Origin: Brucella pituitosa
GTDB lineage: Bacteria > Pseudomonadota > Alphaproteobacteria > Rhizobiales > Rhizobiaceae
Reading direction: 5' to 3'
Assembly: GCF_003049685.1 (NCBI RefSeq)
Contig: NZ_PYSY02000001.1
Coordinates: forward strand, 2,035,001-2,099,000
DNA: 64,000 bases
In this document: piece after piece, positions 1 to 64,000 of the stretch
Layout of the letters: each line of letters starts with the position of its first letter
Position numbering within the stretch: the stretch's first letter is position 1
The notes under the pieces: model-generated
The model's input: the letters and a program-made list of their open reading frames with translations, nothing else
What the model was told of the DNA's origin: nothing
Database searches by the model: none
Position numbers and translations under genes: made by a program

Positions 1-231
1 TTGCGGCCCCATTGTAAAGCTCCCGTCACTATTGAGCTTCAACAACTTCAAATGAGTGAGCGTCTGACAAAGGCCATGGACGCTGCTTTTTGGCAATCCG
101 GTCTGACGCACGAGATCCGAAAGTTTGAGCCCATCACGGCTCTCCGCAATACAATCGAGAATCTGCGTCGCCCTCACCACAGCTGGAACCAGCTTCAAGG
201 AACTTTCTTCATCACCTACAGTTTTATCCAT
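1..231 (-). CDS. IclR-family transcriptional regulator, N-terminal part (cut by window edge)
   Basis: The minus strand is open from an ATG at 231 to the window edge, giving 77 codons of the N-terminus. The peptide has a winged helix-turn-helix of the IclR type: an ALQILD-like helix (VVRATQILDCIAES), then LSDLVRQTGLPKSSVHGLC as the HTH core. An AAAGAGG ribosome binding site lies a few bases before the ATG. IclR proteins bind DNA as dimers through this domain and sense small metabolites with a C-terminal GAF-like domain, which is outside the window. The gene diverges from the aldehyde dehydrogenase at 358 with a palindrome between them, so control of that gene is likely. The ligand cannot be told. 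Confidence 0.85.
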   Translation of the reverse strand, partial: MDKTVGDEESSLKLVPAVVRATQILDCIAESRDGLKLSDLVRQTGLPKSSVHGLCQTLTHLKLLKLNSDGSFTMGPQ

Positions 232-260
232 ATGCCCTCTTTACCCAACCGACAGATGAA

Positions 261-322
261 TTGACTTTGGCGCTGTCGGCTGGTTTATTCAGTATATCGT
301 ATAGAGTTCAATATATTGAACT
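261..322 (+). promoter_or_regulatory. Promoter and palindromic operator between IclR regulator and gabD-like gene
   Basis: TTGACT (261-266), 17 bases, then TTTATT (284-289) resembles a sigma70 promoter reading toward the dehydrogenase. Just downstream lies a perfect 18-bp palindrome, AGTTCAATATATTGAACT, at 305-322. A palindrome in the transcribed leader of a gene divergent from an IclR regulator is a reasonable operator candidate. The palindrome is seen directly. Binding by the IclR protein is inference. Confidence 0.55.
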
Positions 323-357
323 TCCCTCTGACGCAACACCGAGATGGAACATCAGAT

Positions 358-1809
358 ATGATTGCCTTGAAAGATAAATCGCTGCTGAAATCGCAATGCC
401 TTGTGGACGGCCGCTGGATTGATGCCGCCGATGGCAAAACCATTGACGTGACCAACCCGGCAGACGGCTCTGTCATTGGAACCGTTCCTTCTCTCTCCGT
501 CGATACTATTAAAGAGGCAATCAACGCTTCGAACAAGGCACTTCCGGCATGGGCTGCAAAGACCGCCAAAGAACGTGCAGGAATCCTGCGCAAATGGTTC
601 GACCTGATTGTCGCCAATGCAGATGACATTGCACTGATCATGACATCGGAGCAGGGCAAGCCACTCACTGAAGCACGCGGCGAAGTTATTTATGCAGCCT
701 CGTTCATTGAATGGTTCGCCGAGGAAGCTAAACGCATCTATGGCGACACGATCCCTGCCCCGCAAAATGGCCAACGCCTTACTGTTATCCGCCAACCGGT
801 CGGCGTGACCGCTGCGATCACCCCCTGGAATTTCCCCGCGGCAATGATTACCCGCAAGGCAGCGCCTGCTCTGGCCGCTGGCTGCACGATGATCGTTCGT
901 CCTGCCGATCTCACCCCGCTGACGGCCCTCGCCCTCGGTGTGCTAGCTGAGAAGGCGGGCATTCCTGCAGGCGTTCTGCAGATCGTGACAGGCAAAGCCC
1001 GTGAAATCGGCGCCGAACTCACCAGCAATGAAATCGTGCGCAAGCTTTCCTTCACCGGCTCGACCGAAGTTGGTCGTCTTTTGATGGCGCAGTGTGCACC
1101 GACCATCAAGCGTATTTCACTGGAGCTTGGTGGCAACGCACCTTTCATCGTGTTTGATGATGCCGACATTGATGCTGCTGTCGATGGCGCGATGATTTCG
1201 AAATATCGTAACGCTGGCCAAACCTGCGTTTGCGCCAACCGCATCTATGTTCAGCGCGGCGTCTACGACAAGTTTGCTGAAAAGCTGGCAGCGAAAGTGA
1301 AAGAACTGAAAGTCGGCAACGGCACCGAACCGGGCGTCGTCATCGGCCCGATGATCGAAGAAAAAGCCATCACCAAGGTCAAGGCGCATATTGAAGATGC
1401 GGTTTCCAAAGGTGCAAAGCTCATCGCGGGTGGCAAGGAACTGGGTGGCCTGTTCTTTGAACCGGGCATTTTGACCGGCGTTACCTCAGATATGCTTGTT
1501 GCCAAGGAAGAAACCTTCGGCCCGCTCGCACCACTCTTTGCCTTCGACACCGAAGAAGAAGTGATCGCTGCCGCCAACGACACGATCTTCGGTCTGGCTG
1601 CTTACTTCTATACAGAGAACTTCAGCCGTGCGATCCGCGTTAGCGAAGGTCTTGAATATGGCATGGTCGGGCACAACACCGGACTGATTTCCAATGAAGT
1701 TGCGCCATTCGGTGGTGTGAAGCAGTCAGGCCTCGGTCGTGAAGGCTCGAAATACGGCATCGAAGAATATCTCGAAACCAAATATATCTGCAGCGCCTAC
1801 AAGCGCTGA
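358..1809 (+). CDS. gabD: NAD(P)-dependent succinate-semialdehyde dehydrogenase (GabD-like)
   Basis: The 483-residue protein belongs to the aldehyde dehydrogenase superfamily and has the length of GabD. It contains the catalytic Glu region (SLELGGNAPFIVFDDADID, around residue 254), the catalytic Cys in NAGQTCVCANR (around 288), and a C-terminal GREGSKYGIEEYLETKY typical of GabD. GabD oxidises succinate semialdehyde to succinate in the cytosol, as in GABA use. I chose the ATG at 358 over a TTG at 316, because the upstream residues do not match the family and 316 falls inside the palindrome. No gabT lies nearby, so a related substrate such as glutarate semialdehyde is possible. Control by the divergent IclR regulator is likely. 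Confidence 0.85.
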   Translation: MIALKDKSLLKSQCLVDGRWIDAADGKTIDVTNPADGSVIGTVPSLSVDTIKEAINASNKALPAWAAKTAKERAGILRKWFDLIVANADDIALIMTSEQGKPLTEARGEVIYAASFIEWFAEEAKRIYGDTIPAPQNGQRLTVIRQPVGVTAAITPWNFPAAMITRKAAPALAAGCTMIVRPADLTPLTALALGVLAEKAGIPAGVLQIVTGKAREIGAELTSNEIVRKLSFTGSTEVGRLLMAQCAPTIKRISLELGGNAPFIVFDDADIDAAVDGAMISKYRNAGQTCVCANRIYVQRGVYDKFAEKLAAKVKELKVGNGTEPGVVIGPMIEEKAITKVKAHIEDAVSKGAKLIAGGKELGGLFFEPGILTGVTSDMLVAKEETFGPLAPLFAFDTEEEVIAAANDTIFGLAAYFYTENFSRAIRVSEGLEYGMVGHNTGLISNEVAPFGGVKQSGLGREGSKYGIEEYLETKYICSAYKR

Positions 1810-1828
1810 AATTAACCCGGACGACTTT

Positions 1829-1865
1829 AAAAAGGTGGCACGCATTGTTCGTGCCACCTTTTTTA
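1829..1865 (+). terminator. Rho-independent terminator after gabD-like gene
   Basis: A 14-bp stem (AAAAAGGTGGCACG and its complement) with a 7-base loop is followed by a run of T. It begins about 20 bases after the dehydrogenase stop codon. Confidence 0.85.
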
Positions 1866-1924
1866 TTTATAGACGATGCAAACAATCCCTTGGGTGTTTG
1901 CCCGCAAAAAATCCGGAAAACTTC

Positions 1925-2515
1925 ATGCTGCGCCGACTCTATGACTGGACGATCTCGCTTGCTGCCCGAAAGTCTGCCGAATATTGGCTCGCTTTCATCG
2001 CTTTCGTAGAAAGTTCGGTGTTTCTGGTGCCTGCCGATGTACTCTTTCTACCGATGGCGCTCGCACGCCCGGAACGGGCCTATCGTTATGCTTTGGTTGC
2101 AACCATCTTTTCCGTTCTCGGTGGCATAGCAGGCTGGTATCTCGGTTATCATGCCTATGAGCAGGTCGCAAAGCCAGTACTGGAAATGTATGGCAAGCTC
2201 GACACGTTTGAGCAAATGCGCGGCACAACCAGCGCAGACATGATTCTTCTGATGCTCATCACATCAGGCCTCGCACATCTGCCACCAATCAAGGTTGTCA
2301 CCATTCTGTCCGGTGCTGCGGGCATCAATATCTGGCTGTTCATCGCATCGGCCATCATTGCGCGCGGCGCACGCTTCTTCTTCCTAGCATGGCTATTGAA
2401 GCGCTACGGCGAACCAATCCGTGGTTTTATCGAAAAGCGCCTTGGCCTGATTGCAAGTCTCGTGGCAGTCGTCTTGATCGCGCTGTTCTTTGCAGTGAAA
2501 TATCTTCACGCCTGA
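1925..2515 (+). CDS. YqaA/DedA-like inner membrane protein
   Basis: The 196-residue protein has about five hydrophobic segments and the SNARE-associated/DedA-like pattern seen in YqaA proteins (FVESSVFLVPADVLFLPMAL near the N-terminus, LAHLPPIKVVTILSGAAGIN in the middle). These proteins sit in the inner membrane; the wider DedA family is linked to lipid transport and envelope homeostasis, but the role of this branch is not settled. I took the ATG at 1925 because the upstream extension is not membrane-like and covers the terminator region. dsbB follows by about 90 bases on the same strand, so the two may be transcribed together. Confidence 0.75.
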   Translation: MLRRLYDWTISLAARKSAEYWLAFIAFVESSVFLVPADVLFLPMALARPERAYRYALVATIFSVLGGIAGWYLGYHAYEQVAKPVLEMYGKLDTFEQMRGTTSADMILLMLITSGLAHLPPIKVVTILSGAAGINIWLFIASAIIARGARFFFLAWLLKRYGEPIRGFIEKRLGLIASLVAVVLIALFFAVKYLHA

Positions 2516-2606
2516 GCAGTTCGCCCAAACTCGGTCAAAATAAGTTGCTTGGAGACAAGCCAGTTATTTGCCTTAAGAATAAGAAAGCCTTTTCAGGGAA
2601 TCCCAT

Positions 2607-3131
2607 ATGGCGTTTGCACTCACTAATCCGGTCGGCAAAGTACAGGCATGGACCGCAGGCATCATGACAATTGGCCTTGCCGCAACCGTCGGCACGGCGC
2701 TGGGTTTCGAGCATCTGGCTGGCTTCATGCCCTGCAAGCTCTGCCTCGAACAACGCACGCCTTATTATATAGGCGTGCCGGTTCTGGCGGCAGCATGGGC
2801 ATCTTACGGCCTGAAATGGCCCCCGATCCTGACACGCGGCCTGATCCTGATTGGTGCGTTGCTGATGACCTTCGGCTTAGCGCTTGCCATCTATCACACA
2901 GGCGTAGAACTCAAATACTGGCCGGGTCCGGCTGATTGCAGTGCGGCCACCATGAAGGTCACACTCGATGCAGGCAATCTGCTCGGCGATCTCAACGCGA
3001 CCCGCCCGCCTGCATGTGACAGCGCGCCTGGCTTCTTCCTCGGCCTGTCGTTTGCCGGATGGAATGTTGTCGCAAGCCTGCTCTTTGCAGCGATTGGCTA
3101 CTATGGCGCGTTTGGAAAAGGTGGGAAGTAA
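2607..3131 (+). CDS. dsbB: Disulfide bond formation protein B (DsbB family)
   Basis: The 174-residue protein has four predicted membrane helices. It has both periplasmic cysteine pairs of DsbB: C43-x-x-C46 in MPCKLCLEQR, and the separated pair C111 and C137. The Arg after the first pair (QR, residue 50) matches the quinone-side arginine of the family. DsbB reoxidises periplasmic DsbA and passes electrons to ubiquinone. No dsbA lies in the window. The protein starts at an ATG right after a CCAT sequence and ends before a dispersed repeat. Confidence 0.9.
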   Translation: MAFALTNPVGKVQAWTAGIMTIGLAATVGTALGFEHLAGFMPCKLCLEQRTPYYIGVPVLAAAWASYGLKWPPILTRGLILIGALLMTFGLALAIYHTGVELKYWPGPADCSAATMKVTLDAGNLLGDLNATRPPACDSAPGFFLGLSFAGWNVVASLLFAAIGYYGAFGKGGK

Positions 3132-3201
3132 GAGCAAGTTCTGAGGAAGTTTTTCTTTCTTCGCAAAGGCTCATGTGTCTGAATCAAAAAGCGGCAGGCC
3201 G

Positions 3202-3294
3202 TGGCGAAAATGGTGATTTTCGAGTATCGAAGCGGAGTGTACTTTTAGGTACATGAGCATCGGAACGCAGACAAATTGCCATTTGCAGACCGGC
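3202..3294. repeat. Dispersed ~95-bp palindromic repeat, copy 1 (Bru-RS-like)
   Basis: This is one of three related copies (others at 39644-39739 and 60221-60314). The shared core has AAAATGGTG at one end, a GTGTACTTT..GGTACATGAGCA centre and GCCATTTGCAG at the other, forming a long imperfect hairpin. Size and form fit the Bru-RS palindromic repeats described in Brucella, but I could not compare sequences. This copy is the most diverged of the three. It lies 22 bases past the stop codon of the HNH gene and between two convergent genes. Confidence 0.75.
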
Positions 3295-3316
3295 ATGGCG
3301 ACTTTTGGAACAGACA

Positions 3317-3889
3317 CTAAGGTTCCAGTTCGACATCCCAGTACAGAAAGTCGAGCCAGCTGTCGTGAAGATGGTTGGGTGGGAAAAGGCGCCCATTATT
3401 GTGCAGATCCTGCACCGTGGGCGTGACCGGCTTCTGGCGCGGCCACATATGCGCGCTCGCCGGCATCAAGCCGCCCTTGCGCAAATTGCAGGGAGAACAG
3501 GCGGCGACCACATTTTCCCACGTCGTCTCGCCGCCATGGCAACGCGGGGTGACGTGATCAAAGGTCAGATCATGCGGTGAGCCACAATACTGACATTCAA
3601 AACGATCACGCAGGAACAGGTTGAAGCGCGTAAACGCCGGATAGCGCGGCGGCTTCACATAATCCTTCAGACAGATCACGCTCGGCAAACGCATGGAAAA
3701 CGATGGTGAGGATACGACCTGATCGTATTCCGCCACGATATGCACGCGTTCAAGAAAGACTGCCTTAATCGCATCCTGCCAGGACCAGAGCGATAAAGGG
3801 TAATAGCTGAGCGGCCGATAATCCGCATTGAGAACCAGAGCAGGCAAACCACTGCTCGAAACGGTTCGGGGAGAGACGGCTACATTCAA
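3317..3889 (-). CDS. HNH endonuclease family protein
   Basis: The 190-residue protein has an HNH domain in its second half. The zinc-knuckle pairs are CQYC (about 99-102) and CSPC (about 131-134), and the catalytic DH is in FDHVTPRCHGG (about 111-112). The N-terminal half, with LVLNADYRPLSYYPLSLWSW, is typical of a stand-alone chromosomal HNH protein conserved in alphaproteobacteria. Its cellular substrate is unknown. I chose the TTG at 3889 because GGAGG lies seven bases upstream; an ATG further upstream (3943) would add 18 unlikely residues. Confidence 0.8.
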   Translation of the reverse strand: MNVAVSPRTVSSSGLPALVLNADYRPLSYYPLSLWSWQDAIKAVFLERVHIVAEYDQVVSSPSFSMRLPSVICLKDYVKPPRYPAFTRFNLFLRDRFECQYCGSPHDLTFDHVTPRCHGGETTWENVVAACSPCNLRKGGLMPASAHMWPRQKPVTPTVQDLHNNGRLFPPNHLHDSWLDFLYWDVELEP

Positions 3890-4153
3890 GGGCGCACCTC
3901 CTTCAGAGCAACTCCGAAAGGAAAAGTGCGAATGGCTTTCCATGCGGAATTGCGCTCTTCATCGAAGCGCCGCGCGTCCATTCTGGGCGCAACCTACGAC
4001 GCTCCAACCTTGCAAAAGGCAGCAGTGCGATAGGCAGGGTACCAAGTTTCTGCGAATCGAAATGCCGTCATTCACCTGATGCAAATAATGTAATCCCGAC
4101 GTGACAGCATTGTGAAGCAGAAACGCATTTATGTCCCCGGAAACACGCAAGTT

Positions 4154-4798
4154 TTACAGAAGGGGCGCAGCCTCCCGCCCCTTAATCGCAGCATAATATG
4201 CCCAGAACAAACGTGCTGCCACACCGCGCCACGGCGCCCAGTCTTCCGAAAGCAGACGAAGAGCGGCTGCATCGGGTCTCGTTTCATGCGCAAAAGCGTG
4301 ACCAACAGCCGTTTGCAGCGCCACATCGCCCGCCGGAAACACATCAGGATGACCAGCGGCAAACAGCAGATAGACTTCAGCAGTCCATGGACCGATGCCC
4401 TTGATAGTGGTCAGTGCCTTGATCGCCTCTTCGGCAGGCAGATCGCACAGTCCATGCAGATCGATTGCCTCTTCTGCCAAGGCTTCACTCAAAGCAAACA
4501 GCGTTCTCTGTTTTGGGCGCGAAAGCCCGGCAAAACGCCATGCCTCTTCCCCGCCTGCAATATAAGCCTCCGGTGTCATTGGATCGATCACCTGCTTGAA
4601 CCGTGCCCATATTGCGCTCGCACTGGCCGTTGAAACCTGTTGTGCAACGATAATCGAGGCAAGACTTTCAAAGCCCGGCTGAGACCTGCGAAGCGGTACA
4701 GCATGAGAACGGCTGCGGATATCGAGCAACCGTGGGTCAGCTACTCCCAGCGCTTCGAGCCCGGCTTCAATATCGTCCAATGTATCGATCCGCCGCAT
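4154..4798 (-). CDS. alkA: DNA-3-methyladenine glycosylase (AlkA/HhH-GPD family)
   Basis: The 214-residue protein is an HhH-GPD DNA glycosylase. The helix-hairpin-helix reads TTIKGIGPWTAE (from about residue 130), and the catalytic Asp is in FPAGDVALQ (D158). Such enzymes cut alkylated purines out of DNA as the first step of base excision repair. The length fits the short form without the N-terminal AlkA domain of E. coli. I chose the ATG at 4798, which has AAAGG seven bases upstream; ATG 4813 is an in-frame alternative with no clear ribosome binding site. Confidence 0.85.
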   Translation of the reverse strand: MRRIDTLDDIEAGLEALGVADPRLLDIRSRSHAVPLRRSQPGFESLASIIVAQQVSTASASAIWARFKQVIDPMTPEAYIAGGEEAWRFAGLSRPKQRTLFALSEALAEEAIDLHGLCDLPAEEAIKALTTIKGIGPWTAEVYLLFAAGHPDVFPAGDVALQTAVGHAFAHETRPDAAALRLLSEDWAPWRGVAARLFWAYYAAIKGREAAPLL

Positions 4799-4818
4799 CG
4801 TCAGGCCTTTCATTTCAG

Positions 4819-4866
4819 TTAGAGCGTCCTTTGTGCGTCCATTCGGACGCACAAAGGACGCTCTAA
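4819..4866. repeat. 48-bp perfect palindrome of a dispersed repeat family
   Basis: TTAGAGCGTCC at the left is matched exactly by GGACGCTCTAA at the right, and the whole 48 bp is a perfect inverted repeat around ATTCGGAC. A degenerate relative with the same ends lies at 54521-54564. It sits between alkA and gluQ, which diverge. Confidence 0.85.
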
Positions 4867-4880
4867 ACTATCGAAACTAC

Positions 4881-4924
4881 GCATCGTGCTTTCCGAAAAT
4901 CGATTCCGATTTTCGGGCCGATGC
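4881..4924. repeat. REP-like inverted repeat
   Basis: GCATCG at one end and CGATGC at the other flank an inner inverted repeat, CCGAAAATCGATTCCGATTTTCGG. The general form (GCATC..CGAAAA..TTTTCGG..GATGC) matches the other AGCATxx-type repeats in this window. Confidence 0.65.
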
Positions 4925-4968
4925 TGTAACTGCAAAGTACCAATGCAATCAAATGACAATCAACTGAC

Positions 4969-5832
4969 ATGATCATGACCCAGCCCGTATATCGCTTCGC
5001 TCCAAGCCCCAATGGTCAATTGCATCTTGGCCACGCCTATTCCGCACTTCTCAATGCACAAATGGCACAGACAAGCGAAGGGCGCTTTCTGCTGCGCATG
5101 GAAGACATCGACACCGCTCGCTGCACACCTCAACTCGAACAAGGCATCTACGATGATCTCCACTGGCTTGGGCTTGAATGGGAACAGCCGGTGCGCCGCC
5201 AGTCAGAGCATTTTGACGAATATCGCAACGCACTGACCAAGCTTGCCGACAAGGGGCTCGTCTATCCCGCCTTTCTGAGCCGCACCGAGGTACGCGAGAT
5301 CATCGGCGAAGCCCATGCCAAAGGGCAGGAATGGCCTGCCGACCCTGACGGCACACCGCTTTATCCGCAGGGCGAACGAAACTTGAGCGAAAAAGAGCAG
5401 ATGGAGCGCATCGTCTCCGGTGCCCCCTATGCATGGCGGCTCAATATGGAGAAAGCGCTCGAGGTGGCTGGCGAAGCGCTCTTCTGGAACGAAAGCGGCA
5501 CCGGACTTATCGAGGCAGATCCTGCGCAATGGGGCGACGTGGTGATTGCCCGCAAAGACACCCCCACGAGCTATCATCTATCCGTTGTGGTGGATGATGC
5601 GCTGCAAGGCATCACGCATATTGTCCGCGGACGCGATCTGTTTCATGCAACATCCGTGCATCGGCTTCTGCAAAAGCTTCTGGGCCTGCCGGAACCGCTT
5701 TATCATCATCACGATCTGGTGCTGGGCGATGATGGTTTGAAACTATCCAAAAGCCGTAAGGATACGGCACTCAGCAGCTTGCGCGAACAGGGCTTTACGC
5801 CTGACGATATCCGCGCAAGACTGTCGCTGTAA
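4969..5832 (+). CDS. gluQ: Glutamyl-Q tRNA(Asp) synthetase
   Basis: The 287-residue protein is a class I glutamyl-tRNA synthetase catalytic core without an anticodon-binding domain, as in GluQ-RS. It has the HLGH motif (residues 19-22) and KLSKS (258-262), the KMSKS equivalent. The enzyme attaches glutamate to queuosine in the anticodon of tRNA-Asp. The segment between VYPAFLSRTE and GERNLS, where the E. coli enzyme binds zinc with cysteines, has no cysteine here. The in-frame ATG at 4975 is an alternative start. The gene diverges from alkA across two palindromes. Confidence 0.9.
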   Translation: MIMTQPVYRFAPSPNGQLHLGHAYSALLNAQMAQTSEGRFLLRMEDIDTARCTPQLEQGIYDDLHWLGLEWEQPVRRQSEHFDEYRNALTKLADKGLVYPAFLSRTEVREIIGEAHAKGQEWPADPDGTPLYPQGERNLSEKEQMERIVSGAPYAWRLNMEKALEVAGEALFWNESGTGLIEADPAQWGDVVIARKDTPTSYHLSVVVDDALQGITHIVRGRDLFHATSVHRLLQKLLGLPEPLYHHHDLVLGDDGLKLSKSRKDTALSSLREQGFTPDDIRARLSL

Positions 5833-5974
5833 AAACTATTTTCGCCGCAGCGTCACAGATGATGTGCCCACGCGCTGATTGACGAAAGCGCGCTAAAGCG
5901 GTTCAAAGACAGCATGATAGCTGGCACTGAAGGGTGCTGGCGGTGATTTTGTTTATTTTGAAGGAGGCAGAGCC

Positions 5975-8161
5975 ATGGTTTCTCAGAAAGCCGGTAACTA
6001 CGTTGAGATAGAAGGCTTGCGCGTTGCCCCTGAACTGGTGGAGTTTCTGGCCAAGGAAGCCGCACCCGGCACTGGCGTTGAACCACAGGCCTTCTGGAAG
6101 GGCTTCGCCGCCATCATCCGCGATCTCGCACCGAAGAATCGCGCCCTTCTCAAAAAGCGCGACGACCTGCAGGCCAAGATCGATGCCTGGTACAAGGACA
6201 ATCGCGACAAAGGCTATTCGCAGGCTGACTACCAGCAATTCCTGAAGGATATCGGCTATCTCCTGCCCGAAGGCGGAGAATTCAAGGTCTCAACCGCTAA
6301 TGTCGATCCGGAAATCATGCATATTGCCGGACCGCAGCTTGTCGTTCCGGTCATGAATGCCCGCTATGCGCTCAATGCTGCCAATGCACGCTGGGGTTCG
6401 CTCTATGATGCGCTTTACGGCACCGATGCTATCTCTGAAGATGATGGCGCGGAAAAAGGCAAAGGCTACAACCCGAAGCGGGGCGAAAAAGTCATCGCAT
6501 GGGCGAAAAACTTCCTCGATGAAAGCGCACCGCTTGCCACCGGCAACTGGGCCAACGTCGCCGGTCTCGCCGTCAAGGACGGCAAGCTTGAAATCAAGCT
6601 GACCGACGGTTCGGCAACGGCGCTGAAGGATGCCAACCAGTTCAAGGGTTATAATGGCGATGCGGCGGCACCGACCAATGTGCTGCTGGCCAAGAACAAC
6701 ATGCATGTTGATATCGTAATCAATGCGGACAGCCCGATCGGCAAGACCGATCCGGCCCATATTGCCGATGTAGTTCTGGAATCTGCTGTCAGCACGATTC
6801 AGGATTGCGAAGATTCGATTGCAGCAGTCGATGCGGAGGACAAGGTTGCTGTTTATCGCAACTGGCTCGGCCTGATGAATGGCAAGCTCGAAGACACGTT
6901 CGAGAAGAACGGCAAGCAGATGACGCGCCGCCTCAATGGCGACCGCAGCTATCACGCGCCAGATGGCTCCGAACTCAGCCTCAAGGGCCGTTCGCTGATG
7001 CTCATCCGCAATGTCGGCCATCTGATGACCAACCCGGCGATCATTGATGCCGACGGCCACGAAGTGCCGGAAGGTATAATGGATGCAGCCTTCACCAGCC
7101 TGATCGCGCTGCACGATATCGGCCCCAATGGTCGCCACATGAATTCGCGCGAAGGCTCGGTCTATATCGTCAAGCCGAAGATGCACGGGCCGGAAGAAGT
7201 GGCTTTCGCCAACGAAATCTTCACCCGTACCGAAGAGTTGCTCGGCATGAAGCCCAACACACTGAAAATCGGCATCATGGATGAGGAACGCCGCACCACG
7301 GTTAACCTCAAGGAAGCGATCCGCGCTGCCAAGGAACGCGTCGTCTTCATCAATACCGGCTTCCTTGACCGCACTGGCGACGAAATCCATACCTCGATGG
7401 AAGCTGGCCCGATGATCCGCAAGGGCGACATGAAGCAGGCCGCCTGGATCGGCGCTTATGAACAGTGGAATGTCGATATCGGTCTTGAATGCGGCCTTTC
7501 CGGCCATGCGCAGATCGGTAAGGGCATGTGGGCCATGCCGGACCTGATGGCCGCGATGCTGGAACAGAAAATCGCCCATCCGAAGGCTGGTGCGAACACC
7601 GCCTGGGTGCCATCGCCAACCGCTGCAACGCTGCACGCAACCCATTATCATCAGATTGATGTTGCAAGCGTTCAGGAAAAGCTGAAGAGCCGCCCGCGTG
7701 CCAAGCTCGACGATATTCTGTCGGTGCCGGTCGCCCCTCGTCCAAACTGGACGCCGGAAGACATTCAGCACGAAATCGACAACAACGCACAGGGCATCCT
7801 CGGCTATGTCGTGCGCTGGGTTGATCAGGGCGTTGGCTGCTCGAAAGTGCCGGACATCAACAATGTCGGCCTGATGGAAGATCGCGCAACGCTGCGTATC
7901 TCGGCACAGCACATCGCAAACTGGCTCTATCATGGTGTGGTTTCGGAAGCGCAGGTCATGGAAACGCTTAAGCGCATGGCAGCCGTTGTGGACAAGCAGA
8001 ATGAAGGCGATCCGCTTTATCGCCCGATGGCCGCAAACTTCGACAAGTCGATTGCTTTTCAGGCCGCTTGCGATCTGGTTTTCAAGGGCCGCGAACAGCC
8101 AAATGGCTACACCGAGCCAGTCCTGCATCGCCGCCGGTTAGAACTGAAAGCGCAAGGCTAA
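5975..8161 (+). CDS. glcB: Malate synthase G
   Basis: The 728-residue protein has the length and organisation of malate synthase G, which condenses glyoxylate with acetyl-CoA to form malate in the glyoxylate bypass. It contains the family segments [42 protein letters not shown] with its acidic metal-binding residues, and [16 protein letters not shown] strong AGGAGG lies nine bases before the ATG. No isocitrate lyase gene is nearby. The gene stands alone, with a terminator directly after it. Confidence 0.96.
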
Positions 8162-8188
8162 TCAGGAATTATTCGGACAGATAGAATG

Positions 8189-8218
8189 CGGCGGGAGAAA
8201 TCCCGCCGTTTCTGTTTT
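8189..8218 (+). terminator. Rho-independent terminator after glcB
   Basis: CGGCGGGA and TCCCGCCG form a perfect 8-bp stem closed by a GAAA loop, followed by TTTCTGTTTT. Confidence 0.85.
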
Positions 8219-8232
8219 CGAAATCGCTTGAC

Positions 8233-8267
8233 TCCATTATAATAGATATTAATTCTAAGATAATGGA
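8233..8267. promoter_or_regulatory. Inverted repeat at the start of the XRE-cupin gene
   Basis: TCCATTAT (8233-8240) and ATAATGGA (8260-8267) form an 8-bp inverted repeat with 19 bases between the arms. The right arm includes the ATG of the regulator gene. No ribosome binding site is visible. Autoregulation by the XRE protein is a reasonable guess only. Confidence 0.4.
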
Positions 8268-8844
8268 AAATATAAATGAGCATCTCGACAACGCCATTGG
8301 CGAAAATCTGCGTCGCCTGCGCCTTGCGCAAGGTATGACGCTGGATGCGCTTGGTGACGCGTCAGGTGTCAGCCGCGCCATGATCTCGCGGATCGAGCGT
8401 GGCGAAACCAGCCCGACCGCACAGCTTCTGGCGCGCATTTGTGCAGCGCTCGGCACATCGCTCTCAGCCTTCTTTGCTGATGCGGAAGCCCCCGCCTCTC
8501 CATTGCTCACGCATGATCGCCAACCAGTCTGGCGTGATCCGGATACGGGCTATATCCGGCGGTCTGTTTCGCCACCGGCAACGGGGTCGAATATCGACAT
8601 GATCGAGGTCGAATTTCCCGCAGGCGCAAAGGTCACTTTTGCACCACAAGCGGCCAATGCCGGCATCACACAGCATTTGTGGCTCCTGAATGGGCAGATG
8701 GAAATCACCGTTGGAGCAACCGCCTATCAGCTCCATACCGGCGACTGTCTTTATATGCCGCTCGTTGAAGGCATTACCTTTCATAATCCCGGCAACTCGA
8801 CCGCCCGTTATACAATCGTACTCGAACGCCGCAGCAGTCTTTGA
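8263..8844 (+). CDS. XRE-family regulator with C-terminal cupin domain
   Basis: The 193-residue protein has an N-terminal HTH of the Cro/CI type (residues about 12-66, with MTLDALGDASGVSRAMISRI) and a cupin domain from about residue 105 to the end. This domain pair (HipB/PuuR-like) usually represses genes for amine, amino acid or sugar use, with a small molecule bound in the cupin barrel. The next gene, an acetyltransferase, starts within about 12 bases of its stop, so the two are probably one transcript. The ligand is unknown. Confidence 0.85.
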   Translation: MENINEHLDNAIGENLRRLRLAQGMTLDALGDASGVSRAMISRIERGETSPTAQLLARICAALGTSLSAFFADAEAPASPLLTHDRQPVWRDPDTGYIRRSVSPPATGSNIDMIEVEFPAGAKVTFAPQAANAGITQHLWLLNGQMEITVGATAYQLHTGDCLYMPLVEGITFHNPGNSTARYTIVLERRSSL

Positions 8845-8855
8845 AAGCAATCAGC

Positions 8856-9365
8856 ATGATCAGCCTTCTCAATTTCGAAGAAGCCAAAGCCGCCGTCCCG
8901 GCACTTGCCGAAATCCTAACAGATTGCGTCAATGGCGGCGCATCGGTTGGTTTCATGGCACCATGTGAATGGCAGGGTTTCATCCCCTACTGGAACCGTA
9001 TCGCCAACGAAGTCGAAAGCGGCGACACGGCCCTTCTGGTTGCCGAACATAACGGCGAAATCGTTGGTACGGTTCAGCTTGGTCTTGCTCAAATGCCAAA
9101 TCAGCCGCATCGCGCCGATCTCAAAAAGCTGCTCATCCATCGCAAGGCGCGCGGCCTTGGTCTTGCGCGCAAACTGATGGAGGCCTCTGAGAGAGAAGCA
9201 CGCAATCATCACAAGACACTGATCTGCTTGGACACCGCTACCGGAAGTCCGGCAGAAGCAATTTACACGCATCTTGGCTGGGAGCGCGTCGGCGTTATCC
9301 CGAATTATGCGCTTTATCCCGACGGAAGCCCCTGCGCGACCACACTTTTCTATAAAGGCCTCTGA
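8856..9365 (+). CDS. GNAT-family N-acetyltransferase
   Basis: The 169-residue protein has a GNAT fold. The acetyl-CoA loop is in KARGLGLARKLMEASEREAR (about residues 96-115), and the C-terminal part has YTHLGWERVGVIPNYALYPDG. It would move an acetyl group from acetyl-CoA to an amine; the substrate is unknown. A TTG at 8841 overlapping the previous stop codon is an alternative start. It sits between an XRE-cupin regulator and a second acetyltransferase, likely co-transcribed. Confidence 0.8.
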   Translation: MISLLNFEEAKAAVPALAEILTDCVNGGASVGFMAPCEWQGFIPYWNRIANEVESGDTALLVAEHNGEIVGTVQLGLAQMPNQPHRADLKKLLIHRKARGLGLARKLMEASEREARNHHKTLICLDTATGSPAEAIYTHLGWERVGVIPNYALYPDGSPCATTLFYKGL

Positions 9366-9366
9366 A

Positions 9367-9861
9367 ATGACCCTCACCATTCGCTTTGCCAATGAAGCTG
9401 ACCTCCCTGCTCTGCTTGCGATCTATAATGATGCAGTCGAGAACACGCTTGCGATCTGGAACGAAACGCTCGTCGATCTGGAAAACCGTCGTGAATGGCT
9501 CAAAGCTCGCAACCGTGACGGCTTTCCGGTTCTGGTGGCCGAACGTGAGGAACAGGTCGTCGGCTACGCGAGTTATGGTCCATTCCGCCCGTTTGAAGGT
9601 TTCCGCCACTCATCGGAACTCTCTGTTTATGTGGCAAGCGATGCACGCGGTGGCGGTATCGGCCGCGCACTTCTGGCCGAGCTTGTGGAAGAAGCACGCG
9701 AGCGTCAAGTCCATGTGCTCGTGGCAGGCATTGAAGCAGGCAATGCCGCATCCATCGCGCTGCACAAATCGCAAGGCTTTGAGGATTGCGGCACGCTGAA
9801 ACAGGTCGGCCAGAAATTCGGACGCTGGCTTGATCTGACCTTCATGCAAAAGATACTCTAA
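9367..9861 (+). CDS. GNAT-family N-acetyltransferase, phosphinothricin acetyltransferase-like (PAT/MnaT)
   Basis: The 164-residue protein matches the PAT/Bar/MnaT branch of GNAT enzymes: IYNDAVENTLAIWNE near the N-terminus, GYASYGPFRPFEGFRHSSELSVYV in the middle, the acetyl-CoA motif RGGGIGRALL and ALHKSQGFEDCG near the end. Chromosomal members often acetylate methionine sulfoximine or sulfone and related compounds. The ATG lies two bases after the previous stop, so the two acetyltransferase genes form an operon. A terminator follows 20 bases after the stop. Confidence 0.82.
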   Translation: MTLTIRFANEADLPALLAIYNDAVENTLAIWNETLVDLENRREWLKARNRDGFPVLVAEREEQVVGYASYGPFRPFEGFRHSSELSVYVASDARGGGIGRALLAELVEEARERQVHVLVAGIEAGNAASIALHKSQGFEDCGTLKQVGQKFGRWLDLTFMQKIL

Positions 9862-9882
9862 TCAGCACCGTGCAATAGAAAC

Positions 9883-9916
9883 CGCAGCGGGCCATTGCCC
9901 TGCTGCGCTTTTTTTG
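9883..9916 (+). terminator. Rho-independent terminator after acetyltransferase operon
   Basis: CGCAGCGGG and CCTGCTGCG pair with one mismatch around CCATTGC and are followed by eight T residues. Confidence 0.8.
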
Positions 9917-9935
9917 TTTATACAAGCGTATTCGC

Positions 9936-9990
9936 AAGGACCCGGTGAAAGCCCGGGTGGCTCTTCTGGCCGCCTATCCGCCAGACAACG
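9936..9990 (+). ncRNA. Structured leader RNA upstream of sulP, resembling the sul1 motif
   Basis: Between the previous terminator and the SulP gene, the RNA can form a hairpin ACCCGG..CCGGGT (9940-9958) that can close on a GAAA tetraloop with a one-base bulge. A second hairpin CTGGC..GCCAG (9966-9984) follows. Paired, GC-rich hairpins with stable tetraloops upstream of SulP-type transporter genes in Rhizobiales are the description of the sul1 RNA motif. I infer the match from position and shape; a covariance search was not possible. It would act in cis on the transporter gene. Confidence 0.5.
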
Positions 9991-10070
9991 CAACAACATC
10001 CCCATTTTTACAATCGGCCATGTTGAATCGGACGGCTCTCAACGCTCGTCTTCTATTTGCGGACAATTCA

Positions 10071-11555
10071 ATGACACGTCTTGCTGCCTACCGCCGCGAG
10101 TGGTTCTCCAATATTCGCGGCGATATTCTCTCCGGCATCGTCGTAGCGCTTGCCCTTATCCCGGAAGCCATCGGCTTTTCGGTCATCGCTGGCGTCGACC
10201 CCAAGGTCGGCCTCTTCGCCTCTTTCGCCATTGCTTGCGTTTCTGCCATCACCGGCGGACGCCCCGGCATGATCTCTGCTGCGACCGCTGCAACTGCGGT
10301 GGTGATGGTCTCGCTCGTCAAGGAACACGGTTTGCAATATCTCTTTGCAGCCACGATCCTGATGGGCATTTTGCAAATCCTTGCGGGCTTTCTCAAACTC
10401 GGACGCCTGATGCGCTTTGTCTCGCGCTCAGTCATCACCGGCTTCGTCAATGCCTTGGCGATCCTCATTTTCATGGCGCAGCTTCCGGAACTCATTCATG
10501 TTCCGGTTGAGACCTACTGGATGATCGCGGGTGGTCTTGCCATCATCTATCTCTTCCCGCGCTTAACCAAAGCCATCCCCTCGCCGCTCGTTGCCATTGC
10601 CGTACTCACCACGCTTGCATGGACAACCGGCATGGATCTGCGCACGGTTGGCGATCTCGGCGAATTGCCATCCGCATTGCCGATCTTCGCGCTTCCACAA
10701 GTTCCGCTGACGCTTGAAACGCTGCAAATCATCCTGCCCTATTCGATCACGTTGGCAGCTGTCGGCCTGCTTGAATCGCTGATGACTGCCCAGATTGTCG
10801 ATGACATGACGGATACCAACAGCAACAAAAACCAGGAATGTATTGGTCAGGGCACCAGCAATATCGCATCCGCCATGATTGGCGGCATGGGTGGTTGCGC
10901 CATGATCGGACAGTCGGTGATCAATGTGTCGTCCGGCGGTCGCGGCAGGCTTTCAACCTTTGTGGCTGGCTCTTTCCTGCTGTTTCTCATTCTCGTTCTC
11001 GACGATCTTGTGCGGATCATTCCGATGGCCGCTCTGGTAGCCGTGATGATCATGGTGTCGATTGGCACTTTCTCATGGCGTTCGATACTCGATCTGCGCC
11101 GCAACCCGCCGTCGTCCTCCATTGTCATGCTGGCAACCGTCATAACGGTGGTTTCCACCCATGATCTTGCCAGGGGTGTTCTGGTTGGCGTGCTGCTTTC
11201 CGGTGTGTTTTTCGCAGGAAAGGTCGCAAAGATGTTCCGCGTGAGCGAAACAACGAGCGAGGATGGAACCGAGCGCACCTATACCGTTCAGGGCCAGATC
11301 TTCTTTGCCTCGGCACAAAACTTCATTGCAGCTTTCGATTTTTCATCACCTGCAAAAAAGGTGACGATTGATGTCAGCCATGCCCATCTGTGGGACATCA
11401 CCTCGGTCGGTGCGCTCGACAAGGTGGTGCTGAAATATCGTGCCAACGGTACGGATGTTTCAGTGATCGGCTTTAATGAAGCAAGTAGCGATATGATCGA
11501 CCGCTTCGCTGTCCATGATAAGGAAATCGGTGCCGCAAAACTGGCGGTACACTAG
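10071..11555 (+). CDS. SulP-family inorganic anion transporter with STAS domain
   Basis: The 494-residue protein has about 10-12 membrane helices from residue 15 to about 390 and a C-terminal STAS domain (about 395-490; [22 protein letters not shown]). The segment [27 protein letters not shown] is the conserved SulP N-terminus. Members move sulfate, bicarbonate or other anions into the cytosol; sequence alone does not settle which. Starts at 10020 and 9945 are possible in frame, but the latter would run through the leader hairpins. The stop codon overlaps a dispersed repeat. Confidence 0.85.
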
Positions 11556-11602
11556 AGCATGTCTCCCAAAAGTGGGAACCGGTTTTGGGACAAAGACATG
11601 CT
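11554..11602. repeat. REP-like palindromic repeat (AGAGCATG..CATGCT)
   Basis: AGAGCATGTC at the left pairs with GACATGCT at the right, with inner arms CCCAAAA and TTTTGGG around AGTGGGAACCGG. It shares its plan with repeats at 25378, 31030, 45510, 56268 and 59551. The sulP stop codon falls within its first bases. Confidence 0.8.
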
Positions 11603-11612
11603 TAAAACATAG

Positions 11613-11642
11613 AAAAAGGGCCGCTTTCGCGGCCCTTTTTTA
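11613..11642. terminator. Bidirectional terminator between sulP and MFS gene
   Basis: AAAAAGGGCCGC and GCGGCCCTTTTT form a perfect stem with a TTTC loop. A and T runs on both sides allow it to serve the two convergent genes. Confidence 0.85.
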
Positions 11643-11643
11643 A

Positions 11644-12996
11644 TCAGTTCGGCTGTGGAACGGCAGTCCCGGTCGAAAGCTCGGTCAGACCGATATCACC
11701 TTCAACCTGATCGCTTCGGGCCATCAGGTAGAGGCCAAGCACAGAGGTTAGAACCGCGATGAACACCAGATACCAGGCATGTGCCATCGGGTTGACCGCC
11801 AGAAGCGAAGTAACGATCACCGGCGTCAGACCGCCAAAGACCGCATAGGAAATATTGTAGGAAAACGACAGGCCCGAGAAGCGAACAGGTGCCGGGAAGG
11901 CGCGCACCATCACATAAGGGACCGCGCCAACCATGCCGACCGAAAGACCCATCACCGCATAAAGCGCGAACAGAACAGGCAGGGAAACCGCCGCATAGGT
12001 GTAGAACACGAAAGTTGCAACACCGAAGAAAATGCCTGCAACCGCAAAGAAGCGGCCGCTGCCAATGCGATCAACAATCGCGCCTGCGCTCACCGTTCCG
12101 AACATCAGAAACAGCGTGCCGAAGCTTGTGGCGGCAAGCGACTGCAAAGGCGTGTAGCCATAAAGCTTCTGCAGGAAGGTCGCAGTCATCAATGTGGTGA
12201 CGACGATGCCAGCCGACAGAATCCAGGTCAGCAGCACGGAAATGATCACGCCATGCATGTGGTTGCGCAGGACAGTGCCAAGCGGCAGCTTATCCTTGAG
12301 AAGATGGCTGTTCTTCATCTCGGTGAAGATCGGCGTTTCAGCCAACCAGCGGCGCAGATAAACGGCGAACAGCCCGAAAATACCGCCGATGAAGAACGGA
12401 ATGCGCCATGCGTAACCGGCAAGTTCTTCCGGCGTGAAAATCCAGTTGATGGCGGTTGCAATAAGCGAGCCGATCATGATGCCGAGCGTCAGGCCCGAGC
12501 ACAGGAAACCACACGCCATGCCAACACGATTAGCGGGAACATGCTCCGCCACAAAGGTCCATGCACCCGGAACTTCACCGCCAATAGCAGCGCCCTGCAA
12601 CATGCGGAAGATGATCAGCAGGATCGGCGCGCCAACACCAAGCGTTGCATAGGTTGGCAGGCAGGCCATGGCCAATGTCGAGATCGACATCAGAAACACC
12701 GAGAAAGCGAAGACACGCTTGCGGCCAAACTTGTCGCCAAAATGCGCCAGCACGATGCCGCCAATCGGGCGCACCAGATAACCGGCAGCGAAAATGCCAA
12801 AAGTCTGGATCAACACCAGCCAGTCAGGCATGTCAGGCGGAAAAAACAGATGTCCGATAACGCTCGCGAAAAATACGAAGATGATAAAATCATAAAACTC
12901 CAGCGCGCCGCCAAGGGCCGAAAGGCCGAGCGTGCGGAAATCCTGCCGATTTAGCGGTCGGGGGGCGGTGCTTGCATGGAGATTCGTCGAAGCCAT
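11644..12996 (-). CDS. MFS transporter, metabolite:H+ symporter (MHS) type
   Basis: The 450-residue protein has 12 predicted helices. The loop between helices 2 and 3 carries the MFS signature GDKFGRKR, and FRMLQGAAIGGEVPGAWTF is typical of the ShiA/ProP/citrate MHS family. It would import an organic acid or a compatible solute with protons. Nothing nearby identifies the substrate. The gene diverges from mbfA, so the Irr box region at 13086-13127 lies upstream of both, though about 115 bases from this start. Confidence 0.85.
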   Translation of the reverse strand: MASTNLHASTAPRPLNRQDFRTLGLSALGGALEFYDFIIFVFFASVIGHLFFPPDMPDWLVLIQTFGIFAAGYLVRPIGGIVLAHFGDKFGRKRVFAFSVFLMSISTLAMACLPTYATLGVGAPILLIIFRMLQGAAIGGEVPGAWTFVAEHVPANRVGMACGFLCSGLTLGIMIGSLIATAINWIFTPEELAGYAWRIPFFIGGIFGLFAVYLRRWLAETPIFTEMKNSHLLKDKLPLGTVLRNHMHGVIISVLLTWILSAGIVVTTLMTATFLQKLYGYTPLQSLAATSFGTLFLMFGTVSAGAIVDRIGSGRFFAVAGIFFGVATFVFYTYAAVSLPVLFALYAVMGLSVGMVGAVPYVMVRAFPAPVRFSGLSFSYNISYAVFGGLTPVIVTSLLAVNPMAHAWYLVFIAVLTSVLGLYLMARSDQVEGDIGLTELSTGTAVPQPN

Positions 12997-13085
12997 CGAT
13001 TCGATTCTTTTCTGGTGGTTTAAGTACTTGAGTCCGATCTTTTCGGGTGGGTTTTAATGCGCCAATTGTCTCTGCACTGCAAGAC

Positions 13086-13127
13086 TTGACTTCCATCTGT
13101 CGAAGCCTATTTTAGAATTATTCTAAA
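13086..13127 (+). promoter_or_regulatory. mbfA promoter with Irr-type iron control element
   Basis: TTGACT (13086-13091), 16 bases, TATTTT (13108-13113) forms a promoter. TTTAGAATTATTCTAAA (13111-13127) is a perfect palindrome matching the rhizobial ICE consensus TTTAGAA-N3-TTCTAAA, bound by Irr. It overlaps the -10 box, as expected for a repressor site. In Agrobacterium and Bradyrhizobium, mbfA is repressed by Irr when iron is short. Confidence 0.85.
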
Positions 13128-13142
13128 CTTTGGATTCCCAAA

Positions 13143-14126
13143 ATGCTCAGCCGATTCTTCCGCAACGACCGACGTCCTTTCGATTCGCTTTCCGAACAGG
13201 AAATTCTGGCGCTTGCCATATCCTCTGAAGAGGACGATGCACGCATCTATCTTGCCTATGCCGACGGCCTGCGCGACGAGTTTCCGCAATCGGCAAAAAT
13301 TTTCGAGCAGATGGCAGCAGAAGAACACGGACATCGCGATGCGCTGATTGAACGGCACAAGGCCCGCTTTGGCGACCGGATTCCGCTGATCCGCCGCGAG
13401 CATGTCAGCGGTTACTATGATCGCAAACCGGACTGGCTGGTGCGTCCGCTTGGCATCGACAAGGTGCGCGAAGCTGCGTCGGAAATGGAGGAACAGGCCT
13501 ATCGATTCTATGTTGAGGCCGCTAAACGCATCAGCGATGCAGACACCCGCAAGCTGCTAGGCGACCTTGCCCAACAAGAAAAGCAGCATGAAGCCAAGGC
13601 TGAATCGCTGGAACAGACTCTGACACCGAACGATGTGCAGGATGAAGAACGCGCCGCCGAGCGCAAACAGTTCATCCTGACCTATGTGCAGCCGGGACTG
13701 GCCGGATTGATGGATGGTTCCGTCTCCACTCTCGCACCAATCTTCGCTGCAGCCTTTGCCACGCAGGATACATGGCAGACATTTCTAATTGGCCTTTCGG
13801 CATCGGTCGGTGCAGGCATTTCCATGGGCTTCACCGAAGCCGTACATGACGACGGCAAGTTGTCAGGTCGAGGCTCGCCCATCAAACGTGGGCTCTCCTG
13901 CGGTATCATGACGACACTGGGTGGCCTTGGCCATACCCTGCCTTACCTGATCAGCGATTTCTGGACCGCAACGACGATTGCAGCGATTCTGGTGTTCTTC
14001 GAACTCTGGGCAATTGCCTTCATCCAGAACCGCTATATGGAAACGCCGTTCTTCCGCGCAGCGCTTCAGGTCGTATTCGGCGGCGCACTGGTTCTGGCAG
14101 CAGGCATACTGATCGGTAGCGCCTAA
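13143..14126 (+). CDS. mbfA: Membrane-bound ferritin A: ferritin-like/rubrerythrin domain fused to VIT1 domain
   Basis: The 327-residue protein starts with a ferritin-like di-iron domain (about 1-165), with Glu and His ligands in SSEEDDAR, AAEEHGHRD, EMEEQAYRF and LAQQEKQHE. It ends with a VIT1/CCC1-like membrane domain (from about 170; GLAGLMDGSVSTLAPIFAAA). This is the architecture of MbfA, an inner membrane iron exporter that protects alphaproteobacteria from iron and peroxide stress. The upstream ICE box fits Irr repression under low iron. Its stop overlaps the stop of the convergent amidotransferase gene by four bases. Confidence 0.92.
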   Translation: MLSRFFRNDRRPFDSLSEQEILALAISSEEDDARIYLAYADGLRDEFPQSAKIFEQMAAEEHGHRDALIERHKARFGDRIPLIRREHVSGYYDRKPDWLVRPLGIDKVREAASEMEEQAYRFYVEAAKRISDADTRKLLGDLAQQEKQHEAKAESLEQTLTPNDVQDEERAAERKQFILTYVQPGLAGLMDGSVSTLAPIFAAAFATQDTWQTFLIGLSASVGAGISMGFTEAVHDDGKLSGRGSPIKRGLSCGIMTTLGGLGHTLPYLISDFWTATTIAAILVFFELWAIAFIQNRYMETPFFRAALQVVFGGALVLAAGILIGSA

Positions 14127-14932
14127 ACCGTCACTGTATCGTGCGGTAGCGAAACGGGCCTCTCGAAAACATCAATAGCGATGCGGCCTTGCCGGGAAAC
14201 AGTGACAAAGCTGTTTGCCGGAACCGCCATCCAGTTTCCTGCTTCGCCATCAAGCGGTTCAGACACGACACAGATGCCGGACGCACTGCCCAGTGTCGCC
14301 GTATAAAGTGTTGGGGCAAAAGCATCGGTGGCATAGCGGATCGCATAAAGCTGATTCCCATCGGAAAAAGCCGCAGTCAGTCGCAGAAACGGCGGTACAC
14401 CGACGCGCACGGCCTCTTCAACAATCGTTGCCACCATCCGCTTCATGGCTAATGCAGGGTCACTATCAAGGCCAAACTCCAGCATCAACAGGAAGATCAG
14501 CTCCGAATCTGTCGCGCCATGTTTCTGACGATAGACGTCATCGCTGAGGTGACTTTCGAGCCTGCGCCGTAAACGATCAAAATCTCCGATCTGGCCATTA
14601 TGCATAAAGCTCCAACGACCCGACACAAACGGATGGCAATTGGACCGGCTGGTTAGTCCGCCAGTCGACGCTCGCACATGCGCAAGAAAAAGGCGCGACT
14701 GGATTTGCCGCGCCAAACTCCGTAAATTTTGATCGGACCATGCGGGCAAAATATCCCGATACAGCCCCGGTTCGTCGCGATTTCCGTACCACGCAACCCC
14801 GAAACCGTCACCATTGGTACGCGTTTTGGCTTCATGCGCATCATGGCTTTGCGCCACGAGCGAATGACAGGGAGACGATATAATGTCTTCCAGATAGGTC
14901 TCAGGTCCGAGATAGGCAGCCCAACGGCACAT
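14123..14932 (-). CDS. Class II glutamine amidotransferase (YafJ/EgtC type)
   Basis: The 269-residue protein begins MCRWAAYLG, so Cys2 becomes the N-terminal nucleophile after Met removal. Other N-terminal-hydrolase residues are in TRTNGDGFGVAWY, LAHVRASTGG, NCHPF and FMHNGQIGDF. Class II amidotransferases free ammonia from glutamine or gamma-glutamyl bonds. This stand-alone form is like YafJ; EgtC of ergothioneine synthesis is a relative, but no egt genes are nearby. The acceptor is unknown. A small DUF6356-like gene lies just upstream on the same strand. Confidence 0.85.
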   Translation of the reverse strand: MCRWAAYLGPETYLEDIISSPCHSLVAQSHDAHEAKTRTNGDGFGVAWYGNRDEPGLYRDILPAWSDQNLRSLARQIQSRLFLAHVRASTGGLTSRSNCHPFVSGRWSFMHNGQIGDFDRLRRRLESHLSDDVYRQKHGATDSELIFLLMLEFGLDSDPALAMKRMVATIVEEAVRVGVPPFLRLTAAFSDGNQLYAIRYATDAFAPTLYTATLGSASGICVVSEPLDGEAGNWMAVPANSFVTVSRQGRIAIDVFERPVSLPHDTVTV

Positions 14933-14946
14933 GTTGTATCCGGAAA

Positions 14947-15162
14947 TTACCGGCTCCGGTTGTGTGTCCGCTCATAAAGCTGGCGAACGATCGTGCTCGC
15001 AGTCTTCTCGAATAAAAATGGCAAAATTGCATGGATGAGCGCTGCGAAGGCTGCGCAAAAAAGCTTGAATGAAAAACGACCGGCAAAGGCCATGTGCTGG
15101 AAATAGGTTTCATCGACCGATTCCGGATGCTCGGTGAAGAGGCGTGTAATACGTGTCGTCAT
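14947..15162 (-). CDS. Small DUF6356-like membrane protein
   Basis: The 71-residue protein reads TRLFTEHPESVDETYFQHM, then a hydrophobic stretch (about residues 33-52), then KTASTIVRQLYERTHNRS. This pattern is conserved in rhizobial DUF6356 proteins, as I recall them. One membrane helix is likely. The ATG at 15162 has GGGAG upstream; the longer form starting at 15234 adds residues unlike the family. It ends 14 bases before the amidotransferase gene, so they may be co-transcribed. Function unknown. Confidence 0.65.
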   Translation of the reverse strand: MTTRITRLFTEHPESVDETYFQHMAFAGRFSFKLFCAAFAALIHAILPFLFEKTASTIVRQLYERTHNRSR

Positions 15163-15308
15163 TGGAAATACTCCCGTCAATGAGCAATTCGTTCCCTTTT
15201 GTCCGGCACCAGAAGCGCCTTTCTGGAAAATCATTTTAGCAAAAGCATCCGAGATGAAATCTCAATTTGTCCTTGATAATTAACATTATATGAGACAATC
15301 ATCCCAAT

Positions 15309-15779
15309 ATGAAACTCACTTTAGACGAAATTGACCGCAAAATCTTGGATGAGTTGCAGATTGACGGCACTCTGTCCGTTGATTCCCTGTCGGAGCGCGT
15401 TCATCTTTCACGCAACGCCTGCTGGCGGCGCGTCAAGCGCATGGAAGATGCAGGGATCATCAAGGCGCGTGTCGCTCTGATTGATGCCGAGATGGCCGGC
15501 TGCGGCCTATCCGTCTTCATTCTGGTGCGCACATCGAGCCACGATCCCGAATGGCTGGGCAAGTTTCGCAGCGCCATGGCACGCTTTCCTGAAATCGTCG
15601 GTGTCTATCGCATGACCGGCGATCTGGATTATGTCCTTAAAGCGCGCGTTGCTGACGTCAAAGCCTATGACCGACTCTATCAGCGGCTGATCGCAAGTGT
15701 TCCGCTGTCAGATGTTTCGGCTTCTTTCGTCATGGAAGAGATAAAAGAAACCACCGCCGTACCGCTGGAACGGGATTGA
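15309..15779 (+). CDS. Lrp/AsnC-family transcriptional regulator
   Basis: The 156-residue protein has the N-terminal Lrp helix-turn-helix (LDEIDRKILDELQIDG, then SLSERVHLSRNACWRRVKRM) and a C-terminal RAM/ligand domain (about 65-150, with GVYRMTGDLDYVLK). Lrp/AsnC proteins sense amino acids and control their transport or metabolism. The gene diverges from the DUF6356-like gene across about 145 AT-rich bases containing TCTCAA/TGAGAC elements, a plausible autoregulatory site. The target amino acid cannot be told. Confidence 0.88.
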   Translation: MKLTLDEIDRKILDELQIDGTLSVDSLSERVHLSRNACWRRVKRMEDAGIIKARVALIDAEMAGCGLSVFILVRTSSHDPEWLGKFRSAMARFPEIVGVYRMTGDLDYVLKARVADVKAYDRLYQRLIASVPLSDVSASFVMEEIKETTAVPLERD

Positions 15780-15923
15780 AACGCCTGAAAACAGCAGCTC
15801 ATCGTGTATAAGCATGATCCAGTGCCGCACTATCATTGCAAAACGTCAAATAGGCGGTACACCTTTGGTGCAATTTAACGTATGAGCGTCGCCAATTTGA
15901 ATTCCCGTATGAAAGGCTCTCTC

Positions 15924-16397
15924 ATGACCGCAGCATCCTCTTCCACGCCTACGCTCGGCATCATCCGCCTCGAACATGCGGAAGGCCTTGAACTCCCCGC
16001 TTATGAAACTTCTGGCTCTGCAGGCATGGATCTCCGTGCCGCCGTTGCCGAAGACCGCCAGATTGTGCTTCTGCCAGGCCGCCGGACTTTGGTGCCAACT
16101 GGCCTCATCTTCGAAATTCCAGAAGGCTTTGAGGTACAGATCCGCCCTCGCTCGGGCCTTGCATTCAAGAATGGTATCACTTGCCTCAACACACCGGGCA
16201 CAATCGACTCTGATTATCGCGGTGAAGTAAAAGTGCTTCTGGTTAATCTCGGCGACGACGATTTCCGCATCGAACGCGGTATGCGCATTGCGCAGGCCGT
16301 CTTCTCGCCTGTCGTTCAGCCAAAAATTGAAGAGCGTTCACAAATGAGCGAAACAGCACGCGGCGCTGGCGGTTTCGGTTCGACCGGAACAGCTTGA
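15924..16397 (+). CDS. dut: Deoxyuridine 5'-triphosphate nucleotidohydrolase (dUTPase)
   Basis: The 157-residue protein is a trimeric dUTPase. It shows the five family motifs in order: [20 protein letters not shown], the [13 protein letters not shown] uracil/Asp motif, [11 protein letters not shown], and the C-terminal GAGGFGSTG arm. It splits dUTP to dUMP and pyrophosphate, keeping uracil out of DNA and feeding dTMP synthesis. ATG 15924, with AAAGG upstream, gives the usual length; in-frame ATGs at 15882 and 15909 are less likely. A terminator follows. Confidence 0.95.
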
Positions 16398-16420
16398 TCG
16401 AGCGATCCAACAATCCTGAT

Positions 16421-16449
16421 AAAAGCCGGAACCTCGTTCCGGCTTTTTT
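16421..16449 (+). terminator. Rho-independent terminator after dut
   Basis: AAGCCGGAAC and GTTCCGGCTT form a perfect stem with a CTC loop, followed by six T residues. Confidence 0.9.
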
Positions 16450-16598
16450 AATTTTAGCCTCCGAAGCACTGTATAGCGCCGGCCCAAAAACTACGACCAT
16501 TGGGCGCATGACAAATAATTAAGATGAATTCTTGAGTGGGTGAGCATAGATATCTGGTTGATACAGCTGTTTTATATTGAATTCTCAGGGGTTACAGG

Positions 16599-17828
16599 GT
16601 GCTTAAATCCACCGATTCACTTCCGGCAGGTCAAAAGAAGACCGCATCAGCCAAACGCGCACCGCGTGGTCGGAGCCACTTGTGGATCTGGCTGCCGATA
16701 GCAGCCGTTGCCTTGGGTACGGGCTGGTATTTCCTGAGCGGACGAGAAGCCAGCAGCCAGAAAAGCACCTATCTGGCCGAGACCGTAGAACGCGGAAACA
16801 TCGAAAACTCGATCACAGCGGTTGGTACGCTGAGCGCGCTGCGCAGTATTAATGTTGGCGCGCAGGTTTCCGGCCAGCTTAAAAGCGTCAAGGTCGAAGT
16901 TGGCGATGAGGTCAAACAAGGCGATCTGATTGCTGAAATCGACCCATCGCCCTTTGAAAAGAAGGTGGAAATCGCCAGCGCACAGCTCGATAATCTCAAA
17001 GCTCAGCTTTTGAGCAAGCAGGCGCAACTGACGCTGAAAAAATCGAACGCTGCCCGTCAACGTTCATTGCTCGCAAGCCGAAATGCTTCTCAGTCAACCA
17101 TCGATCAGGCTGATGCCGATCTCGCCATGGCAGACGCTGATGTGAAAGCCCTGAGCGCACAAATCCGCCAGCAGGAAGCACAGCTTGCCAGTGACAAGGT
17201 CGATCTCGGTTATACCAAGATTTACAGCCCGATGGCTGGCACAGTCGTCGACCAAAGCGCCAAGGAAGGCGAAACGCTGAACGCGGTGCAGAGCGCACCG
17301 ACAGTGGTCACGGTTGCGGACCTCAAGGTGATGACGGTCGAGGCGCAGGTCTCGGAAGCCGATATCAGCAAGCTGAAACCTGATATGCCAGTTTATTTCA
17401 CGTTGCTGGGCCAGCCCGACAAACGGTTTACCGGCACGCTGCGTCAGATCAAGCCAACGCCACAGACCGACAACAATGTCGTTCTCTATTATGCGCTGTT
17501 CGACGTTCCCAACCCAACTGGTGAACTCATGATCAATATGAGTACACAGGTCTATTTCGTTCTCGATCACGCCGACAATGTGCTGATTGTCCCGACCGCA
17601 GCGCTTAATTCCAAGCGTGAAGGCTCAGGCAAACCACAGACAACTGTTCAGGTTGTCGATAAAAGCGGCTCTACCACGGAGCGCACCGTTGAAGTCGGTG
17701 TTCGCAACCGCGTACAGGCCGAAATCAAGAGCGGGCTTGAAGAAGGGGACAAAGTGGTCGTCACCTCTGCCTCGGCGACAGCAGGCTCGACCCAGCGCAA
17801 TCGCAGGCCCGGCGGCATGTTCTTCTGA
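16599..17828 (+). CDS. macA: MacA-like periplasmic adaptor (membrane fusion protein)
   Basis: The 409-residue protein has a membrane anchor (about 27-46), a lipoyl/biotinyl half-domain ([20 protein letters not shown]), a coiled-coil hairpin (about 125-205), the second lipoyl half ([19 protein letters not shown]) and beta-barrel domains. This is the adaptor of a tripartite ABC efflux pump. It joins MacB to an outer membrane TolC-type channel, which is not encoded here. It starts at a GTG. The gene overlaps or abuts macB, and the two are surely one operon. Substrates may be macrolides, toxins, lipids or siderophores. Confidence 0.88.
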
Positions 17829-17839
17829 TGGGGTCAGCC

Positions 17840-19795
17840 ATGAACGAAACCATGAACGAAGCGCCCCTCATCAGGCTGCAGGATATCCGCAAGACCTACC
17901 ACAATGGCGATCTCGCGGTTGAGGTTCTGCATGGCATTACGCTTGATATACGCGCCGGTGAGTTTGTCGCCATCAAGGGCGCATCCGGATCGGGCAAGTC
18001 GACACTCATGAATATTCTGGGCTGTCTCGACAGCCCCAGCGGCGGCGAATATCTGCTGGATGGCGAAGATGTATCAACCCTTGATGCAGACGAGTTGGCC
18101 GCGTTGCGCCGTCGTACTTTCGGCTTCGTCTTCCAGAGCTACAACCTCATTGCAACATCGACAGCGCAGGAAAACGTTGAAGTTCCGGCGATCTATGCTG
18201 GCATGCCTGCCGCTGAACGCCATGAGCGTGCAGCCGAACTTCTCGGTTCGCTGAAGCTTGGCGACCGTTTGGACCATCGTCCCAATCAGCTTTCCGGTGG
18301 TCAGCAGCAGCGCGTCTCCATAGCGCGTGCATTGATGAATGGTGGACGCATCATTCTCGCGGATGAGCCAACAGGCGCACTCGACAGCCAGAGTGGCGAA
18401 GATGTCATGGCACTGCTTCGCTCCATGCATGAACAGGGTCACACGATCATCGTCATCACCCACGCCCGCGAGGTTGCGGAACGGGCAGACCGGCTGATCG
18501 AAATCCGTGATGGTCAAATCCTGTCCGACACGACCAAGCGTGAAATGCCGGAAGGCGATGCGCCCAAAACTCTCCAGCAAATGACTGAAAGCGGCGGCGC
18601 GCAGATCGCCGATATTTCTGAAGCGGTTAAAATGGCGATGCGCGCCCTGCGTGCCAATATTTTCCGCACGATCCTGACCTTGCTTGGTATCATCATCGGC
18701 GTGAGTTCCGTCGTCACCATGCTTGCAATCGGCACGGGTGCGCAAAACTCTATCCTCGATCGCATCAATGCAATGGGCACCGATCTGGTGCTCATCCGGC
18801 CATCCATGCCCGGCTTTCGAGGTTCAGGGTCCGTGGCAACACTGGTGCCGGAAGATGCTGATGCTATCCTGCAGTTGCCAAATGTAAAAGCGGCTGTTCC
18901 GGAAGTGACTGGCAGCGTTACGCTCCGGCGCGGCAATGTCGATTATCAATCGCAAGCCAATGGCACCGTTGCGGCGTTCACCGAGGCGAAATCCTGGAAG
19001 GTTGCAACCGGCGACTTTATCACCGCCCATGATATGGAAACCTATGCCCCCGTCGCGGTACTGGGCTCCACAGTAGTCAAGACGCTGTTCCCGGATGGAT
19101 CAAACCCCATTGGCCAATATATTCTGATCCAGAAAATACCCTTTCAGGTGATCGGAACTCTTGAATCCAAAGGCGCAGGCTTTGGCGGCTCCGATCAGGA
19201 CGACGTGGTAATTGTCCCACTTTCGACCGGAAATCTGCGGCTGTTCGGCCAGAAATATGTCCGCACGATAACGGTTCAGGTGAAAGATGCCGATCTGATC
19301 GATACGACACAGGATCAAATTCAGGAGTTGCTGGATCACCGCCACAAGCAGCGGGACACTATGATCACCAATATGTCGTCGATTCGCGATGATGCAGCAG
19401 CCATGGGATCGACCATGACCCTGTTTCTGGGGTCGGTGGCAGCAATTTCGCTTCTAGTCGGCGGGATTGGTGTCATGAATATCATGCTGGTCAGCGTGAC
19501 CGAGCGCACGCGAGAGATCGGCGTCCGCATGGCAACAGGTGCACGTCGCCGCGACATTCTGCTTCAGTTCATTACCGAAGCACTGACCGTCTCGGCGATT
19601 GGCGGTGCGGTTGGTGTTATCCTTGGTGTCGGTACGGCGGCAGTCATATCCTGGGCCGGTATGCCTGTTGGTTTCAGTGCAGGCCCTGTGCTTCTCGCCT
19701 TTGCCTGTGCCTTTGCCACGGGGCTGGTGTTTGGCTTCCTGCCAGCACGCAAAGCCTCCCGGCTTCTTCCAGCGGTGGCGCTGTCATCTGAATAA
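17840..19795 (+). CDS. macB: MacB-like ABC transporter, fused ATPase and permease
   Basis: The 651-residue protein has an N-terminal ABC ATPase (Walker [10 protein letters not shown], signature LSGGQQQR, Walker [13 protein letters not shown]) fused to a membrane part with one helix near residue 285, a large periplasmic MacB_PCD domain, and three C-terminal FtsX-like helices. This mechanotransmission layout is that of MacB, which drives substrate from the periplasm through MacA and TolC. I took ATG 17840, with GGGG before it; ATG 17828, overlapping the macA stop, is the alternative. A terminator follows. Confidence 0.9.
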
Positions 19796-19821
19796 ATTAC
19801 CGAACCACAGAGCAAAAAGTT

Positions 19822-19853
19822 AAAAAGCCGGTCTGAAAACAGACCGGCTTTTT
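19822..19853. terminator. Bidirectional terminator between macB and tonB
   Basis: AAAAAGCCGGTCTG and CAGACCGGCTTTTT form a perfect stem with an AAAA loop, between two convergent genes. Confidence 0.88.
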
Positions 19854-19869
19854 GAGAGATGACGCTGGC

Positions 19870-20793
19870 TTACTTGAAGAGTAGTGGCAAGGTAATCGGC
19901 ATCCGGGCTTTGGCCATTGCTGCCGGCGGCGCAGGAACCGGAGAAGCCCGCCGCGCCGCTTCCAACGCCAGCTGATCCACTGTCGGATCTCCCGACGAAC
20001 CGGCAAGACGTGCGGAAAGCACATTGCCAGATGGATCGATGACGAACGTCACCTGGACAAGCCCCTTGGAGTTCCTGCTCGCTTTGCGCTGCAGGAAGCG
20101 AACATTACGTGCCATATGGGCCTGCAATTTGGACGTCCATTTGGCCGAACTAACGCCTGCAGAAGCATTATTCTCACCACGGCGATTGGCTGCAGCCTTG
20201 GCGCCGTTATCGGCATCCATATGCGGCGCACTGGCCTGTTTGGTTTCCTTGGCCTTTTCAGCCTTCTTGGGCTTGGGCTTTTCAACCTTCTGCACCGGCT
20301 TAGGCTTTTCAGGCTTAGGCTTTTCAACTTTCTTTTCAGGCTTTGGTTCAGGCTTTTCAATCGGCAGCGGCACAGCCACTTCAGGCTTAGGCGCTTCGAC
20401 CACATCCGGAATCACTTCTTCCGGTTCCTTGATTTCTTCGGGCACGGGTTCCGGCTCAGGCTCCGGTTCCTTGATTTCTTCCGGTACCGGCTCAGGCTCA
20501 ACCTGCTCTTCAGGTTCTGCAGCTGTTTCCTGCTGTGGAGCCTCAGAAGCCACCTCTTCCATCGGAGCTTCAGGTTCAGGTGCAAGTTCGATCACCATGG
20601 CCGCGACCTGCGCGCCATCCGGCTGATCTTCCTCTTTCGTCAAGTGCACAGCATAAGCGCCAGCAGCATGAACACTAAGCACGATAATACCCGCACCGAT
20701 CCAGCGCCCTGCATCGTGCCAGAAGGAATGATGATGGCTGTCGGTCGACGCCACATTCTTTATAGGGGGATGTTCGGGCGGGAGTCTGTCCAT
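19870..20793 (-). CDS. tonB: TonB-family energy transducer
   Basis: The 307-residue protein has one N-terminal membrane anchor (about 31-52), a long Pro/Glu/Lys-rich periplasmic linker (about 75-195), and a C-terminal TonB fold (about 215-307; LVQVTFVIDPSGNVLSARLAGSSG). The linker holds a direct repeat of PEPVPEEIKEPE. TonB carries proton-motive energy from ExbB-ExbD to outer membrane receptors for siderophores or heme. The gene starts exactly where exbD stops, in an exbB-exbD-tonB operon. Iron control is likely, but I see no certain box upstream. Confidence 0.9.
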   Translation of the reverse strand: MDRLPPEHPPIKNVASTDSHHHSFWHDAGRWIGAGIIVLSVHAAGAYAVHLTKEEDQPDGAQVAAMVIELAPEPEAPMEEVASEAPQQETAAEPEEQVEPEPVPEEIKEPEPEPEPVPEEIKEPEEVIPDVVEAPKPEVAVPLPIEKPEPKPEKKVEKPKPEKPKPVQKVEKPKPKKAEKAKETKQASAPHMDADNGAKAAANRRGENNASAGVSSAKWTSKLQAHMARNVRFLQRKASRNSKGLVQVTFVIDPSGNVLSARLAGSSGDPTVDQLALEAARRASPVPAPPAAMAKARMPITLPLLFK

Positions 20794-21279
20794 TTACTGA
20801 GCTCCCTGGGTAGCCGGAGCTGGAGCTGACGCAGGCGCGGAACCATCGGGCGTGGCAGCTCCAAGTGTTTCAAGTCCGACAAGCGCGATCTTGAGATAAC
20901 CTGCTTCACGCAGCAGGTTCATCACACGCATCAGCTCACCATAACCAACATTCTTGTCGGCACGCAGGAAGACGCGGGCTTCCTTGTTTTTTTCCGACAC
21001 GATGTCGAGCTTGGGTCCGAGACCTTCACGAACCACCGTGTCATTGCCAACGCTGACGGTCAGGTCTTCTTTGAGCGTTACATAAATCGGCTTGTCCGGG
21101 CGTGGTGCAGGTGTTGCGCTTGATGCCGGAAGGTCTACATTGATGTCGACCGTTGCCAAAGGTGCTGCAACCATGAAGATGATCAACAGAACCAGCATGA
21201 CGTCAATGAACGGCGTCACGTTAATCTCGTGGTTCAGCTCCAGATCGTCGCCATCGCCTTCGCGAATTTTGCCAGCCAT
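20794..21279 (-). CDS. exbD: Biopolymer transport protein ExbD
   Basis: The 161-residue protein has the short cytoplasmic tail, the single helix with its conserved Asp ([20 protein letters not shown], about 20-39) and the periplasmic domain of ExbD/TolR. The C-terminus is an Ala/Pro-rich tail (about 145-161). ExbD forms the proton channel with ExbB. It lies five bases after exbB and touches tonB, so it acts with that TonB and not with the Tol genes at 53-57 kb. Confidence 0.93.
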   Translation of the reverse strand: MAGKIREGDGDDLELNHEINVTPFIDVMLVLLIIFMVAAPLATVDINVDLPASSATPAPRPDKPIYVTLKEDLTVSVGNDTVVREGLGPKLDIVSEKNKEARVFLRADKNVGYGELMRVMNLLREAGYLKIALVGLETLGAATPDGSAPASAPAPATQGAQ

Positions 21280-21284
21280 GAACG

Positions 21285-22328
21285 TTACTCCGCAGCGTGC
21301 AGCTTGCCTTCCGGCACACCTGCAGTCTTGAAGTCGAGATCGCGGCTCACAAGGCGCTCAACACCGGCAGACGCATCCGCCAGAAGCTGACGATAACCTG
21401 TGATCGCACGGGCGAACACGTTGTAGATCACAACAGCAGGGATAGCCGCCACAAGGCCGATAGCCGTTGCAAGCAATGCTTCCGCAATACCGGGAGCGAC
21501 GACGGCGAGGTTGGTCGTCTGTGCCTGGCTGATACCGATGAACGAGTTCATGATGCCCCAGACAGTACCAAACAGACCGACGAAAGGTGCAACCGACCCG
21601 ATGGTTGCCAGAATGCCTGTGCCTTTGGAAAGACGACGACCAGCCTTTGCTTCTATACGCGACAGGCGCGAAGAGACGCGTTCTTTAAGACCTTCACCGC
21701 CTGCACGCGCCAATGCCGGGCCGGAGAGACGAACTTCATCTTCGGCAGCGCGCACCAGAATTGCGGCAGGGCCTTTCGCACCATCCAGAGATCGGACAGC
21801 CTCAGAAAGCGTCGCCGAATGGCCGATCACCTTCATGGCACGCTTGGCGCGGCTGCGTGCACCAGCAAGTTCAAGAGATTTGGCAACCCAAACCGTCCAG
21901 GTTGCAAGCGATGCAAGTGCGAGGCCGATCATGACAGATTTGACCACCCAGTCGGCGGCCATGAACATGCCCCAAGGCGAAAGATCATGTGGCAAGACGA
22001 ATGCAGGTGGCTCCCCCGCAGATGTCACAGGCTGCGCTGCTTCAGGCGTTGCCTGTTGAGCTGCGGCAGGCTCATTTGATGGGATCGTTGAAGATGCAGC
22101 AGCTGGCTGTTCTGTGGCCGGTATCGCATTGTTCGGTGCAGGTGCCGGTGTTGTCGGCTCGCTTGCAGCAGGCGCGCTTGGCGCGGGCGTTGCCGGTGCT
22201 GGACTTGTTGCAGCCGGATTATTGGTAACAGGCTCGGACGCGCCTTGCGCAAGTGCAGAACCCGCAAATGCCAGCAGCCCCACGCCCATCGCCGCAGCCG
22301 TGAAGCCTTTTCGCCAGAAACCAGTCAT
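21285..22328 (-). CDS. exbB: TonB-system proton channel subunit ExbB, with long N-terminal extension
   Basis: The 347-residue protein is longer than E. coli ExbB (244). It starts with a signal peptide (ALAQ near 28), then an Ala/Pro/Thr-rich segment (about 30-105). The MotA/TolQ/ExbB domain follows, with three helices and the conserved GSVAPFVGLFGTVWGIMNSF and ALLATAIGLVAAIPAVVIYN. The N-terminal extension is known for alphaproteobacterial and some pseudomonad ExbB proteins. First gene of the exbB-exbD-tonB operon. Confidence 0.92.
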   Translation of the reverse strand: MTGFWRKGFTAAAMGVGLLAFAGSALAQGASEPVTNNPAATSPAPATPAPSAPAASEPTTPAPAPNNAIPATEQPAAASSTIPSNEPAAAQQATPEAAQPVTSAGEPPAFVLPHDLSPWGMFMAADWVVKSVMIGLALASLATWTVWVAKSLELAGARSRAKRAMKVIGHSATLSEAVRSLDGAKGPAAILVRAAEDEVRLSGPALARAGGEGLKERVSSRLSRIEAKAGRRLSKGTGILATIGSVAPFVGLFGTVWGIMNSFIGISQAQTTNLAVVAPGIAEALLATAIGLVAAIPAVVIYNVFARAITGYRQLLADASAGVERLVSRDLDFKTAGVPEGKLHAAE

Positions 22329-22608
22329 CTTGATCGCCTTTTGATTGTTCAGGTCCGAGCGCTCATGACTGATCGTTCATGCAGACCGTCGCGCCGCTTA
22401 TCGGGCCTTTTCTTAACTCCCATTAACCTGATGATGCAAGTCATGTTTTGAATTTTGTTATATTTTCCCACATGAGCGCCCCCAAAAATGAGCAGAACTG
22501 CAGAAGAAATACCTGTTGCATAAAAACTTCAAATCAGACGTGATATAGACAAGATGGACAAACCCGGCACGCCTGATGGTTTGCATGGGTCTGCGGGAGG
22601 ATATGCCA

Positions 22609-22767
22609 ATGATGTTCAAGGACATTCAGACCCTCGAAAATGCAGCGCGCACAGCCATGGCAGGCAATGACGACCCATTGCCTGTGCAGCAGCGGCTGTT
22701 GAAACCATCCCATTACGGTCTGGCTTTCATAACCCTGCTTGGTGCTGCCTACCTCCTGCTTGCTTAA
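22609..22767 (+). CDS. Small hypothetical membrane protein (52 aa)
   Basis: GGGAGG at 22595-22600 lies eight bases before the ATG at 22609, supporting this start over 22576 or 22603. The product is a 52-residue peptide with a soluble first half (LENAARTAMAGND) and one C-terminal helix (YGLAFITLLGAAYLLLA) running to the last residue. I do not recognise it. It precedes two other small envelope-type genes. Confidence 0.55.
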   Translation: MMFKDIQTLENAARTAMAGNDDPLPVQQRLLKPSHYGLAFITLLGAAYLLLA

Positions 22768-22924
22768 GGCTGCTACCGACACTCGCCGAAATTTACCATG
22801 ACGAGCAGTAGGTCACGCATTGAGTTGCTGACCGGCGGCTTTGCATGCAACCATTGGGCCTGAATAACGTTATCCCGGTTGAGCAACATATGTTGCAGAC
22901 CAGAGATCGAACAGGAGGCCTGAC

Positions 22925-23278
22925 ATGGCGCGCGGAACAACAAATACGCGGAAGATCGAGGAAAAACTCGAAGAAGCACTGACGGATTCGACAACCGAAG
23001 ACCTTCAGTCACAGGTCGAACAACTCAAGGAAGATATTGCAGCCATTGCTGCCACCTTGGCTAATCTCGGCTCACAAACCGTCCGCGATGCGAAGCGCAC
23101 TGCCAAGGAAACCTACAAAAGCGCATATGTGCAAAGCGAAGACGTGGTTGGCGACCTCAAAAACAAGGCGCAGGACGTCGAAGCTCAGCTGACCGAGACG
23201 ATTCGCGCCCGGCCAATTGCGTCGCTCGCGACTGCTCTGGGCGTCGGTTATCTGCTCGCCCTCCTTTCGCGTCGCTGA
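22925..23278 (+). CDS. DUF883-family (ElaB/YqjD-like) protein
   Basis: The 117-residue protein has a long amphipathic, coiled-coil-prone stretch (about 10-90) and ends with RARPIASLATALGVGYLLALLSRR, the single-helix tail typical of DUF883 proteins. Members such as ElaB and YqjD are inner-membrane-anchored, stress-linked and can bind ribosomes. AGGAGG lies before the ATG. The next gene follows eight bases after the stop, so they form an operon. Confidence 0.82.
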   Translation: MARGTTNTRKIEEKLEEALTDSTTEDLQSQVEQLKEDIAAIAATLANLGSQTVRDAKRTAKETYKSAYVQSEDVVGDLKNKAQDVEAQLTETIRARPIASLATALGVGYLLALLSRR

Positions 23279-23286
23279 TACGCGCC

Positions 23287-23715
23287 ATGCTGAAACTTTT
23301 AGCGCCAGTCGTGACAGCCCTTGCCGGTGACGAACTAAAACTCCTCACCGGACGAGCCAAGCGTGCCGCCATTTTTGGAGCGGTGATCGCTGTCTTCGGC
23401 CTTATCGCTGTTGTGTTTCTTTGCGTCGCGGCCTTTCTGACGCTGGCAGAAAATTACGGCGGGCCGATTGCAGCGCTTATTCTTGCAGGCCTGTCGTTGA
23501 TCCTTGCTCTGCTGATTCTCGCTGTTCTGAAAATTCAGGCCGCTGCAGAAGAGAAAAAACGCAAGCAGCGTATTGAGGCAGACAAATCGGCTCTGATGGC
23601 AACCGCTGCAATTGCGACAGTCCCCTCTATTCTGAAACGTCCGATACTGGCAGTAGCGTTGCCGCTCGTGGGAATCGCGCTCGTCAGCCTGCTTTCAGAC
23701 AAGAAGAAGCGCTAA
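23287..23715 (+). CDS. Hypothetical membrane protein, phage-holin-like/DUF1469-like
   Basis: The 142-residue protein has two central helices (about 27-78), a charged segment (EEKKRKQR, about 90-97) and a third hydrophobic stretch before a KKKR tail. It resembles small envelope proteins found beside DUF883 genes (YqjE/DUF1469-like), but I cannot name it surely. It is probably co-transcribed with the DUF883 gene. Confidence 0.6.
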   Translation: MLKLLAPVVTALAGDELKLLTGRAKRAAIFGAVIAVFGLIAVVFLCVAAFLTLAENYGGPIAALILAGLSLILALLILAVLKIQAAAEEKKRKQRIEADKSALMATAAIATVPSILKRPILAVALPLVGIALVSLLSDKKKR

Positions 23716-23717
23716 TC

Positions 23718-23756
23718 AAAAAAGCAGCTCCTGTGATAAACGAGAGCTGCTTTTTT
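23718..23756. terminator. Bidirectional terminator
   Basis: AAAAAAGCAGCTC and GAGCTGCTTTTTT form the stem around a 13-base loop, between the convergent DUF883 operon and the CHASE3 kinase gene. Confidence 0.85.
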
Positions 23757-23770
23757 GTTGCTGTCCTCTG

Positions 23771-25192
23771 CTATCCGGCGACTTCGCTTTCCCGATCTTC
23801 TTTTGCTTTAGCGAGTGAGGAAAGCCGCACAATAACACGTGTGCCAGAACCGCTTTCCGAGATTTCATAGACAGGCTTTTCACCGAACTGCATGCAAAGC
23901 TGCTCGACGACCAGCGTCCCGAGCCCGGTCTGCTCTTTGGCGTTCTCAGCGTCGCCTCTCAGCCAGCCAACGCCGTTATCTTCAACGATCAGTGCCGGTA
24001 TTCCGGTTTCACCATCATATCTGAAGCTCACCGCAATCTGCCCCTCTTGCCGCCCTTTGAAGGCGTGCTTGACGGCATTGGTGATAAGTTCGCCCAAAAT
24101 AATGCCAACGGTCGTGACGTCACGGGCCTTGAGATCGAGCGGCGCAAAATCAGTCTGAAAACTGATCTTGCGGTCTTCACCGATAGCATTGCGAATATCC
24201 TCGATAACGGTTTCCAGGAATTCGTCGATACGCGTCGATTCCATATCTTCGCCAAGACGAAGCCTGCGGTGAGCGGTAGAAACCGTTTGCACACGATCAC
24301 GGGCGGCAGAAAGGGCAGAGCGCGCTTCTTCACTGCGCGTCTGTCGCAATTGCAATCCAAGCAACGATGAAACAGTGGCAAGGGAATTGCCGATACGATG
24401 GTTGGAATCCTGCAAAAGAATCTCGACGCGCTGACGCTCCCTTTCAGCGATGGCGCGTTCTTTCTCCAACTCGGCTGTCCGCTCACTCACCCGCTGTTCG
24501 AGAAGTTCTTTTTCCGACAGCAAGGCTGACTGCCCTTCAAAAAGAACCCGTGCTGCGCGCTGAACGCGTGAGAAAAGCAAAAAACTCAGCATAACGGCAG
24601 AGGCAAGCGCGACAATCGAAGTCGCTGTCAGCCAGTAACGCATCTGGTGAATATGGGCGTTACGCTCGGCAAGTTCCTGTTCTTCAGTGGCAATGAACTG
24701 CGATACGGTATCAGAAAGCTGGTCCATGAGGAGCCTGCCCTCATCACCGCGCACTTTTTCGATAGCTTCCTGAACCTTGCCTGCCTTGGCAAGATTGACT
24801 GTGGTTCGCACATCATCATGTGCACGCTCGACCAGCGCCCTGATCTTTTTGACGCGCACATCCTGTTGCGGATTGCCTTCCGTCAACAAAGCAAGATCGG
24901 AGAGCGTTTGATCAATATTGACGATAGAGTGTTGGTAAAGCTCGAGATAGGCATCATCCAGGGTCAGAAGATAACCGCGGCGGCTCATCTCAATATTATA
25001 GGCGATACGCGTGACGCGGCTGACTTGCTCGCGCAGTTCGAAATTCTTCGAAATATCAACGACCTGACTGTTAACGCCATAGGAAAGGAACAGTGTTATC
25101 AGCGCCGACAACAGGACCAGACTAAGCGACACGATGAATGCTATCGGCCGAACGGAAGGCTTTAAAAGACGATTTGAAAAGGCTGATGCCAA
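23771..25192 (-). CDS. CHASE3-domain sensor histidine kinase, HisKA_2 type
   Basis: The 473-residue protein has a first helix (about 17-39), a periplasmic CHASE3 domain (about 40-180), a second helix (about 188-207) and a coiled-coil linker. The HisKA_2 dimerisation domain carries the phospho-acceptor His in DSNHRIGNSLATVSSLLGLQ. The ATPase domain shows N-box LGELITNAVKHAF and G-box VEDNGVGW. HisKA_2 kinases commonly phosphorylate PhyR, and this gene lies next to ecfG-nepR-phyR, so it is a good candidate sensor of the general stress response. A 458-base gap separates it from ecfG. Confidence 0.85.
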   Translation of the reverse strand: MASAFSNRLLKPSVRPIAFIVSLSLVLLSALITLFLSYGVNSQVVDISKNFELREQVSRVTRIAYNIEMSRRGYLLTLDDAYLELYQHSIVNIDQTLSDLALLTEGNPQQDVRVKKIRALVERAHDDVRTTVNLAKAGKVQEAIEKVRGDEGRLLMDQLSDTVSQFIATEEQELAERNAHIHQMRYWLTATSIVALASAVMLSFLLFSRVQRAARVLFEGQSALLSEKELLEQRVSERTAELEKERAIAERERQRVEILLQDSNHRIGNSLATVSSLLGLQLRQTRSEEARSALSAARDRVQTVSTAHRRLRLGEDMESTRIDEFLETVIEDIRNAIGEDRKISFQTDFAPLDLKARDVTTVGIILGELITNAVKHAFKGRQEGQIAVSFRYDGETGIPALIVEDNGVGWLRGDAENAKEQTGLGTLVVEQLCMQFGEKPVYEISESGSGTRVIVRLSSLAKAKEDRESEVAG

Positions 25193-25377
25193 AGGTCAAT
25201 CCACAATAGAACTATTACGCTTAAGCCTCACGCGCCAGGACGCCTGAAACAGATGGCGCTGCAACGTTTTGAAGCCGCAAACCAGCGCTGACGATCGCTA
25301 CGGATCACCGGCACTGGCTTTACAAGCAAATATTAGTAGAGAGAAATCTTCAAGTAGCTAATGCTTAAAAAGCGCTC

Positions 25378-25427
25378 AGAGCATTTCCAGCAAAAGTGTG
25401 AAGCGGTTTTGCGTCGGAACTACTCTA
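25378..25427. repeat. REP-like palindromic repeat (AGAGCATTTCCAGC)
   Basis: AGAGCATTTCCAGCAAAAGT..GAAGCGGTTTTGC is a member of the AGAGCATxx family, with inner arms GCAAAA and TTTTGC. The reverse complement of almost the same core occurs at 45510-45545. Confidence 0.75.
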
Positions 25428-25535
25428 GGGTCTGAGGGGATTTAGGTTTTTGGGCGTGGCGTGAGACGGATTCTGTTTCTGAACAGGAGAACAGGACGCC
25501 GTGGAGTGTATCTCCACAAGGGCTGCTCGACGCAT
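25425..25535 (-). other. Possible 36-aa ORF in unexplained sequence (low confidence)
   Basis: On the minus strand an ATG at 25535 opens 36 codons (MRRAALVEIHSTASCSPVQ..PLRP), ending inside the REP-like repeat. Just before it another short open frame ends in a TGA overlapping the region (PLGGGGFSL then TGAATG), with AGGAGG about 23 bases ahead. The peptide is Pro/Asn-rich and like nothing I know. It may be chance within a repeat or an RNA. Confidence 0.2.
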
Positions 25536-25650
25536 TCAGAGAGAAAATCCGCCACCTCCTAAAGGGATATGGTGAAAATGGCCCAGTTTTGCTCCTAAAC
25601 CTGTGCTATTTTCATCCATACCACGCTTCAAAACGAATCCTCCACAGAAC

Positions 25651-26223
25651 CTAAGCAAAGCTTCTCAAAGTCACGCGGGAGGAGTTGGCATCAGGTCCGT
25701 AGTCTGCGTCACCTTCAATCTGCAATATCTCCTGCAGGCGCGTGCGGGCCCGGCTGACACGGCTTTTGATCGTGCCGACAGCACATCCGCAAATTTCGGC
25801 AGCTTCCTCGTAGGCAAAGCCCGACGCACCAATCAGAATGATTGCTTCACGCTGATCATCTGGTAACTGCTCGAGAGCTGCCTTGAAATCCTGCAAATCC
25901 AGCGTGCCATATTGTGAGGGATGCACTGCAAGCTGTTCACTGAACACACCATCCGTGTCCTGCACTTCACGACCGCGCTTGCGCATTTGCGTGTAAAATT
26001 CATTACGAAGGATCGTAAACAGCCAAGCCTTGATGTTGGTACCCAACTCAAAGGATTCCTGCTTGGCCCAGGCTTTCATTATTGTATCCTGAACGAGATC
26101 GTCAGCCCGGTCATGCTGACCGATCAGCGAAATTGCAAACGCACGCAGACTCGGCAACGATGCCAGAAGTTCACGCTTGAATTGCGCCATCTCCTCAGCC
26201 GACGGAACCTGTGCTCTGCTCAC
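25651..26223 (-). CDS. ecfG: General stress response sigma factor EcfG
   Basis: The 190-residue protein is an ECF sigma factor. Region 2 is about 25-90 (LIGQHDRADDLVQDTIMKAWAK, then LFTILRNEFYT), and region 4 is about 115-175 (ALEQLPDDQREAIILIGASG, then GTIKSRVSRARTRL). EcfG directs RNA polymerase to GGAAC-N16/17-CGTT promoters. It is held by NepR until phosphorylated PhyR takes NepR away. The start overlaps the 3' end of nepR by 29 bases, so translation is coupled. Confidence 0.93.
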   Translation of the reverse strand: MSRAQVPSAEEMAQFKRELLASLPSLRAFAISLIGQHDRADDLVQDTIMKAWAKQESFELGTNIKAWLFTILRNEFYTQMRKRGREVQDTDGVFSEQLAVHPSQYGTLDLQDFKAALEQLPDDQREAIILIGASGFAYEEAAEICGCAVGTIKSRVSRARTRLQEILQIEGDADYGPDANSSRVTLRSFA

Positions 26224-26422
26224 GCGTACTCTCCTGTTCAGCCTGATCGAGTTTTTCCAAAAGATCGAGAAAACGATCTGGAATTGTCTCGTCCTGTATC
26301 GAAGTATAAAGCGCCTTGAGTTTTAACCCGACCTCACAGTTCGGCCCCAAAATGTCCTTCCGGACGCGCCCATTGAGCCGTATCTGGGCTCCGTTCGCTT
26401 GAAGGTTTTTCTTGTTCGTCAT
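26195..26422 (-). CDS. nepR: Anti-sigma factor NepR
   Basis: The 75-residue protein contains the NepR core LKALYTSIQDETIPDRFLDLLEKLD (about residues 35-59; the run is KALYTSIQDETIPDRFLDLL), the helices that bind EcfG or the PhyR sigma-like domain. Flanks are charged and likely disordered, as usual. Its gene overlaps ecfG and diverges from phyR, the standard alphaproteobacterial order. Confidence 0.93.
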   Translation of the reverse strand: MTNKKNLQANGAQIRLNGRVRKDILGPNCEVGLKLKALYTSIQDETIPDRFLDLLEKLDQAEQESTREQSTGSVG

Positions 26423-26486
26423 CTCTTGTTCATTCTAGGCATTAAGCCCTGTTTCAATAATACCAAGCCCCAGCATTCACAGGCTA

Positions 26487-26511
26487 AATGCGCCCACTCT
26501 CAAAAAGTTCC
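26487..26511 (-). promoter_or_regulatory. Possible EcfG-type promoter of nepR-ecfG
   Basis: On the minus strand GGAAC (26511-26507), 16 bases, then CATT (26490-26487) resembles the EcfG consensus with one mismatch in the -10 element (CATT for CGTT). Position before nepR fits autoregulation of the operon. Confidence 0.45.
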
Positions 26512-26531
26512 CCGAATTGTCACTTTCTCGT

Positions 26532-26556
26532 GGAACTATTTTCAAACGGTGACGTT
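26532..26556 (+). promoter_or_regulatory. EcfG-type promoter of phyR
   Basis: GGAAC (26532-26536), 16 bases, CGTT (26553-26556) matches the EcfG consensus exactly, about 100 bases before the phyR start. It faces away from the nepR-ecfG candidate 20 bases to the left. Confidence 0.8.
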
Positions 26557-26659
26557 TTCGTACCATAATGCCGCGCTCTATAACATTCTCCAAAGGCATT
26601 CAGGCCTGACAGTAAGTGTTAGAAAAACAAGAATTGCGGCACTGAGGAGTCCAAGAACC

Positions 26660-27454
26660 ATGACGTTATCGACGCGTATTGCGCCGCACCTTCCCTATCT
26701 TCGCCGTTTTTCACGCGCCCTGACGGGTTCGCAGGCATCAGGTGATGCCTATGTAGCAGCTACATTGGAAGCATTGATCGCCGATATCAGCATCTTCCCG
26801 CCCGCATCCGCCGACCGGATTGCCCTTTATCGGCTGTTCTGCAATCTCTATAAAACGGCGTCCATCCAGATACCGGAACCTGCTTCTGAATTTGCATGGG
26901 AAAAGCAGGCAGCACGGAACTTGTCCCACATCGCCCCTCTGCCCCGCCAGGCATTTCTGCTCGTCGCAGTCGAAGGCTTCAATGACCGTGAGGCAGCTGA
27001 GATTCTCGAATTGGAAGAAGGTGAGTTTGGCCGGATTCTGGCCGCTGCTTCCACTGAAATCTCAAAGCAGGTCGCGACCCGCATCATGATTATCGAAGAT
27101 GAACCGCTGATTGCCATGGACATTGAACAGATGGTCGAAAGTCTGGGTCATGAAGTGGTTGGCATTGCGCGCACCAAGGACGAAGCACTCGCGCTTTACA
27201 AGCGAGAAAAGCCGCGCATGGTGCTTGCAGATATTCAGCTGGCAGACGGAAGCTCGGGCATCGATGCGGTCAATGAAATCCTTCAGGATGATACTGTTCC
27301 AGTGATCTTCATCACAGCCTTCCCAGAACGCCTGCTCACGGGTGAGCGGCCAGAGCCGACCTTCCTTGTGACGAAGCCGTTCAATCCCGACATGGTCAAG
27401 GCGCTTATCAGCCAAGCCCTGTTTTTTGAGGAAGCCGCTCAGGTCGCAGCCTGA
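26660..27454 (+). CDS. phyR: General stress response anti-anti-sigma regulator PhyR
   Basis: The 264-residue protein has an N-terminal EcfG-like sigma domain (about 10-135, with LPRQAFLLVAVEGFNDREAA) and a C-terminal receiver domain (about 140-258). In the receiver, the acidic pair is in IIEDEP (145-150) and the phospho-acceptor is D191 in VLADIQLADGSSG, with Lys in VTKPF. When phosphorylated, PhyR binds NepR and frees EcfG. The ATG at 26660 has GGAG ten bases upstream; the longer frame from 26399 runs through the promoter. Confidence 0.95.
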   Translation: MTLSTRIAPHLPYLRRFSRALTGSQASGDAYVAATLEALIADISIFPPASADRIALYRLFCNLYKTASIQIPEPASEFAWEKQAARNLSHIAPLPRQAFLLVAVEGFNDREAAEILELEEGEFGRILAAASTEISKQVATRIMIIEDEPLIAMDIEQMVESLGHEVVGIARTKDEALALYKREKPRMVLADIQLADGSSGIDAVNEILQDDTVPVIFITAFPERLLTGERPEPTFLVTKPFNPDMVKALISQALFFEEAAQVAA

Positions 27455-27592
27455 AACCACGACGTAGAGTCCGTCAGTCGATGCGCCCTGTAAAGGAGAA
27501 GTCTTTTCAGGGGCATTGGCTTTCAGCAGACAATCATCCGCTTGAAAACGCGTGATTATTTTGGGTCTGGACCTGCAAATTGTCTATTCCGA

Positions 27593-27618
27593 GGAACCAA
27601 AGGCATACACCGGACGTT
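27593..27618 (+). promoter_or_regulatory. EcfG-type promoter of the DUF1328 gene
   Basis: GGAAC (27593-27597), 17 bases, CGTT (27615-27618) is an exact EcfG consensus, 32 bases before the ATG of the DUF1328 gene. Confidence 0.82.
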
Positions 27619-27649
27619 TCCCTTTCAATCAATGAAGAGGAGACCCAAA

Positions 27650-27814
27650 ATGCTTTATTACGCTGTCGTTTTTCTCGTCGTGGCTCTGGTAGCAGGTGCC
27701 TTGGGCTTTGGCGGCATCGCTGGTGCATCAGCCGGTATTGCACAGATTCTGTTCTTCGTATTCCTTGCGCTGCTCGTCATATCGCTGATTGCTTCGGCGA
27801 TCCGCAAAGCGTAA
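27650..27814 (+). CDS. DUF1328 small membrane protein, stress-induced
   Basis: The 54-residue protein has two helices joined by a Gly-rich turn ([16 protein letters not shown]), the DUF1328/YtjA pattern. A GAGGAG ribosome binding site precedes the ATG. The EcfG-type promoter upstream puts it in the general stress regulon, in line with similar genes in other alphaproteobacteria. Molecular role unknown. Confidence 0.85.
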
Positions 27815-27890
27815 CGGAGAGAAAGAACACCGCTGATAGGGGGCTGATTTCAGCCCTCCGTCAGCTTCTGAAAAGATCGCGTCGTTTTGT

Positions 27891-27942
27891 GGCTCTGGCC
27901 CCTTTTTCGGCTCTGGCCCCCTCTTTGGTTCTGGCCAATGGC
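27891..27942. repeat. Imperfect 18-bp tandem repeat, about three copies
   Basis: GGCTCTGGCCCCTTTTTC (27891), GGCTCTGGCCCCCTCTTT (27909) and GGTTCTGGCCAATGGC (27927) follow each other with an 18-base period, between the DUF1328 gene and the HWE kinase gene. Confidence 0.7.
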
Positions 27943-28055
27943 GCAATCAGTCGTTTTCACAACAATCAGACATTATTGAACTCATCATTTCAGAACGCAA
28001 TTTTATCGATCACCAAATCGTTTTCATTCTACCACGGGCGGCAGTTGAGGCATTC

Positions 28056-29063
28056 ATGACAGCAGCAAACCCATCTCTCAATGAAACAGAGCCGGATGCT
28101 TCACGTTTGCGCGCATTATTAAGGGCCGTGCGGAACAGCAATGTTTGCGTTCTCTATCAAACACCTGATCTCCGCTACGCCTGGGGTGAAAACATCCCTT
28201 CCTACTGGCAGGAAAAATGGAAGGCCGGCGGGCAGGACTGCGATTTTATCTTCTCTACATCCATGTCACGGCTTGATCACGCCAAGCGCACAGCACTTGA
28301 AACCGGAATCGCACAGAATGTCGAACTGGCCATCAATGATGGCGACAAGCTTCGCTGGATAGAATTTCACATTGATTGTGATCGTGATTCTGGTGGTAAT
28401 GTACTTGGGCTGGTCACCACGGCCCTTGAAATCAGCGAGTTGAAACGCCGCGAACAAGTGCTGAAAACATTGTTGCGTGAGGTCAGTCACCGCTCCAAAA
28501 ATCTGCTCGCCATTGTGCAGAGCATCGCCAGCCAAACGGCTCGTTTCACCGATTCTGTCGATGACTTCCTTTTAAAATTCCGCGGCCGTATCCAGTCGCT
28601 TTCCTATTCCCAGGATCTGGTGACTGATTCCAATTGGCATGGCGCATTGTTCCTGGATCTTGTTCGCTCGCAAATCGAGAAATATATCGACATTAACGAC
28701 GAGCGCCTGATCATCGAAAGTGACAATCCTTATCTGTTTCCCGGAGCTGCATTGCATGTGGGGCTTGCTCTGCATGAGCTGATCATCAATGCGACATCTT
28801 TTGGTGGGCTTTCGATCCCTTACGGTCGCGTCGTCATCTCTGCAAAAATCCAACGCACGGAAAAAGGCGACGAAGAGCTGGTTTTTCATTGGGAAGAAAC
28901 CAATCCGTCCATGCCCGAAGTCTATCAACATGATCCACGCTTTGGCAGTGCCGTTCTGCAACGCATTGTTCCCTCTGCGGTGGGTGGCCATGCTGAGTAC
29001 CGCGTGGATGGCGCAGGGGCTGTCTATTCTCTTACGGTTCCCGCAGAACAATTCGATTCTTAA
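28056..29063 (+). CDS. HWE-family sensor histidine kinase with PAS-like domain
   Basis: The 335-residue protein has no membrane helix. A PAS-like domain (about 15-130) is followed by an HWE kinase core: acceptor His in LLREVSHRSKNLLAIVQSIA, N-box LHELIINATSFG, and the family HWE motif in VFHWEETNPS. Soluble HWE kinases often act on PhyR or single-domain response regulators. Its place after phyR and an EcfG-controlled gene suggests a part in the stress network. The start has no strong ribosome binding site. Confidence 0.82.
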   Translation: MTAANPSLNETEPDASRLRALLRAVRNSNVCVLYQTPDLRYAWGENIPSYWQEKWKAGGQDCDFIFSTSMSRLDHAKRTALETGIAQNVELAINDGDKLRWIEFHIDCDRDSGGNVLGLVTTALEISELKRREQVLKTLLREVSHRSKNLLAIVQSIASQTARFTDSVDDFLLKFRGRIQSLSYSQDLVTDSNWHGALFLDLVRSQIEKYIDINDERLIIESDNPYLFPGAALHVGLALHELIINATSFGGLSIPYGRVVISAKIQRTEKGDEELVFHWEETNPSMPEVYQHDPRFGSAVLQRIVPSAVGGHAEYRVDGAGAVYSLTVPAEQFDS

Positions 29064-29114
29064 AAACAAGCCTAAGCATTCAGGCCGATCCGGCACATCA
29101 ATCCATTCCACGCG

Positions 29115-29153
29115 ACAAAAGAAAAGCCGTCATGGTCCTGACCACAACGGCTT
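29115..29153 (-). terminator. Terminator reading on the minus strand (after fur/mur)
   Basis: On the minus strand AAGCCGT..ACGGCTT with inner GGTC..GACC is followed by TTTTCTTTTG. It lies about 165 bases after the Fur/Mur stop codon. Confidence 0.65.
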
Positions 29154-29299
29154 AACTCTGAATATGCGGAACGCCAGCTGCATAAACGGGGGGCGTCTGC
29201 GCGGCATTCTCGCTGTCCACTTCATACGGGGAGATTGAAGCGAACAATGAAGTCTGCTTGCGGGGCGGGTTGCAGTCTCCATATCCCAAAAACGCCGGT

Positions 29300-29334
29300 T
29301 GAGGGATTTGGTTCCCTCAGGATTTTATTTTTTT
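29300..29334 (+). terminator. Terminator reading on the plus strand, overlapping fur/mur 3' end
   Basis: TGAGGGA and TCCCTCA form a 7-bp stem, followed by GGATTTTATTTTTTT. It would end transcription from the HWE kinase gene or from a short RNA in 29155-29300. Confidence 0.6.
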
Positions 29335-29742
29335 GCAATAAAGTTCGAGGCGATGATGAACAATCTCATATCCCAGCGAGCGGGCGATTTCTTCCTGCAA
29401 TTTTTCAATCTTGTCGGAGCGGAATTCGACCACATCGCCACTATCCATATCGATGATATGGTCATGATGGGCGCCGCTTGCCTGCTCGAACCGAGACGGC
29501 CCGCCAGCAAAGGCATGGCGGTGAATAGCACCCAGTTCTTCCAGCAGTTTCATAGTTCGGTAAACGGTCGATAGCGAAATGCTATTATCAATCTCAACCG
29601 CGCGCCGAAAAATCTCCAGCGCATCCGGGTGATCTTCCGTCTCGGTCAATATGTTGAGGATGATCCGGCGTGGTCGTGTAATGCGGACACCAGCCTGCCT
29701 CAACTCCTGCTCATAATCGGGTTTTTTGTACGATTCACTCAT
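29317..29742 (-). CDS. fur: Fur-family metalloregulator (Fur/Mur)
   Basis: The 141-residue protein has the Fur DNA-binding domain ([15 protein letters not shown], then [16 protein letters not shown], about residues 15-75) and the metal/dimer domain with [16 protein letters not shown] (about 88-103). In Rhizobiales the Fur-like protein often serves as Mur and senses manganese, while iron control passes to Irr and RirA; sequence alone does not decide here. ATG 29742 gives the usual length; an in-frame ATG at 29787 would add 15 residues over the palindrome. Likely autoregulated through the palindrome upstream. Confidence 0.88.
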
Positions 29743-29767
29743 GCCCGGATTATGCACCGGCAATGCT

Positions 29768-29791
29768 CCAGTTGCAAATTTTTGCAACTGG
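29768..29791. promoter_or_regulatory. Palindrome upstream of fur/mur, possible metalloregulator site
   Basis: CCAGTTGCAAA-TT-TTTGCAACTGG is an inverted repeat with 11-bp arms, 26 bases before the fur/mur start. Its TTGCAAA..TTTGCAA core recalls the TGCAA-containing Mur sites of rhizobia. Binding is inferred. Confidence 0.55.
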
Positions 29792-29881
29792 AATGGAGAA
29801 CATCTCCCCAGACCATTTTATCCTGCGCCTGTGCCGCCTCACTTCCTTTCAGAAGAATGCGCAAATCTCACAACTGAAAAT

Positions 29882-30139
29882 TCACAAATAGGCGAGCGGT
29901 GAGAGGCTCAGAACAATGCCGATGAATGCCACAAAGCTGCGCCAATAAAACAAACCCCAGAGACCGAATATGATCCCCACTGGCGCGGTATAGACGCAGA
30001 ATACGACCAGATATCCGTCGTTACCGACGCCGAAGAAAGCGAGATAATAGAAAATGAAAGCGGTTATTGCGCCAAAGATCAGGGATGCAATCGCCGAGAA
30101 GCACCAGTTTCGCTTCCTGATAGGTTTTGCCTGATCCAT
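29882..30139 (-). CDS. Small hypothetical membrane protein (85 aa)
   Basis: The 85-residue protein has a basic N-terminus (KPIRKRNW) and about three hydrophobic segments covering residues 13-83. I do not recognise the family. It ends close to the fur/mur upstream region and stands alone. Confidence 0.5.
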   Translation of the reverse strand: MDQAKPIRKRNWCFSAIASLIFGAITAFIFYYLAFFGVGNDGYLVVFCVYTAPVGIIFGLWGLFYWRSFVAFIGIVLSLSPLAYL

Positions 30140-30264
30140 GCCCAGTCAATTCCCCGAATATGTTTCCGAACCATCAGCCTTATGCGGGCCACTACTCAAA
30201 CCTTAGAATCTCAACTGGATAAGGCCCGATAGCCGAAGGCACCATCATAAGCAGTCGCCACCAC

Positions 30265-30936
30265 CTATGGTGCGCCCACTCGAAAATAGGTGCCGGCTGC
30301 GGTGCCAAAGCCACCTGACGTAGACTCATCGCAGAACGGGGTCGGAATATTCAGCGTTGCCCCTTCCAGACGTAACACCAGAGGACCGCCCTCACCCTTA
30401 AATTCGGCTTCACCAGCCGATTTCTGCTCAATCACACCCTCGAAACTGCACACCCAGGTCCCATTGGCCTGATCTGCAACATTGACATTCACAGCAAGTT
30501 GGCCTGATGGTTTCTTTTCTACCTCAATGGCACCCCATGCATTGCTCCAGTTGCCTTCAAGAGACGAGTTATCTGTGACTGAAATCCAATTGAGGAATTC
30601 TGCACGCATGTCTGTCCGGTCCAGCAAGCCGGTCAGCCTATTTTCCAGATTAGACAGATTGCTTTCAAATGCTTCAGCCCGAATCTTGATAAAGGCGCTC
30701 TGATCGTTGCGAAGTGCTTCCTTCAATGTAGGATCGGCTCTTTCAATCAGTGCAGAATAAGCAATCGACATAGCGCGATCCGCTTCGGCAATGTCTGGCT
30801 TGGAACAAATTGCCTTTTCCATTGCCGTCGAAGCTTTTCCGCAGTCAAACCCTGCTTGAGCTAGCGCTGGCACCTGGGGGAACGCGTAAATCCCTAAAGC
30901 AGCGCACAAGACAGCGGAGTATTTCGTATGACGCAT
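30265..30936 (-). CDS. Secreted protein with LprI-like (DUF1311) domain
   Basis: The 223-residue protein has a signal peptide (cleavage near ALAQA, about 28). Next is an LprI/DUF1311-like domain with FDCGKASTAMEKAICSKPDI, ADRAMSIAYSALIERAD and a disulfide-type Cys pair. The C-terminal half (about 120-223) has no family I know. LprI of mycobacteria inhibits lysozyme, but the domain is widespread and its usual role unknown. ATG 30936 follows GAGGG; GTG 30942 is an alternative. Confidence 0.7.
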   Translation of the reverse strand: MRHTKYSAVLCAALGIYAFPQVPALAQAGFDCGKASTAMEKAICSKPDIAEADRAMSIAYSALIERADPTLKEALRNDQSAFIKIRAEAFESNLSNLENRLTGLLDRTDMRAEFLNWISVTDNSSLEGNWSNAWGAIEVEKKPSGQLAVNVNVADQANGTWVCSFEGVIEQKSAGEAEFKGEGGPLVLRLEGATLNIPTPFCDESTSGGFGTAAGTYFRVGAP

Positions 30937-31029
30937 TTTCACCCTCAGTGTTCAACTCTTAAACTGTCGTCGAATGTCTTTGATCAGGAGTAGACTTGTA
31001 ATGGCTTAATGCCATTTATCCAACTCTTT

Positions 31030-31080
31030 AGAGCGCATCCCGAAAAGTGTGAAACGGTTTCCGGAAAAGATGCGCGTTAA
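31030..31080. repeat. REP-like repeat (GCGCATCCCGAAAAGTGTGAA)
   Basis: TAGAGCGCATC pairs with GATGCGCGTTA, and the inner CCGAAAA pairs with TTTCCGG-type arms. The core GCGCATCCCGAAAAGTGT is repeated exactly at 59551. Confidence 0.78.
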
Positions 31081-31090
31081 AACAAAAAGT

Positions 31091-31130
31091 TAGAGCGCAA
31101 TCTGATTCAATCAGATTGAAACCCGCTCTA
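31091..31130. repeat. REP-like inverted repeat (TAGAGCG..CGCTCTA)
   Basis: TAGAGCG at the left and CGCTCTA at the right enclose the inner inverted repeat CAATCTGATT..AATCAGATTG. It adjoins the preceding repeat. Confidence 0.75.
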
Positions 31131-31391
31131 AGCAACGTTTGCACGGAATGCAGGAGGGGTGGGTTACATCAGTCTGTAAGCACAAGCGTTTCGCCAAATT
31201 GAACCAACGTCAATTCGCAAAAAAGGGCCTATTTAATTGAAGCAATGCCTATTAACGGTGCCATATCCATTTACCCAAACCCCGTTGATTTAACTGGCGC
31301 GTGAATAACTGATGCCGGGTAAAATTTCATTTAAGGTTGTGCTTGACCACCCGCCGCGCCTCTGCCAGCTTGCGGCAAACAGGGGGCAACC

Positions 31392-31886
31392 ATGAAGCGA
31401 TTTATTCCAATCATTGTAAGCATCTGCGCGGTTGCATCGGTCACGGCATGCACAACAAGCGACAAATCCAAAGAAAGCAGTTCGGCACATATTGCCGCGG
31501 TTCCACAGCAGACAGCAGCACCCAAGCTTATTGACAGCTACAGCGCTCATATCAGCGAGAAAGATAAGGTCGATAATAAGGGTGTTAAGCTGACAAATGC
31601 AAAAGCAATCCTATTGCAAGACCGTAAGAATTATTACGATTTCAACCTGCGAGATAAGGGCGACACTCCGAGCAAAGTATTCGCCAGCAAAGAAAACAGG
31701 TGGGGTGAAGGCAAACCAATTTCGGAAATGAAATGGGAACCTGTTTCTTCGGGCCGCCCTGAAAAGGGCTATCAATGGAAAATGCGGCAAGGGGTTGAGT
31801 ATGAAATCATCAAAGGCAACCCCGATTTGAAAATCCAAGTATACAATGACGGCAACATTCACGTTGACCCGATGCAGCCATATTAA
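31392..31886 (+). CDS. Hypothetical lipoprotein
   Basis: The 164-residue protein has a lipoprotein signal with lipobox SVTAC (Cys20), after MKRFIPIIVSICAVA. The mature part is hydrophilic, with KDRKNYYDF-like and WGEGKPISEMKWEP segments. I do not recognise a domain. GGGG lies before the ATG. It should be anchored in the outer or inner membrane. Confidence 0.65.
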   Translation: MKRFIPIIVSICAVASVTACTTSDKSKESSSAHIAAVPQQTAAPKLIDSYSAHISEKDKVDNKGVKLTNAKAILLQDRKNYYDFNLRDKGDTPSKVFASKENRWGEGKPISEMKWEPVSSGRPEKGYQWKMRQGVEYEIIKGNPDLKIQVYNDGNIHVDPMQPY

Positions 31887-31994
31887 CCGCTGCGGACACA
31901 GACCAGACGCCGCAGGGTTGTGATACCCTTTACTAAGACATAGTGCAGATTTGAGCCATCAGCTTTCTGCCAGCGGTGGGAACCTCTATGCGTC

Positions 31995-32384
31995 CTAGTC
32001 CTCACCGGATTTGGCTTGTTCGTAAGCCTCGAAAAGCGAGGAAACGAGAACGCCATTGATACGCATTCCGGTCAGATCCGCATCTGTGATGTTGGCATCC
32101 ACCAATGTAACGCCGCTGATATTCAAGCCCGTCATGTTGGCGTTTGTAATGGTGGAGCTGGACATGTTGACATTATTAAAACGCACTGCTGTCAGATTGA
32201 CATCGTCAAACTCTGCCTCGCTTAAATTCACATCATTGAATTTTGCTTTGCTTAAAACAGCATAGAACCGTGCCCCTGTTAGATTTACGCCGTCAAAATT
32301 CGTACCCGACATATCAGCGTGATGATAATGGGTGTCCTGCATTTGAGGGCCATCGAAAGGGTTGTTCGTTGGTTTATCACTCAT
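31995..32384 (-). CDS. Pentapeptide-repeat protein
   Basis: The 129-residue protein contains about 16 pentapeptide repeats of the A(D/N)LXX type (residues about 22-112, for example GTNFDGVNLTGARFYAVL and NANMTGLNISGVTL). These form a right-handed beta-helix. There is no signal peptide. Some family members mimic DNA and bind gyrase, but most have no known role, and nothing here favours one. Confidence 0.8.
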   Translation of the reverse strand: MSDKPTNNPFDGPQMQDTHYHHADMSGTNFDGVNLTGARFYAVLSKAKFNDVNLSEAEFDDVNLTAVRFNNVNMSSSTITNANMTGLNISGVTLVDANITDADLTGMRINGVLVSSLFEAYEQAKSGED

Positions 32385-32739
32385 GTCGGTCTATCCTCTC
32401 GTATCTATTTGGGTGCCGCACTCAAGTTGCACTATAGTCAGTGATTATGAAAGGCTCACAAATAGGCCAAAGACAGAAGCACTGTTTCGGATGCTTTATC
32501 GAGTTTTACGAGGCCTCCTAAATATTAGGGAGGAGATCTGCACAATCTTATGCAGCCCCCCTGTCGGCGTTTCGCGCGCAATAAAAAATCGAGATTTACT
32601 GATAGGCAACCGAATAAGAGATTGTCGCGCCCTACCGCCTAAACGGACATAAAGACACAGCTATATCCATTCTCAGAAACCGCTTATCGACGGTTATTGG
32701 AAAACTTTCATCGGATGACGGCTAAATGATTGATTTTGC
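32385..32739. other. 355-bp gap before tRNA-Glu
   Basis: Apart from a hairpin at 32514-32533 (CCTCCTAA..TTAGGGAGG), I see no gene, repeat or terminator. The 96-codon frame across it has no ribosome binding site and an unusual composition. Confidence 0.45.
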
Positions 32740-32814
32740 TGGTACGCCCAAGGGGAATCGAACCCCTGTTTGCGCCGTGAGAGGGCGCCGTCCTAACCGC
32801 TAGACGATGGGCGC
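32740..32814 (-). tRNA. tRNA-Glu (anticodon CTC)
   Basis: Read on the minus strand, the gene starts GCGCCCATCGTCTAGCGG and ends with the encoded CCA. The anticodon stem GGCGC/GCGCC frames the loop CTCTCAC, giving anticodon CTC. The T arm is AGGGGTTCGATTCCCCT. The acceptor stem pairs apart from a G-U at position 1-72. No repeated 3' end that would mark an integrated element is seen nearby. Confidence 0.96.
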
Positions 32815-32913
32815 AGAGCCAAGTAGCTTTCGCTGATATAGACCTGACAGGTCAAAAGCGCAATGCCGACTGAAATTGAAAGGGCGACAGAACTGCCGCC
32901 CTCGAACTCATAA

Positions 32914-33396
32914 TTACTCGACATTGCCGAGCTTGATGCGGCCCACGATACGGGACTCGCGATAATCGTAAACGATAATCTCAGTACCGCCATCTGGCAG
33001 CAAAGTTTCCAGCGAAAGCTGCTGACCGGAAAGGCTCTGCGACAACAGGCGTGTGCCCGGCGCAAGCTCAATCTGCGATTCAATCAGCTTGACTGGCTCA
33101 GGCAGCGAGGGTGCAATTGCAGCCTGTCCCGGAATGTCTGAACGCGCAGCTTCTGTTTCGCTGGCGTCTGGCGCGCGATTGATCTTGTAGACAACTGCGA
33201 CAAGCACAGCCATAAGACCAATCAACATGACACCGATGGAAACTGCAAGCAGACGGATCATCTTGCGACGGACTTTCTCCATCGCTGGATCAAGCGGGGG
33301 TTCCGGCTGTTGCGGTTCCGGATAATAACCCTGCTGATAGTCCTGATATCCTGAATCCTGCTGATTCTGATATCGGGGATAGTGTGGATCCTGCAT
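32914..33396 (-). CDS. Membrane-anchored hypothetical protein (DUF6476-like)
   Basis: The 160-residue protein has a Gln/Tyr/Pro-rich N-terminus, then PPLDPAMEKVRRKMIRLLAV leading into one helix (about 48-70), and a C-terminal beta-rich part (LAPGTRLLSQSLSG..YDYRESRIVGRIKLG). The segment before the helix matches rhizobial DUF6476 proteins as I recall them. ATG 33396 has GGAG seven bases upstream. It diverges from rluD. Role unknown. Confidence 0.65.
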   Translation of the reverse strand: MQDPHYPRYQNQQDSGYQDYQQGYYPEPQQPEPPLDPAMEKVRRKMIRLLAVSIGVMLIGLMAVLVAVVYKINRAPDASETEAARSDIPGQAAIAPSLPEPVKLIESQIELAPGTRLLSQSLSGQQLSLETLLPDGGTEIIVYDYRESRIVGRIKLGNVE

Positions 33397-33453
33397 TAAA
33401 TGACTCCGGTTCATGCACCCGCGTGGGCGCGTGATAACGAAGGGAAGAGACAA

Positions 33454-34458
33454 TTGAAAGAACTAATTGCCGACCTAGACGCTGCGGGCAAAAGATTAGA
33501 CCAGTGGCTGGCCGCAGCATTGGGGCCGGAACTCTCCCGCAGTCGCGTCCAGTCCCTGATTGCTGAGGGTCACGTGACCCTCGATGGTGTTCCCGCCAGC
33601 GGCGCAAAACAAAAGCTGCGCGAAGGCATGAAGATTGCCATCGTGCTGCCAGAGCCTGAACCTGCCGACCCGCAAGGCGAGAACATCCCGCTGGATATTC
33701 TCTATGAAGACGATGATCTCATCGTCATCAACAAGCCAGCTGGCCTTGTTGTCCATCCGGGCAACGGCAACTGGACGGGAACGCTTGTTAATGCCCTCAT
33801 ATATCATTGTGGCGATAGCTTGTCCGGCATTGGAGGAATTCGCCGTCCGGGTATCGTTCATCGTCTGGATAAGGACACAAGCGGTGTCATGGTCGTCGCC
33901 AAAAACGATCTTTCGCATCGCCACCTGAGCGAACAGTTTGCTGACCATGGCCGCACGGGTGATCTCGAACGCGCTTACCTTGCACTCGTCTGGGGCATGA
34001 CTGAGCGCCCGCAAGGTGTGATTGATGCGCATCTTGGTCGCTCCCATCGCGATCGCACCAAACAAGCTGTCGTGAAAGAAGAACGCGAAGATGCGCGGCA
34101 CGCAGTAACTCATTATTCAACAATAGAGAAATTTGCACCGCAGGAAGATGCGACCTCGCTTGCTTCGCTGGTCGAATGCCGCCTTGAAACAGGCCGCACG
34201 CATCAGATACGCGTTCACATGGCCCATATCGGCCATCCGCTTGTCGGCGACATGGATTATGGCAGCGCCTACAAAACTAAAGCCAATAAGCTGCCAGAAC
34301 CGCTAAAGAACGCCGTACACGGCTTCCACCGGCAGGCGCTGCACGCCTGGCTTCTCGCTTTCACACATCCTGCAACAGAAGAGCTGATGCGCTTTGAAGC
34401 CGCAATGCCGGAAGATATGGAGCACCTTCTGGAAAGTTTCCGCAGCTACTCTATATAA
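33454..34458 (+). CDS. rluD: RluA-family 23S rRNA pseudouridine synthase (RluD-like)
   Basis: The 334-residue protein has an N-terminal S4 RNA-binding domain (GKRLDQWLAAALGPELSRSR, about 10-70) and a pseudouridine synthase domain with the catalytic Asp in RPGIVHRLDKDTSGVMV (about residue 145) and RLETGRTHQIRVH. RluD makes pseudouridines in helix 69 of 23S rRNA; RluC is a close relative. TTG 33454, with AGGGAAG before it, gives the family length; ATG 33400 would overlap the divergent gene's start. It lies 250 bases before rpoH. Confidence 0.88.
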   Translation: MKELIADLDAAGKRLDQWLAAALGPELSRSRVQSLIAEGHVTLDGVPASGAKQKLREGMKIAIVLPEPEPADPQGENIPLDILYEDDDLIVINKPAGLVVHPGNGNWTGTLVNALIYHCGDSLSGIGGIRRPGIVHRLDKDTSGVMVVAKNDLSHRHLSEQFADHGRTGDLERAYLALVWGMTERPQGVIDAHLGRSHRDRTKQAVVKEEREDARHAVTHYSTIEKFAPQEDATSLASLVECRLETGRTHQIRVHMAHIGHPLVGDMDYGSAYKTKANKLPEPLKNAVHGFHRQALHAWLLAFTHPATEELMRFEAAMPEDMEHLLESFRSYSI

Positions 34459-34711
34459 GTCTGTAAAGAATATAGGGCTCGTTTTAGGCCACTCATGGAA
34501 CTGTCTGAGCAAGAACGCCTATTGCGGCATCATCGACGCATATGCTCCCTTGCTGTTCACATTCTAGTGACAGATTGTTTCATGAGTTTAAAGATCGTGT
34601 TTTTGCCAAAATCGTGCCTATATATGGAGGCTCGCGTGAGGGAAGTGCAGGAGGCAGCCCCCGCGACAGGTTCGCCACATGGGAGCCTGAAATTATAAAG
34701 GAGGGTGCTCT

Positions 34712-35623
34712 ATGGCCCAGGTTAATCTCCCCAGCATCACATCCGGTGACGGTGGCCTTACCCGTTATCTTGAAGAAATTCGTCGTTTCCCAATGCTTCA
34801 GCCGCAAGAAGAATATATGCTGGCGAAGCGTTATCATGAACATACCGATCCGAAAGCCGCCCATAAGCTGGTAACAAGCCATCTTCGCCTCGTTGCGAAG
34901 ATTGCAATGGGCTATCGCGGCTATGGCCTGCCGATCGGCGAAGTGATCTCTGAAGGCAATGTCGGCCTGATGCAGGCAGTCAAGCGCTTTGAACCAGAAC
35001 GCGGCTTCCGCCTTGCAACTTATGCAATGTGGTGGATCAAGGCTTCGATCCAGGAATATATCCTGCGCTCGTGGAGCCTTGTGAAGATGGGCACGACTGC
35101 CAATCAGAAGCGCCTGTTTTTCAATCTGCGCAAGATGAAGAGCAAAATTCAGGCGCTTGATGACGGCGATCTCAACCCGGATCAGGTAAAGCAGATCGCG
35201 ACCAAGTTGCAGGTCAGCGAAGACGAAGTGGTTTCGATGAACCGTCGTCTGTCCGGTGATGCGTCGCTCAATGCGCCTCTGCGCGCGAGTGAAGGTGAAT
35301 CAGGCGAATGGCAGGACTGGCTGGTCGATGACAGCAGCAGTCAGGAACAGGTCCTGATTGAACAGGACGAGCTGGAAAGCCGCCGCTCGCTGCTCGAACA
35401 GGCGATGGATACGCTCAACGAACGCGAACGCCGTATTTTTGTGGCACGCCGCTTGTCGGAAGATCCAATGACATTGGAAGACCTTTCCGGCGAATTCGGC
35501 ATCAGTCGCGAACGTGTGCGTCAGATCGAGGTTCGTGCATTTGAAAAGGTGCAGGCTGCAGTCAAGGCTGCAGCCATCAAGCAGCAGAAGGCGTTGAACC
35601 ATGTCGAGGAAGCACACGCCTAA
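34712..35623 (+). CDS. rpoH: Heat-shock sigma factor RpoH
   Basis: The 303-residue protein is a sigma32 factor. Region 2 contains LVTSHLRLVAKIAMGYRGYG and AMWWIKASIQEYILRSWSLV. It has the RpoH box NQKRLFFNLRKMKSK and region 4 FGISRERVRQIEVRAFEKV. It directs heat-shock transcription and also uses the CTTG..CCTATNT promoters of which one lies before ftsH here. A GGAGG site precedes the ATG. Alphaproteobacteria often have two rpoH genes; this resembles RpoH1. Confidence 0.95.
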   Translation: MAQVNLPSITSGDGGLTRYLEEIRRFPMLQPQEEYMLAKRYHEHTDPKAAHKLVTSHLRLVAKIAMGYRGYGLPIGEVISEGNVGLMQAVKRFEPERGFRLATYAMWWIKASIQEYILRSWSLVKMGTTANQKRLFFNLRKMKSKIQALDDGDLNPDQVKQIATKLQVSEDEVVSMNRRLSGDASLNAPLRASEGESGEWQDWLVDDSSSQEQVLIEQDELESRRSLLEQAMDTLNERERRIFVARRLSEDPMTLEDLSGEFGISRERVRQIEVRAFEKVQAAVKAAAIKQQKALNHVEEAHA

Positions 35624-35649
35624 AATTCAGCGCTCTTTGAAACCAATCC

Positions 35650-35691
35650 CTGCCGCAAATGGATCGCTCCATTTTGCGGCAGTTTGCTTTT
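35650..35691 (+). terminator. Rho-independent terminator after rpoH
   Basis: CTGCCGCAAATGGA and TCCATTTTGCGGCAG pair with one bulged T, followed by TTTGCTTTT, 27 bases after the rpoH stop. Confidence 0.8.
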
Positions 35692-35859
35692 GAACGCATA
35701 ACAAAATCAACGAGCGGATTTTTGGGCAAAGTCGAAATGCGCGCTCTTTACTCGCCGATCTCTGGCGACTGTCACGAAACCGATAAAAAAACGCCAAATA
35801 ACTGTGATGCAATGGCTTTAGGCAACAGGTGTATTTCACCCAAGCCTGAAGGTCATCCC

Positions 35860-36462
35860 ATGAAAAAGCTCCTGCTCGCTGCAGCTCTCGCTCTCACCGC
35901 TGCGACTGCGGTATCTGCATCTGAATATGTCTCTTATCTCGACTATCCTCAGAAAGAACAGGATGGGAAAGAGTTCTTCACTGCTATTGAAATTCCTCAG
36001 GGCAGCTTCACCAAGTACGAAATTGACGACAAGACCGGTCACATCGTTGTCGATCGCTACCAGTCGATGCCTGTCATCTATCCGGCCAATTACGGTTCGA
36101 TCACCAGCACGCTCGCTGGCGACGGTGATCCGCTCGATGCCCTCGTCTACACGCGTGAGCCCATCGTTCCGGGCGCTATCATCAAGGTCCGCCCAATCGG
36201 TGTGCTCAAGATGATCGACGGTGGCGAAACCGACGACAAGATCGTGGCTGTACCGACCTCGAAAATCGATCCGACCTACGACAACATCAAGGAACTCTCA
36301 GATCTGCCAAAGATCGAACAGCAGCGCCTTGAAGCCTTCTTCCGCGTCTACAAGCAGCTTCCAGAAGGCCGTAAGGTCGTAGAACTCGGTGGCTTTGACA
36401 CGGCTGAAACTGCAGCGAACGAAGTCGCCAAGGCGATCAAGGCATTCTCTGAAAAGAAATAA
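35860..36462 (+). CDS. ppa: Inorganic pyrophosphatase with N-terminal signal peptide
   Basis: The 200-residue protein is a family I soluble pyrophosphatase. It keeps FTAIEIPQG, FTKYEID, VDRYQSMPVIYPANYG, the signature DGDPLDALVYT, DDKIVAVP and FFRVYKQLP, so all usual metal- and phosphate-binding residues are seen. Unlike the normal cytosolic enzyme, it begins MKKLLLAAALALTAATAVSA, a clear Sec signal peptide with cleavage near residue 20. It should therefore act in the periplasm, hydrolysing pyrophosphate there. The genome probably has a second, cytosolic ppa elsewhere. Confidence 0.88.
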   Translation: MKKLLLAAALALTAATAVSASEYVSYLDYPQKEQDGKEFFTAIEIPQGSFTKYEIDDKTGHIVVDRYQSMPVIYPANYGSITSTLAGDGDPLDALVYTREPIVPGAIIKVRPIGVLKMIDGGETDDKIVAVPTSKIDPTYDNIKELSDLPKIEQQRLEAFFRVYKQLPEGRKVVELGGFDTAETAANEVAKAIKAFSEKK

Positions 36463-36478
36463 TCAGCCGCTCTCAAAG

Positions 36479-36506
36479 AAAAAGGCCGCTTAAAGCGGCC
36501 TTTTTT
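36479..36506. terminator. Terminator between ppa and the next convergent gene
   Basis: AAAAAGGCCGCTT and AAGCGGCCTTTTTT form a perfect stem with a minimal loop, usable on both strands. Confidence 0.85.
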
Positions 36507-36524
36507 GATTCGTTGTTCCGATTC

Positions 36525-37955
36525 TTAGCTGGCACCCAGAACGTCGTTAAAGACTTTCTCGCCCGGAACACCCTTTTCGAGGCTGATCAAAGCACGGCGA
36601 CCATTGCGGTAGGAAACCGGAATATCAATCCACTGCAGACGACGCATCAGCGAAAGATTCGTATCCTGTGCGGTCTTTGCGTCATTGAGCCAGATAATGA
36701 AGAAATTATCCGCGATCTTGGACGGTACAGCAATCAGCGGGTTGCCCGCTGCCTGTTCAGTATCCTTGAACGTAATGCGCTGAACATTGTCGACGACACC
36801 GCCAACGAAATTTTCCGGCACAGTGAAGACCATTTCAATCAGATGGCTGGCAGGAATCGACTGATCCGTATTTTTGCGGATCGTCATCTTCAGCTCAACC
36901 TTGCTGTCAGGCATCGAGACGCTTGCGCGAATGGCAGGCGCTGCTGGTTCGCCCTCACTCGGGCTTTCCTCGATCTCAGACCAGACAACGTTGCCACGCT
37001 CGACCGAACCGGTTTCCGTACCGCCGCGTTCTTCATAGAGAAGCGCCTGCTGGCCAACAGCGACAGCCTGCTGAGATTGCGGCTGATTCTGCGTATTGGT
37101 TTGCTCAGGCGCTGACGTTGAAGCGGCAGTCGATTTGCCTTCGCCAACACCAGCCTGACCACCTGATGGGCCTTCATCCGTCTCACTGCCGTCCGGCATG
37201 AGGCGCTGCGTCATCTTCTGTTCTTCAGGTGATGTCGGCGGCGTCTGTTCACCTGACGGCTGTTCGTTACCTGCGGTCTGCCCAGCGGGCGGGGTCTGCT
37301 CTGCAGGCTGTTGCTGCACAGTTCCGGTATCTCCGCTTGCAGGCGCATCGCTGCGACCAAGACTTGAAGCAAGTTCCTGCAACTTGTCCTTGTTGGTCCA
37401 TACGACATAACCTCCGGCACCAACGGCCAGAAGAGCAACAAGACCAATAATCAATCCAGCATAGGAACGCTTTTCTTTCCGTACATCACGATCTGCATAT
37501 TCCCCGCGGCGGGCATATGCCGTGTCGTCCGAACCATCCCGATCACGCTCAACTGCCCAGTCATCATTGTTACGGGAATGGACCGGCGCAGTATCATCGT
37601 CACCATCGACATCGCTGTCGGAATAGCGGCGCTCAGTCGGAACCGGGCCCTCATCATCATAGGATGACATTCGTGTCGAACGCGTTGATTCGTGCAGAAA
37701 ATCTTCCAGCGGATCGGTCTGCGGTTCTTCAACCACAGGCGTCGATGCTGGCGGAGCGTAAAACGCCTCGACTTCGTCAATAGCGTCTTCGAGAATCTTG
37801 CGTTGACGAACAGCCACAACTTGCGAGGCATTTGCCGTCACAAGCTTCTGCTCAATCGTCGCGCGCGCCTTTGCATAGACACGCTGGCGCAGTTCAGGCG
37901 ATTTGTCTGCCTGCGCATCGATTGTCTTTTTCAGAACCGCTACAAAATCTGCCAT
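36525..37955 (-). CDS. Conserved hypothetical membrane protein with long disordered linkers
   Basis: The 476-residue protein has a helical N-terminus (1-70; FVAVLKKTIDAQADKSPELRQRVYAKARATIE), an acidic disordered stretch, one helix (about 168-190; YAGLIIGLVALLAVGAGGYVVW), a Gln/Pro/Ser-rich linker (about 205-320) and a folded C-terminal domain (about 330-476). Homologues occur in Rhizobiales without assigned function. The layout suggests an inner membrane protein with a periplasmic domain. It is convergent with ppa and upstream of purA's terminator. Confidence 0.7.
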   Translation of the reverse strand: MADFVAVLKKTIDAQADKSPELRQRVYAKARATIEQKLVTANASQVVAVRQRKILEDAIDEVEAFYAPPASTPVVEEPQTDPLEDFLHESTRSTRMSSYDDEGPVPTERRYSDSDVDGDDDTAPVHSRNNDDWAVERDRDGSDDTAYARRGEYADRDVRKEKRSYAGLIIGLVALLAVGAGGYVVWTNKDKLQELASSLGRSDAPASGDTGTVQQQPAEQTPPAGQTAGNEQPSGEQTPPTSPEEQKMTQRLMPDGSETDEGPSGGQAGVGEGKSTAASTSAPEQTNTQNQPQSQQAVAVGQQALLYEERGGTETGSVERGNVVWSEIEESPSEGEPAAPAIRASVSMPDSKVELKMTIRKNTDQSIPASHLIEMVFTVPENFVGGVVDNVQRITFKDTEQAAGNPLIAVPSKIADNFFIIWLNDAKTAQDTNLSLMRRLQWIDIPVSYRNGRRALISLEKGVPGEKVFNDVLGAS

Positions 37956-38082
37956 GCCGTCTTACCCAGTTTCCGCGAGTACGAGATGCAATAAATGTCT
38001 CAATAATCACAATAATCAATGGAAAGCAAAGCCCAGAGCAACGATTAAGTAAGCCCTTTCAAAATGATCGCGAAAAAACCTT

Positions 38083-38119
38083 AAAAAAATACCCGGTCAG
38101 CCATAACAGCAAACCGGGC
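38083..38119 (-). terminator. Rho-independent terminator after purA
   Basis: On the minus strand CCCGGT..ACCGGG encloses a 15-base loop and is followed by TATTTTTTTAAGG, 30 bases after the purA stop. Confidence 0.75.
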
Positions 38120-38148
38120 ATTTTCTCTGTATGAGAACTTAAGATCAA

Positions 38149-39438
38149 TCAATCATGAAACGGATCGGTTACGAGGATTGTGTCTTCACGCTCCGGGCTG
38201 GTCGAGAGCATGGCAACCGGAGCACCGATCAGCTCTTCGATGTGGCGGACATATTTGACAGCCTGCGCCGGAAGATCGTTCCACGAACGTGCACCGGCAG
38301 TCGTTTCCGACCAGCCTGGCAGCGTTTCATAAATTGGCTTAACGCGAGCCTGCGCGCCCATCGAAGACGGCAGATAATCAATACGCTTGCCGTCGAGTTC
38401 ATAAGCAACGCAAATCTTGATTTCTTCAAGACCGTCGAGAACGTCGAGCTTGGTCAGCGCAATACCCGTGATGCCGGACGTGCGAACCGTCTGGCGAACG
38501 ATCACCGCATCAAACCAGCCGCAACGACGCTTACGACCCGTTACCACGCCAAATTCATGGCCCTTGGTGCCAAGAAACTCGCCGATTTCGTCATTAAGTT
38601 CTGTCGGGAATGGACCCTCGCCAACGCGGGTGGTGTAAGCCTTGGTAATGCCGAGAACATAACCAATTGCTGTTGGGCCAAGACCCGAACCGGCAGCTGC
38701 CTGACCGGCAACTGTGTTGGACGAAGTCACAAACGGATAAGTGCCGTGGTCGTTATCGAGCAGTGCGCCCTGCGCACCTTCGAAAAGAATGCGGGCGCCA
38801 GCCTTACGGCGTTCGTCGAGAACGCGCCAGACCTGATCGATGTAAGGCAGGATCTTGTCGGCAACCGAAGTCAGCTCTTCAAGAATGGTCTTAACCGAGA
38901 TTTCTTCAAGGCCCATGCCACGACGCAGCAGGTTGTGATGAGTGAGCAGACGCTCAACCTTTGGCTCAAGCGTTTCCGGCTCAGTCAAGTCAATGACGCG
39001 GATTGCGCGACGGCCAACCTTGTCTTCATAAGCAGGGCCGATACCACGCTTGGTGGTGCCGATCTTGAGGCCTGAATTGGAACCTTCGCGCATAGCGTCA
39101 AGTTCGCGATGAATGGAGAGAATCAGCGGTGCATTTTCTGCGATGCGCAGAACTTCAGGCGTGATTTCGATGCCCTGACCGCGCAGCTTTTCGACTTCCA
39201 TGACGAAATGATGCGGATCAACCACAACACCATTGCCAATCACGCTCAGCTTGCCGCGCACAAGGCCGGATGGCAGAAGCGAAAGCTTGTAGCTGACGCC
39301 ATCGATGACAAGCGTATGACCCGCGTTATGACCGCCCTGATAGCGCACGATCACATCGGCGCGCTCGGACAACCAGTCCACGATCTTTCCCTTGCCCTCG
39401 TCGCCCCATTGCGACCCGACGACAACCACATTAGCCAT
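38149..39438 (-). CDS. purA: Adenylosuccinate synthetase
   Basis: The 429-residue protein has the GTP loop [11 protein letters not shown] at residues 8-18, catalytic His in [10 protein letters not shown], and the C-terminal [16 protein letters not shown] with the guanine-binding TKLD. PurA joins IMP and aspartate using GTP, the first committed step from IMP to AMP. ATG 39438 is the only start that fits the family; the longer frame adds nine residues. It stands alone, with a dispersed repeat about 200 bases upstream. Confidence 0.97.
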
Positions 39439-39643
39439 TGAGAAAACTCCTCGGTCCGGCATCTCAGCCGTAAATATAACCCAAGGATCGCAAGCAGCCC
39501 CGACAGTTTGACGCGAGGTGCTGATCCCTCGTCTCTATACAGACTGAATCCCGCTTACGCGACTCTTTACATGCAAAAAATACGAATATTTTCACCAAGA
39601 CGTGGAAAGATAGCGTCAGATCGTCTGAGATTTCGGATATGGC

Positions 39644-39739
39644 GAGGTGAAAATGGTGTTCTTCGAGAACCGGAGCGGAGTGTACTTTTGGGTACATGAG
39701 CACCGGAAGCGCAGAAGAACGCCATTTGCAGACCGCCTG
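39644..39739. repeat. Dispersed ~95-bp palindromic repeat, copy 2 (Bru-RS-like)
   Basis: This is the most regular of the three copies: GGTGAAAATGGTGTTCTTC at the left, GTGTACTTTTGGGTACATG in the centre, GAAGAACGCCATTTGCAG at the right. It ends 18 bases past the stop codon of the acetyltransferase gene at 39758. The rest of the 319-bp gap between purA and that gene shows no other feature. Confidence 0.82.
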
Positions 39740-39757
39740 ATCCGGAATATCTACGAT

Positions 39758-40267
39758 CTAACCGGCGCGGACCATATAAAGCGCCTCATCCGAATAGCCT
39801 TTGAGCTTTTCTTCGAGTGCAGGCACGTCGCGGATAACAAAACCCTTCTTTTCCCAGAACCCCTGCGAGCCATTAACGGCGACGAGTGCCATGGTGACAA
39901 AGCCGTCACGCTCAGCCTGCGCTGCCATCAGTTCGACAACACGTGATGCCTGCCCGCCTGAACGGACTTCAGGCAGAAGTGCAATATCGTGAATGTAATA
40001 AGTACTGATGTCATTGGGCAGTTCACCCAACACCGAATTAAGGGCGGGAACCGAATCAAGTTTCCATGGATGGCTGATGCCATAACCAAGAATTTCGTTG
40101 CCGTGCACCAGTACAAAACAACCAGCCGGATAAATGCTGAAGCGGTCCCGGAAGACCGCCTCATCCTCGAAGAAGTCGGGATGAACGACATTGGCCACAG
40201 CCGTTACACCCGCCATATCCGGCGCTTGCATGCGTCGCCATTCTGCCTGTTCAATCCCGTCCGTCAT
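39758..40267 (-). CDS. GNAT-family N-acetyltransferase
   Basis: The 169-residue protein has a GNAT fold with YYIHDIALLPEVRSGGQASRV as the acetyl-CoA-binding strand and loop, and GSQGFWEKKGFVIRD near the end. The substrate is unknown. ATG 40267 and TTG 40276 are both possible; the latter overlaps the serA stop codon. Either way the gene is coupled to serA and probably transcribed from the serC-serA region. Confidence 0.78.
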   Translation of the reverse strand: MTDGIEQAEWRRMQAPDMAGVTAVANVVHPDFFEDEAVFRDRFSIYPAGCFVLVHGNEILGYGISHPWKLDSVPALNSVLGELPNDISTYYIHDIALLPEVRSGGQASRVVELMAAQAERDGFVTMALVAVNGSQGFWEKKGFVIRDVPALEEKLKGYSDEALYMVRAG

Positions 40268-40272
40268 GTTGC

Positions 40273-41874
40273 TCAAGCTTCCTCGATGTTGAATTCCAAA
40301 GGTCTTGCCGCCTTGATTGCCTCTTGAGCAATGAGTTCGTCAAGTACTGCCTGTGGAATCCTGTCATCGACATAGAGCATCGCAATGGCATCGCCACCGG
40401 GATGGTTACGTCCGAGAGAGAAGTTCGCGATGTTTACATTGTGCTTACCGCAGATCGTTCCGAGCAGGCCGATCATGCCTGGAATGTCGACATTGGTGAC
40501 ATAAAGCATGTGTGGACCGACTTCGGCATCAAGGTTGATTCCCTTGATCTGAATGAAGCGTGCCTTGCCGTCAGAGAAGCAGGTTCCGGCAATCGAACGC
40601 TCACGTTCAGTGGTCTTGACAGTCAGCTTGATATAGCCGTCAAAGATACCGGACTTGTCGCGTTTGATCTCGGAAACGATGATCCCACGTTCCTTCACCA
40701 TGATTGGTGCAGAAACCATGTTCACATCAGCTACCTGCGGGCGGATCAGACCGGCAAGAGCCGCACTGACCAGAGCGCGCGTGTTCATGGCCGCAGTCGC
40801 ACCATCAAAAAGCACTTCCACTTCCTGAATAGGCTCGTCCGTCACCTGACCGACAAAGGCACCCAGAACCTCTGCGAGCTTGACGAACGGCTTGAGACGC
40901 GGCGCTTCTTCCGCTGTGATCGACGGCATGTTGATGGCATTGGATACCGCGCCCTTGACGAGATAATCCGACATCTGTTCGGCCACCTGGATCGCCACAT
41001 TTTCCTGTGCCTCGGAAGTCGAGGCACCAAGATGCGGTGTGCAGACCACATTGGGCAGATTGAATAATTCGTTCTCTGTTGCAGGCTCGGCTTCGAAAAC
41101 ATCGATACCAGCACCTGCCACGTGACCCGATTTCAAAGCTTCCACCAGATCTTTTTCAACGATCAGACCACCGCGCGCGCAATTGATAATCCGAACGCCT
41201 GGCTTGGTCTTTGCAAGTGCGTCTGCATTGATGATGCCACGTGTCTTGTCGGTTAGTGGTGTATGCAGCGTGATGAAATCAGCACGCGCCAGAAGCTCAT
41301 CCAGCTCAAGCTTTTCAACGCCTAGTTCCTGCGCCCGCGCTTCCGATAGAAACGGATCAAACGCAACAACATGCATCCTGAGGCCGATACCACGCGCTGC
41401 AACCACCGCACCGATATTGCCGCAACCGACAACACCGAGCGTTTTGCCGGTGATTTCAACACCCATGAAACGGTTCTTTTCCCACTTGCCAGCGCGTGTG
41501 GAAACGTCAGCCTCGGGGAGCTGACGCGCAACTGCAAACATCAGTGCAATTGCGTGTTCCGCCGTGGTGATGGAATTACCGAAAGGAGTGTTCATCACAA
41601 TGATACCGCGGCGCGATGCTGCGGGAATATCAACATTGTCCACACCAATACCGGCGCGACCAATAACCTTGAGCTTCGTTGCTGCTGCAATCAGCTTTTC
41701 CGTTGCCTTGGTGGCGGAGCGGATAGCAAGGCCATCATACTGGCCGATGATTTCAAGCAGCTTTTCCTTGTCCTTGCCAAGATCTGGCAGGTAATCAACT
41801 TCAACGCCGCGGTCTTTGAAAATCTGAACGGCGGTAGGCGACAATTTATCGGATACGAGTACGCGAGGTGCCAT
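40273..41874 (-). CDS. serA: D-3-phosphoglycerate dehydrogenase
   Basis: The 533-residue protein is a long-form (type I) enzyme. It has an NAD-binding domain with GKTLGVVGCGNIGAVVAARG, catalytic Arg/Glu/His in NCARGGLIVEKDLV and VVCTPHLGAST, an allosteric substrate-binding domain (about 315-450) and a C-terminal ACT domain (about 455-528, DIPGMIGLLGTICGKHNVNI) for serine feedback. It oxidises 3-phosphoglycerate in the first step of serine synthesis. serC lies 150 bases upstream in the same direction. Confidence 0.96.
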   Translation of the reverse strand: MAPRVLVSDKLSPTAVQIFKDRGVEVDYLPDLGKDKEKLLEIIGQYDGLAIRSATKATEKLIAAATKLKVIGRAGIGVDNVDIPAASRRGIIVMNTPFGNSITTAEHAIALMFAVARQLPEADVSTRAGKWEKNRFMGVEITGKTLGVVGCGNIGAVVAARGIGLRMHVVAFDPFLSEARAQELGVEKLELDELLARADFITLHTPLTDKTRGIINADALAKTKPGVRIINCARGGLIVEKDLVEALKSGHVAGAGIDVFEAEPATENELFNLPNVVCTPHLGASTSEAQENVAIQVAEQMSDYLVKGAVSNAINMPSITAEEAPRLKPFVKLAEVLGAFVGQVTDEPIQEVEVLFDGATAAMNTRALVSAALAGLIRPQVADVNMVSAPIMVKERGIIVSEIKRDKSGIFDGYIKLTVKTTERERSIAGTCFSDGKARFIQIKGINLDAEVGPHMLYVTNVDIPGMIGLLGTICGKHNVNIANFSLGRNHPGGDAIAMLYVDDRIPQAVLDELIAQEAIKAARPLEFNIEEA

Positions 41875-42027
41875 AAGGGCCTCCTTCAAGTAATCTTTAA
41901 TCGAGCATGTCCAGCAATGCCCTGCAAAATCTATGTAGCGGCTTTGTGTTTGGACCATGCATCGCGACAAATGGAATGCTGACCGTGATCGCCCCAACGC
42001 GACCACGAATTCATGCATTTCCCCGAA

Positions 42028-43203
42028 TTAGGCGGCGGCTTTCAGCGCGGCCTTCTGTGCGACAAAGGCCCAGTCGAGCCAAGCCGTCAGAGCTTCAAGA
42101 TCAGAAGCCTCTACCGTCGCACCCGCCCAGATACGCAATCCCGAAGGAGCGTCGCGATACGCACCGATATCGAAGGCAACGCCTTCTTTTTCGAGTGCTG
42201 AAACAATGCCCTTGGCGAAAGCTGCCTGCTGATCCGCCGAAAGTGCAGTCACTTCCGGATCAACGATGGTCAGGCAAACAGACGTGTTGGAGCGCGTTTC
42301 TGGCTTTTGCGCCAGATTGGCAATCCACGGCGTCTTCTCAATGAAGGCATTGAGTACGGCGAAGTTTGCATCCGCACGCCCGACAAGACCCTCGAGACCG
42401 CCGACGGAACGCGCCCAGCTCAGTGCATCAAGATAATCTTCAACGCAGAGCATCGAAGGGGTGTTGATGGTTTCGCCAACAAAAATGCCTTCGATCAGCT
42501 TGCCGCCAGAAGTCAGGCGGAAAATCTTTGGCAGCGGCCATGCTGGCTTATAGCTTTCCAGACGCGCAACAGCACGTGGGGAGAGAATGAGAATGCCATG
42601 CGCGCCCTCACCGCCCAGCACTTTCTGCCAGGAGAAGGTAACAACATCGAGCTTTGCGAAATCAAGGCGTTGTGCAAAAGCAGCCGACGTCGCATCGCAA
42701 ATGGTCAGACCCTTGCGATTTGCCGGAATGAAATCCGCATTCGGTACGCGAACGCCAGAAGTCGTACCATTCCATGTGAAAACAACGTCGCGGTCAAAAT
42801 CAACTTCGGCAAAATCGACCAGCTCACCATAAGGCGCAACAAAGGTGCGGGTGTCTTCGAGCTTAAGCTGCTTAATCACGTCTGTGACCCAGCCGGAGCC
42901 GAAGCTTTCCCACGCAACCATATCAACGCCGCGCTCACCAAGCAGCGACCACAAGGCCATTTCCACCGCACCCGTATCGGATGCAGGCACGATGCCAATG
43001 CGGTAATCAGCCGGAACGCCGAGAATTTCGCGGGTAAGGTCGATGGCTTCTTTCAGCTTGTTCTTGCCGATTTTCGCACGGTGCGAACGGCCAAGCGGCG
43101 CATCGGCGAGCGCTTGAAGCGACCAACCGGGGCGTTTTGCACAGGGACCAGATGAAAAATTAGGGTTAGCCGGGCGAACTGCCGGCTTCGCAATCGTCGT
43201 CAT
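42028..43203 (-). CDS. serC: Phosphoserine aminotransferase
   Basis: The 391-residue protein is a PLP-dependent class V aminotransferase of the alphaproteobacterial SerC type, with [13 protein letters not shown] at the start, [19 protein letters not shown] and the PLP lysine in [15 protein letters not shown]. It converts 3-phosphohydroxypyruvate to phosphoserine with glutamate. It precedes serA, forming the serine pathway pair; serB is not here. The ATG at 43203 follows a structured leader of serC type. Confidence 0.96.
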
Positions 43204-43268
43204 TTTGTTTCCTATCCTCACAGATAGCACGCGCCTCGTTGGGGAGGCGTGGCCCGCTGACGAAAATA
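43204..43268 (-). ncRNA. serC-type leader RNA
   Basis: Directly before the serC start, the minus-strand RNA forms CACGCCTC..GAGGCG(C)GTG (43229-43251) and CTATC..GATAG (43212-43227), the last one reaching the GGATAGGA ribosome binding region. This arrangement of two hairpins just ahead of serC in alphaproteobacteria is the known serC RNA motif. Its ligand is not settled. The match is from position and shape. Confidence 0.65.
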
Positions 43269-43316
43269 CCGGAAAGCAAAATTTTCACAATATGGCGTGA
43301 AAGTTATTTTTGCAGA

Positions 43317-43343
43317 ACCCGCCGAGGTCGCCCCGGCGGGTTT
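43317..43343. terminator. Hairpin between BASS transporter gene and serC
   Basis: AACCCGCCG and CGGCGGGTT pair around AGGTCGCCC. It lies 15 bases after the transporter stop codon. The T-run is weak on the minus strand. Confidence 0.55.
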
Positions 43344-43357
43344 AAATGCCTCAAGAT

Positions 43358-44299
43358 TTACTTCCTGGAGGGCTTTTCATGCATACGTGCATAATAGCTT
43401 GCGATGAGCGCACCGGAAACATTATGCCACACACTGAAAACGGCACTCGGAACAGCCGCCAATGGCGAGAAATGCGCATTCGCAAGTGCTGCGCCCAGAC
43501 CGCTGTTCTGCATGCCAACTTCAATGCTGATTGCCTTGCGTTTGGCAAGCGACAGACCAGCGGCGCGTGCCGCGAAATAACCCAACAGCAAACCAAAGCC
43601 GTTATGCAAAACGACGACCGCGAAGATGAGTGCACCGGACTGGGCGATGGCTACCTTGTTGACCGCAACAACAGCAGCGACAATCAGAACGATACCGATA
43701 ACCGACACCAGCGGCAGCATTGGAACTGCTGCCTTCACAAGACCTGGCATCAGCTTTTGCAGAATGAAGCCAAGCGCGAGCGGCACGAGAATAACCTTGA
43801 GGATGCTGACGAACATGCTCATCGCATCGACCGGAAGATACTGGCTGGCAAAGAACCAGACCAGAAACGGCGTGACAAGCGGTGCGAGCAAGGTCGTCAC
43901 ACTGGTGCAAGCAACGCTGAGCGCAACATCGCCTTTGCTGAGATAGGTCATCACATTGCTTGCGGTGCCGCCCGGGCAACAACCAACTAGAATGACACCC
44001 GCAGCGACTTCCGGTGACATCGGGATAATGCGCGTCAGCAAAACAGCAAGAAGCGGCATAATCAGGAACTGGGCAAAAACACCGATTAGTACTTCAAACG
44101 GCCGTTTGGCAACTTCCGCGAAATCCTTGGTCGAAATCGTAAGGCCCATGCCAAACATGATGATGCCGAGCAACACGACGATCCACGGCGCAAACACGCT
44201 GAACGTCGATGGCAGCAGGAAACCAAGTACGGCAAAGACGATAATCCAGACGGCAAATGAGCGTCCGACGAAATCTGACAAAGCTACGAGGGCTTTCAT
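43358..44299 (-). CDS. Bile acid:sodium symporter (BASS) family transporter
   Basis: The 313-residue protein has about ten helices and the BASS signature segments GMGLTISTKDF, CCPGGTASNVMTYLSKGDVALSVA (the crossover helix) and EVGMQNSGLGAALA. Relatives take up organic anions such as pantoate or pyruvate with sodium. The physiological substrate cannot be read from the sequence. It stands upstream of serC on the same strand, separated by a hairpin. Confidence 0.86.
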   Translation of the reverse strand: MKALVALSDFVGRSFAVWIIVFAVLGFLLPSTFSVFAPWIVVLLGIIMFGMGLTISTKDFAEVAKRPFEVLIGVFAQFLIMPLLAVLLTRIIPMSPEVAAGVILVGCCPGGTASNVMTYLSKGDVALSVACTSVTTLLAPLVTPFLVWFFASQYLPVDAMSMFVSILKVILVPLALGFILQKLMPGLVKAAVPMLPLVSVIGIVLIVAAVVAVNKVAIAQSGALIFAVVVLHNGFGLLLGYFAARAAGLSLAKRKAISIEVGMQNSGLGAALANAHFSPLAAVPSAVFSVWHNVSGALIASYYARMHEKPSRK

Positions 44300-44452
44300 T
44301 TCTCTCCCTTCAGACTGCGCACAGTCTAACTTTTATTTTTCAGGCAACACTAATTTCTTGCGGCCTTGTATGCGCAAACTGAAATTTTAAAAACGAAAAA
44401 TAGTAACAAAAATAACTTATGTGCAGTTTGGACAGTATTTTTGGAAACAAAA

Positions 44453-44480
44453 AGAAAAAGGCCCGGTCACCCGAGCCTTC
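44453..44480 (-). terminator. Terminator after the outer membrane protein gene
   Basis: On the minus strand GGCTCGGGTGACCGGGCC is followed by TTTTTCTTTTTG, about 20 bases after the stop codon. Confidence 0.7.
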
Positions 44481-44501
44481 GTTTCAATCAATGAGTTACG
44501 A

Positions 44502-45239
44502 TCAGCCGCCGAACATATAACGAAGGCCGACGCGTACATCGTGGACATTCATGCCTTTGTCATAGCCGTCGCCAACACCGTAAGCACCATTAAACATCTT
44601 GCCGCCATTGATGTGGCGATAACGATAACCAGCATCGAGCTTAAGGTTTTGGGTCAGATCAACCGAGGCACCGGCCATGAGAGCATAGGTGAAGCGCCAG
44701 TTTGCGTCACCGGACAGTACGCCACCATTCGTCGTATCAACAAGATCATCCCACTTCACGCGGGTACCACCGATACCGGCACCGACGTAAGGCGTCACAC
44801 CACCGAAATTGCCGAGATCAACATAAGCATTGGCCAGAAGCGACAGTGCAGACATCTGGCTTTCATCGCGGTCGCTGGTGAACTTCGCACGGGTCATGTA
44901 GTCGAGCGTCAAATCCGTGCGGAAGTAATCGGTCACCTGATAACCAACACCACCGCCAAGCAGGAACGAGCCCTTCAGCTTGCCGCCATGGATCTGCGGA
45001 TCGCCTTCACCACAGGTATTGCAGCCACCACCGCCCGGCAGCGTATAGCTGGCACCACGGAATTTCGCCGCTGAGTAGCCCACATCGCCACGCAGATACC
45101 AGCCTCCGACGGCTGGGGGAGCGACAACCACTTCCGGTACGGGTTCAATATAGTCCGCCGCCAAGCCAAGAGAACCTGAAGCCATCAAGGCTGCCGATGC
45201 GGCCAAACCAGCACACAAATTTCTAATAAGACTGTTCAT
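44502..45239 (-). CDS. Outer membrane beta-barrel protein (Omp25/Omp31 family)
   Basis: The 245-residue protein has a signal peptide (cleavage near GLAAD, about 28) and an eight-stranded barrel of the type found in Brucella Omp25/Omp31 (GGWYLRGDVGYS, TPYVGAGIGG, DAGYRYRHINGG), ending in the C-terminal aromatic-type strand VRVGLRYMFGG. An insert holds CNTC, unusual for an outer membrane protein and possibly a disulfide. These proteins strengthen the envelope and can act as minor porins. Confidence 0.88.
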   Translation of the reverse strand: MNSLIRNLCAGLAASAALMASGSLGLAADYIEPVPEVVVAPPAVGGWYLRGDVGYSAAKFRGASYTLPGGGGCNTCGEGDPQIHGGKLKGSFLLGGGVGYQVTDYFRTDLTLDYMTRAKFTSDRDESQMSALSLLANAYVDLGNFGGVTPYVGAGIGGTRVKWDDLVDTTNGGVLSGDANWRFTYALMAGASVDLTQNLKLDAGYRYRHINGGKMFNGAYGVGDGYDKGMNVHDVRVGLRYMFGG

Positions 45240-45391
45240 TTATCTGCCCCATCGATTTGTCACGCCGCAACCGCGTCGGAACCGAGTATTCAGGGGCAGA
45301 TTATTCAGGAAAAGTTAAATACAACTTAACCTTGTTTTTTAACTACATTTATTAAGCTTTTCTAAAGTATGCGGCAGGGTATATCAGCAAC

Positions 45392-45421
45392 AAAAAAGCG
45401 CGGAAAATTCCGCGCTTTTTG
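45392..45421. terminator. Rho-independent terminator-like hairpin
   Basis: AAAAAAGCGCGGAA and TTCCGCGCTTTTT form a perfect stem, with T runs on both strands. It lies about 130 bases past the glmM stop. Confidence 0.75.
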
Positions 45422-45440
45422 TGTTTCAAATGCCTTCGGC

Positions 45441-45484
45441 TTACAGCGGTTCCAGTTAAGACTGAATCGTTGAAGCCGCTGTAA
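45441..45484. repeat. REP-like inverted repeat (TTACAGCGG..CCGCTGTAA)
   Basis: TTACAGCGG and CCGCTGTAA enclose a second, weaker inverted pair. It is directly followed by another repeat of the AGAGCAT family. Confidence 0.7.
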
Positions 45485-45509
45485 CTATTTGTTTTTTCGC
45501 ATTATCCTA

Positions 45510-45547
45510 CGCAAAACCGCTTCGCACTTTTTGCTGGAAATGCTTTA
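45510..45547. repeat. REP-like repeat, reverse orientation
   Basis: CGCAAAACCGCTTCGCACTT then TTGCTGGAAATGCTT is nearly the reverse complement of the repeat at 25378-25427. It abuts the glmM stop codon. Confidence 0.75.
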
Positions 45548-45548
45548 A

Positions 45549-46901
45549 TCAGGCCGCTGCACTTTCCGAAGAAATCACACTGATAATATCGTTCACGACC
45601 TTTTCGACGAGAATGCGATCATCCCCTTCCGCCATCACGCGGATAAGCGGCTCGGTTCCCGATGGACGAATGACCAGACGCCCCTGAGCGCCAAGACGTT
45701 CAGTAGCTTCGTCAATCGCACTCTTGACCTTCTTGTTCTCGAGCGGCTTACCACCAGTGGTGCGGACATTCTTGAGAAGCTGTGGCACGGGTTCAAACTT
45801 GCGGCACAGCTCGCTCAGTGGCTTGTTTTCCTCCTGCGCAACCGCAAGAATCTGCAGGGCAGAAACCAGCCCATCGCCGGTCGTGGCAAAATCCGACAGA
45901 ACAATATGTCCTGACTGCTCGCCACCCACATTGAAGCCATGCTCACGCATATGCTCGACCACATAACGATCACCGACCTTGGTACGCGCAAGCGTCATAT
46001 TGTGATCATGCAGGAAGCGTTCGAGACCAAGGTTGGACATGATGGTCGCAACGATACCGCCGCCTTGCAGGCGGTCAGACCGAGCCCATGATTCGGCAAT
46101 CACTGCCAAAAGCTGGTCGCCATCAATCACAGTTCCATTTTCATCAACGAGCAGAACGCGATCCGCATCGCCATCAAGCGCAATACCGACATCGGCCCGC
46201 ACTTCATGCACCTTCTTCATCAAACCGATGGGATGGGTTGAACCGCAATCCTCATTGATGTTGATACCGTTCGGCTCATCATTGATGGTGATGACTTCTG
46301 CACCAAGTTCCCAGAGGGCCGAAGGCGCTACCTTGTAGCCCGCACCATTGGCGCAATCGACCACCACACGCAGACCATTGAGCGATATATTGCGCGGCAG
46401 CGTGCGCTTCGCAAATTCGATATAGCGATAAATATCGCCATCAACGCGCTTTGCCTTGCCCACTTCACCATGGGTCGCGAGATGCGCTGAGAGATCGCTA
46501 TCGATCAGGCTTTCGATCTGCAATTCGATCTCATCAGAAAGCTTGAAGCCATCGGGGCCAAAAAGCTTGATGCCATTGTCAAAGAACGGATTATGCGAGG
46601 CGGAAATCATCACGCCGATATCGGCACGCAATGAGCGGCACAACATGGCAACAGCCGGTGTCGGAATTGGCCCGAGCAGAAAGACGTCCATGCCAGCGGC
46701 AGTGAAACCAGCCACCAAAGCGTTCTCCAGCATATAGCCGGAACGACGGGTATCCTTGCCGATCACAACGCGCGACGCCTGGCCCTTGCGACGGAAGATG
46801 TGCCCAACTGCCATACCAACTTTCATGGCAATATCAGGCGTCATCGGAAAGCTGTTTGCCTTGCCGCGAATGCCGTCTGTTCCAAAATATTTGCGTGTCA
46901 T
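45549..46901 (-). CDS. glmM: Phosphoglucosamine mutase
   Basis: The 450-residue protein begins [14 protein letters not shown], has the phosphoserine loop [13 protein letters not shown], the metal-binding DGDADRV (about 243-249) and the C-terminal [12 protein letters not shown]. GlmM turns glucosamine-6-phosphate into glucosamine-1-phosphate for peptidoglycan and lipid A. ATG 46901 fits the family; the longer frame adds 14 residues. In this genome it follows ftsH, the common alphaproteobacterial order, but with a terminator between. Confidence 0.97.
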
Positions 46902-47206
46902 ATTTTTAGCCTTGCGTTGCGCCATAGAGCCATCTCGAAGCAATCAAATATCAGTCGCTGTTAAACCAGTGAGACAGCAATGGCAGCCGAACCTTTTAGT
47001 CCGGTAATCGATTGTCTGCGTTATTAGCGCAAAACCACCCGACATTGCAATTTCACCTTTCGGGGAACCAGATCGCATCAAAGCCTCATGCCCCACATTG
47101 TGCTCATGATGCGCCGAAATCCTTAACCGAGCCTTGTTATGGATTTTATACCCACAAAAGAGAAAAGCCGGGCAAACTGCCCGGCTTTCAAAATTTGCAA
47201 AGATGC
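46902..47206. other. 305-bp gap between ftsH and glmM
   Basis: It contains the ftsH terminator at 47162-47188. The remainder, which should carry a glmM promoter, shows no repeat, hairpin or ORF that I can support. Confidence 0.5.
47162..47188 (-). terminator. Rho-independent terminator after ftsH
   Basis: On the minus strand AAAGCCGGGCAG and TGCCCGGCTTTT pair around TT, followed by TCTTTT. It starts 19 bases after the ftsH stop. Confidence 0.8.
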
Positions 47207-49141
47207 TTATTGCGGCTGCGGGTTAGGCTCTATGCCCGGCTCATTGCCCGGTTCCTCACCCTTGCGCTTGCGCGCACTGCCAGCCTTAGGCACACCCGAA
47301 CCGCGGGACGGTGTATCACTACCCTGATCACGCGATGGCTTGTTGCCAGCAATCAGTTCCTTGATTTCATCACCGCTCAGCGTTTCATATTCGAGCAGAC
47401 CTTCTGCAAGAGCAATCCAGTCCTCACGCTTTTCGGTCAGGATACGAGTTGCATCAGCATAGGCTTCGTCGATCAGGCGACGCACTTCGGCATCGATGAT
47501 CTGTGCGGTTTCTTCCGAAACATTCTGCGTGCGCGAAACCGAATGGCCAAGGAAAACTTCTTCCTGATTGTCGCCATAAGCCACGCGACCGAGCTTGTCG
47601 GAATAACCCCACTGGGTCACCATCGAACGAGCGAGCTTGGTAGCCTGTTGAATATCGGAGGAAGCACCAGAGGTGATGTTTTCCTTGCCGAACTTCAGCT
47701 CTTCGGCCACACGACCACCCATCATGATCGCCAGACGCGAAACCATCCAGGTATAGGTCGCCGAATAACGATCACCCTCCGGCAACTGCATCACCATACC
47801 CAGTGCACGACCGCGCGGAATGATGGTTGCCTTATGGACCGGATCAGAACTCGGAACGTTCATCGCTACAATAGCGTGGCCTGCTTCGTGGTAAGCCGTA
47901 TTGGCCTTTTCTTCCGGCGTCATGGCAGAGCGGCGTTCCGCACCCATCATGATCTTGTCCTTGGCGTCTTCGAACTCCTGCATGGTCACAAGGCGCTTGT
48001 TGCGACGTGCCGCCATCAAGGCAGATTCGTTCACGAGATTGGCAAGATCAGCACCAGAGAAGCCCGGCGTACCGCGTGCAATCACCTTAAGATCAACATT
48101 CGGTGCAAGCGGAACATTACGCACATGCACTTTCAGGATCTGCTCGCGACCAACGATATCCGGGTTCGGGACCACGACCTGACGGTCGAAACGGCCCGGA
48201 CGAAGAAGCGCTGGGTCAAGAACGTCGGGACGGTTGGTTGCAGCAATCAGAATGATTGATTCGTTTGCTTCAAAACCATCCATTTCGACCAGAAGCTGGT
48301 TCAGCGTCTGTTCGCGTTCGTCGTTGCCGCCGCCAAGACCGGCACCACGGTGGCGACCAACCGCATCGATTTCGTCGATGAAGATGATGCAAGGCGCATT
48401 CTTCTTGGCCTGTTCGAACATGTCACGGACGCGGCTTGCACCAACACCGACAAACATTTCAACAAAGTCAGAACCAGAAATCGTAAAGAACGGCACATTG
48501 GCTTCGCCAGCAACGGAACGCGCAAGAAGCGTCTTACCGGTTCCGGGAGGTCCAACGAGCAGAACGCCGCGTGGAATCTTACCGCCCAGACGCTGGAACT
48601 TCTGCGGATCACGCAGGAATTCTACGATTTCTTCCAGATCCTGCTTGGCTTCTTCAACACCTGCTACGTCCTGAAAGGTCACACGGCCATGCGCTTCGGT
48701 CAGAAGCTTGGCCTTGGACTTGCCAAAGCCCATCGCACCGCGCGAACCGCCTTGCATCTGGCGCATGAAGAAAATCCAAACACCCAGAATAAGGATCATC
48801 GGCAGCCAGGACAGAAGGATACCCAAGAGCGAGCTGGAACCGTCGCTTTCAGGACGGGCAGTGATGGCCACGCCCTTTTCCTCGAGACGGGAAACCAGTC
48901 CGGTATCACCCGGTGAATAGGTCTGGAATGTCGAGCCGTTATCGGCAAACGTACCGCTGATCCGCTCACCAGTAATTGTTACCGACTTTACGCGCCCGTT
49001 GGAAACGTCGTCGATAAACTGGGAATAGGAAACTTCACGGGAATTGGTGCGCTGGCCAGGACTCTGGAACAGGTTGAACAGCGCGATCAAGAGCAGAGCA
49101 ATGATCGCCCAAAGGGCGAAGTTGCGATAGTTCGGATTCAT
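47207..49141 (-). CDS. ftsH: ATP-dependent zinc metalloprotease FtsH
   Basis: The 644-residue protein has two N-terminal helices around a periplasmic domain (about 5-125), an AAA ATPase with Walker [14 protein letters not shown], Walker [12 protein letters not shown] and the SRH region [19 protein letters not shown], and a zinc protease domain with HEAGH (about 415-419). FtsH removes damaged membrane proteins and short-lived regulators, RpoH and LpxC among them in other bacteria. ATG 49141 fits the family. A heat-shock-type promoter lies 58 bases upstream. Confidence 0.97.
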
Positions 49142-49198
49142 AACGGGTCCAATCGATACCACGGCCATCCCGCGAGAACGGGACGATGTTTCGACTTA

Positions 49199-49227
49199 AC
49201 ATAGGATCGAAGGAAGGCCTTGCCAAG
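49199..49227 (-). promoter_or_regulatory. RpoH-type promoter of ftsH
   Basis: On the minus strand CTTG (49227-49224), 18 bases, then CCTATGT (49205-49199) fits the alphaproteobacterial RpoH consensus CTTG-N17/18-CYTATNT. It lies between tilS and ftsH and could give heat induction of ftsH apart from read-through from tilS. Confidence 0.65.
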
Positions 49228-49257
49228 GCGCGAGAGCCGCCTCGTCTTCGATTCTTG

Positions 49258-50613
49258 TCATTCTGGTTTATAAAAATTAGGACATTCACGACCAAACTGC
49301 TTTTCAACGGCATTTGCCAGCCCAAAATCGTAACCCGGCAACACATGATCGAAGATCGCGAAATGCCGTTCGACACTGATTCCTATGGGCAGTTTCTGCC
49401 CATTCATTGCAGGAAGCTGCGAGAGCTTGCCGTTTTCATATAAGGCCGGGAGTACCAGCAAGGCTTCCCGTTGGCTCGAATCAATCTCCCGCCCTGTGTT
49501 CTTTATAAAATCGATAAGCTCCTGCCGTTCAGGAGCGCCGATATCAAATGAATGCGCGCCCTCATTGGTGAACCGATAACGCCCATCCCAAATGATCCGC
49601 TGACCGGGGTCAAGACGCATGACAGGAAGGTTGCGCCGCTCACGCCTGAAGCGGTGTGGTTGCCCCTTCTTGCCCAGTTCAACCAGCGCTCCGAAAACCG
49701 TCATCCGATCACTTTTTTCCTGCCCGGATAAAACTCTCTCAATGCGGGATCGTTCAGCATCACCGGGCAAAAAGCGCCGACCACCGGCAATGGAAGCAAG
49801 CAGACCTGAAAACAGCCGCCGCACATTTTCCGGCAAGGCCGCATAGATAGTGGCACCGACAGTGATCGTGCCAAGCGGGCTCATAGTCACAGAATCAGGA
49901 TTAGCCAGTACTGCAATCAGAGCTGCATTATCGCGTTTACGAGCAGCGCTTGCGAGCGCGATCTGGGCGAGCACCAAATCAGGATCAGCCTCAGCAGCAG
50001 ACGTCAGCCGCACACGCGGGCGTTCGTAATTCGTGTTTACGTTACTCGGATCATCAATCCACACGACATTTCGCTTTATCAACTCCTGACGCAACTCCGC
50101 TCGCGGCTCATCGAGCAGTGGTCTGATCAGCTCGACAGAGTTTTCCAGCCACGAGCGTGAAGCCATTGCCGCAAGTCCACGTGCTTCCGAATGGGAACTG
50201 CGTTCCCTCCGCATCAGAAATGTTTCGATCTGGTCGTCGCGTGTATGCCCGGTGGCGATAAAATCTGCGCCCGCCTCTTGGGCGGCCTGCACCAGAAGCC
50301 GGTAGCGTGCAGAACGGGCAGCAGCAGCGACACCGCTTTTAGGCTTCGGGTCATCCCAAGCCAGGACACGATGAGCAATGCCATGCACATTGCAAAGACG
50401 CCCCACATCCTCGGCTTCGTTGGCCGATTCGTCGCGCAAACGATGATCGATGGTAACTGCAGTCAGAGACGGCGGACTATCCAGCGTCGTGAGATACTCT
50501 TTCAAAAGGAACAAAAGCGCCAGTGAATCGCTCCCGCCTGAAACGGCAGCCACAATTCCTTTGGCGTTCTCAAGTCCGAAAGGTTTGAAAATTTCGGTCG
50601 GGGAAAGCCCCAC
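49258..50613 (-). CDS. tilS: tRNA(Ile)-lysidine synthase
   Basis: The 451-residue protein has the PP-loop [10 protein letters not shown] (about 25-34) and the family segments [20 protein letters not shown] and [18 protein letters not shown]-terminal TilS domains follow. TilS puts lysidine at C34 of tRNA-Ile(CAT), so it reads AUA codons; it is essential. It lies 15 bases after cpoB and just before ftsH, a common order in alphaproteobacteria. Confidence 0.95.
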
Positions 50614-50628
50614 AAATGATCTCCGCGG

Positions 50629-52092
50629 TCAGCATTTAATACGCGTGCGCTCATCCGTTACCCGCTTCAAAATTGCGGGCGCCGCATTCGGATAGCGGTC
50701 AGGAATCTGCTTGAAAGTCGCGCAAGCAACATCATGGTTGTCCATTTTTTCAAGCGTCATGCCGAGCTTGAACATATTCTCCGGCGCACGCTTTGAATCC
50801 GGGTAATCGCGCTGCGTGTCGATAAAGACCGTTGCTGCTTCCGGGAAACGTGACTGACCATAAAGCGATTCACCATGCCAGTACCGTGCTTCCGCCGTTG
50901 TCGGATCAGCAGGATAACGCTTAATGTGCTCGCGGAAACCAGTCTCCGCAGCCTTATAGTCGCCAGACATCAGGTACTGATAAGCAGCCTGATACAGCGA
51001 ATTTGGATTGTCATCGGTCGGAAGAGACGCAACCGCTTCACCAGCAGGAAGTGCAGCACCTTGTTCTACCGGGCGTGGCTCAACATTCATCGTTTCGCCG
51101 ATTACATTGCCATTGTTGTCAAACCGGATGGAGCCAAGCGTTCTCGGCGGCTCCCCACGCTGAGGGTTGCCCTGTTGAGCGGAACCCGAACCAATAGCCA
51201 TGGAATCGGCGCCCGATGGATCATTGGCCGCCGTTTGAGAAGAAGAACCCAAATTACCGTCTTGCGCAGTGCTTCCAGAAACCCCGTCATCGGGGTTTCC
51301 AGCGGGAGCAGCACTTGCCAGTGATGTGTTGCCACCATCATTTGGCGCGCCGCCAGCATCCGCACGATCTCCATTTTCCAATGCCTGGAAACGGCGTTCG
51401 TTTTCTTCCTGCATTTTCTGCATCTGGTCCTGCAGTTCAAGGACCTGGAAGTTCATCGCTTCAGCACGGGCACCGAGTGTGTCTGCAATGGCTGCAGGAT
51501 TTGCCATGCCTTGCGTGCAGAGATCGCTTCCGGGTGGAGGCGCGACAGGGGCGTTCTGGCCCGCACTTGCCTGCGCTGCGGCTCCGCCACCCTTCTTCTT
51601 TTCCAGCTCTTCGAAGCGGAACTCATTGTCGTCCTGCGTCTTCTGCAACTGCTCGTTCGTGAAAGCAATTTGCGCATCGACATCCTCGACCTTACCGGTG
51701 AGATTGCGGATCAGCTCCTGCTGCAAGCCCGGGCTCTGATATCCGCCCTGCCCGCCCGCGCCGCCGCTATCGCGCATGGCATCGTCAAGTATCGCGGTCG
51801 AGCCGATGCTGACATGGTTCTGCGCGCCGCCCCGACCCTTTTCCAGTGCCTGGAAGCGGGTTTCGTTATCGCGCTGGATCTTTAGCATCTTATCGCGGAG
51901 CTGCAGGATGCGAGCATAGGACTGCGCATTCTGATGCGCGAGATTGCAGACCTGCTGCGAAAACTGCCCACCGCCGGGATCACCCGCCTGCGCCAGCTGG
52001 ATTTGCCCTTGCTGCGAAGAAACAGATGCCGCCAGAACCGGAGCACTTGCCAAAAGCGGCAGCATGGCAATTGCCAGCGTCACTTTTCTCAT
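50629..52092 (-). CDS. cpoB: CpoB/YbgF-like cell division coordinator, with triplicated coiled-coil segments
   Basis: The 487-residue protein has a signal peptide (cleavage near VLAA, about 22), a long N-terminal region and a C-terminal TPR domain (about 365-487; YQAAYQYLMSGDYKAAETGF). The TPR part is CpoB/YbgF, a periplasmic partner of TolA that links peptidoglycan synthesis with outer membrane constriction. E. coli CpoB has one coiled coil; here three similar segments occur (KMLKIQRDNETRFQALEKG, QLQKTQDDNEFRFEELEKK, QMQKMQEENERRFQALENG), about 75-80 residues apart. ATG 52092 has GAGGA upstream; ATG 52104 is possible. Confidence 0.88.
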   Translation of the reverse strand: MRKVTLAIAMLPLLASAPVLAASVSSQQGQIQLAQAGDPGGGQFSQQVCNLAHQNAQSYARILQLRDKMLKIQRDNETRFQALEKGRGGAQNHVSIGSTAILDDAMRDSGGAGGQGGYQSPGLQQELIRNLTGKVEDVDAQIAFTNEQLQKTQDDNEFRFEELEKKKGGGAAAQASAGQNAPVAPPPGSDLCTQGMANPAAIADTLGARAEAMNFQVLELQDQMQKMQEENERRFQALENGDRADAGGAPNDGGNTSLASAAPAGNPDDGVSGSTAQDGNLGSSSQTAANDPSGADSMAIGSGSAQQGNPQRGEPPRTLGSIRFDNNGNVIGETMNVEPRPVEQGAALPAGEAVASLPTDDNPNSLYQAAYQYLMSGDYKAAETGFREHIKRYPADPTTAEARYWHGESLYGQSRFPEAATVFIDTQRDYPDSKRAPENMFKLGMTLEKMDNHDVACATFKQIPDRYPNAAPAILKRVTDERTRIKC

Positions 52093-52338
52093 TGGTTTCC
52101 TCATTCCTTTTTGCCCCTATCGCTCATGTACCCTAAAATCTTGAACCGCGATAATCATGGTTATGTGCAGGATGATCAGGCATCGTGCCTGAATATTATC
52201 TGAACACCCAATTTCTCACGGCTCTCTCAGCTTTTTAGAGAAAATCCATAAAAAGCAAAGATGCTTTCCCTATGACACTGCTGACTTCGGCCAAAATTTG
52301 TCGAAACCACCAATAGTCGGGGTCTGAAGCTGAAGCAA

Positions 52339-52370
52339 AAAAAGCGGCCCAAAGGCCGCTTTTTCCGGAT
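52339..52370 (-). terminator. Rho-independent terminator after pal
   Basis: On the minus strand AAAGCGGCC and GGCCGCTTT pair with a short TTT loop and are followed by seven T. It starts about 25 bases after the pal stop. The remaining part of the gap to cpoB (52105-52338) shows nothing definite. Confidence 0.82.
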
Positions 52371-52394
52371 TAGGTTCAGGCTAATTGCTGAAAC

Positions 52395-52901
52395 TTAGCT
52401 GCCAGCACCGTTGAGAACGGTAACAGCGCGGCGGTTCTGAGACCAGCAGGAGTCGCTATCGCAAACGGCGATTGGACGTTCGTTACCGTAGGAAACGGTA
52501 CGCATGCGGCTGGTTGGAACACCACGAGCCGCGAGGAAGTCGCGGGTTGCAGCTGCACGGCGCTGACCGAGTGCAAGGTTGTACTCACGTGTACCGCGTT
52601 CGTCGGCATGGCCTTCGACGGTGACCGAGTACTGCGGATAACGCTGCAGCCACTGGGCCTGCTTCGACAAGGTCTGCTGCGCATCAGCGCGGATCAGCGA
52701 AGAATCGAGATCGAACAGAATACGGTCGCCGACATTCACGGTGAAATCCTGCGAAGAGCCGGGCGTTGCAGCGCCACCAGCCAAGCCAAGATCACCGGCA
52801 TTGTTCGGAAGGTTCTTCTTGGACGCACAACCGGCAACGGCAAGCGTCATGAAAAGGGCAATAGCGATAGGGCTACGTGCAATCGACTGGAAACGGCGCA
52901 T
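52395..52901 (-). CDS. pal: Peptidoglycan-associated lipoprotein Pal (Omp16)
   Basis: The 168-residue protein, the length of Brucella Omp16, has a lipoprotein signal with lipobox LAVAGC, and an OmpA-like domain (about 55-165) with ILFDLDSSLIRADAQQTL and the peptidoglycan-binding GHADERGTREYNLALGQRRA. Pal ties the outer membrane to the cell wall and binds TolB. The AAGGAG before ATG 52901 supports this start over 52946. It is separated from tolB by a terminator, so it has its own promoter in the 263-bp gap. Confidence 0.96.
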   Translation of the reverse strand: MRRFQSIARSPIAIALFMTLAVAGCASKKNLPNNAGDLGLAGGAATPGSSQDFTVNVGDRILFDLDSSLIRADAQQTLSKQAQWLQRYPQYSVTVEGHADERGTREYNLALGQRRAAATRDFLAARGVPTSRMRTVSYGNERPIAVCDSDSCWSQNRRAVTVLNGAGS

Positions 52902-53104
52902 GGGCCGGAGCTCCTTAAGATTTGATGTTCCTGCGTAACCAACCAATAATCATATTTAGGTTAAAGCAGGCTCAAGAAGTATGGTTAACAATTTCTTTCG
53001 GCCAGATGCAAACCGGTTTTCCCGGCAGCAATTCTGTTTTTAGCCAGTGATGGCTAAATGCGGCAGAAACACGGCCCACGGACCCGGATTATGGCAATTT
53101 GCCA

Positions 53105-53141
53105 TAAAAAAAGGCGCGAAACCTGCGTTTCGCGCCTTCAA
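53105..53141 (-). terminator. Rho-independent terminator after tolB
   Basis: On the minus strand GGCGCGAAAC and GTTTCGCGCC pair with a short GCA-type loop and are followed by seven T. Confidence 0.85.
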
Positions 53142-53164
53142 ACTTGTTAGCTACGCTCAACAGA

Positions 53165-54439
53165 CTACTCGAGCAGCGGCGACCAGGCCGGATCGGAACC
53201 GAAGTTCGGGGTCTGGATCTGGCGTTCGTTGCGGCCAGTCAGATCAATCGTAAAGAGCCGTGGGCCACCGGCACCTGCTGCCTTGCGGAAGAACATCAGG
53301 ACACGGCCGTTCGGAGCCCAGGTCGGACCTTCATTATGAAAGCCCGAAGTCAACAGACGTTCGCCCGAACCATCGGTCTTCATGACGCCGATGGAGAACT
53401 GTCCCTGCGACTGCTTTGTGAAGGCGATCAAATCACCGCGCGGCGACCACACCGGCGTCGAGTAGCTGCCGTCACCTGCCGAGATACGGCGCGGATTGGA
53501 ACCGTCAGCACCCATGACATAGAGCTGTGGGCGTCCGCCACGATCAGATGAAAATACGATCTGTGAACCGTCTGGGGAATAAGATGCGCTGGTATCAATC
53601 GCCTGGCTGTTGGTGAGACGCGTTGTGGTCCGGTTTCGCAAGTCCATTGTATAGACGTTCGCGCTACCGTCATCCTGCAGGAGGCTCATCACAACCTTCT
53701 GGCCGTCAGGCGAAAAGCGCGGTGCAATCGACATGCCCGGGAAGTTACCGACGAGTTCACGCTGACCTGTTTCAAGCTGCAGCAGATAAACACGCGGCTG
53801 ACCACCAGCAAACGACATGTAAGTGACTTCCTGACGATTAGGCGAGAAGCGTGGCGTCAGCGCCATATCACGGCCATCGGACAGATAACGCACATTGGCG
53901 CCGTCCTGATCCATGATAGCCAAACGCTTTACGCGCTTCTGTGCTGGACCCGATTCATCAACGAAAACAATACGCGTATCGAAGTAACCCTTTTCACCGG
54001 TCAGGCGCTCATAGATCGCATCCGCGATGATGTGAGCAACACGACGCCAGTTATCCGGTGTTGTGAAAAACTGCTGACCGATCAGCTGCTGACCACCAAA
54101 CGTATCCCAAAGACGGAATTCAGCCTTAAGCCTGCCATCCGGCTGCTTGGTGATACGGCCCGTGACCAGTGCCTGTGCATTGATGACTTTCCAATCTTCA
54201 AAACGCGGCGTTGCGTCCGGGTTGGAAATCTTTTCAATGAATGCATTCTTGTTGATCGGTGCGAAAAGGCCCGAACGTTCAAGATCTGCCGCAATGACCG
54301 ATGTGATATTCGCTCCGAGCTGATCGCCCGATAGGAAATCGGTGATCGCTACCGGTAATGGCTCTACCACACCCTTGTTGATGTTGATTTCCACTACCGC
54401 GCGCGCAGGCATGGTAGCAACAAGGCTTGCAGCAATCAT
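53165..54439 (-). CDS. tolB: Tol-Pal system protein TolB, with a frameshift in the signal peptide
   Basis: The 424 codons from ATG 54439 give an intact TolB: N-terminal domain (about 20-150) and a six-bladed propeller with repeated [18 protein letters not shown] and [10 protein letters not shown]. TolB is periplasmic and binds Pal. Upstream, ATG 54497 or 54482 would start a normal signal peptide (MKTKIRTVF) but is one base out of frame because of a run of seven A (54454-54460 on the plus strand). With six, [20 protein letters not shown] would read straight into TolB and cleave after ARA. Without it, ATG 54439 lacks the basic start of a Sec signal. Confidence 0.9.
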
Positions 54440-54520
54440 ACAGGCGAAAGCCGAAAAAAACTGTCCGGATCTTTGTTTTCATGATGCCGATCTTCATGTC
54501 TTCAGGGACCTCTTTTGTCC

Positions 54521-54564
54521 TTAGAGCGCCGTGCGCCCTATTGGGCGCACAAAGGTCGCTCTAA
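54521..54564. repeat. Degenerate palindromic repeat (TTAGAGCG..CGCTCTAA)
   Basis: TTAGAGCG and CGCTCTAA ends with inner GTGCGCCC..GGGCGCAC arms. It shares ends and GCGCACAAAGG with the perfect palindrome at 4819-4866. It lies in the tolA-tolB gap. Confidence 0.75.
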
Positions 54565-54674
54565 CAGTTTAGATTTGCTGCATAACTCCTAGGGAACTAT
54601 GCAGAGACCTTATTGAGGGGCCTTATTGGCGGGCCTCATTCAGGCATTCGTTAGGGAGTGACCAGCCAAGCTGA

Positions 54675-55745
54675 TCAGAACATTTCGCTCGGGTCGAAGT
54701 TGACGATTACTTCCGACCATGAATCATATTTGTCTGCAGGCAGATTGTATGGTGCGCAGCGAGCCACAGCCCGCTTGGCGCTTTCAGCTGCCGCACGGCC
54801 CACACCATCGCCACCACCACCAGAAGTTACCTGCGGGGTGCCTTGAATTGAGCCGTCCTGATTAAGTTGCATCTTGACCGTCACAACAAGACCAGGCGCA
54901 TCTGCCACACCGGCAGGCACGTTCCAGCACTTGGAAATCGCACCACGCAGGGCATCCATTTCACTCTGGCTCAGCTTGGAGCCGCCAGTATTCTTCTTGC
55001 CGCCCAGCGATGCCTGATCGGTCGAACGCTTTGCGCCGCCGCCAGACGCCTTCTGCTTGTTCAGAAGAGCTGCAACCTCATCGGCAATCGCGTCATTCTT
55101 CGACTGTGATGTCTGAGAAGCCGTTTGAGACTTCTTCTGATCTTCTGTTGGCTTGCGATCCGGCGTCTTGGCGGTCTGCGCCTGTGGCGGTTTTGGCTTT
55201 GCCTGCGGTGCTGGAACATTGTCCGGCAATTTCGGCGCGGTCTGATCCGGTGCTTCGGCCTGTTTCTCAATGGCTTCCGCCACGGGATCAGGCTTCACGT
55301 CCTGCTTTTCTTCAGGCTTTGTTTGCACTTCAGTCGCAGGAACCGGCGTTGGCTTGTCCTGTGGCTTAGGTTCAGGCTTTGGATCAGGCTTCGGTTCCGG
55401 CTTCTTGACCGGCTCCGGCTGCGCTTTGGGTTCCTCAGCCGCTTCAATCGGCTTGGCCTTGTTTTCAGGCCGTGGCGGTGTTTGGGTATCGACTTCCTGA
55501 TCGCCAACATTCTGAGCATCAGGCACGGTCTGTGGTTTTTTCGTCGGAACAGGCGCCGACTTTTCCTTCATCGGCGCAGTCTTATCGCCCTGCTGGATCT
55601 GGGTAATCGATTCGATCGGCACGATGTCGACCGGAAACGACTCCGAATCCTGCACGTCGAATGCCTTCGGCGAGGAAAAGGAGAAGAGCCCCAGCGCGAT
55701 AACGACGGTATGGAGCGCTACAGAAGATGTCAGGCCAGCCTTCAT
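54675..55745 (-). CDS. tolA: Tol-Pal system protein TolA
   Basis: The 356-residue protein has one N-terminal helix (about 5-24), a Pro/Lys/Glu-rich periplasmic stretch with PEPKPDPKPEPKPQ-type repeats (about 85-200), and a C-terminal TolA domain (about 260-356; MDALRGAISKCWNVPAG, VKMQLNQDGSIQGTP). It joins the TolQR motor to TolB-Pal at the outer membrane. A pair of Cys in the C-terminal domain (CWN and CAPYNL) matches the family. It starts seven bases after tolR. Confidence 0.94.
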   Translation of the reverse strand: MKAGLTSSVALHTVVIALGLFSFSSPKAFDVQDSESFPVDIVPIESITQIQQGDKTAPMKEKSAPVPTKKPQTVPDAQNVGDQEVDTQTPPRPENKAKPIEAAEEPKAQPEPVKKPEPKPDPKPEPKPQDKPTPVPATEVQTKPEEKQDVKPDPVAEAIEKQAEAPDQTAPKLPDNVPAPQAKPKPPQAQTAKTPDRKPTEDQKKSQTASQTSQSKNDAIADEVAALLNKQKASGGGAKRSTDQASLGGKKNTGGSKLSQSEMDALRGAISKCWNVPAGVADAPGLVVTVKMQLNQDGSIQGTPQVTSGGGGDGVGRAAAESAKRAVARCAPYNLPADKYDSWSEVIVNFDPSEMF

Positions 55746-55752
55746 GATGGCG

Positions 55753-56205
55753 TCAGCTATCCTGCTCCTGGAGTGTCACAAGGCCGATATTCTTGAAACC
55801 GGCGGCGGAAATGCGAGCCATGACCTTCATGACAGTGCCGTAATCGGCAGACTTGTCACCGCGCACGAAAATGCGCTCTTCATAACCGGTCTTGGCAATA
55901 GCCTGAAGTTTGGCAACAACTTCATCAAGCGGAATTTCAGTTTCCTGCAGATAGATCTGGCCTTCACTGTTCACCGATACAGTGATCGGCTGTGTGTCAG
56001 CATTCATGGCTTTCGCCTGCGTATCCGGCAGATCGATAGGCACGCCGACTGTCAAAAGCGGAGCAGAGACCATGAAGATGATAAGCAGCACCAGCATCAC
56101 GTCCACGAATGGCGTAACGTTGATTTCACTCATCAATGCCTTCTTGCGACCACGCCTGCGGCGTCCGCCTGACTGCATTCCCTGATTTCCAACCGACATG
56201 CCCAT
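55753..56205 (-). CDS. tolR: Tol-Pal system protein TolR
   Basis: The 150-residue protein has a basic N-terminus ([10 protein letters not shown]), one helix with the key Asp ([20 protein letters not shown], about 28-47) and a periplasmic domain. TolR forms the proton channel with TolQ. It is followed closely by tolA. A REP-like repeat separates it from tolQ upstream. Confidence 0.96.
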
Positions 56206-56267
56206 TTCAATATTCCCGAAGGCTCGATTTAACTTTGATGCTGGAACGCTCTATTTTTTGTTTTCAC

Positions 56268-56313
56268 GCATGTCGTTATCGGAAAACCGGTTCCCACTTT
56301 TCCGCGACATGTT
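56268..56313. repeat. REP-like repeat between tolQ and tolR
   Basis: GCATGTCG and CGACATGT form the outer arms, and GGAAAA and TTTTCC the inner arms around CCGGTTCCCAC. It lies directly after the tolQ stop, inside the operon. Confidence 0.78.
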
Positions 56314-57024
56314 TTAGCTGCGCGGCGTCAGCTTCTCATCAATTTGGCGCGACAGTATGGCAGAGAACTCGTCCGCAAAGCCTTCAAGCCGACCATTGAC
56401 CTTACCCGCATCGCTCGAAAGCTTGTTGTAGGCGATAACAGCAGGGATAGCGGCAAGCAGACCAATAGCTGTTGCAAGCAGCGCTTCCGCGATACCCGGT
56501 GCCACGACCGCGAGATTGGTGTTCTTCGATGCAGCAATTGCCTGGAACGACGTCATAATACCGACAACCGTACCGAACAGGCCGATAAAGGGAGCAGCAG
56601 AACCGATTGTCGCAAGAAAGCCTAAGCGCGATTCCAGCTTGTCGCTTTCTCGCGCCAGAGCCACATCCATAGCCTTGTCGATACGCATCTGAAGTGCAAT
56701 CGGAGAGCGCGCACCCTTCTCAAACGACTTTTTCCACTCGCGCATGGCAGCCATGAAAATCGACGCCATGCCAGTGGTTCGGCGATCATTGAGATTGCGG
56801 TATAATTCTTCCAGCGACTGCCCGGACCAGAACGCCTGTTCAAAGCGATCAATCGCGCGACGCGCGCGTCCATAAGCAACAATTTTGTCCACGATGATAG
56901 CCCATGTCCAGACCGAGGCGACCACGAGACCAAGCATAACCAGCTTAACGACCCAGCCCGCCTGCATGAACAGGCCCCAGAGGGTAATATCGGCGGCAGG
57001 GGCCGCGAGCGCAACATTTTCCAT
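56314..57024 (-). CDS. tolQ: Tol-Pal system protein TolQ
   Basis: The 236-residue protein has three helices and the MotA/TolQ/ExbB segments GSAAPFIGLFGTVVGIMTSF and GIAEALLATAIGLLAAIPAVIAYN. TolQ with TolR uses the proton gradient to energise TolA during cell division. It is the paralogue of ExbB at 21285 but lacks the N-terminal extension. A 356-base gap separates it from ybgC, so it may have its own promoter. Confidence 0.96.
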   Translation of the reverse strand: MENVALAAPAADITLWGLFMQAGWVVKLVMLGLVVASVWTWAIIVDKIVAYGRARRAIDRFEQAFWSGQSLEELYRNLNDRRTTGMASIFMAAMREWKKSFEKGARSPIALQMRIDKAMDVALARESDKLESRLGFLATIGSAAPFIGLFGTVVGIMTSFQAIAASKNTNLAVVAPGIAEALLATAIGLLAAIPAVIAYNKLSSDAGKVNGRLEGFADEFSAILSRQIDEKLTPRS

Positions 57025-57380
57025 CGATCTACCGTCCTCGAATCCAAACGCCCGGCCTCTTGACCGGGCGGCATCGCAAATTATTCAAGAAACGTCCGCT
57101 TTCCGAACGCCTCAACCTGCGCAGCTTTATCTAACGAGCTTTTTGCACACCCTGACGGATATGCTGACGCTCTACGCCACAACCGCCATTTCGGATTTCA
57201 ACTTTAAATCCTCACAGCGCTTGTTACGGTTAATTTTGGTGAAAGGAAGGCGCTACGCTTCAACCCGGCCCTTCAACCGATTCCGTCATCATCATTAATG
57301 GAATATTATGGTTAAAGATGCGTTAGCATTTGCTGAGAAGACGAGCTTGCCCGTTAATTATTGCAGGGCACTCAAAAAAC
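57025..57380. other. 356-bp gap between ybgC and tolQ
   Basis: I see no ORF, strong hairpin or repeat. It should hold the promoter of tolQRAB on the minus strand, but I cannot point to a convincing -35/-10 pair. Confidence 0.45.
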
Positions 57381-57824
57381 TCAGTCAGCTTTCTGAAAAG
57401 CTTCGCGCCATTCATCCGGAATACGGCGGGGATGGCCCTGTTTGGTAATCATGACCGCTTCAACCTTGGCTTCTGACAGCAATCGGCCGTCACAGGTGAT
57501 CTTCTGCGCCATGATGACCCGTGCCCCGCGAATTTCGCTGACACGGGTTTCCACCAAGATCAGATCATCCATTTTCGCAGGTGATTTGTAGTCGATCTCC
57601 ATGCGGCGAACGACCCAGACCATTTCCTCGCCCAGCGAACCTTCAGCAAGCTCGATATGGTGAACATCCTGGAGACGCAGGAAATCGGTGCGGCCGCGCT
57701 CGTAAAATTCGAGATAGCGACCGTGATAAACGAAGCCCGAGAAATCCGTATCGGCATAATAGATACGGGCATAGAGATGATGGGTCCCGTCTTTCAGTTC
57801 GCCCGCAACCTGCGCATGATCCAT
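57381..57824 (-). CDS. ybgC: Tol-Pal associated acyl-CoA thioesterase YbgC
   Basis: The 147-residue protein has a hot-dog fold of the 4-hydroxybenzoyl-CoA thioesterase type, with the catalytic Asp in YYADTDFSGFVYHGRYLEFYERGR. YbgC hydrolyses acyl-CoA or acyl-ACP thioesters and is usually found with tol genes. It begins two bases after the ruvB stop codon, so it is in the ruvCAB transcript. Confidence 0.93.
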   Translation of the reverse strand: MDHAQVAGELKDGTHHLYARIYYADTDFSGFVYHGRYLEFYERGRTDFLRLQDVHHIELAEGSLGEEMVWVVRRMEIDYKSPAKMDDLILVETRVSEIRGARVIMAQKITCDGRLLSEAKVEAVMITKQGHPRRIPDEWREAFQKAD

Positions 57825-57826
57825 AA

Positions 57827-58870
57827 CTATTCGTCTTCCATGAAAAGGCCGAACTGCGATTGCTGGGCCACTTCGGCAGGTGCTGCCAGTCCCATATGTT
57901 GCCAGGCGAGTGCAGTCAGAACACGCCCGCGCGGCGTGCGCTGCAAAAATCCCTGCTGGATCATATAGGGTTCGATAATGTCTTCGATGGCATCACGCGG
58001 TTCAGACAAGCCGGCTGCAATGGTTTCAATTCCGACCGGACCGCCGCCAAAATTCCGCGCGATCATATCGAGATAACGCCGGTCAAGCTGATCAAAGCCA
58101 CGATTATCCACTTCAAGCCGCGACAAAGCTTCATCGGCAATCTTGCGATCAATTACATCGACGCCCGCGACCAGCGCAAAATCGCGCACTCGGCGCAACA
58201 GACGGCCTGCAATACGCGGTGTCCCACGCGAACGGCGCGCGACTTCCAGCGCGCCATCAGGCGAAATGCCCATCTGCATGATGCGTGCACCACGGCGCAC
58301 AATATATTCGAGCTCTTCAACAGTATAGAAATTGAGCCTGACCGGAATACCGAAACGATCCCGCAAAGGCGTGGTCAGCAGCCCAAGACGTGTCGTTGCA
58401 GCAACCAGCGTGAATTTCGCCAGATCGATCTTGACCGAACGCGCCGCAGGACCTTCACCAATGATGAGATCGAGCTGGAAATCTTCCATCGCCGGATAGA
58501 GAATTTCCTCAACAGCCGGGCTAAGACGATGAATTTCATCAATGAAGAGCACATCGCGGTCTTCAAGATTGGTGAGAAGTGCTGCCAGATCACCGGCCTT
58601 CGCAATCACTGGACCAGAGGTCGAGCGGAAATTGACGCCAAGTTCCTTGGCCATGATTTGCGCGAGCGTCGTTTTGCCCAGTCCCGGAGGCCCGACGAAG
58701 AGCACATGATCGAGCGCTTCGCCGCGAACCTTGGCGGCTTCGATAAACACCTTGAGATTGGCGCGCGCCGCCGCCTGCCCGACAAAATCGTTAAGCGTTT
58801 GTGGGCGCAATGTGCTGTCGGCGTCTTCGCCACGCAGGTCAGCATCGATAAGAGGATTACGGTCGCTCAT
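57827..58870 (-). CDS. ruvB: Holliday junction branch migration ATPase RuvB
   Basis: The 347-residue protein has Walker [13 protein letters not shown] (about 60-71), Walker [10 protein letters not shown] and the RuvB sensor and DNA-binding winged helix (RTPRGRVLT at the end). With RuvA it moves Holliday junctions during recombination and fork repair. It lies 40 bases after ruvA and two bases before ybgC. Confidence 0.97.
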
Positions 58871-58910
58871 GGCTCCCTCCTCGCACGATCGCTAAGTCGA
58901 GACAAGTAGT

Positions 58911-59528
58911 TCACCGCGACAGCTCCTTAAGGCCAAGACGAATGAGCTTGGCCGAATCGGCATCATCACCAGCTTCCCTCAAGGCTGCAGCCACAGCGTT
59001 CGCCGCCTGATCGCGTGAATATCCTAAATTGGAAAGTGCTGAAACAGCATCAGTTACGGGAGCAGGGGCTGCACCTGCGCCGAGCTCCTGCTTGAGACCG
59101 ATAGTCCCGCTTGCATCACCCGCAAAAGCAGGTGCCTTGTTCTTCAATTCAGTAACAATGCGTTCGGCCACCTTTTTGCCAACACCCGGCGCACGTGAAA
59201 CCATTGCGAGATCACGCAGCGCAATGGCATTGGCAAGCTCAGGCGGCGTCAATGTTCCAAGCACGGCAAGCGCCACCTTGGCACCCACACCCTGCACATT
59301 CTGCAACAGACGAAACCATTCGCGCTCAAGCTGCGATCCGAAACCATAAAGGCGGATCATGTCCTCACGCACATAGGTCTCGATAAACAGAATAGCCGCC
59401 TCGCCTGCCCCACCCAGATTACCGAGCGTTCGAGCGGAACAAAAGGCAACATAGCCGACACCATGCACGTCGATAACGGCATGATCCTCAGCGATTTCAT
59501 CGATCACGCCCTTAAGCTTGCCGATCAT
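58911..59528 (-). CDS. ruvA: Holliday junction DNA helicase subunit RuvA
   Basis: The 205-residue protein has an OB-fold (1-63; [12 protein letters not shown]), tandem helix-hairpin-helix motifs ([18 protein letters not shown] and [18 protein letters not shown]) and the C-terminal RuvB-binding domain. RuvA holds the four-way junction. ATG 59528 starts the conserved MIGKLKG; the longer frame from 59555 overlaps the repeat region. Confidence 0.96.
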
Positions 59529-59550
59529 TCTGATTTTACCCCGCTGCCAG

Positions 59551-59600
59551 CGCATCCCGAAAAGTGTGTAACGGTTTTCGGAACAAGATACGCGTTAACT
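59551..59600. repeat. REP-like repeat between ruvC and ruvA
   Basis: GCGCATCCCGAAAAGTGTG, TAACGGTTTTCGG then GATACGCGTTA repeats the core seen at 31030-31080. It lies inside the ruv operon, ending at the ruvC stop codon. Confidence 0.78.
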
Positions 59601-60113
59601 TAGAAGCGCCTGCATTCTGCGTGCGCTGACAATGCTCTGACGGTGATGTGCATGGCAAATGGCAATGGCGAGCGCATCGGCAGCATCGCTTGTATCGAAT
59701 GTTGCACGCGGCATCAGAACCTTCACCATCATATGAATCTGCTGTTTTTCGCCATGGCCGACACCAATGACCGCCTTCTTGACGGCATTGGGCGCATATT
59801 CCGCAACAGGAAGCCCCACCTGTGCCGGTGCCAGAAGTGCAATACCGCGCGCTTGCCCGAGCTTCAGCGTGGCCGTCGCATCCTTGTTGACGAATGTATG
59901 CTCAACCGCTGCTTCATGCGGCATGAATTCATGCAGAACTTTGGACAGCCCCTCATGCAGCTGGCAAAGCCGCGAAGCCAGATCCATCTCGGCATTAGAC
60001 GTCACAGTGCCAGAGCCAATGAAATGCAGGGAATTTCCAAGCGATTCGACAACGCCCCAACCGGTACGGCGGAGCCCCGGATCAATGCCAATGATGCGAA
60101 TCGTTTCTTTCAT
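59595..60113 (-). CDS. ruvC: Holliday junction resolvase RuvC
   Basis: The 172-residue protein has the four acidic catalytic residues of RuvC: Asp in [14 protein letters not shown], Glu in AAVEHTFVN, and the Asp pair in [18 protein letters not shown]. It cuts Holliday junctions brought by RuvAB. First gene of the ruvCAB-ybgC run; a dispersed repeat lies in the gap upstream. Confidence 0.97.
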
Positions 60114-60220
60114 AAGTGAACCCTATCCTCAGACAGGTTCACTTGACAGCATAAATGTGAACAAAAGAGAAACATACGCATCAGATGATGCAGGTCGCCT
60201 GCGCAGATTTTGGCTTTGAT

Positions 60221-60314
60221 GAGTCGAAAATGGTGTTCTTTGAGAACCGGAGCGCAGTGTACTTAAAGGTACATGAGCACCGGAAGCGCAAAAGAACGCC
60301 ATTTGCAGGCTATC
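60221..60314. repeat. Dispersed ~95-bp palindromic repeat, copy 3 (Bru-RS-like)
   Basis: It shares AAAATGGTGTTCTT, GTACATGAGCACCGGAAGCG and AAGAACGCCATTTGCAG with copy 2. It ends 12 bases past the stop codon of the DUF1465 gene. Confidence 0.82.
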
Positions 60315-60326
60315 AAAAGCGAAATC

Positions 60327-60854
60327 TTAGGAAGCGCCAAAAGCCGTCTTGAGCAGTACGATCTGATCCGACACCGGATTGCCACGCGGAGCGCTTTGCA
60401 GGGAAACGACTTCACCATATACATTGCGATCCATGCGGCGGACACGCGCCTGAAGGCGGATCGAGCGTTCGATGAGCTCAATGAATGCGAATGGAAGTTC
60501 ATTCCAGCCCGGAGCGACATCACCGGCTGAAGGCGTATCAAGACGAACCTTAGCCTTCTCAGCCGCTACCTGCTGGCGGGACATTTCACCGTTGCGGGCA
60601 GCGCGCTGCAACAGGAGCCAGGAAGCAACCTGCATCAGACGGGTGGTCATGCGCATCGATTCGGCAGCATAAAGCGTCGCGGCAACGCGCGAGAGATTGC
60701 GCGCTTCTTCGCGGCCCTCACCGTCGAGATAGCTCGCAGCTTCCTCGACCATATCCATGCCTTCACTGTAAATCGGCTTGAAGGAATCCGAGAACACCAT
60801 GCGTTCAGCAAGGCTGATCATGTTACCCGGCATCTGTCCCTGTTCGCTAATCAC
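60327..60854 (-). CDS. DUF1465-family protein
   Basis: The 175-residue helical protein has the DUF1465 pattern YLDGEGREEARNLSRVAATLYAAESMRMTTRLMQVASWLLLQRA (within residues about 43-86). The family is limited to alphaproteobacteria; a member controls the cell cycle or replication-linked functions in Caulobacter-like species, as I recall, but this is not certain. There is no signal peptide or membrane helix. A start at MPGN (residue 8) is possible. Confidence 0.78.
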   Translation of the reverse strand: MISEQGQMPGNMISLAERMVFSDSFKPIYSEGMDMVEEAASYLDGEGREEARNLSRVAATLYAAESMRMTTRLMQVASWLLLQRAARNGEMSRQQVAAEKAKVRLDTPSAGDVAPGWNELPFAFIELIERSIRLQARVRRMDRNVYGEVVSLQSAPRGNPVSDQIVLLKTAFGAS

Positions 60855-61136
60855 TGCTCTGCCACCTTACATGACCGCACAACGGGCGGACATTCTGTTG
60901 CTCGCATTCTCGTCACTTGAATGCGAATGAAAATTACTGAACAGTCGTTCGACCATGAGGAGAGCTGGGACGGAACAGCTGCATTAGACAAGTCCACGAC
61001 AAATTGCACCTTCATGCACGGTCGCGCAAGTTTATGTTTAACGTTCGGTTAATATTTTTTGGGAGGTTTTAAATGAAGCTTGCAAAGAGCCGAATAGAGA
61101 AGTCGCGCACATACGCTGTGATTCCCCGGAAAAGCA

Positions 61137-61240
61137 TAAAAAAAGAGCCGCAAAGGCGGCTCTCAGGAGTTTAACAGGGGAGGCGTCAAACAGAGTGGCT
61201 AAACCACTCGGTAAGAATCCAGCCGAACTGGATGTAAACC
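61137..61240 (-). ncRNA. Candidate trans-acting small RNA with anti-Shine-Dalgarno loop
   Basis: On the minus strand, in order: ATCCAG-TTCGG-CTGGAT (61233-61217), GAGTGG-TTTAG-CCACTC (61209-61193), GTTTGAC-GCCTCCCCT-GTTAAAC (61191-61169, one G-U pair), then the terminator GAGCCGC-CTTT-GCGGCTC and seven T (61163-61138). The third loop shows CCUCCCC, complementary to a Shine-Dalgarno site, as in the CUUCCUCCC-loop RNAs of alphaproteobacteria. No ORF is present. The 5' end and promoter are not clear. It may be 95-110 nt. Confidence 0.6.
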
Positions 61241-61323
61241 ATTTAACGCTATTAAGATTAATGAAGAGTTAATATCGCGGGTGCGCTGTGGAAAATCACC
61301 GTTCGTATAGCGCATCCCAAACG

Positions 61324-61348
61324 AAAAAGCCGCCCGAAAGCGGCTTTT
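61324..61348 (-). terminator. Rho-independent terminator after opgC
   Basis: On the minus strand AAAAGCCGCTTTCGGGCGGCTTTTTC: GCCGC and GCGGC-type arms around TTTCGG, followed by five T, 12 bases after the opgC stop. Confidence 0.8.
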
Positions 61349-61360
61349 GAAACTGGCTTA

Positions 61361-62554
61361 TTAACCGTGCTGTAAAGCAGGCTTTGGGTTTGAAGCAGCA
61401 GGAACCTTGGTTCCTTCGGCCGCTACAGACTTTGCCGCTGGCTTCTTGCCCCAACCGATAGTCGGCAGCCACTCAAGATAATAAGCCAGTGCGAATTGCA
61501 TCACGACACCGGTTGCGATCAGCAATGTGTCATATGGCAGGCCACCCGGATTAACGAGCTTCATCACCTGTGCAACCATCGCCAGCAGCGTACCGGCAAT
61601 GAAGACAGGCAGCGAATGCTTGCCTAGAATAGCGAGCGGATTATCCGGAGACGTCCGCGCAATGCTGTTCAGTGTCGGAACAACCGCGATCAGATAAGCC
61701 ATCGCCAGCACATGCAGAAGACGCGGAGCCGAAAGGAAAGTCTTGTCGAAACCGGTCAGAACTGCCGGCATACCCATCGAAGCGTCGATACCCCAAAGCG
61801 GAATACGAACCCAAGCAAGCGAGAGTACCAGGTAACCGACAGCAACTGTAATCAGCGCAGGATGTGTCGGCAGCTTACCGCCGCGACGAACATGGATCGT
61901 ACCAGCAATACCAATGGCAAACAGAAACTGCCACGACAAAGGATTAAGGAACCAGACACCTCCGGTCGGATAGTTGATAGGGGCCACACCATACAGACCC
62001 GACAGCAACCATACCGTACCAGACACAGCGACCATCAGCGAAAGGCTGATGCGTGCAAGCAGAAGCAGTAGCGGCGTCATAAGAAGCATGACGGCATACA
62101 TCGAGAGAATGTTGTTGTAGCCGAGCTGATGTCCAAGCGTGACGAGGCCAAGCAGAGCTTCAACCGGCTGCTTGACCAGCGGCCCGATATTGATCTGGGT
62201 CAGAAGCTCACGATGCTTGAGGAAAATGGCAGCGGCAGCAAAAATACCAATCGTTGCAAGCGTCGTCATAATGTGGGCCGTATAAAGCACACACGCACGG
62301 CGCCACATTTTCAATGTCAGCACGAGACGATTGCCCGGCGCAAACTTGCCGCCATAGGCCAAGGCTACAGCCATGCCTGAAATCAGAACAAAAGCTTCGG
62401 CAGAATCGGAAAAGCCGAGATTCTTATGCGTGAAGTGCTCGAAAATCGTTCCGGGTACATGATTGATGAAAATCGTAAGCAGGGCCAAAGCACGAAACAC
62501 GTCGATGCGTGTATCGCGAATCTTTGGCACTATTTTCGCCGTTTCATTCGTCAT
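61361..62554 (-). CDS. opgC: OpgC-domain membrane protein, probable cyclic glucan succinyl modifier (Cgm-like)
   Basis: The 397-residue protein has about ten helices and an OpgC domain (DTRIDVFRALALLTIFINHVPG at residues about 13-34, then GFSDSAEAFVLISGMAVALAYGG). OpgC of Rhodobacter adds succinyl groups to osmoregulated periplasmic glucans. In Brucella, a membrane protein called Cgm adds succinate to cyclic beta-1,2-glucan, and this gene has the size, topology and neighbourhood expected for it. ATG 62554 follows AGG; ATG 62602 is less likely. Confidence 0.8.
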   Translation of the reverse strand: MTNETAKIVPKIRDTRIDVFRALALLTIFINHVPGTIFEHFTHKNLGFSDSAEAFVLISGMAVALAYGGKFAPGNRLVLTLKMWRRACVLYTAHIMTTLATIGIFAAAAIFLKHRELLTQINIGPLVKQPVEALLGLVTLGHQLGYNNILSMYAVMLLMTPLLLLLARISLSLMVAVSGTVWLLSGLYGVAPINYPTGGVWFLNPLSWQFLFAIGIAGTIHVRRGGKLPTHPALITVAVGYLVLSLAWVRIPLWGIDASMGMPAVLTGFDKTFLSAPRLLHVLAMAYLIAVVPTLNSIARTSPDNPLAILGKHSLPVFIAGTLLAMVAQVMKLVNPGGLPYDTLLIATGVVMQFALAYYLEWLPTIGWGKKPAAKSVAAEGTKVPAASNPKPALQHG

Positions 62555-62807
62555 TTCGCCTGCCTGCCGTTTGTTTTTCGTCTGCAATAGCGCAGCACTC
62601 ATTGCCGCCTATATAACTGGTAATTCCGGCAGAACCCGGTTGGTTCCAATCAACTTTCGTTCCAGTGGATAACATAATGCCAACACGAGGCTTTCATCGC
62701 CCCCGAACACTGGCCCGCAAATACCCCATAAATGCAAAGGGGCTGTTCAACGAACTCCTCTTACTTTATGCCCGAATTCCATCAACATTTTTCGCTAGGT
62801 TTGGTTT

Positions 62808-63473
62808 ATGAACGCGCCAACTGCTACAAAAGATAACGAACGCTGCCGCCTTTTGCTGGTTGCACCACCGATCTCGAATGGTGATGCACTGGCAAAACTC
62901 CTATCTGCAGCGCTTTCGGGTGGCGATGTTGCGAGCGTGATTCTCGACGGCGGCGATCTGGATGAAGCGACGTTTCAGGCATCTGCCCAAAAGGCCGTTG
63001 CCGTTATTCAGGAAAAAGGCGCTGCTGCAATCATTCTCAACGATACACGTATCGCTGGCCGCGTCGGTGCCGATGGCATTCACATCGAAGGTAAGGCAGC
63101 CGAGCTTGCTGAAGCCATCGAAAAGCACACACCAAAATTCATCGTTGGAACAGGCAATCTTCGTGATCGTCACAGCGCTATGGAAATTGGTGAATTACAG
63201 CCCGATTACGTTTTCTTTGGCAAGATTGGCGCGGATAACAAGCCAGAAGCTCACCCGCGCAATCTGGCACTGGCCGGCTGGTGGGCCGAACTGGTTGAGA
63301 TTCCAAGTGTTGCACAGGCCGGCAACACTGTAGAAAGCGTTATTGAAGCATCCCAGACCGGTGCTGATTTTGTGGCCCTTGGACGTGCAGTCTTTGAAGC
63401 AGAAGACCCTGCAAAGGCCGTAGCGGAAGCCAACCGGCTTCTTGATGAAAATGCCCCTCGCTTCGAAAACTAA
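62808..63473 (+). CDS. thiE: Thiamine phosphate synthase family protein (ThiE/TenI-like)
   Basis: The 221-residue protein has the TIM-barrel pattern of ThiE/TenI: AAAIILNDTRIAGRVGADGIHI, PDYVFFGKIGAD and the phosphate-binding IPSVAQAGNTVESVIEASQTGADFVALGRAVF. Some ThiE residues, for instance the LGQ segment and the canonical PVFPT-type loop, are not matched, so it may be a TenI-like relative that does not make thiamine phosphate. No other thi gene is here. The next gene, a Sel1 protein, begins 24 bases later. Confidence 0.65.
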   Translation: MNAPTATKDNERCRLLLVAPPISNGDALAKLLSAALSGGDVASVILDGGDLDEATFQASAQKAVAVIQEKGAAAIILNDTRIAGRVGADGIHIEGKAAELAEAIEKHTPKFIVGTGNLRDRHSAMEIGELQPDYVFFGKIGADNKPEAHPRNLALAGWWAELVEIPSVAQAGNTVESVIEASQTGADFVALGRAVFEAEDPAKAVAEANRLLDENAPRFEN

Positions 63474-63497
63474 ATCCGCCAAGGTTTTGTACGCCCC

Positions 63498-64000
63498 ATG
63501 AAGAGCAGAATTCTTCTCGCCACGGTTTTGATCTTTGTTGCGTCCGTTCCTGCTGCAATGGCTGCAGACGAACCGGCGGGCGCGCAAAAAAAACATGACG
63601 GTAAAAGCGACAAGCCTGCGGAAAAGCCAAAGATGCTGCCGCAGCCCGCGTCCACAAACACCTTGCCTCACATCGATCCCAGCAGGTTCGGCGACAAACC
63701 TGCCGATGAAGCTTTTGGCGCTTATCAGCGCGGGCTTTATTTGACGGCCTTTAATCTCGCCAAGCCACAGGCCGAAAAAGGCGACCCGGCATCGCAAACT
63801 CTTATCGCTGAAATCTACGCCCGGGGGCTGGGTGTGCCTGCCGATCAGAAGAAAGCTGCCGAATGGTATGCCAAGGCTGCAGAAAATGGCGTTAACGAAG
63901 CTCAGTTTCGCTACGCTGCCCTCTTGCTTCAGGGCCAATACATTCAGAAAGACACCGCCAAAGCTACTCAACTGATGCAAAAAGCTGCCGAAGGCGGCAA
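63498..64000 (+). CDS. Secreted Sel1-repeat protein (cut by window edge)
   Basis: The first 167 codons are visible. They start with a Sec signal peptide (MKSRILLATVLIFVASVPAAMA, cleavage near 22), then a Lys/Pro-rich stretch, and from about residue 75 Sel1 repeats (IAEIYARGLGVPADQKKAAEWYAKAAENG). Sel1 proteins are scaffolds. Rhizobial members include ExoR, a periplasmic regulator, but the link is not shown here. It is probably co-transcribed with the preceding ThiE-like gene. Confidence 0.8.
   Translation, partial: MKSRILLATVLIFVASVPAAMAADEPAGAQKKHDGKSDKPAEKPKMLPQPASTNTLPHIDPSRFGDKPADEAFGAYQRGLYLTAFNLAKPQAEKGDPASQTLIAEIYARGLGVPADQKKAAEWYAKAAENGVNEAQFRYAALLLQGQYIQKDTAKATQLMQKAAEGG

What the first reader, a model, noticed from the sequence alone, without database searches (positions are those of the whole stretch)
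61137..61240. Candidate small RNA with a CCUCCCC anti-Shine-Dalgarno hairpin loop
Four consecutive hairpins with clean arms lie in a gene-free gap on the minus strand. The third shows GCCTCCCCT in its loop and the fourth is a terminator with seven T. RNAs with CUUCCUCCC-type loops (the CcsR and cuckoo-type families) act in trans on ribosome binding sites in other alphaproteobacteria. The stems are seen directly; the function is inferred. The RNA would overlap nothing coding, so selection on the structure is the simplest explanation.
Basis: partly seen in the sequence, partly recalled or inferred. Interest (0 to 1): 0.75.

Follow-up and report, generated by a model that had tools for sequence, protein, structure and literature searches.

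The report
Cell-cycle-linked small RNA beside rcdA
This stretch matches a known but little-studied family of small bacterial RNAs and carries, just upstream, a DNA site of the type read by the cell-cycle switch protein CtrA, beside a gene for RcdA, a protein known in relatives to help destroy CtrA; the RNA is therefore likely a cell-cycle-controlled regulator, predicted to block translation of other messages through one conserved C-rich stretch.

Summary
The hairpins are real and belong to a known sRNA family, Rfam BjrC1505 (RF02356; 69.5 bits, cut-off 50). It appears to be the family of S. meliloti SmelC671/sm84, already detected by Northern blot, microarray and sequencing. The conserved core is GUUUGACGCCUCCCUGUUA; the window carries one extra C, not seen in the other 34 genomes of its genus.

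Two features are not named in the papers I could search. First, in 217 of 230 core-bearing loci of the order an rcdA gene follows on the same strand (11 of the other 13 loci end too soon). Second, a CtrA-type box, TTAA-N7-TTAA or close, lies upstream in 198 of 244 distinct upstream sequences, against about 2% of shuffles. Outside the order 8 of 12 core loci without rcdA nearby keep it, so it belongs to the sRNA. The 5' third of the Rfam model is thus probably promoter.

Best reading: a CtrA-controlled trans-acting sRNA pairing with ribosome-binding sites. carD is the best target candidate; ctrA is not supported. CtrA control and targets are inferred.

The parts
61138..61233 (-). predicted sRNA, about 96 nt (5' end by homology with S. 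meliloti SmelC671; not mapped here)
   Evidence: Rfam RF02356 hit 61282-61138; the S. meliloti 4H41 stretch from ATCCGG to T7 is 100 nt, equal to published SmelC671; ATCC at 61233
61138..61282 (-). full Rfam BjrC1505 match; its 5' part (about 61282-61240) is read here as promoter DNA
   Evidence: box position; the promoter reading is inferred
61258..61272 (-). CtrA-type box TTAACTCTTCATTAA of the sRNA promoter
   Evidence: 198 of 244 distinct upstream sequences carry T[TA][AT]A-N7-TTAA within 150 nt
61217..61233 (-). hairpin 1 (ATCCAG...CTGGAT)
   Evidence: fold
61193..61209 (-). hairpin 2 (GAGTGG...CCACTC), supported by covariation
   Evidence: 4 of 6 pairs changed on both sides
61172..61191 (-). 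conserved core GTTTGACGCCTCCCCTGTTA; loop CCTCCCC at 61183-61177, one C more than in relatives; likely the pairing stretch
   Evidence: 63 of 65 loci read GACGCCTCCCTGT, 1 GACGCATCCCTGT, the window GACGCCTCCCCTGT
61138..61163 (-). intrinsic terminator with seven T
   Evidence: stem varies on both arms in relatives
61038..61052 (-). second CtrA-type box, TTAACCGAACGTTAA on this strand, between sRNA and rcdA
60327..60854 (-). rcdA homologue (DUF1465), downstream gene
   Evidence: PDB 3ctw RcdA E 5.1e-36; Pfam PF07323 E 4.4e-56

Best explanation
This is a small-RNA gene of the known family BjrC1505 (RF02356), whose RNA of about 96 nt is likely made under control of the cell-cycle regulator CtrA and would pair, through its CUCCC(C)UGUU core, with the ribosome-binding sites of other mRNAs and hold back their translation. 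Shown here: family membership, the conserved core, a covarying hairpin 2, a terminator, a CtrA-type box at a nearly fixed distance upstream, and rcdA downstream across the order. Shown by others for the apparent S. meliloti orthologue (sm84/SmelC671): a discrete transcript that rises on phosphate starvation. Inferred: that CtrA binds the box and activates rather than represses, the exact 5' end, the anti-Shine-Dalgarno mode of action, and the targets. The best target candidate is carD; rcdA is not a conserved direct target, and ctrA is not supported.
For: Rfam 69.5 bits. Family found at E <= 0.001 in 35 of 35 genus genomes, 156 of 199 of the family, 245 of 297 of the order and 30 of 289 of the class; 0 of 14 control genomes each time. 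Box in 198 of 244 distinct upstreams with spacing 7 the commonest in all five groups; about 1.5-2.1% in shuffles of three of the groups. In the 64-kb window 3 strict boxes against 0.27 expected, two of them here. Outside the order 8 of 12 core loci without rcdA in reach keep the box. Order loci outside the family have the upstream box (30 of 30 loose, 10 strict) but no strict box between sRNA and rcdA (0 of 30). carD: AACAGGGAG before the start in 7 of 7 genus and 5 of 7 rhizobial genomes tested.
Against: No transcript, CtrA binding or target was measured here. 46 of 244 distinct upstreams lack even the loose box; outside the order, loci that do have rcdA show it in only 5 of 10. A box does not tell activation from repression. 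The published S. meliloti work calls the sm84 promoter sigma-70-like, with no CtrA site mentioned in the passages seen. The carD site is exact in only 6 of 28 genomes across the order, and 2 of 53 window start regions pair as well as carD (5 of 53 with the window's own loop). The window's extra C weakens that predicted pairing.
Confidence: 0.6

Rival explanations
1. It is a cis-acting leader or attenuator of rcdA: transcription from the upstream promoter either stops at the terminator or reads into rcdA.
For: rcdA lies downstream on the same strand in 217 of 230 core loci of the order, 183-473 nt from the core in the 65 genus and order loci.
Against: A second strict CtrA-type box lies between terminator and rcdA in 35 of 35 genus loci, 22 of 29 family loci and 109 of 109 testable rhizobial loci. 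Outside the order 12 of 22 core loci have no rcdA in the fetched flanks. Published S. meliloti RNA is a discrete species of about 80-100 nt. No anti-terminator alternative was seen.
Confidence: 0.12
2. The sRNA is an ordinary sigma-70 stress sRNA; the TTAA boxes serve rcdA only, or CtrA represses rather than activates.
For: sm84 was given a sigma-70-like promoter and detected in six stresses, with a rise on phosphate starvation (PMC2573895, passages). rcdA has its own box in the genus and in rhizobia.
Against: The upstream box keeps its place relative to the sRNA in lineages where rcdA is absent and in order loci that lack the second box.
Confidence: 0.25
3. It is a member of another anti-Shine-Dalgarno sRNA family (suhB/AbcR/MmgR, NfeR1, EcpR1, CcsR or cuckoo).
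For: Shared theme of CU-rich loops; weak suhB hit, 21.2 bits.
Against: suhB is far below its cut-off of 41, and no third family appears at E up to 1. EcpR1 has another loop and other neighbours. NfeR1-type RNAs carry the motif in all loops, CCUCCUCCC in the related SmelA075/SmelA099; here there is one CCUCCCC.
Confidence: 0.02

Closest known systems
BjrC1505 (Rfam RF02356), alphaproteobacterial sRNA
   Same: Full-length match above the curated cut-off; terminator and core
   Different: The window loop has one extra C; the 5' part of the model is read here as promoter
SmelC671 / sm84 of Sinorhizobium meliloti (ReC71 of R. etli)
   Same: CUCCCUGU motif, terminator, microsynteny, 100 nt; the S. 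meliloti 4H41 locus has rcdA downstream and a CtrA-type box upstream
   Different: Rhizobial hairpin 2 differs and the motif is described as single-stranded; strain 1021 sequence not compared
CcnA of Caulobacter crescentus
   Same: Presumed CtrA activation, C-rich loop, CtrA circuit
   Different: Locus at the replication origin; its ctrA pairing has no conserved counterpart here; sequences not compared
EcpR1 (SmelC291)
   Same: Conserved rhizobial sRNA near cell-cycle genes
   Different: Loop UCCGCCGCAUCU, downstream of divK-pleD, ppGpp regulon, targets dnaA and gcrA
NfeR1/alpha-r14, AbcR, MmgR
   Same: Anti-Shine-Dalgarno mode of action proposed
   Different: Other folds, motif in several loops, or suhB-type model; no Rfam match above cut-off here

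Membership tests
BjrC1505 (RF02356) | covariance-model score above the curated cut-off, full length | tested here: met
   69.5 bits against 50, positions 1-140 of 140
SmelC671 family (Reinkensmeier 2011) | conserved CUCCCUGU motif | tested here: inconclusive
   the window has CUCCCCUGU, one C more; 34 of 34 other genus genomes have CUCCCUGU
SmelC671 family (Reinkensmeier 2011) | 3' terminator hairpin | tested here: met
   61163-61138
SmelC671 family (Reinkensmeier 2011) | same locus as S. meliloti sm84 | tested here: inconclusive
   the S. meliloti 4H41 locus matches in arrangement and length; strain 1021 coordinates not compared
suhB/MmgR (RF00519) | score above the curated cut-off | tested here: not met
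   21.2 against 41
EcpR1 (SmelC291) | loop motif UCCGCCGCAUCU and divK-pleD neighbours | tested here: not met
   sequence; motif; the neighbours here are OpgC-type and rcdA
NfeR1/alpha-r14 | anti-Shine-Dalgarno motif in all hairpin loops | tested here: not met
   only one of the loops is C-rich
CcsR / cuckoo | Rfam or sequence match | tested here: inconclusive
   no hit in Rfam scans; whether Rfam holds these families was not checked; loop motif known to me only from the finding
CcnA | C-rich loop pairing with the ctrA leader | tested here: not met
   28 ctrA leaders examined: longest exact match to the core near the start 4-6 nt, no shared site
CcnA | transcription activated by CtrA | not testable with these tools
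   only the box is seen

The most novel reading that the evidence does not exclude
An ancient, class-wide sRNA is wired into the CtrA circuit of Alphaproteobacteria: CtrA switches it on next to the gene for CtrA's own degradation adaptor, and its near-invariant CUCCCUGUU core retunes translation of growth genes such as carD, doing outside Caulobacter the kind of job CcnA does inside it.
Probability: 0.3. Interest if true: 0.8.

Novelty: new member of a known kind. Interest (0 to 1): 0.55.

Why it matters
A widely conserved orphan sRNA (245 of 297 order genomes) gains a testable place in the cell cycle. In S. meliloti CtrA was found bound in the rcdA promoter region, yet CtrA depletion did not change rcdA transcription (PMC4433202, passages). 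The sRNA promoter box upstream of rcdA offers one possible explanation of that peak, alongside rcdA's own box. The CcnA authors expected a counterpart in S. meliloti and did not clearly detect one (PMC8959179, section 12). It also suggests that the Rfam model mixes promoter DNA with RNA.

Tried and rejected
My first idea, that BjrC1505 is EcpR1, was wrong: EcpR1 has another loop and locus. PmaR was considered and dropped; it is described as restricted to Agrobacterium species and one Rhizobium strain. The second RF02356 hit in this genome (L002, 37.7 bits, below cut-off) lacks the core and spans two terminator-like hairpins; I take it as chance. rcdA as a direct target: AACAGGGA after the start codon in many genus loci but broken in several (AACAGAG, AACAGCG, AACAGGT), so not conserved; in Bradyrhizobium-like loci AGGCGTTAAC near the rcdA start could pair with GUUUGACGCCU, a lineage-specific lead only (group name inferred). 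ctrA as target: not supported by this core; 28 leaders, longest exact match 4-6 nt near the start and up to 7 nt within 150 nt, at no shared place. The long-range pairing GCGUUAAA with UUUGACGC in the 145-nt fold is not kept in relatives. RNase J family mRNA has an 11-nt match in 2 of 7 genus genomes; a LysM/BON-like protein 3 of 7 and a DUF937-like protein 4 of 7 (these two names are by eye): weaker leads.

Rows dropped: loci without the core were left out of the box counts (L002, L100, L108, L110, L113, L362, L363, L368, L378, L379, L381); L360, inside the order, was left out of the outside-order counts. The covariation count used 36 of the 44 references, leaving out rows whose hairpin 2 does not align; rhizobial loci were not given because their hairpin differs. 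Shuffle controls cover the genus, order and rhizobial sets, not the family and class sets. My note says 46 of 48 for rcdA in L067-L115; one search shows 47 of 49, and 43 of 45 among loci with the core. One search ended with a script error after printing the class rows; the rest ran.

Full report
What is there. On the minus strand, between an OpgC-type gene (61361-62602) and an RcdA gene (60327-60854), lies a 506-nt gap.

Identity. cmscan of the whole window gives one sRNA family here, RF02356 BjrC1505, 61282-61138, 69.5 bits, cut-off 50. A permissive scan of the region adds only suhB/MmgR at 21.2 bits, cut-off 41. At E <= 0.001 the family is in 35 of 35 genus genomes, 156 of 199 of the family (110 over cut-off), 245 of 297 of the order (212 over cut-off) and 30 of 289 of the class (14 over cut-off, 12 of these outside the order); 0 of 14 control genomes in each.

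Relation to published RNAs. Reinkensmeier et al. 2011 (PMC3927594; passages and part 1 of section 2.5 seen) describe the SmelC671 family with a long single-stranded domain holding a conserved CUCCCUGU motif, a terminator, extensive microsynteny, and relatives beyond Rhizobiaceae. sm84, the same RNA, was seen by Northern blot at about 80 nt and by microarray under six stresses, and rose on phosphate starvation (PMC2573895, passages); deep sequencing gives 100 nt (PMC2873474, passage). The S. meliloti 4H41 locus L184 carries a DUF1192 gene, the motif RNA and rcdA in that order on one strand, and its ATCCGG-to-T7 stretch is exactly 100 nt. This fits SMc03988> sm84> SMc03989> in arrangement and length; strain 1021 itself was not compared. 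Madhugiri et al. 2012, which I recall as the source of BjrC1505, was not seen.

The conserved core. GTTTGACGCCTCCCTGTTA is near invariant. Of 65 genus and order loci 63 read GACGCCTCCCTGT, one GACGCATCCCTGT, and only the window GACGCCTCCCCTGT. The extra C may be a real variant or an assembly error; reads would tell. In 36 diverse sequences hairpin 2 has 4 of 6 pairs changed on both sides; hairpin 3 has 0 of 7, and its outermost counted pair is broken in 12 of 35. Perfect terminator stems were found in 43 of 44 sequences, in 22 forms (lengths differ too). So structure is under selection in hairpin 2 and visibly in the terminator; the core is kept as sequence.

The neighbour. The downstream gene is an rcdA homologue: PDB 3ctw RcdA, E 5.1e-36; Pfam DUF1465, 4.4e-56. 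It follows on the same strand in 65 of 65 loci, 183-473 nt from the core, in 43 of 45 further core-bearing loci (not found in L078 and L083) and in 109 of 120 rhizobial contigs, the other 11 loci ending too soon. OpgC and RuvC are shared only in the own genus and part of the family.

The promoter. Upstream of the core, mostly at 80-90 nt, lies TTAA-N7-TTAA or a close form; the CtrA consensus TAA-N7-TTAAC is quoted in PMC3616915 (passage). Distinct upstreams (150 nt) with T[TA][AT]A-N7-TTAA: genus 34 of 34, order 29 of 29, family 30 of 34, rhizobial 92 of 125, outside the order 13 of 22; in all 198 of 244, strict form 163. Seven is the commonest of spacings 3-12 in every group; in the genus 5 and 11 are also frequent because TTAA recurs there. 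Shuffles of the genus, order and rhizobial sets give 1.5-2.1% (loose) and 0.5-0.9% (strict). In the 64-kb window strict boxes occur three times against 0.27 expected, two of them here: 61258-61272 before the sRNA and 61038-61052 before rcdA. The second box is present in 35 of 35 genus loci and 0 of 30 order loci (strict), 22 of 29 family and 109 of 109 testable rhizobial loci. Outside the order 12 of 22 core loci show no rcdA in the fetched flanks, and 8 of these keep the upstream box, against 5 of 10 with rcdA. The upstream box therefore belongs to the sRNA. By inference about the first third of the Rfam model is promoter.

How it likely works. CtrA would bind the box over the -35 region and switch the RNA on; the RNA ends at its terminator; CUCCC(C)UGUU would pair with Shine-Dalgarno regions. 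Target leads: AACAGGGAG 1-14 nt before ATG occurs 70 times in seven genus genomes against 30 for the permuted ACAAGGGAG (the background frequency of the two words was not measured). The site before carD (Pfam CarD domains) is in 7 of 7 genus genomes and 5 of 7 rhizobial genomes, gene identity checked in each, but exact in only 6 of 28 genomes chosen across the order, with Mesorhizobium-like genomes lacking it (group names inferred). Against 53 window start regions, 2 pair as well as carD with the relatives' core and 5 with the window's. ctrA: no conserved pairing in 28 loci. rcdA: not conserved.

Published context. In S. meliloti CtrA ChIP-seq found sites in the rcdA promoter region, but CtrA depletion did not change rcdA expression (PMC4433202, passages); fragments averaged 300 bp. 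Both the sRNA box and an rcdA box lie there in L184, so the peak could reflect either. The CcnA paper expected an S. meliloti counterpart and did not clearly detect one (PMC8959179, passages and section 12). Searches for BjrC1505, SmelC671, sm84/ReC71, rcdA with sRNA and CtrA, and SMc03988/SMc03989 listed no paper that I saw to link this RNA with rcdA or CtrA; PMC3927594 does not name rcdA or CtrA in its main text and the review PMC7143759 does not name rcdA. Only open-licence papers were searchable, and supplements, where such a link could stand, were not available.

Verdict. Real, and a member of a known family rather than a new kind. The CtrA-type box and rcdA linkage are strong by sequence; CtrA control and targets remain inferred.

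Noticed in passing
window 61177-61180 (-): Four C where 34 of 34 other genus genomes have three, inside the most conserved stretch of the RNA: a real variant or an assembly error.
   Followed up: partly
window 61240-61282 (-): The 5' part of the Rfam BjrC1505 match looks like promoter (CtrA-type box), so the Rfam family boundaries may need revision.
   Followed up: partly
window 9935-9990 (+): Rfam sul1 RNA (RF03058), 75.8 bits.
   Followed up: no
window 43207-43259 (-): Rfam serC leader (RF00517), 63.6 bits.
   Followed up: no
window 45315-45329 (+): The third strict TTAA-N7-TTAA of the window, neighbours not examined.
   Followed up: no
window 61325-61350: Separate terminator-like hairpin AAAAGCCGC...GCGGCTTTT just after the OpgC-type gene, upstream of the sRNA promoter.
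   Followed up: no
L371 85 and 285 (+): Two tandem copies of the core about 200 nt apart in one genome outside the order.
   Followed up: no
L078 and L083: Two family loci with core and box but no rcdA found in the fetched flanks.
   Followed up: partly
L100, L108, L110, L113: RF02356 matches beside rcdA that lack the CTCCCTGT motif: degenerate or diverged copies.
   Followed up: no
L259 (G000:C1:1060330) and L417: RNase J family gene with AACAGGGAGGC before its start, 11-nt complementary to the relatives' core.
   Followed up: partly
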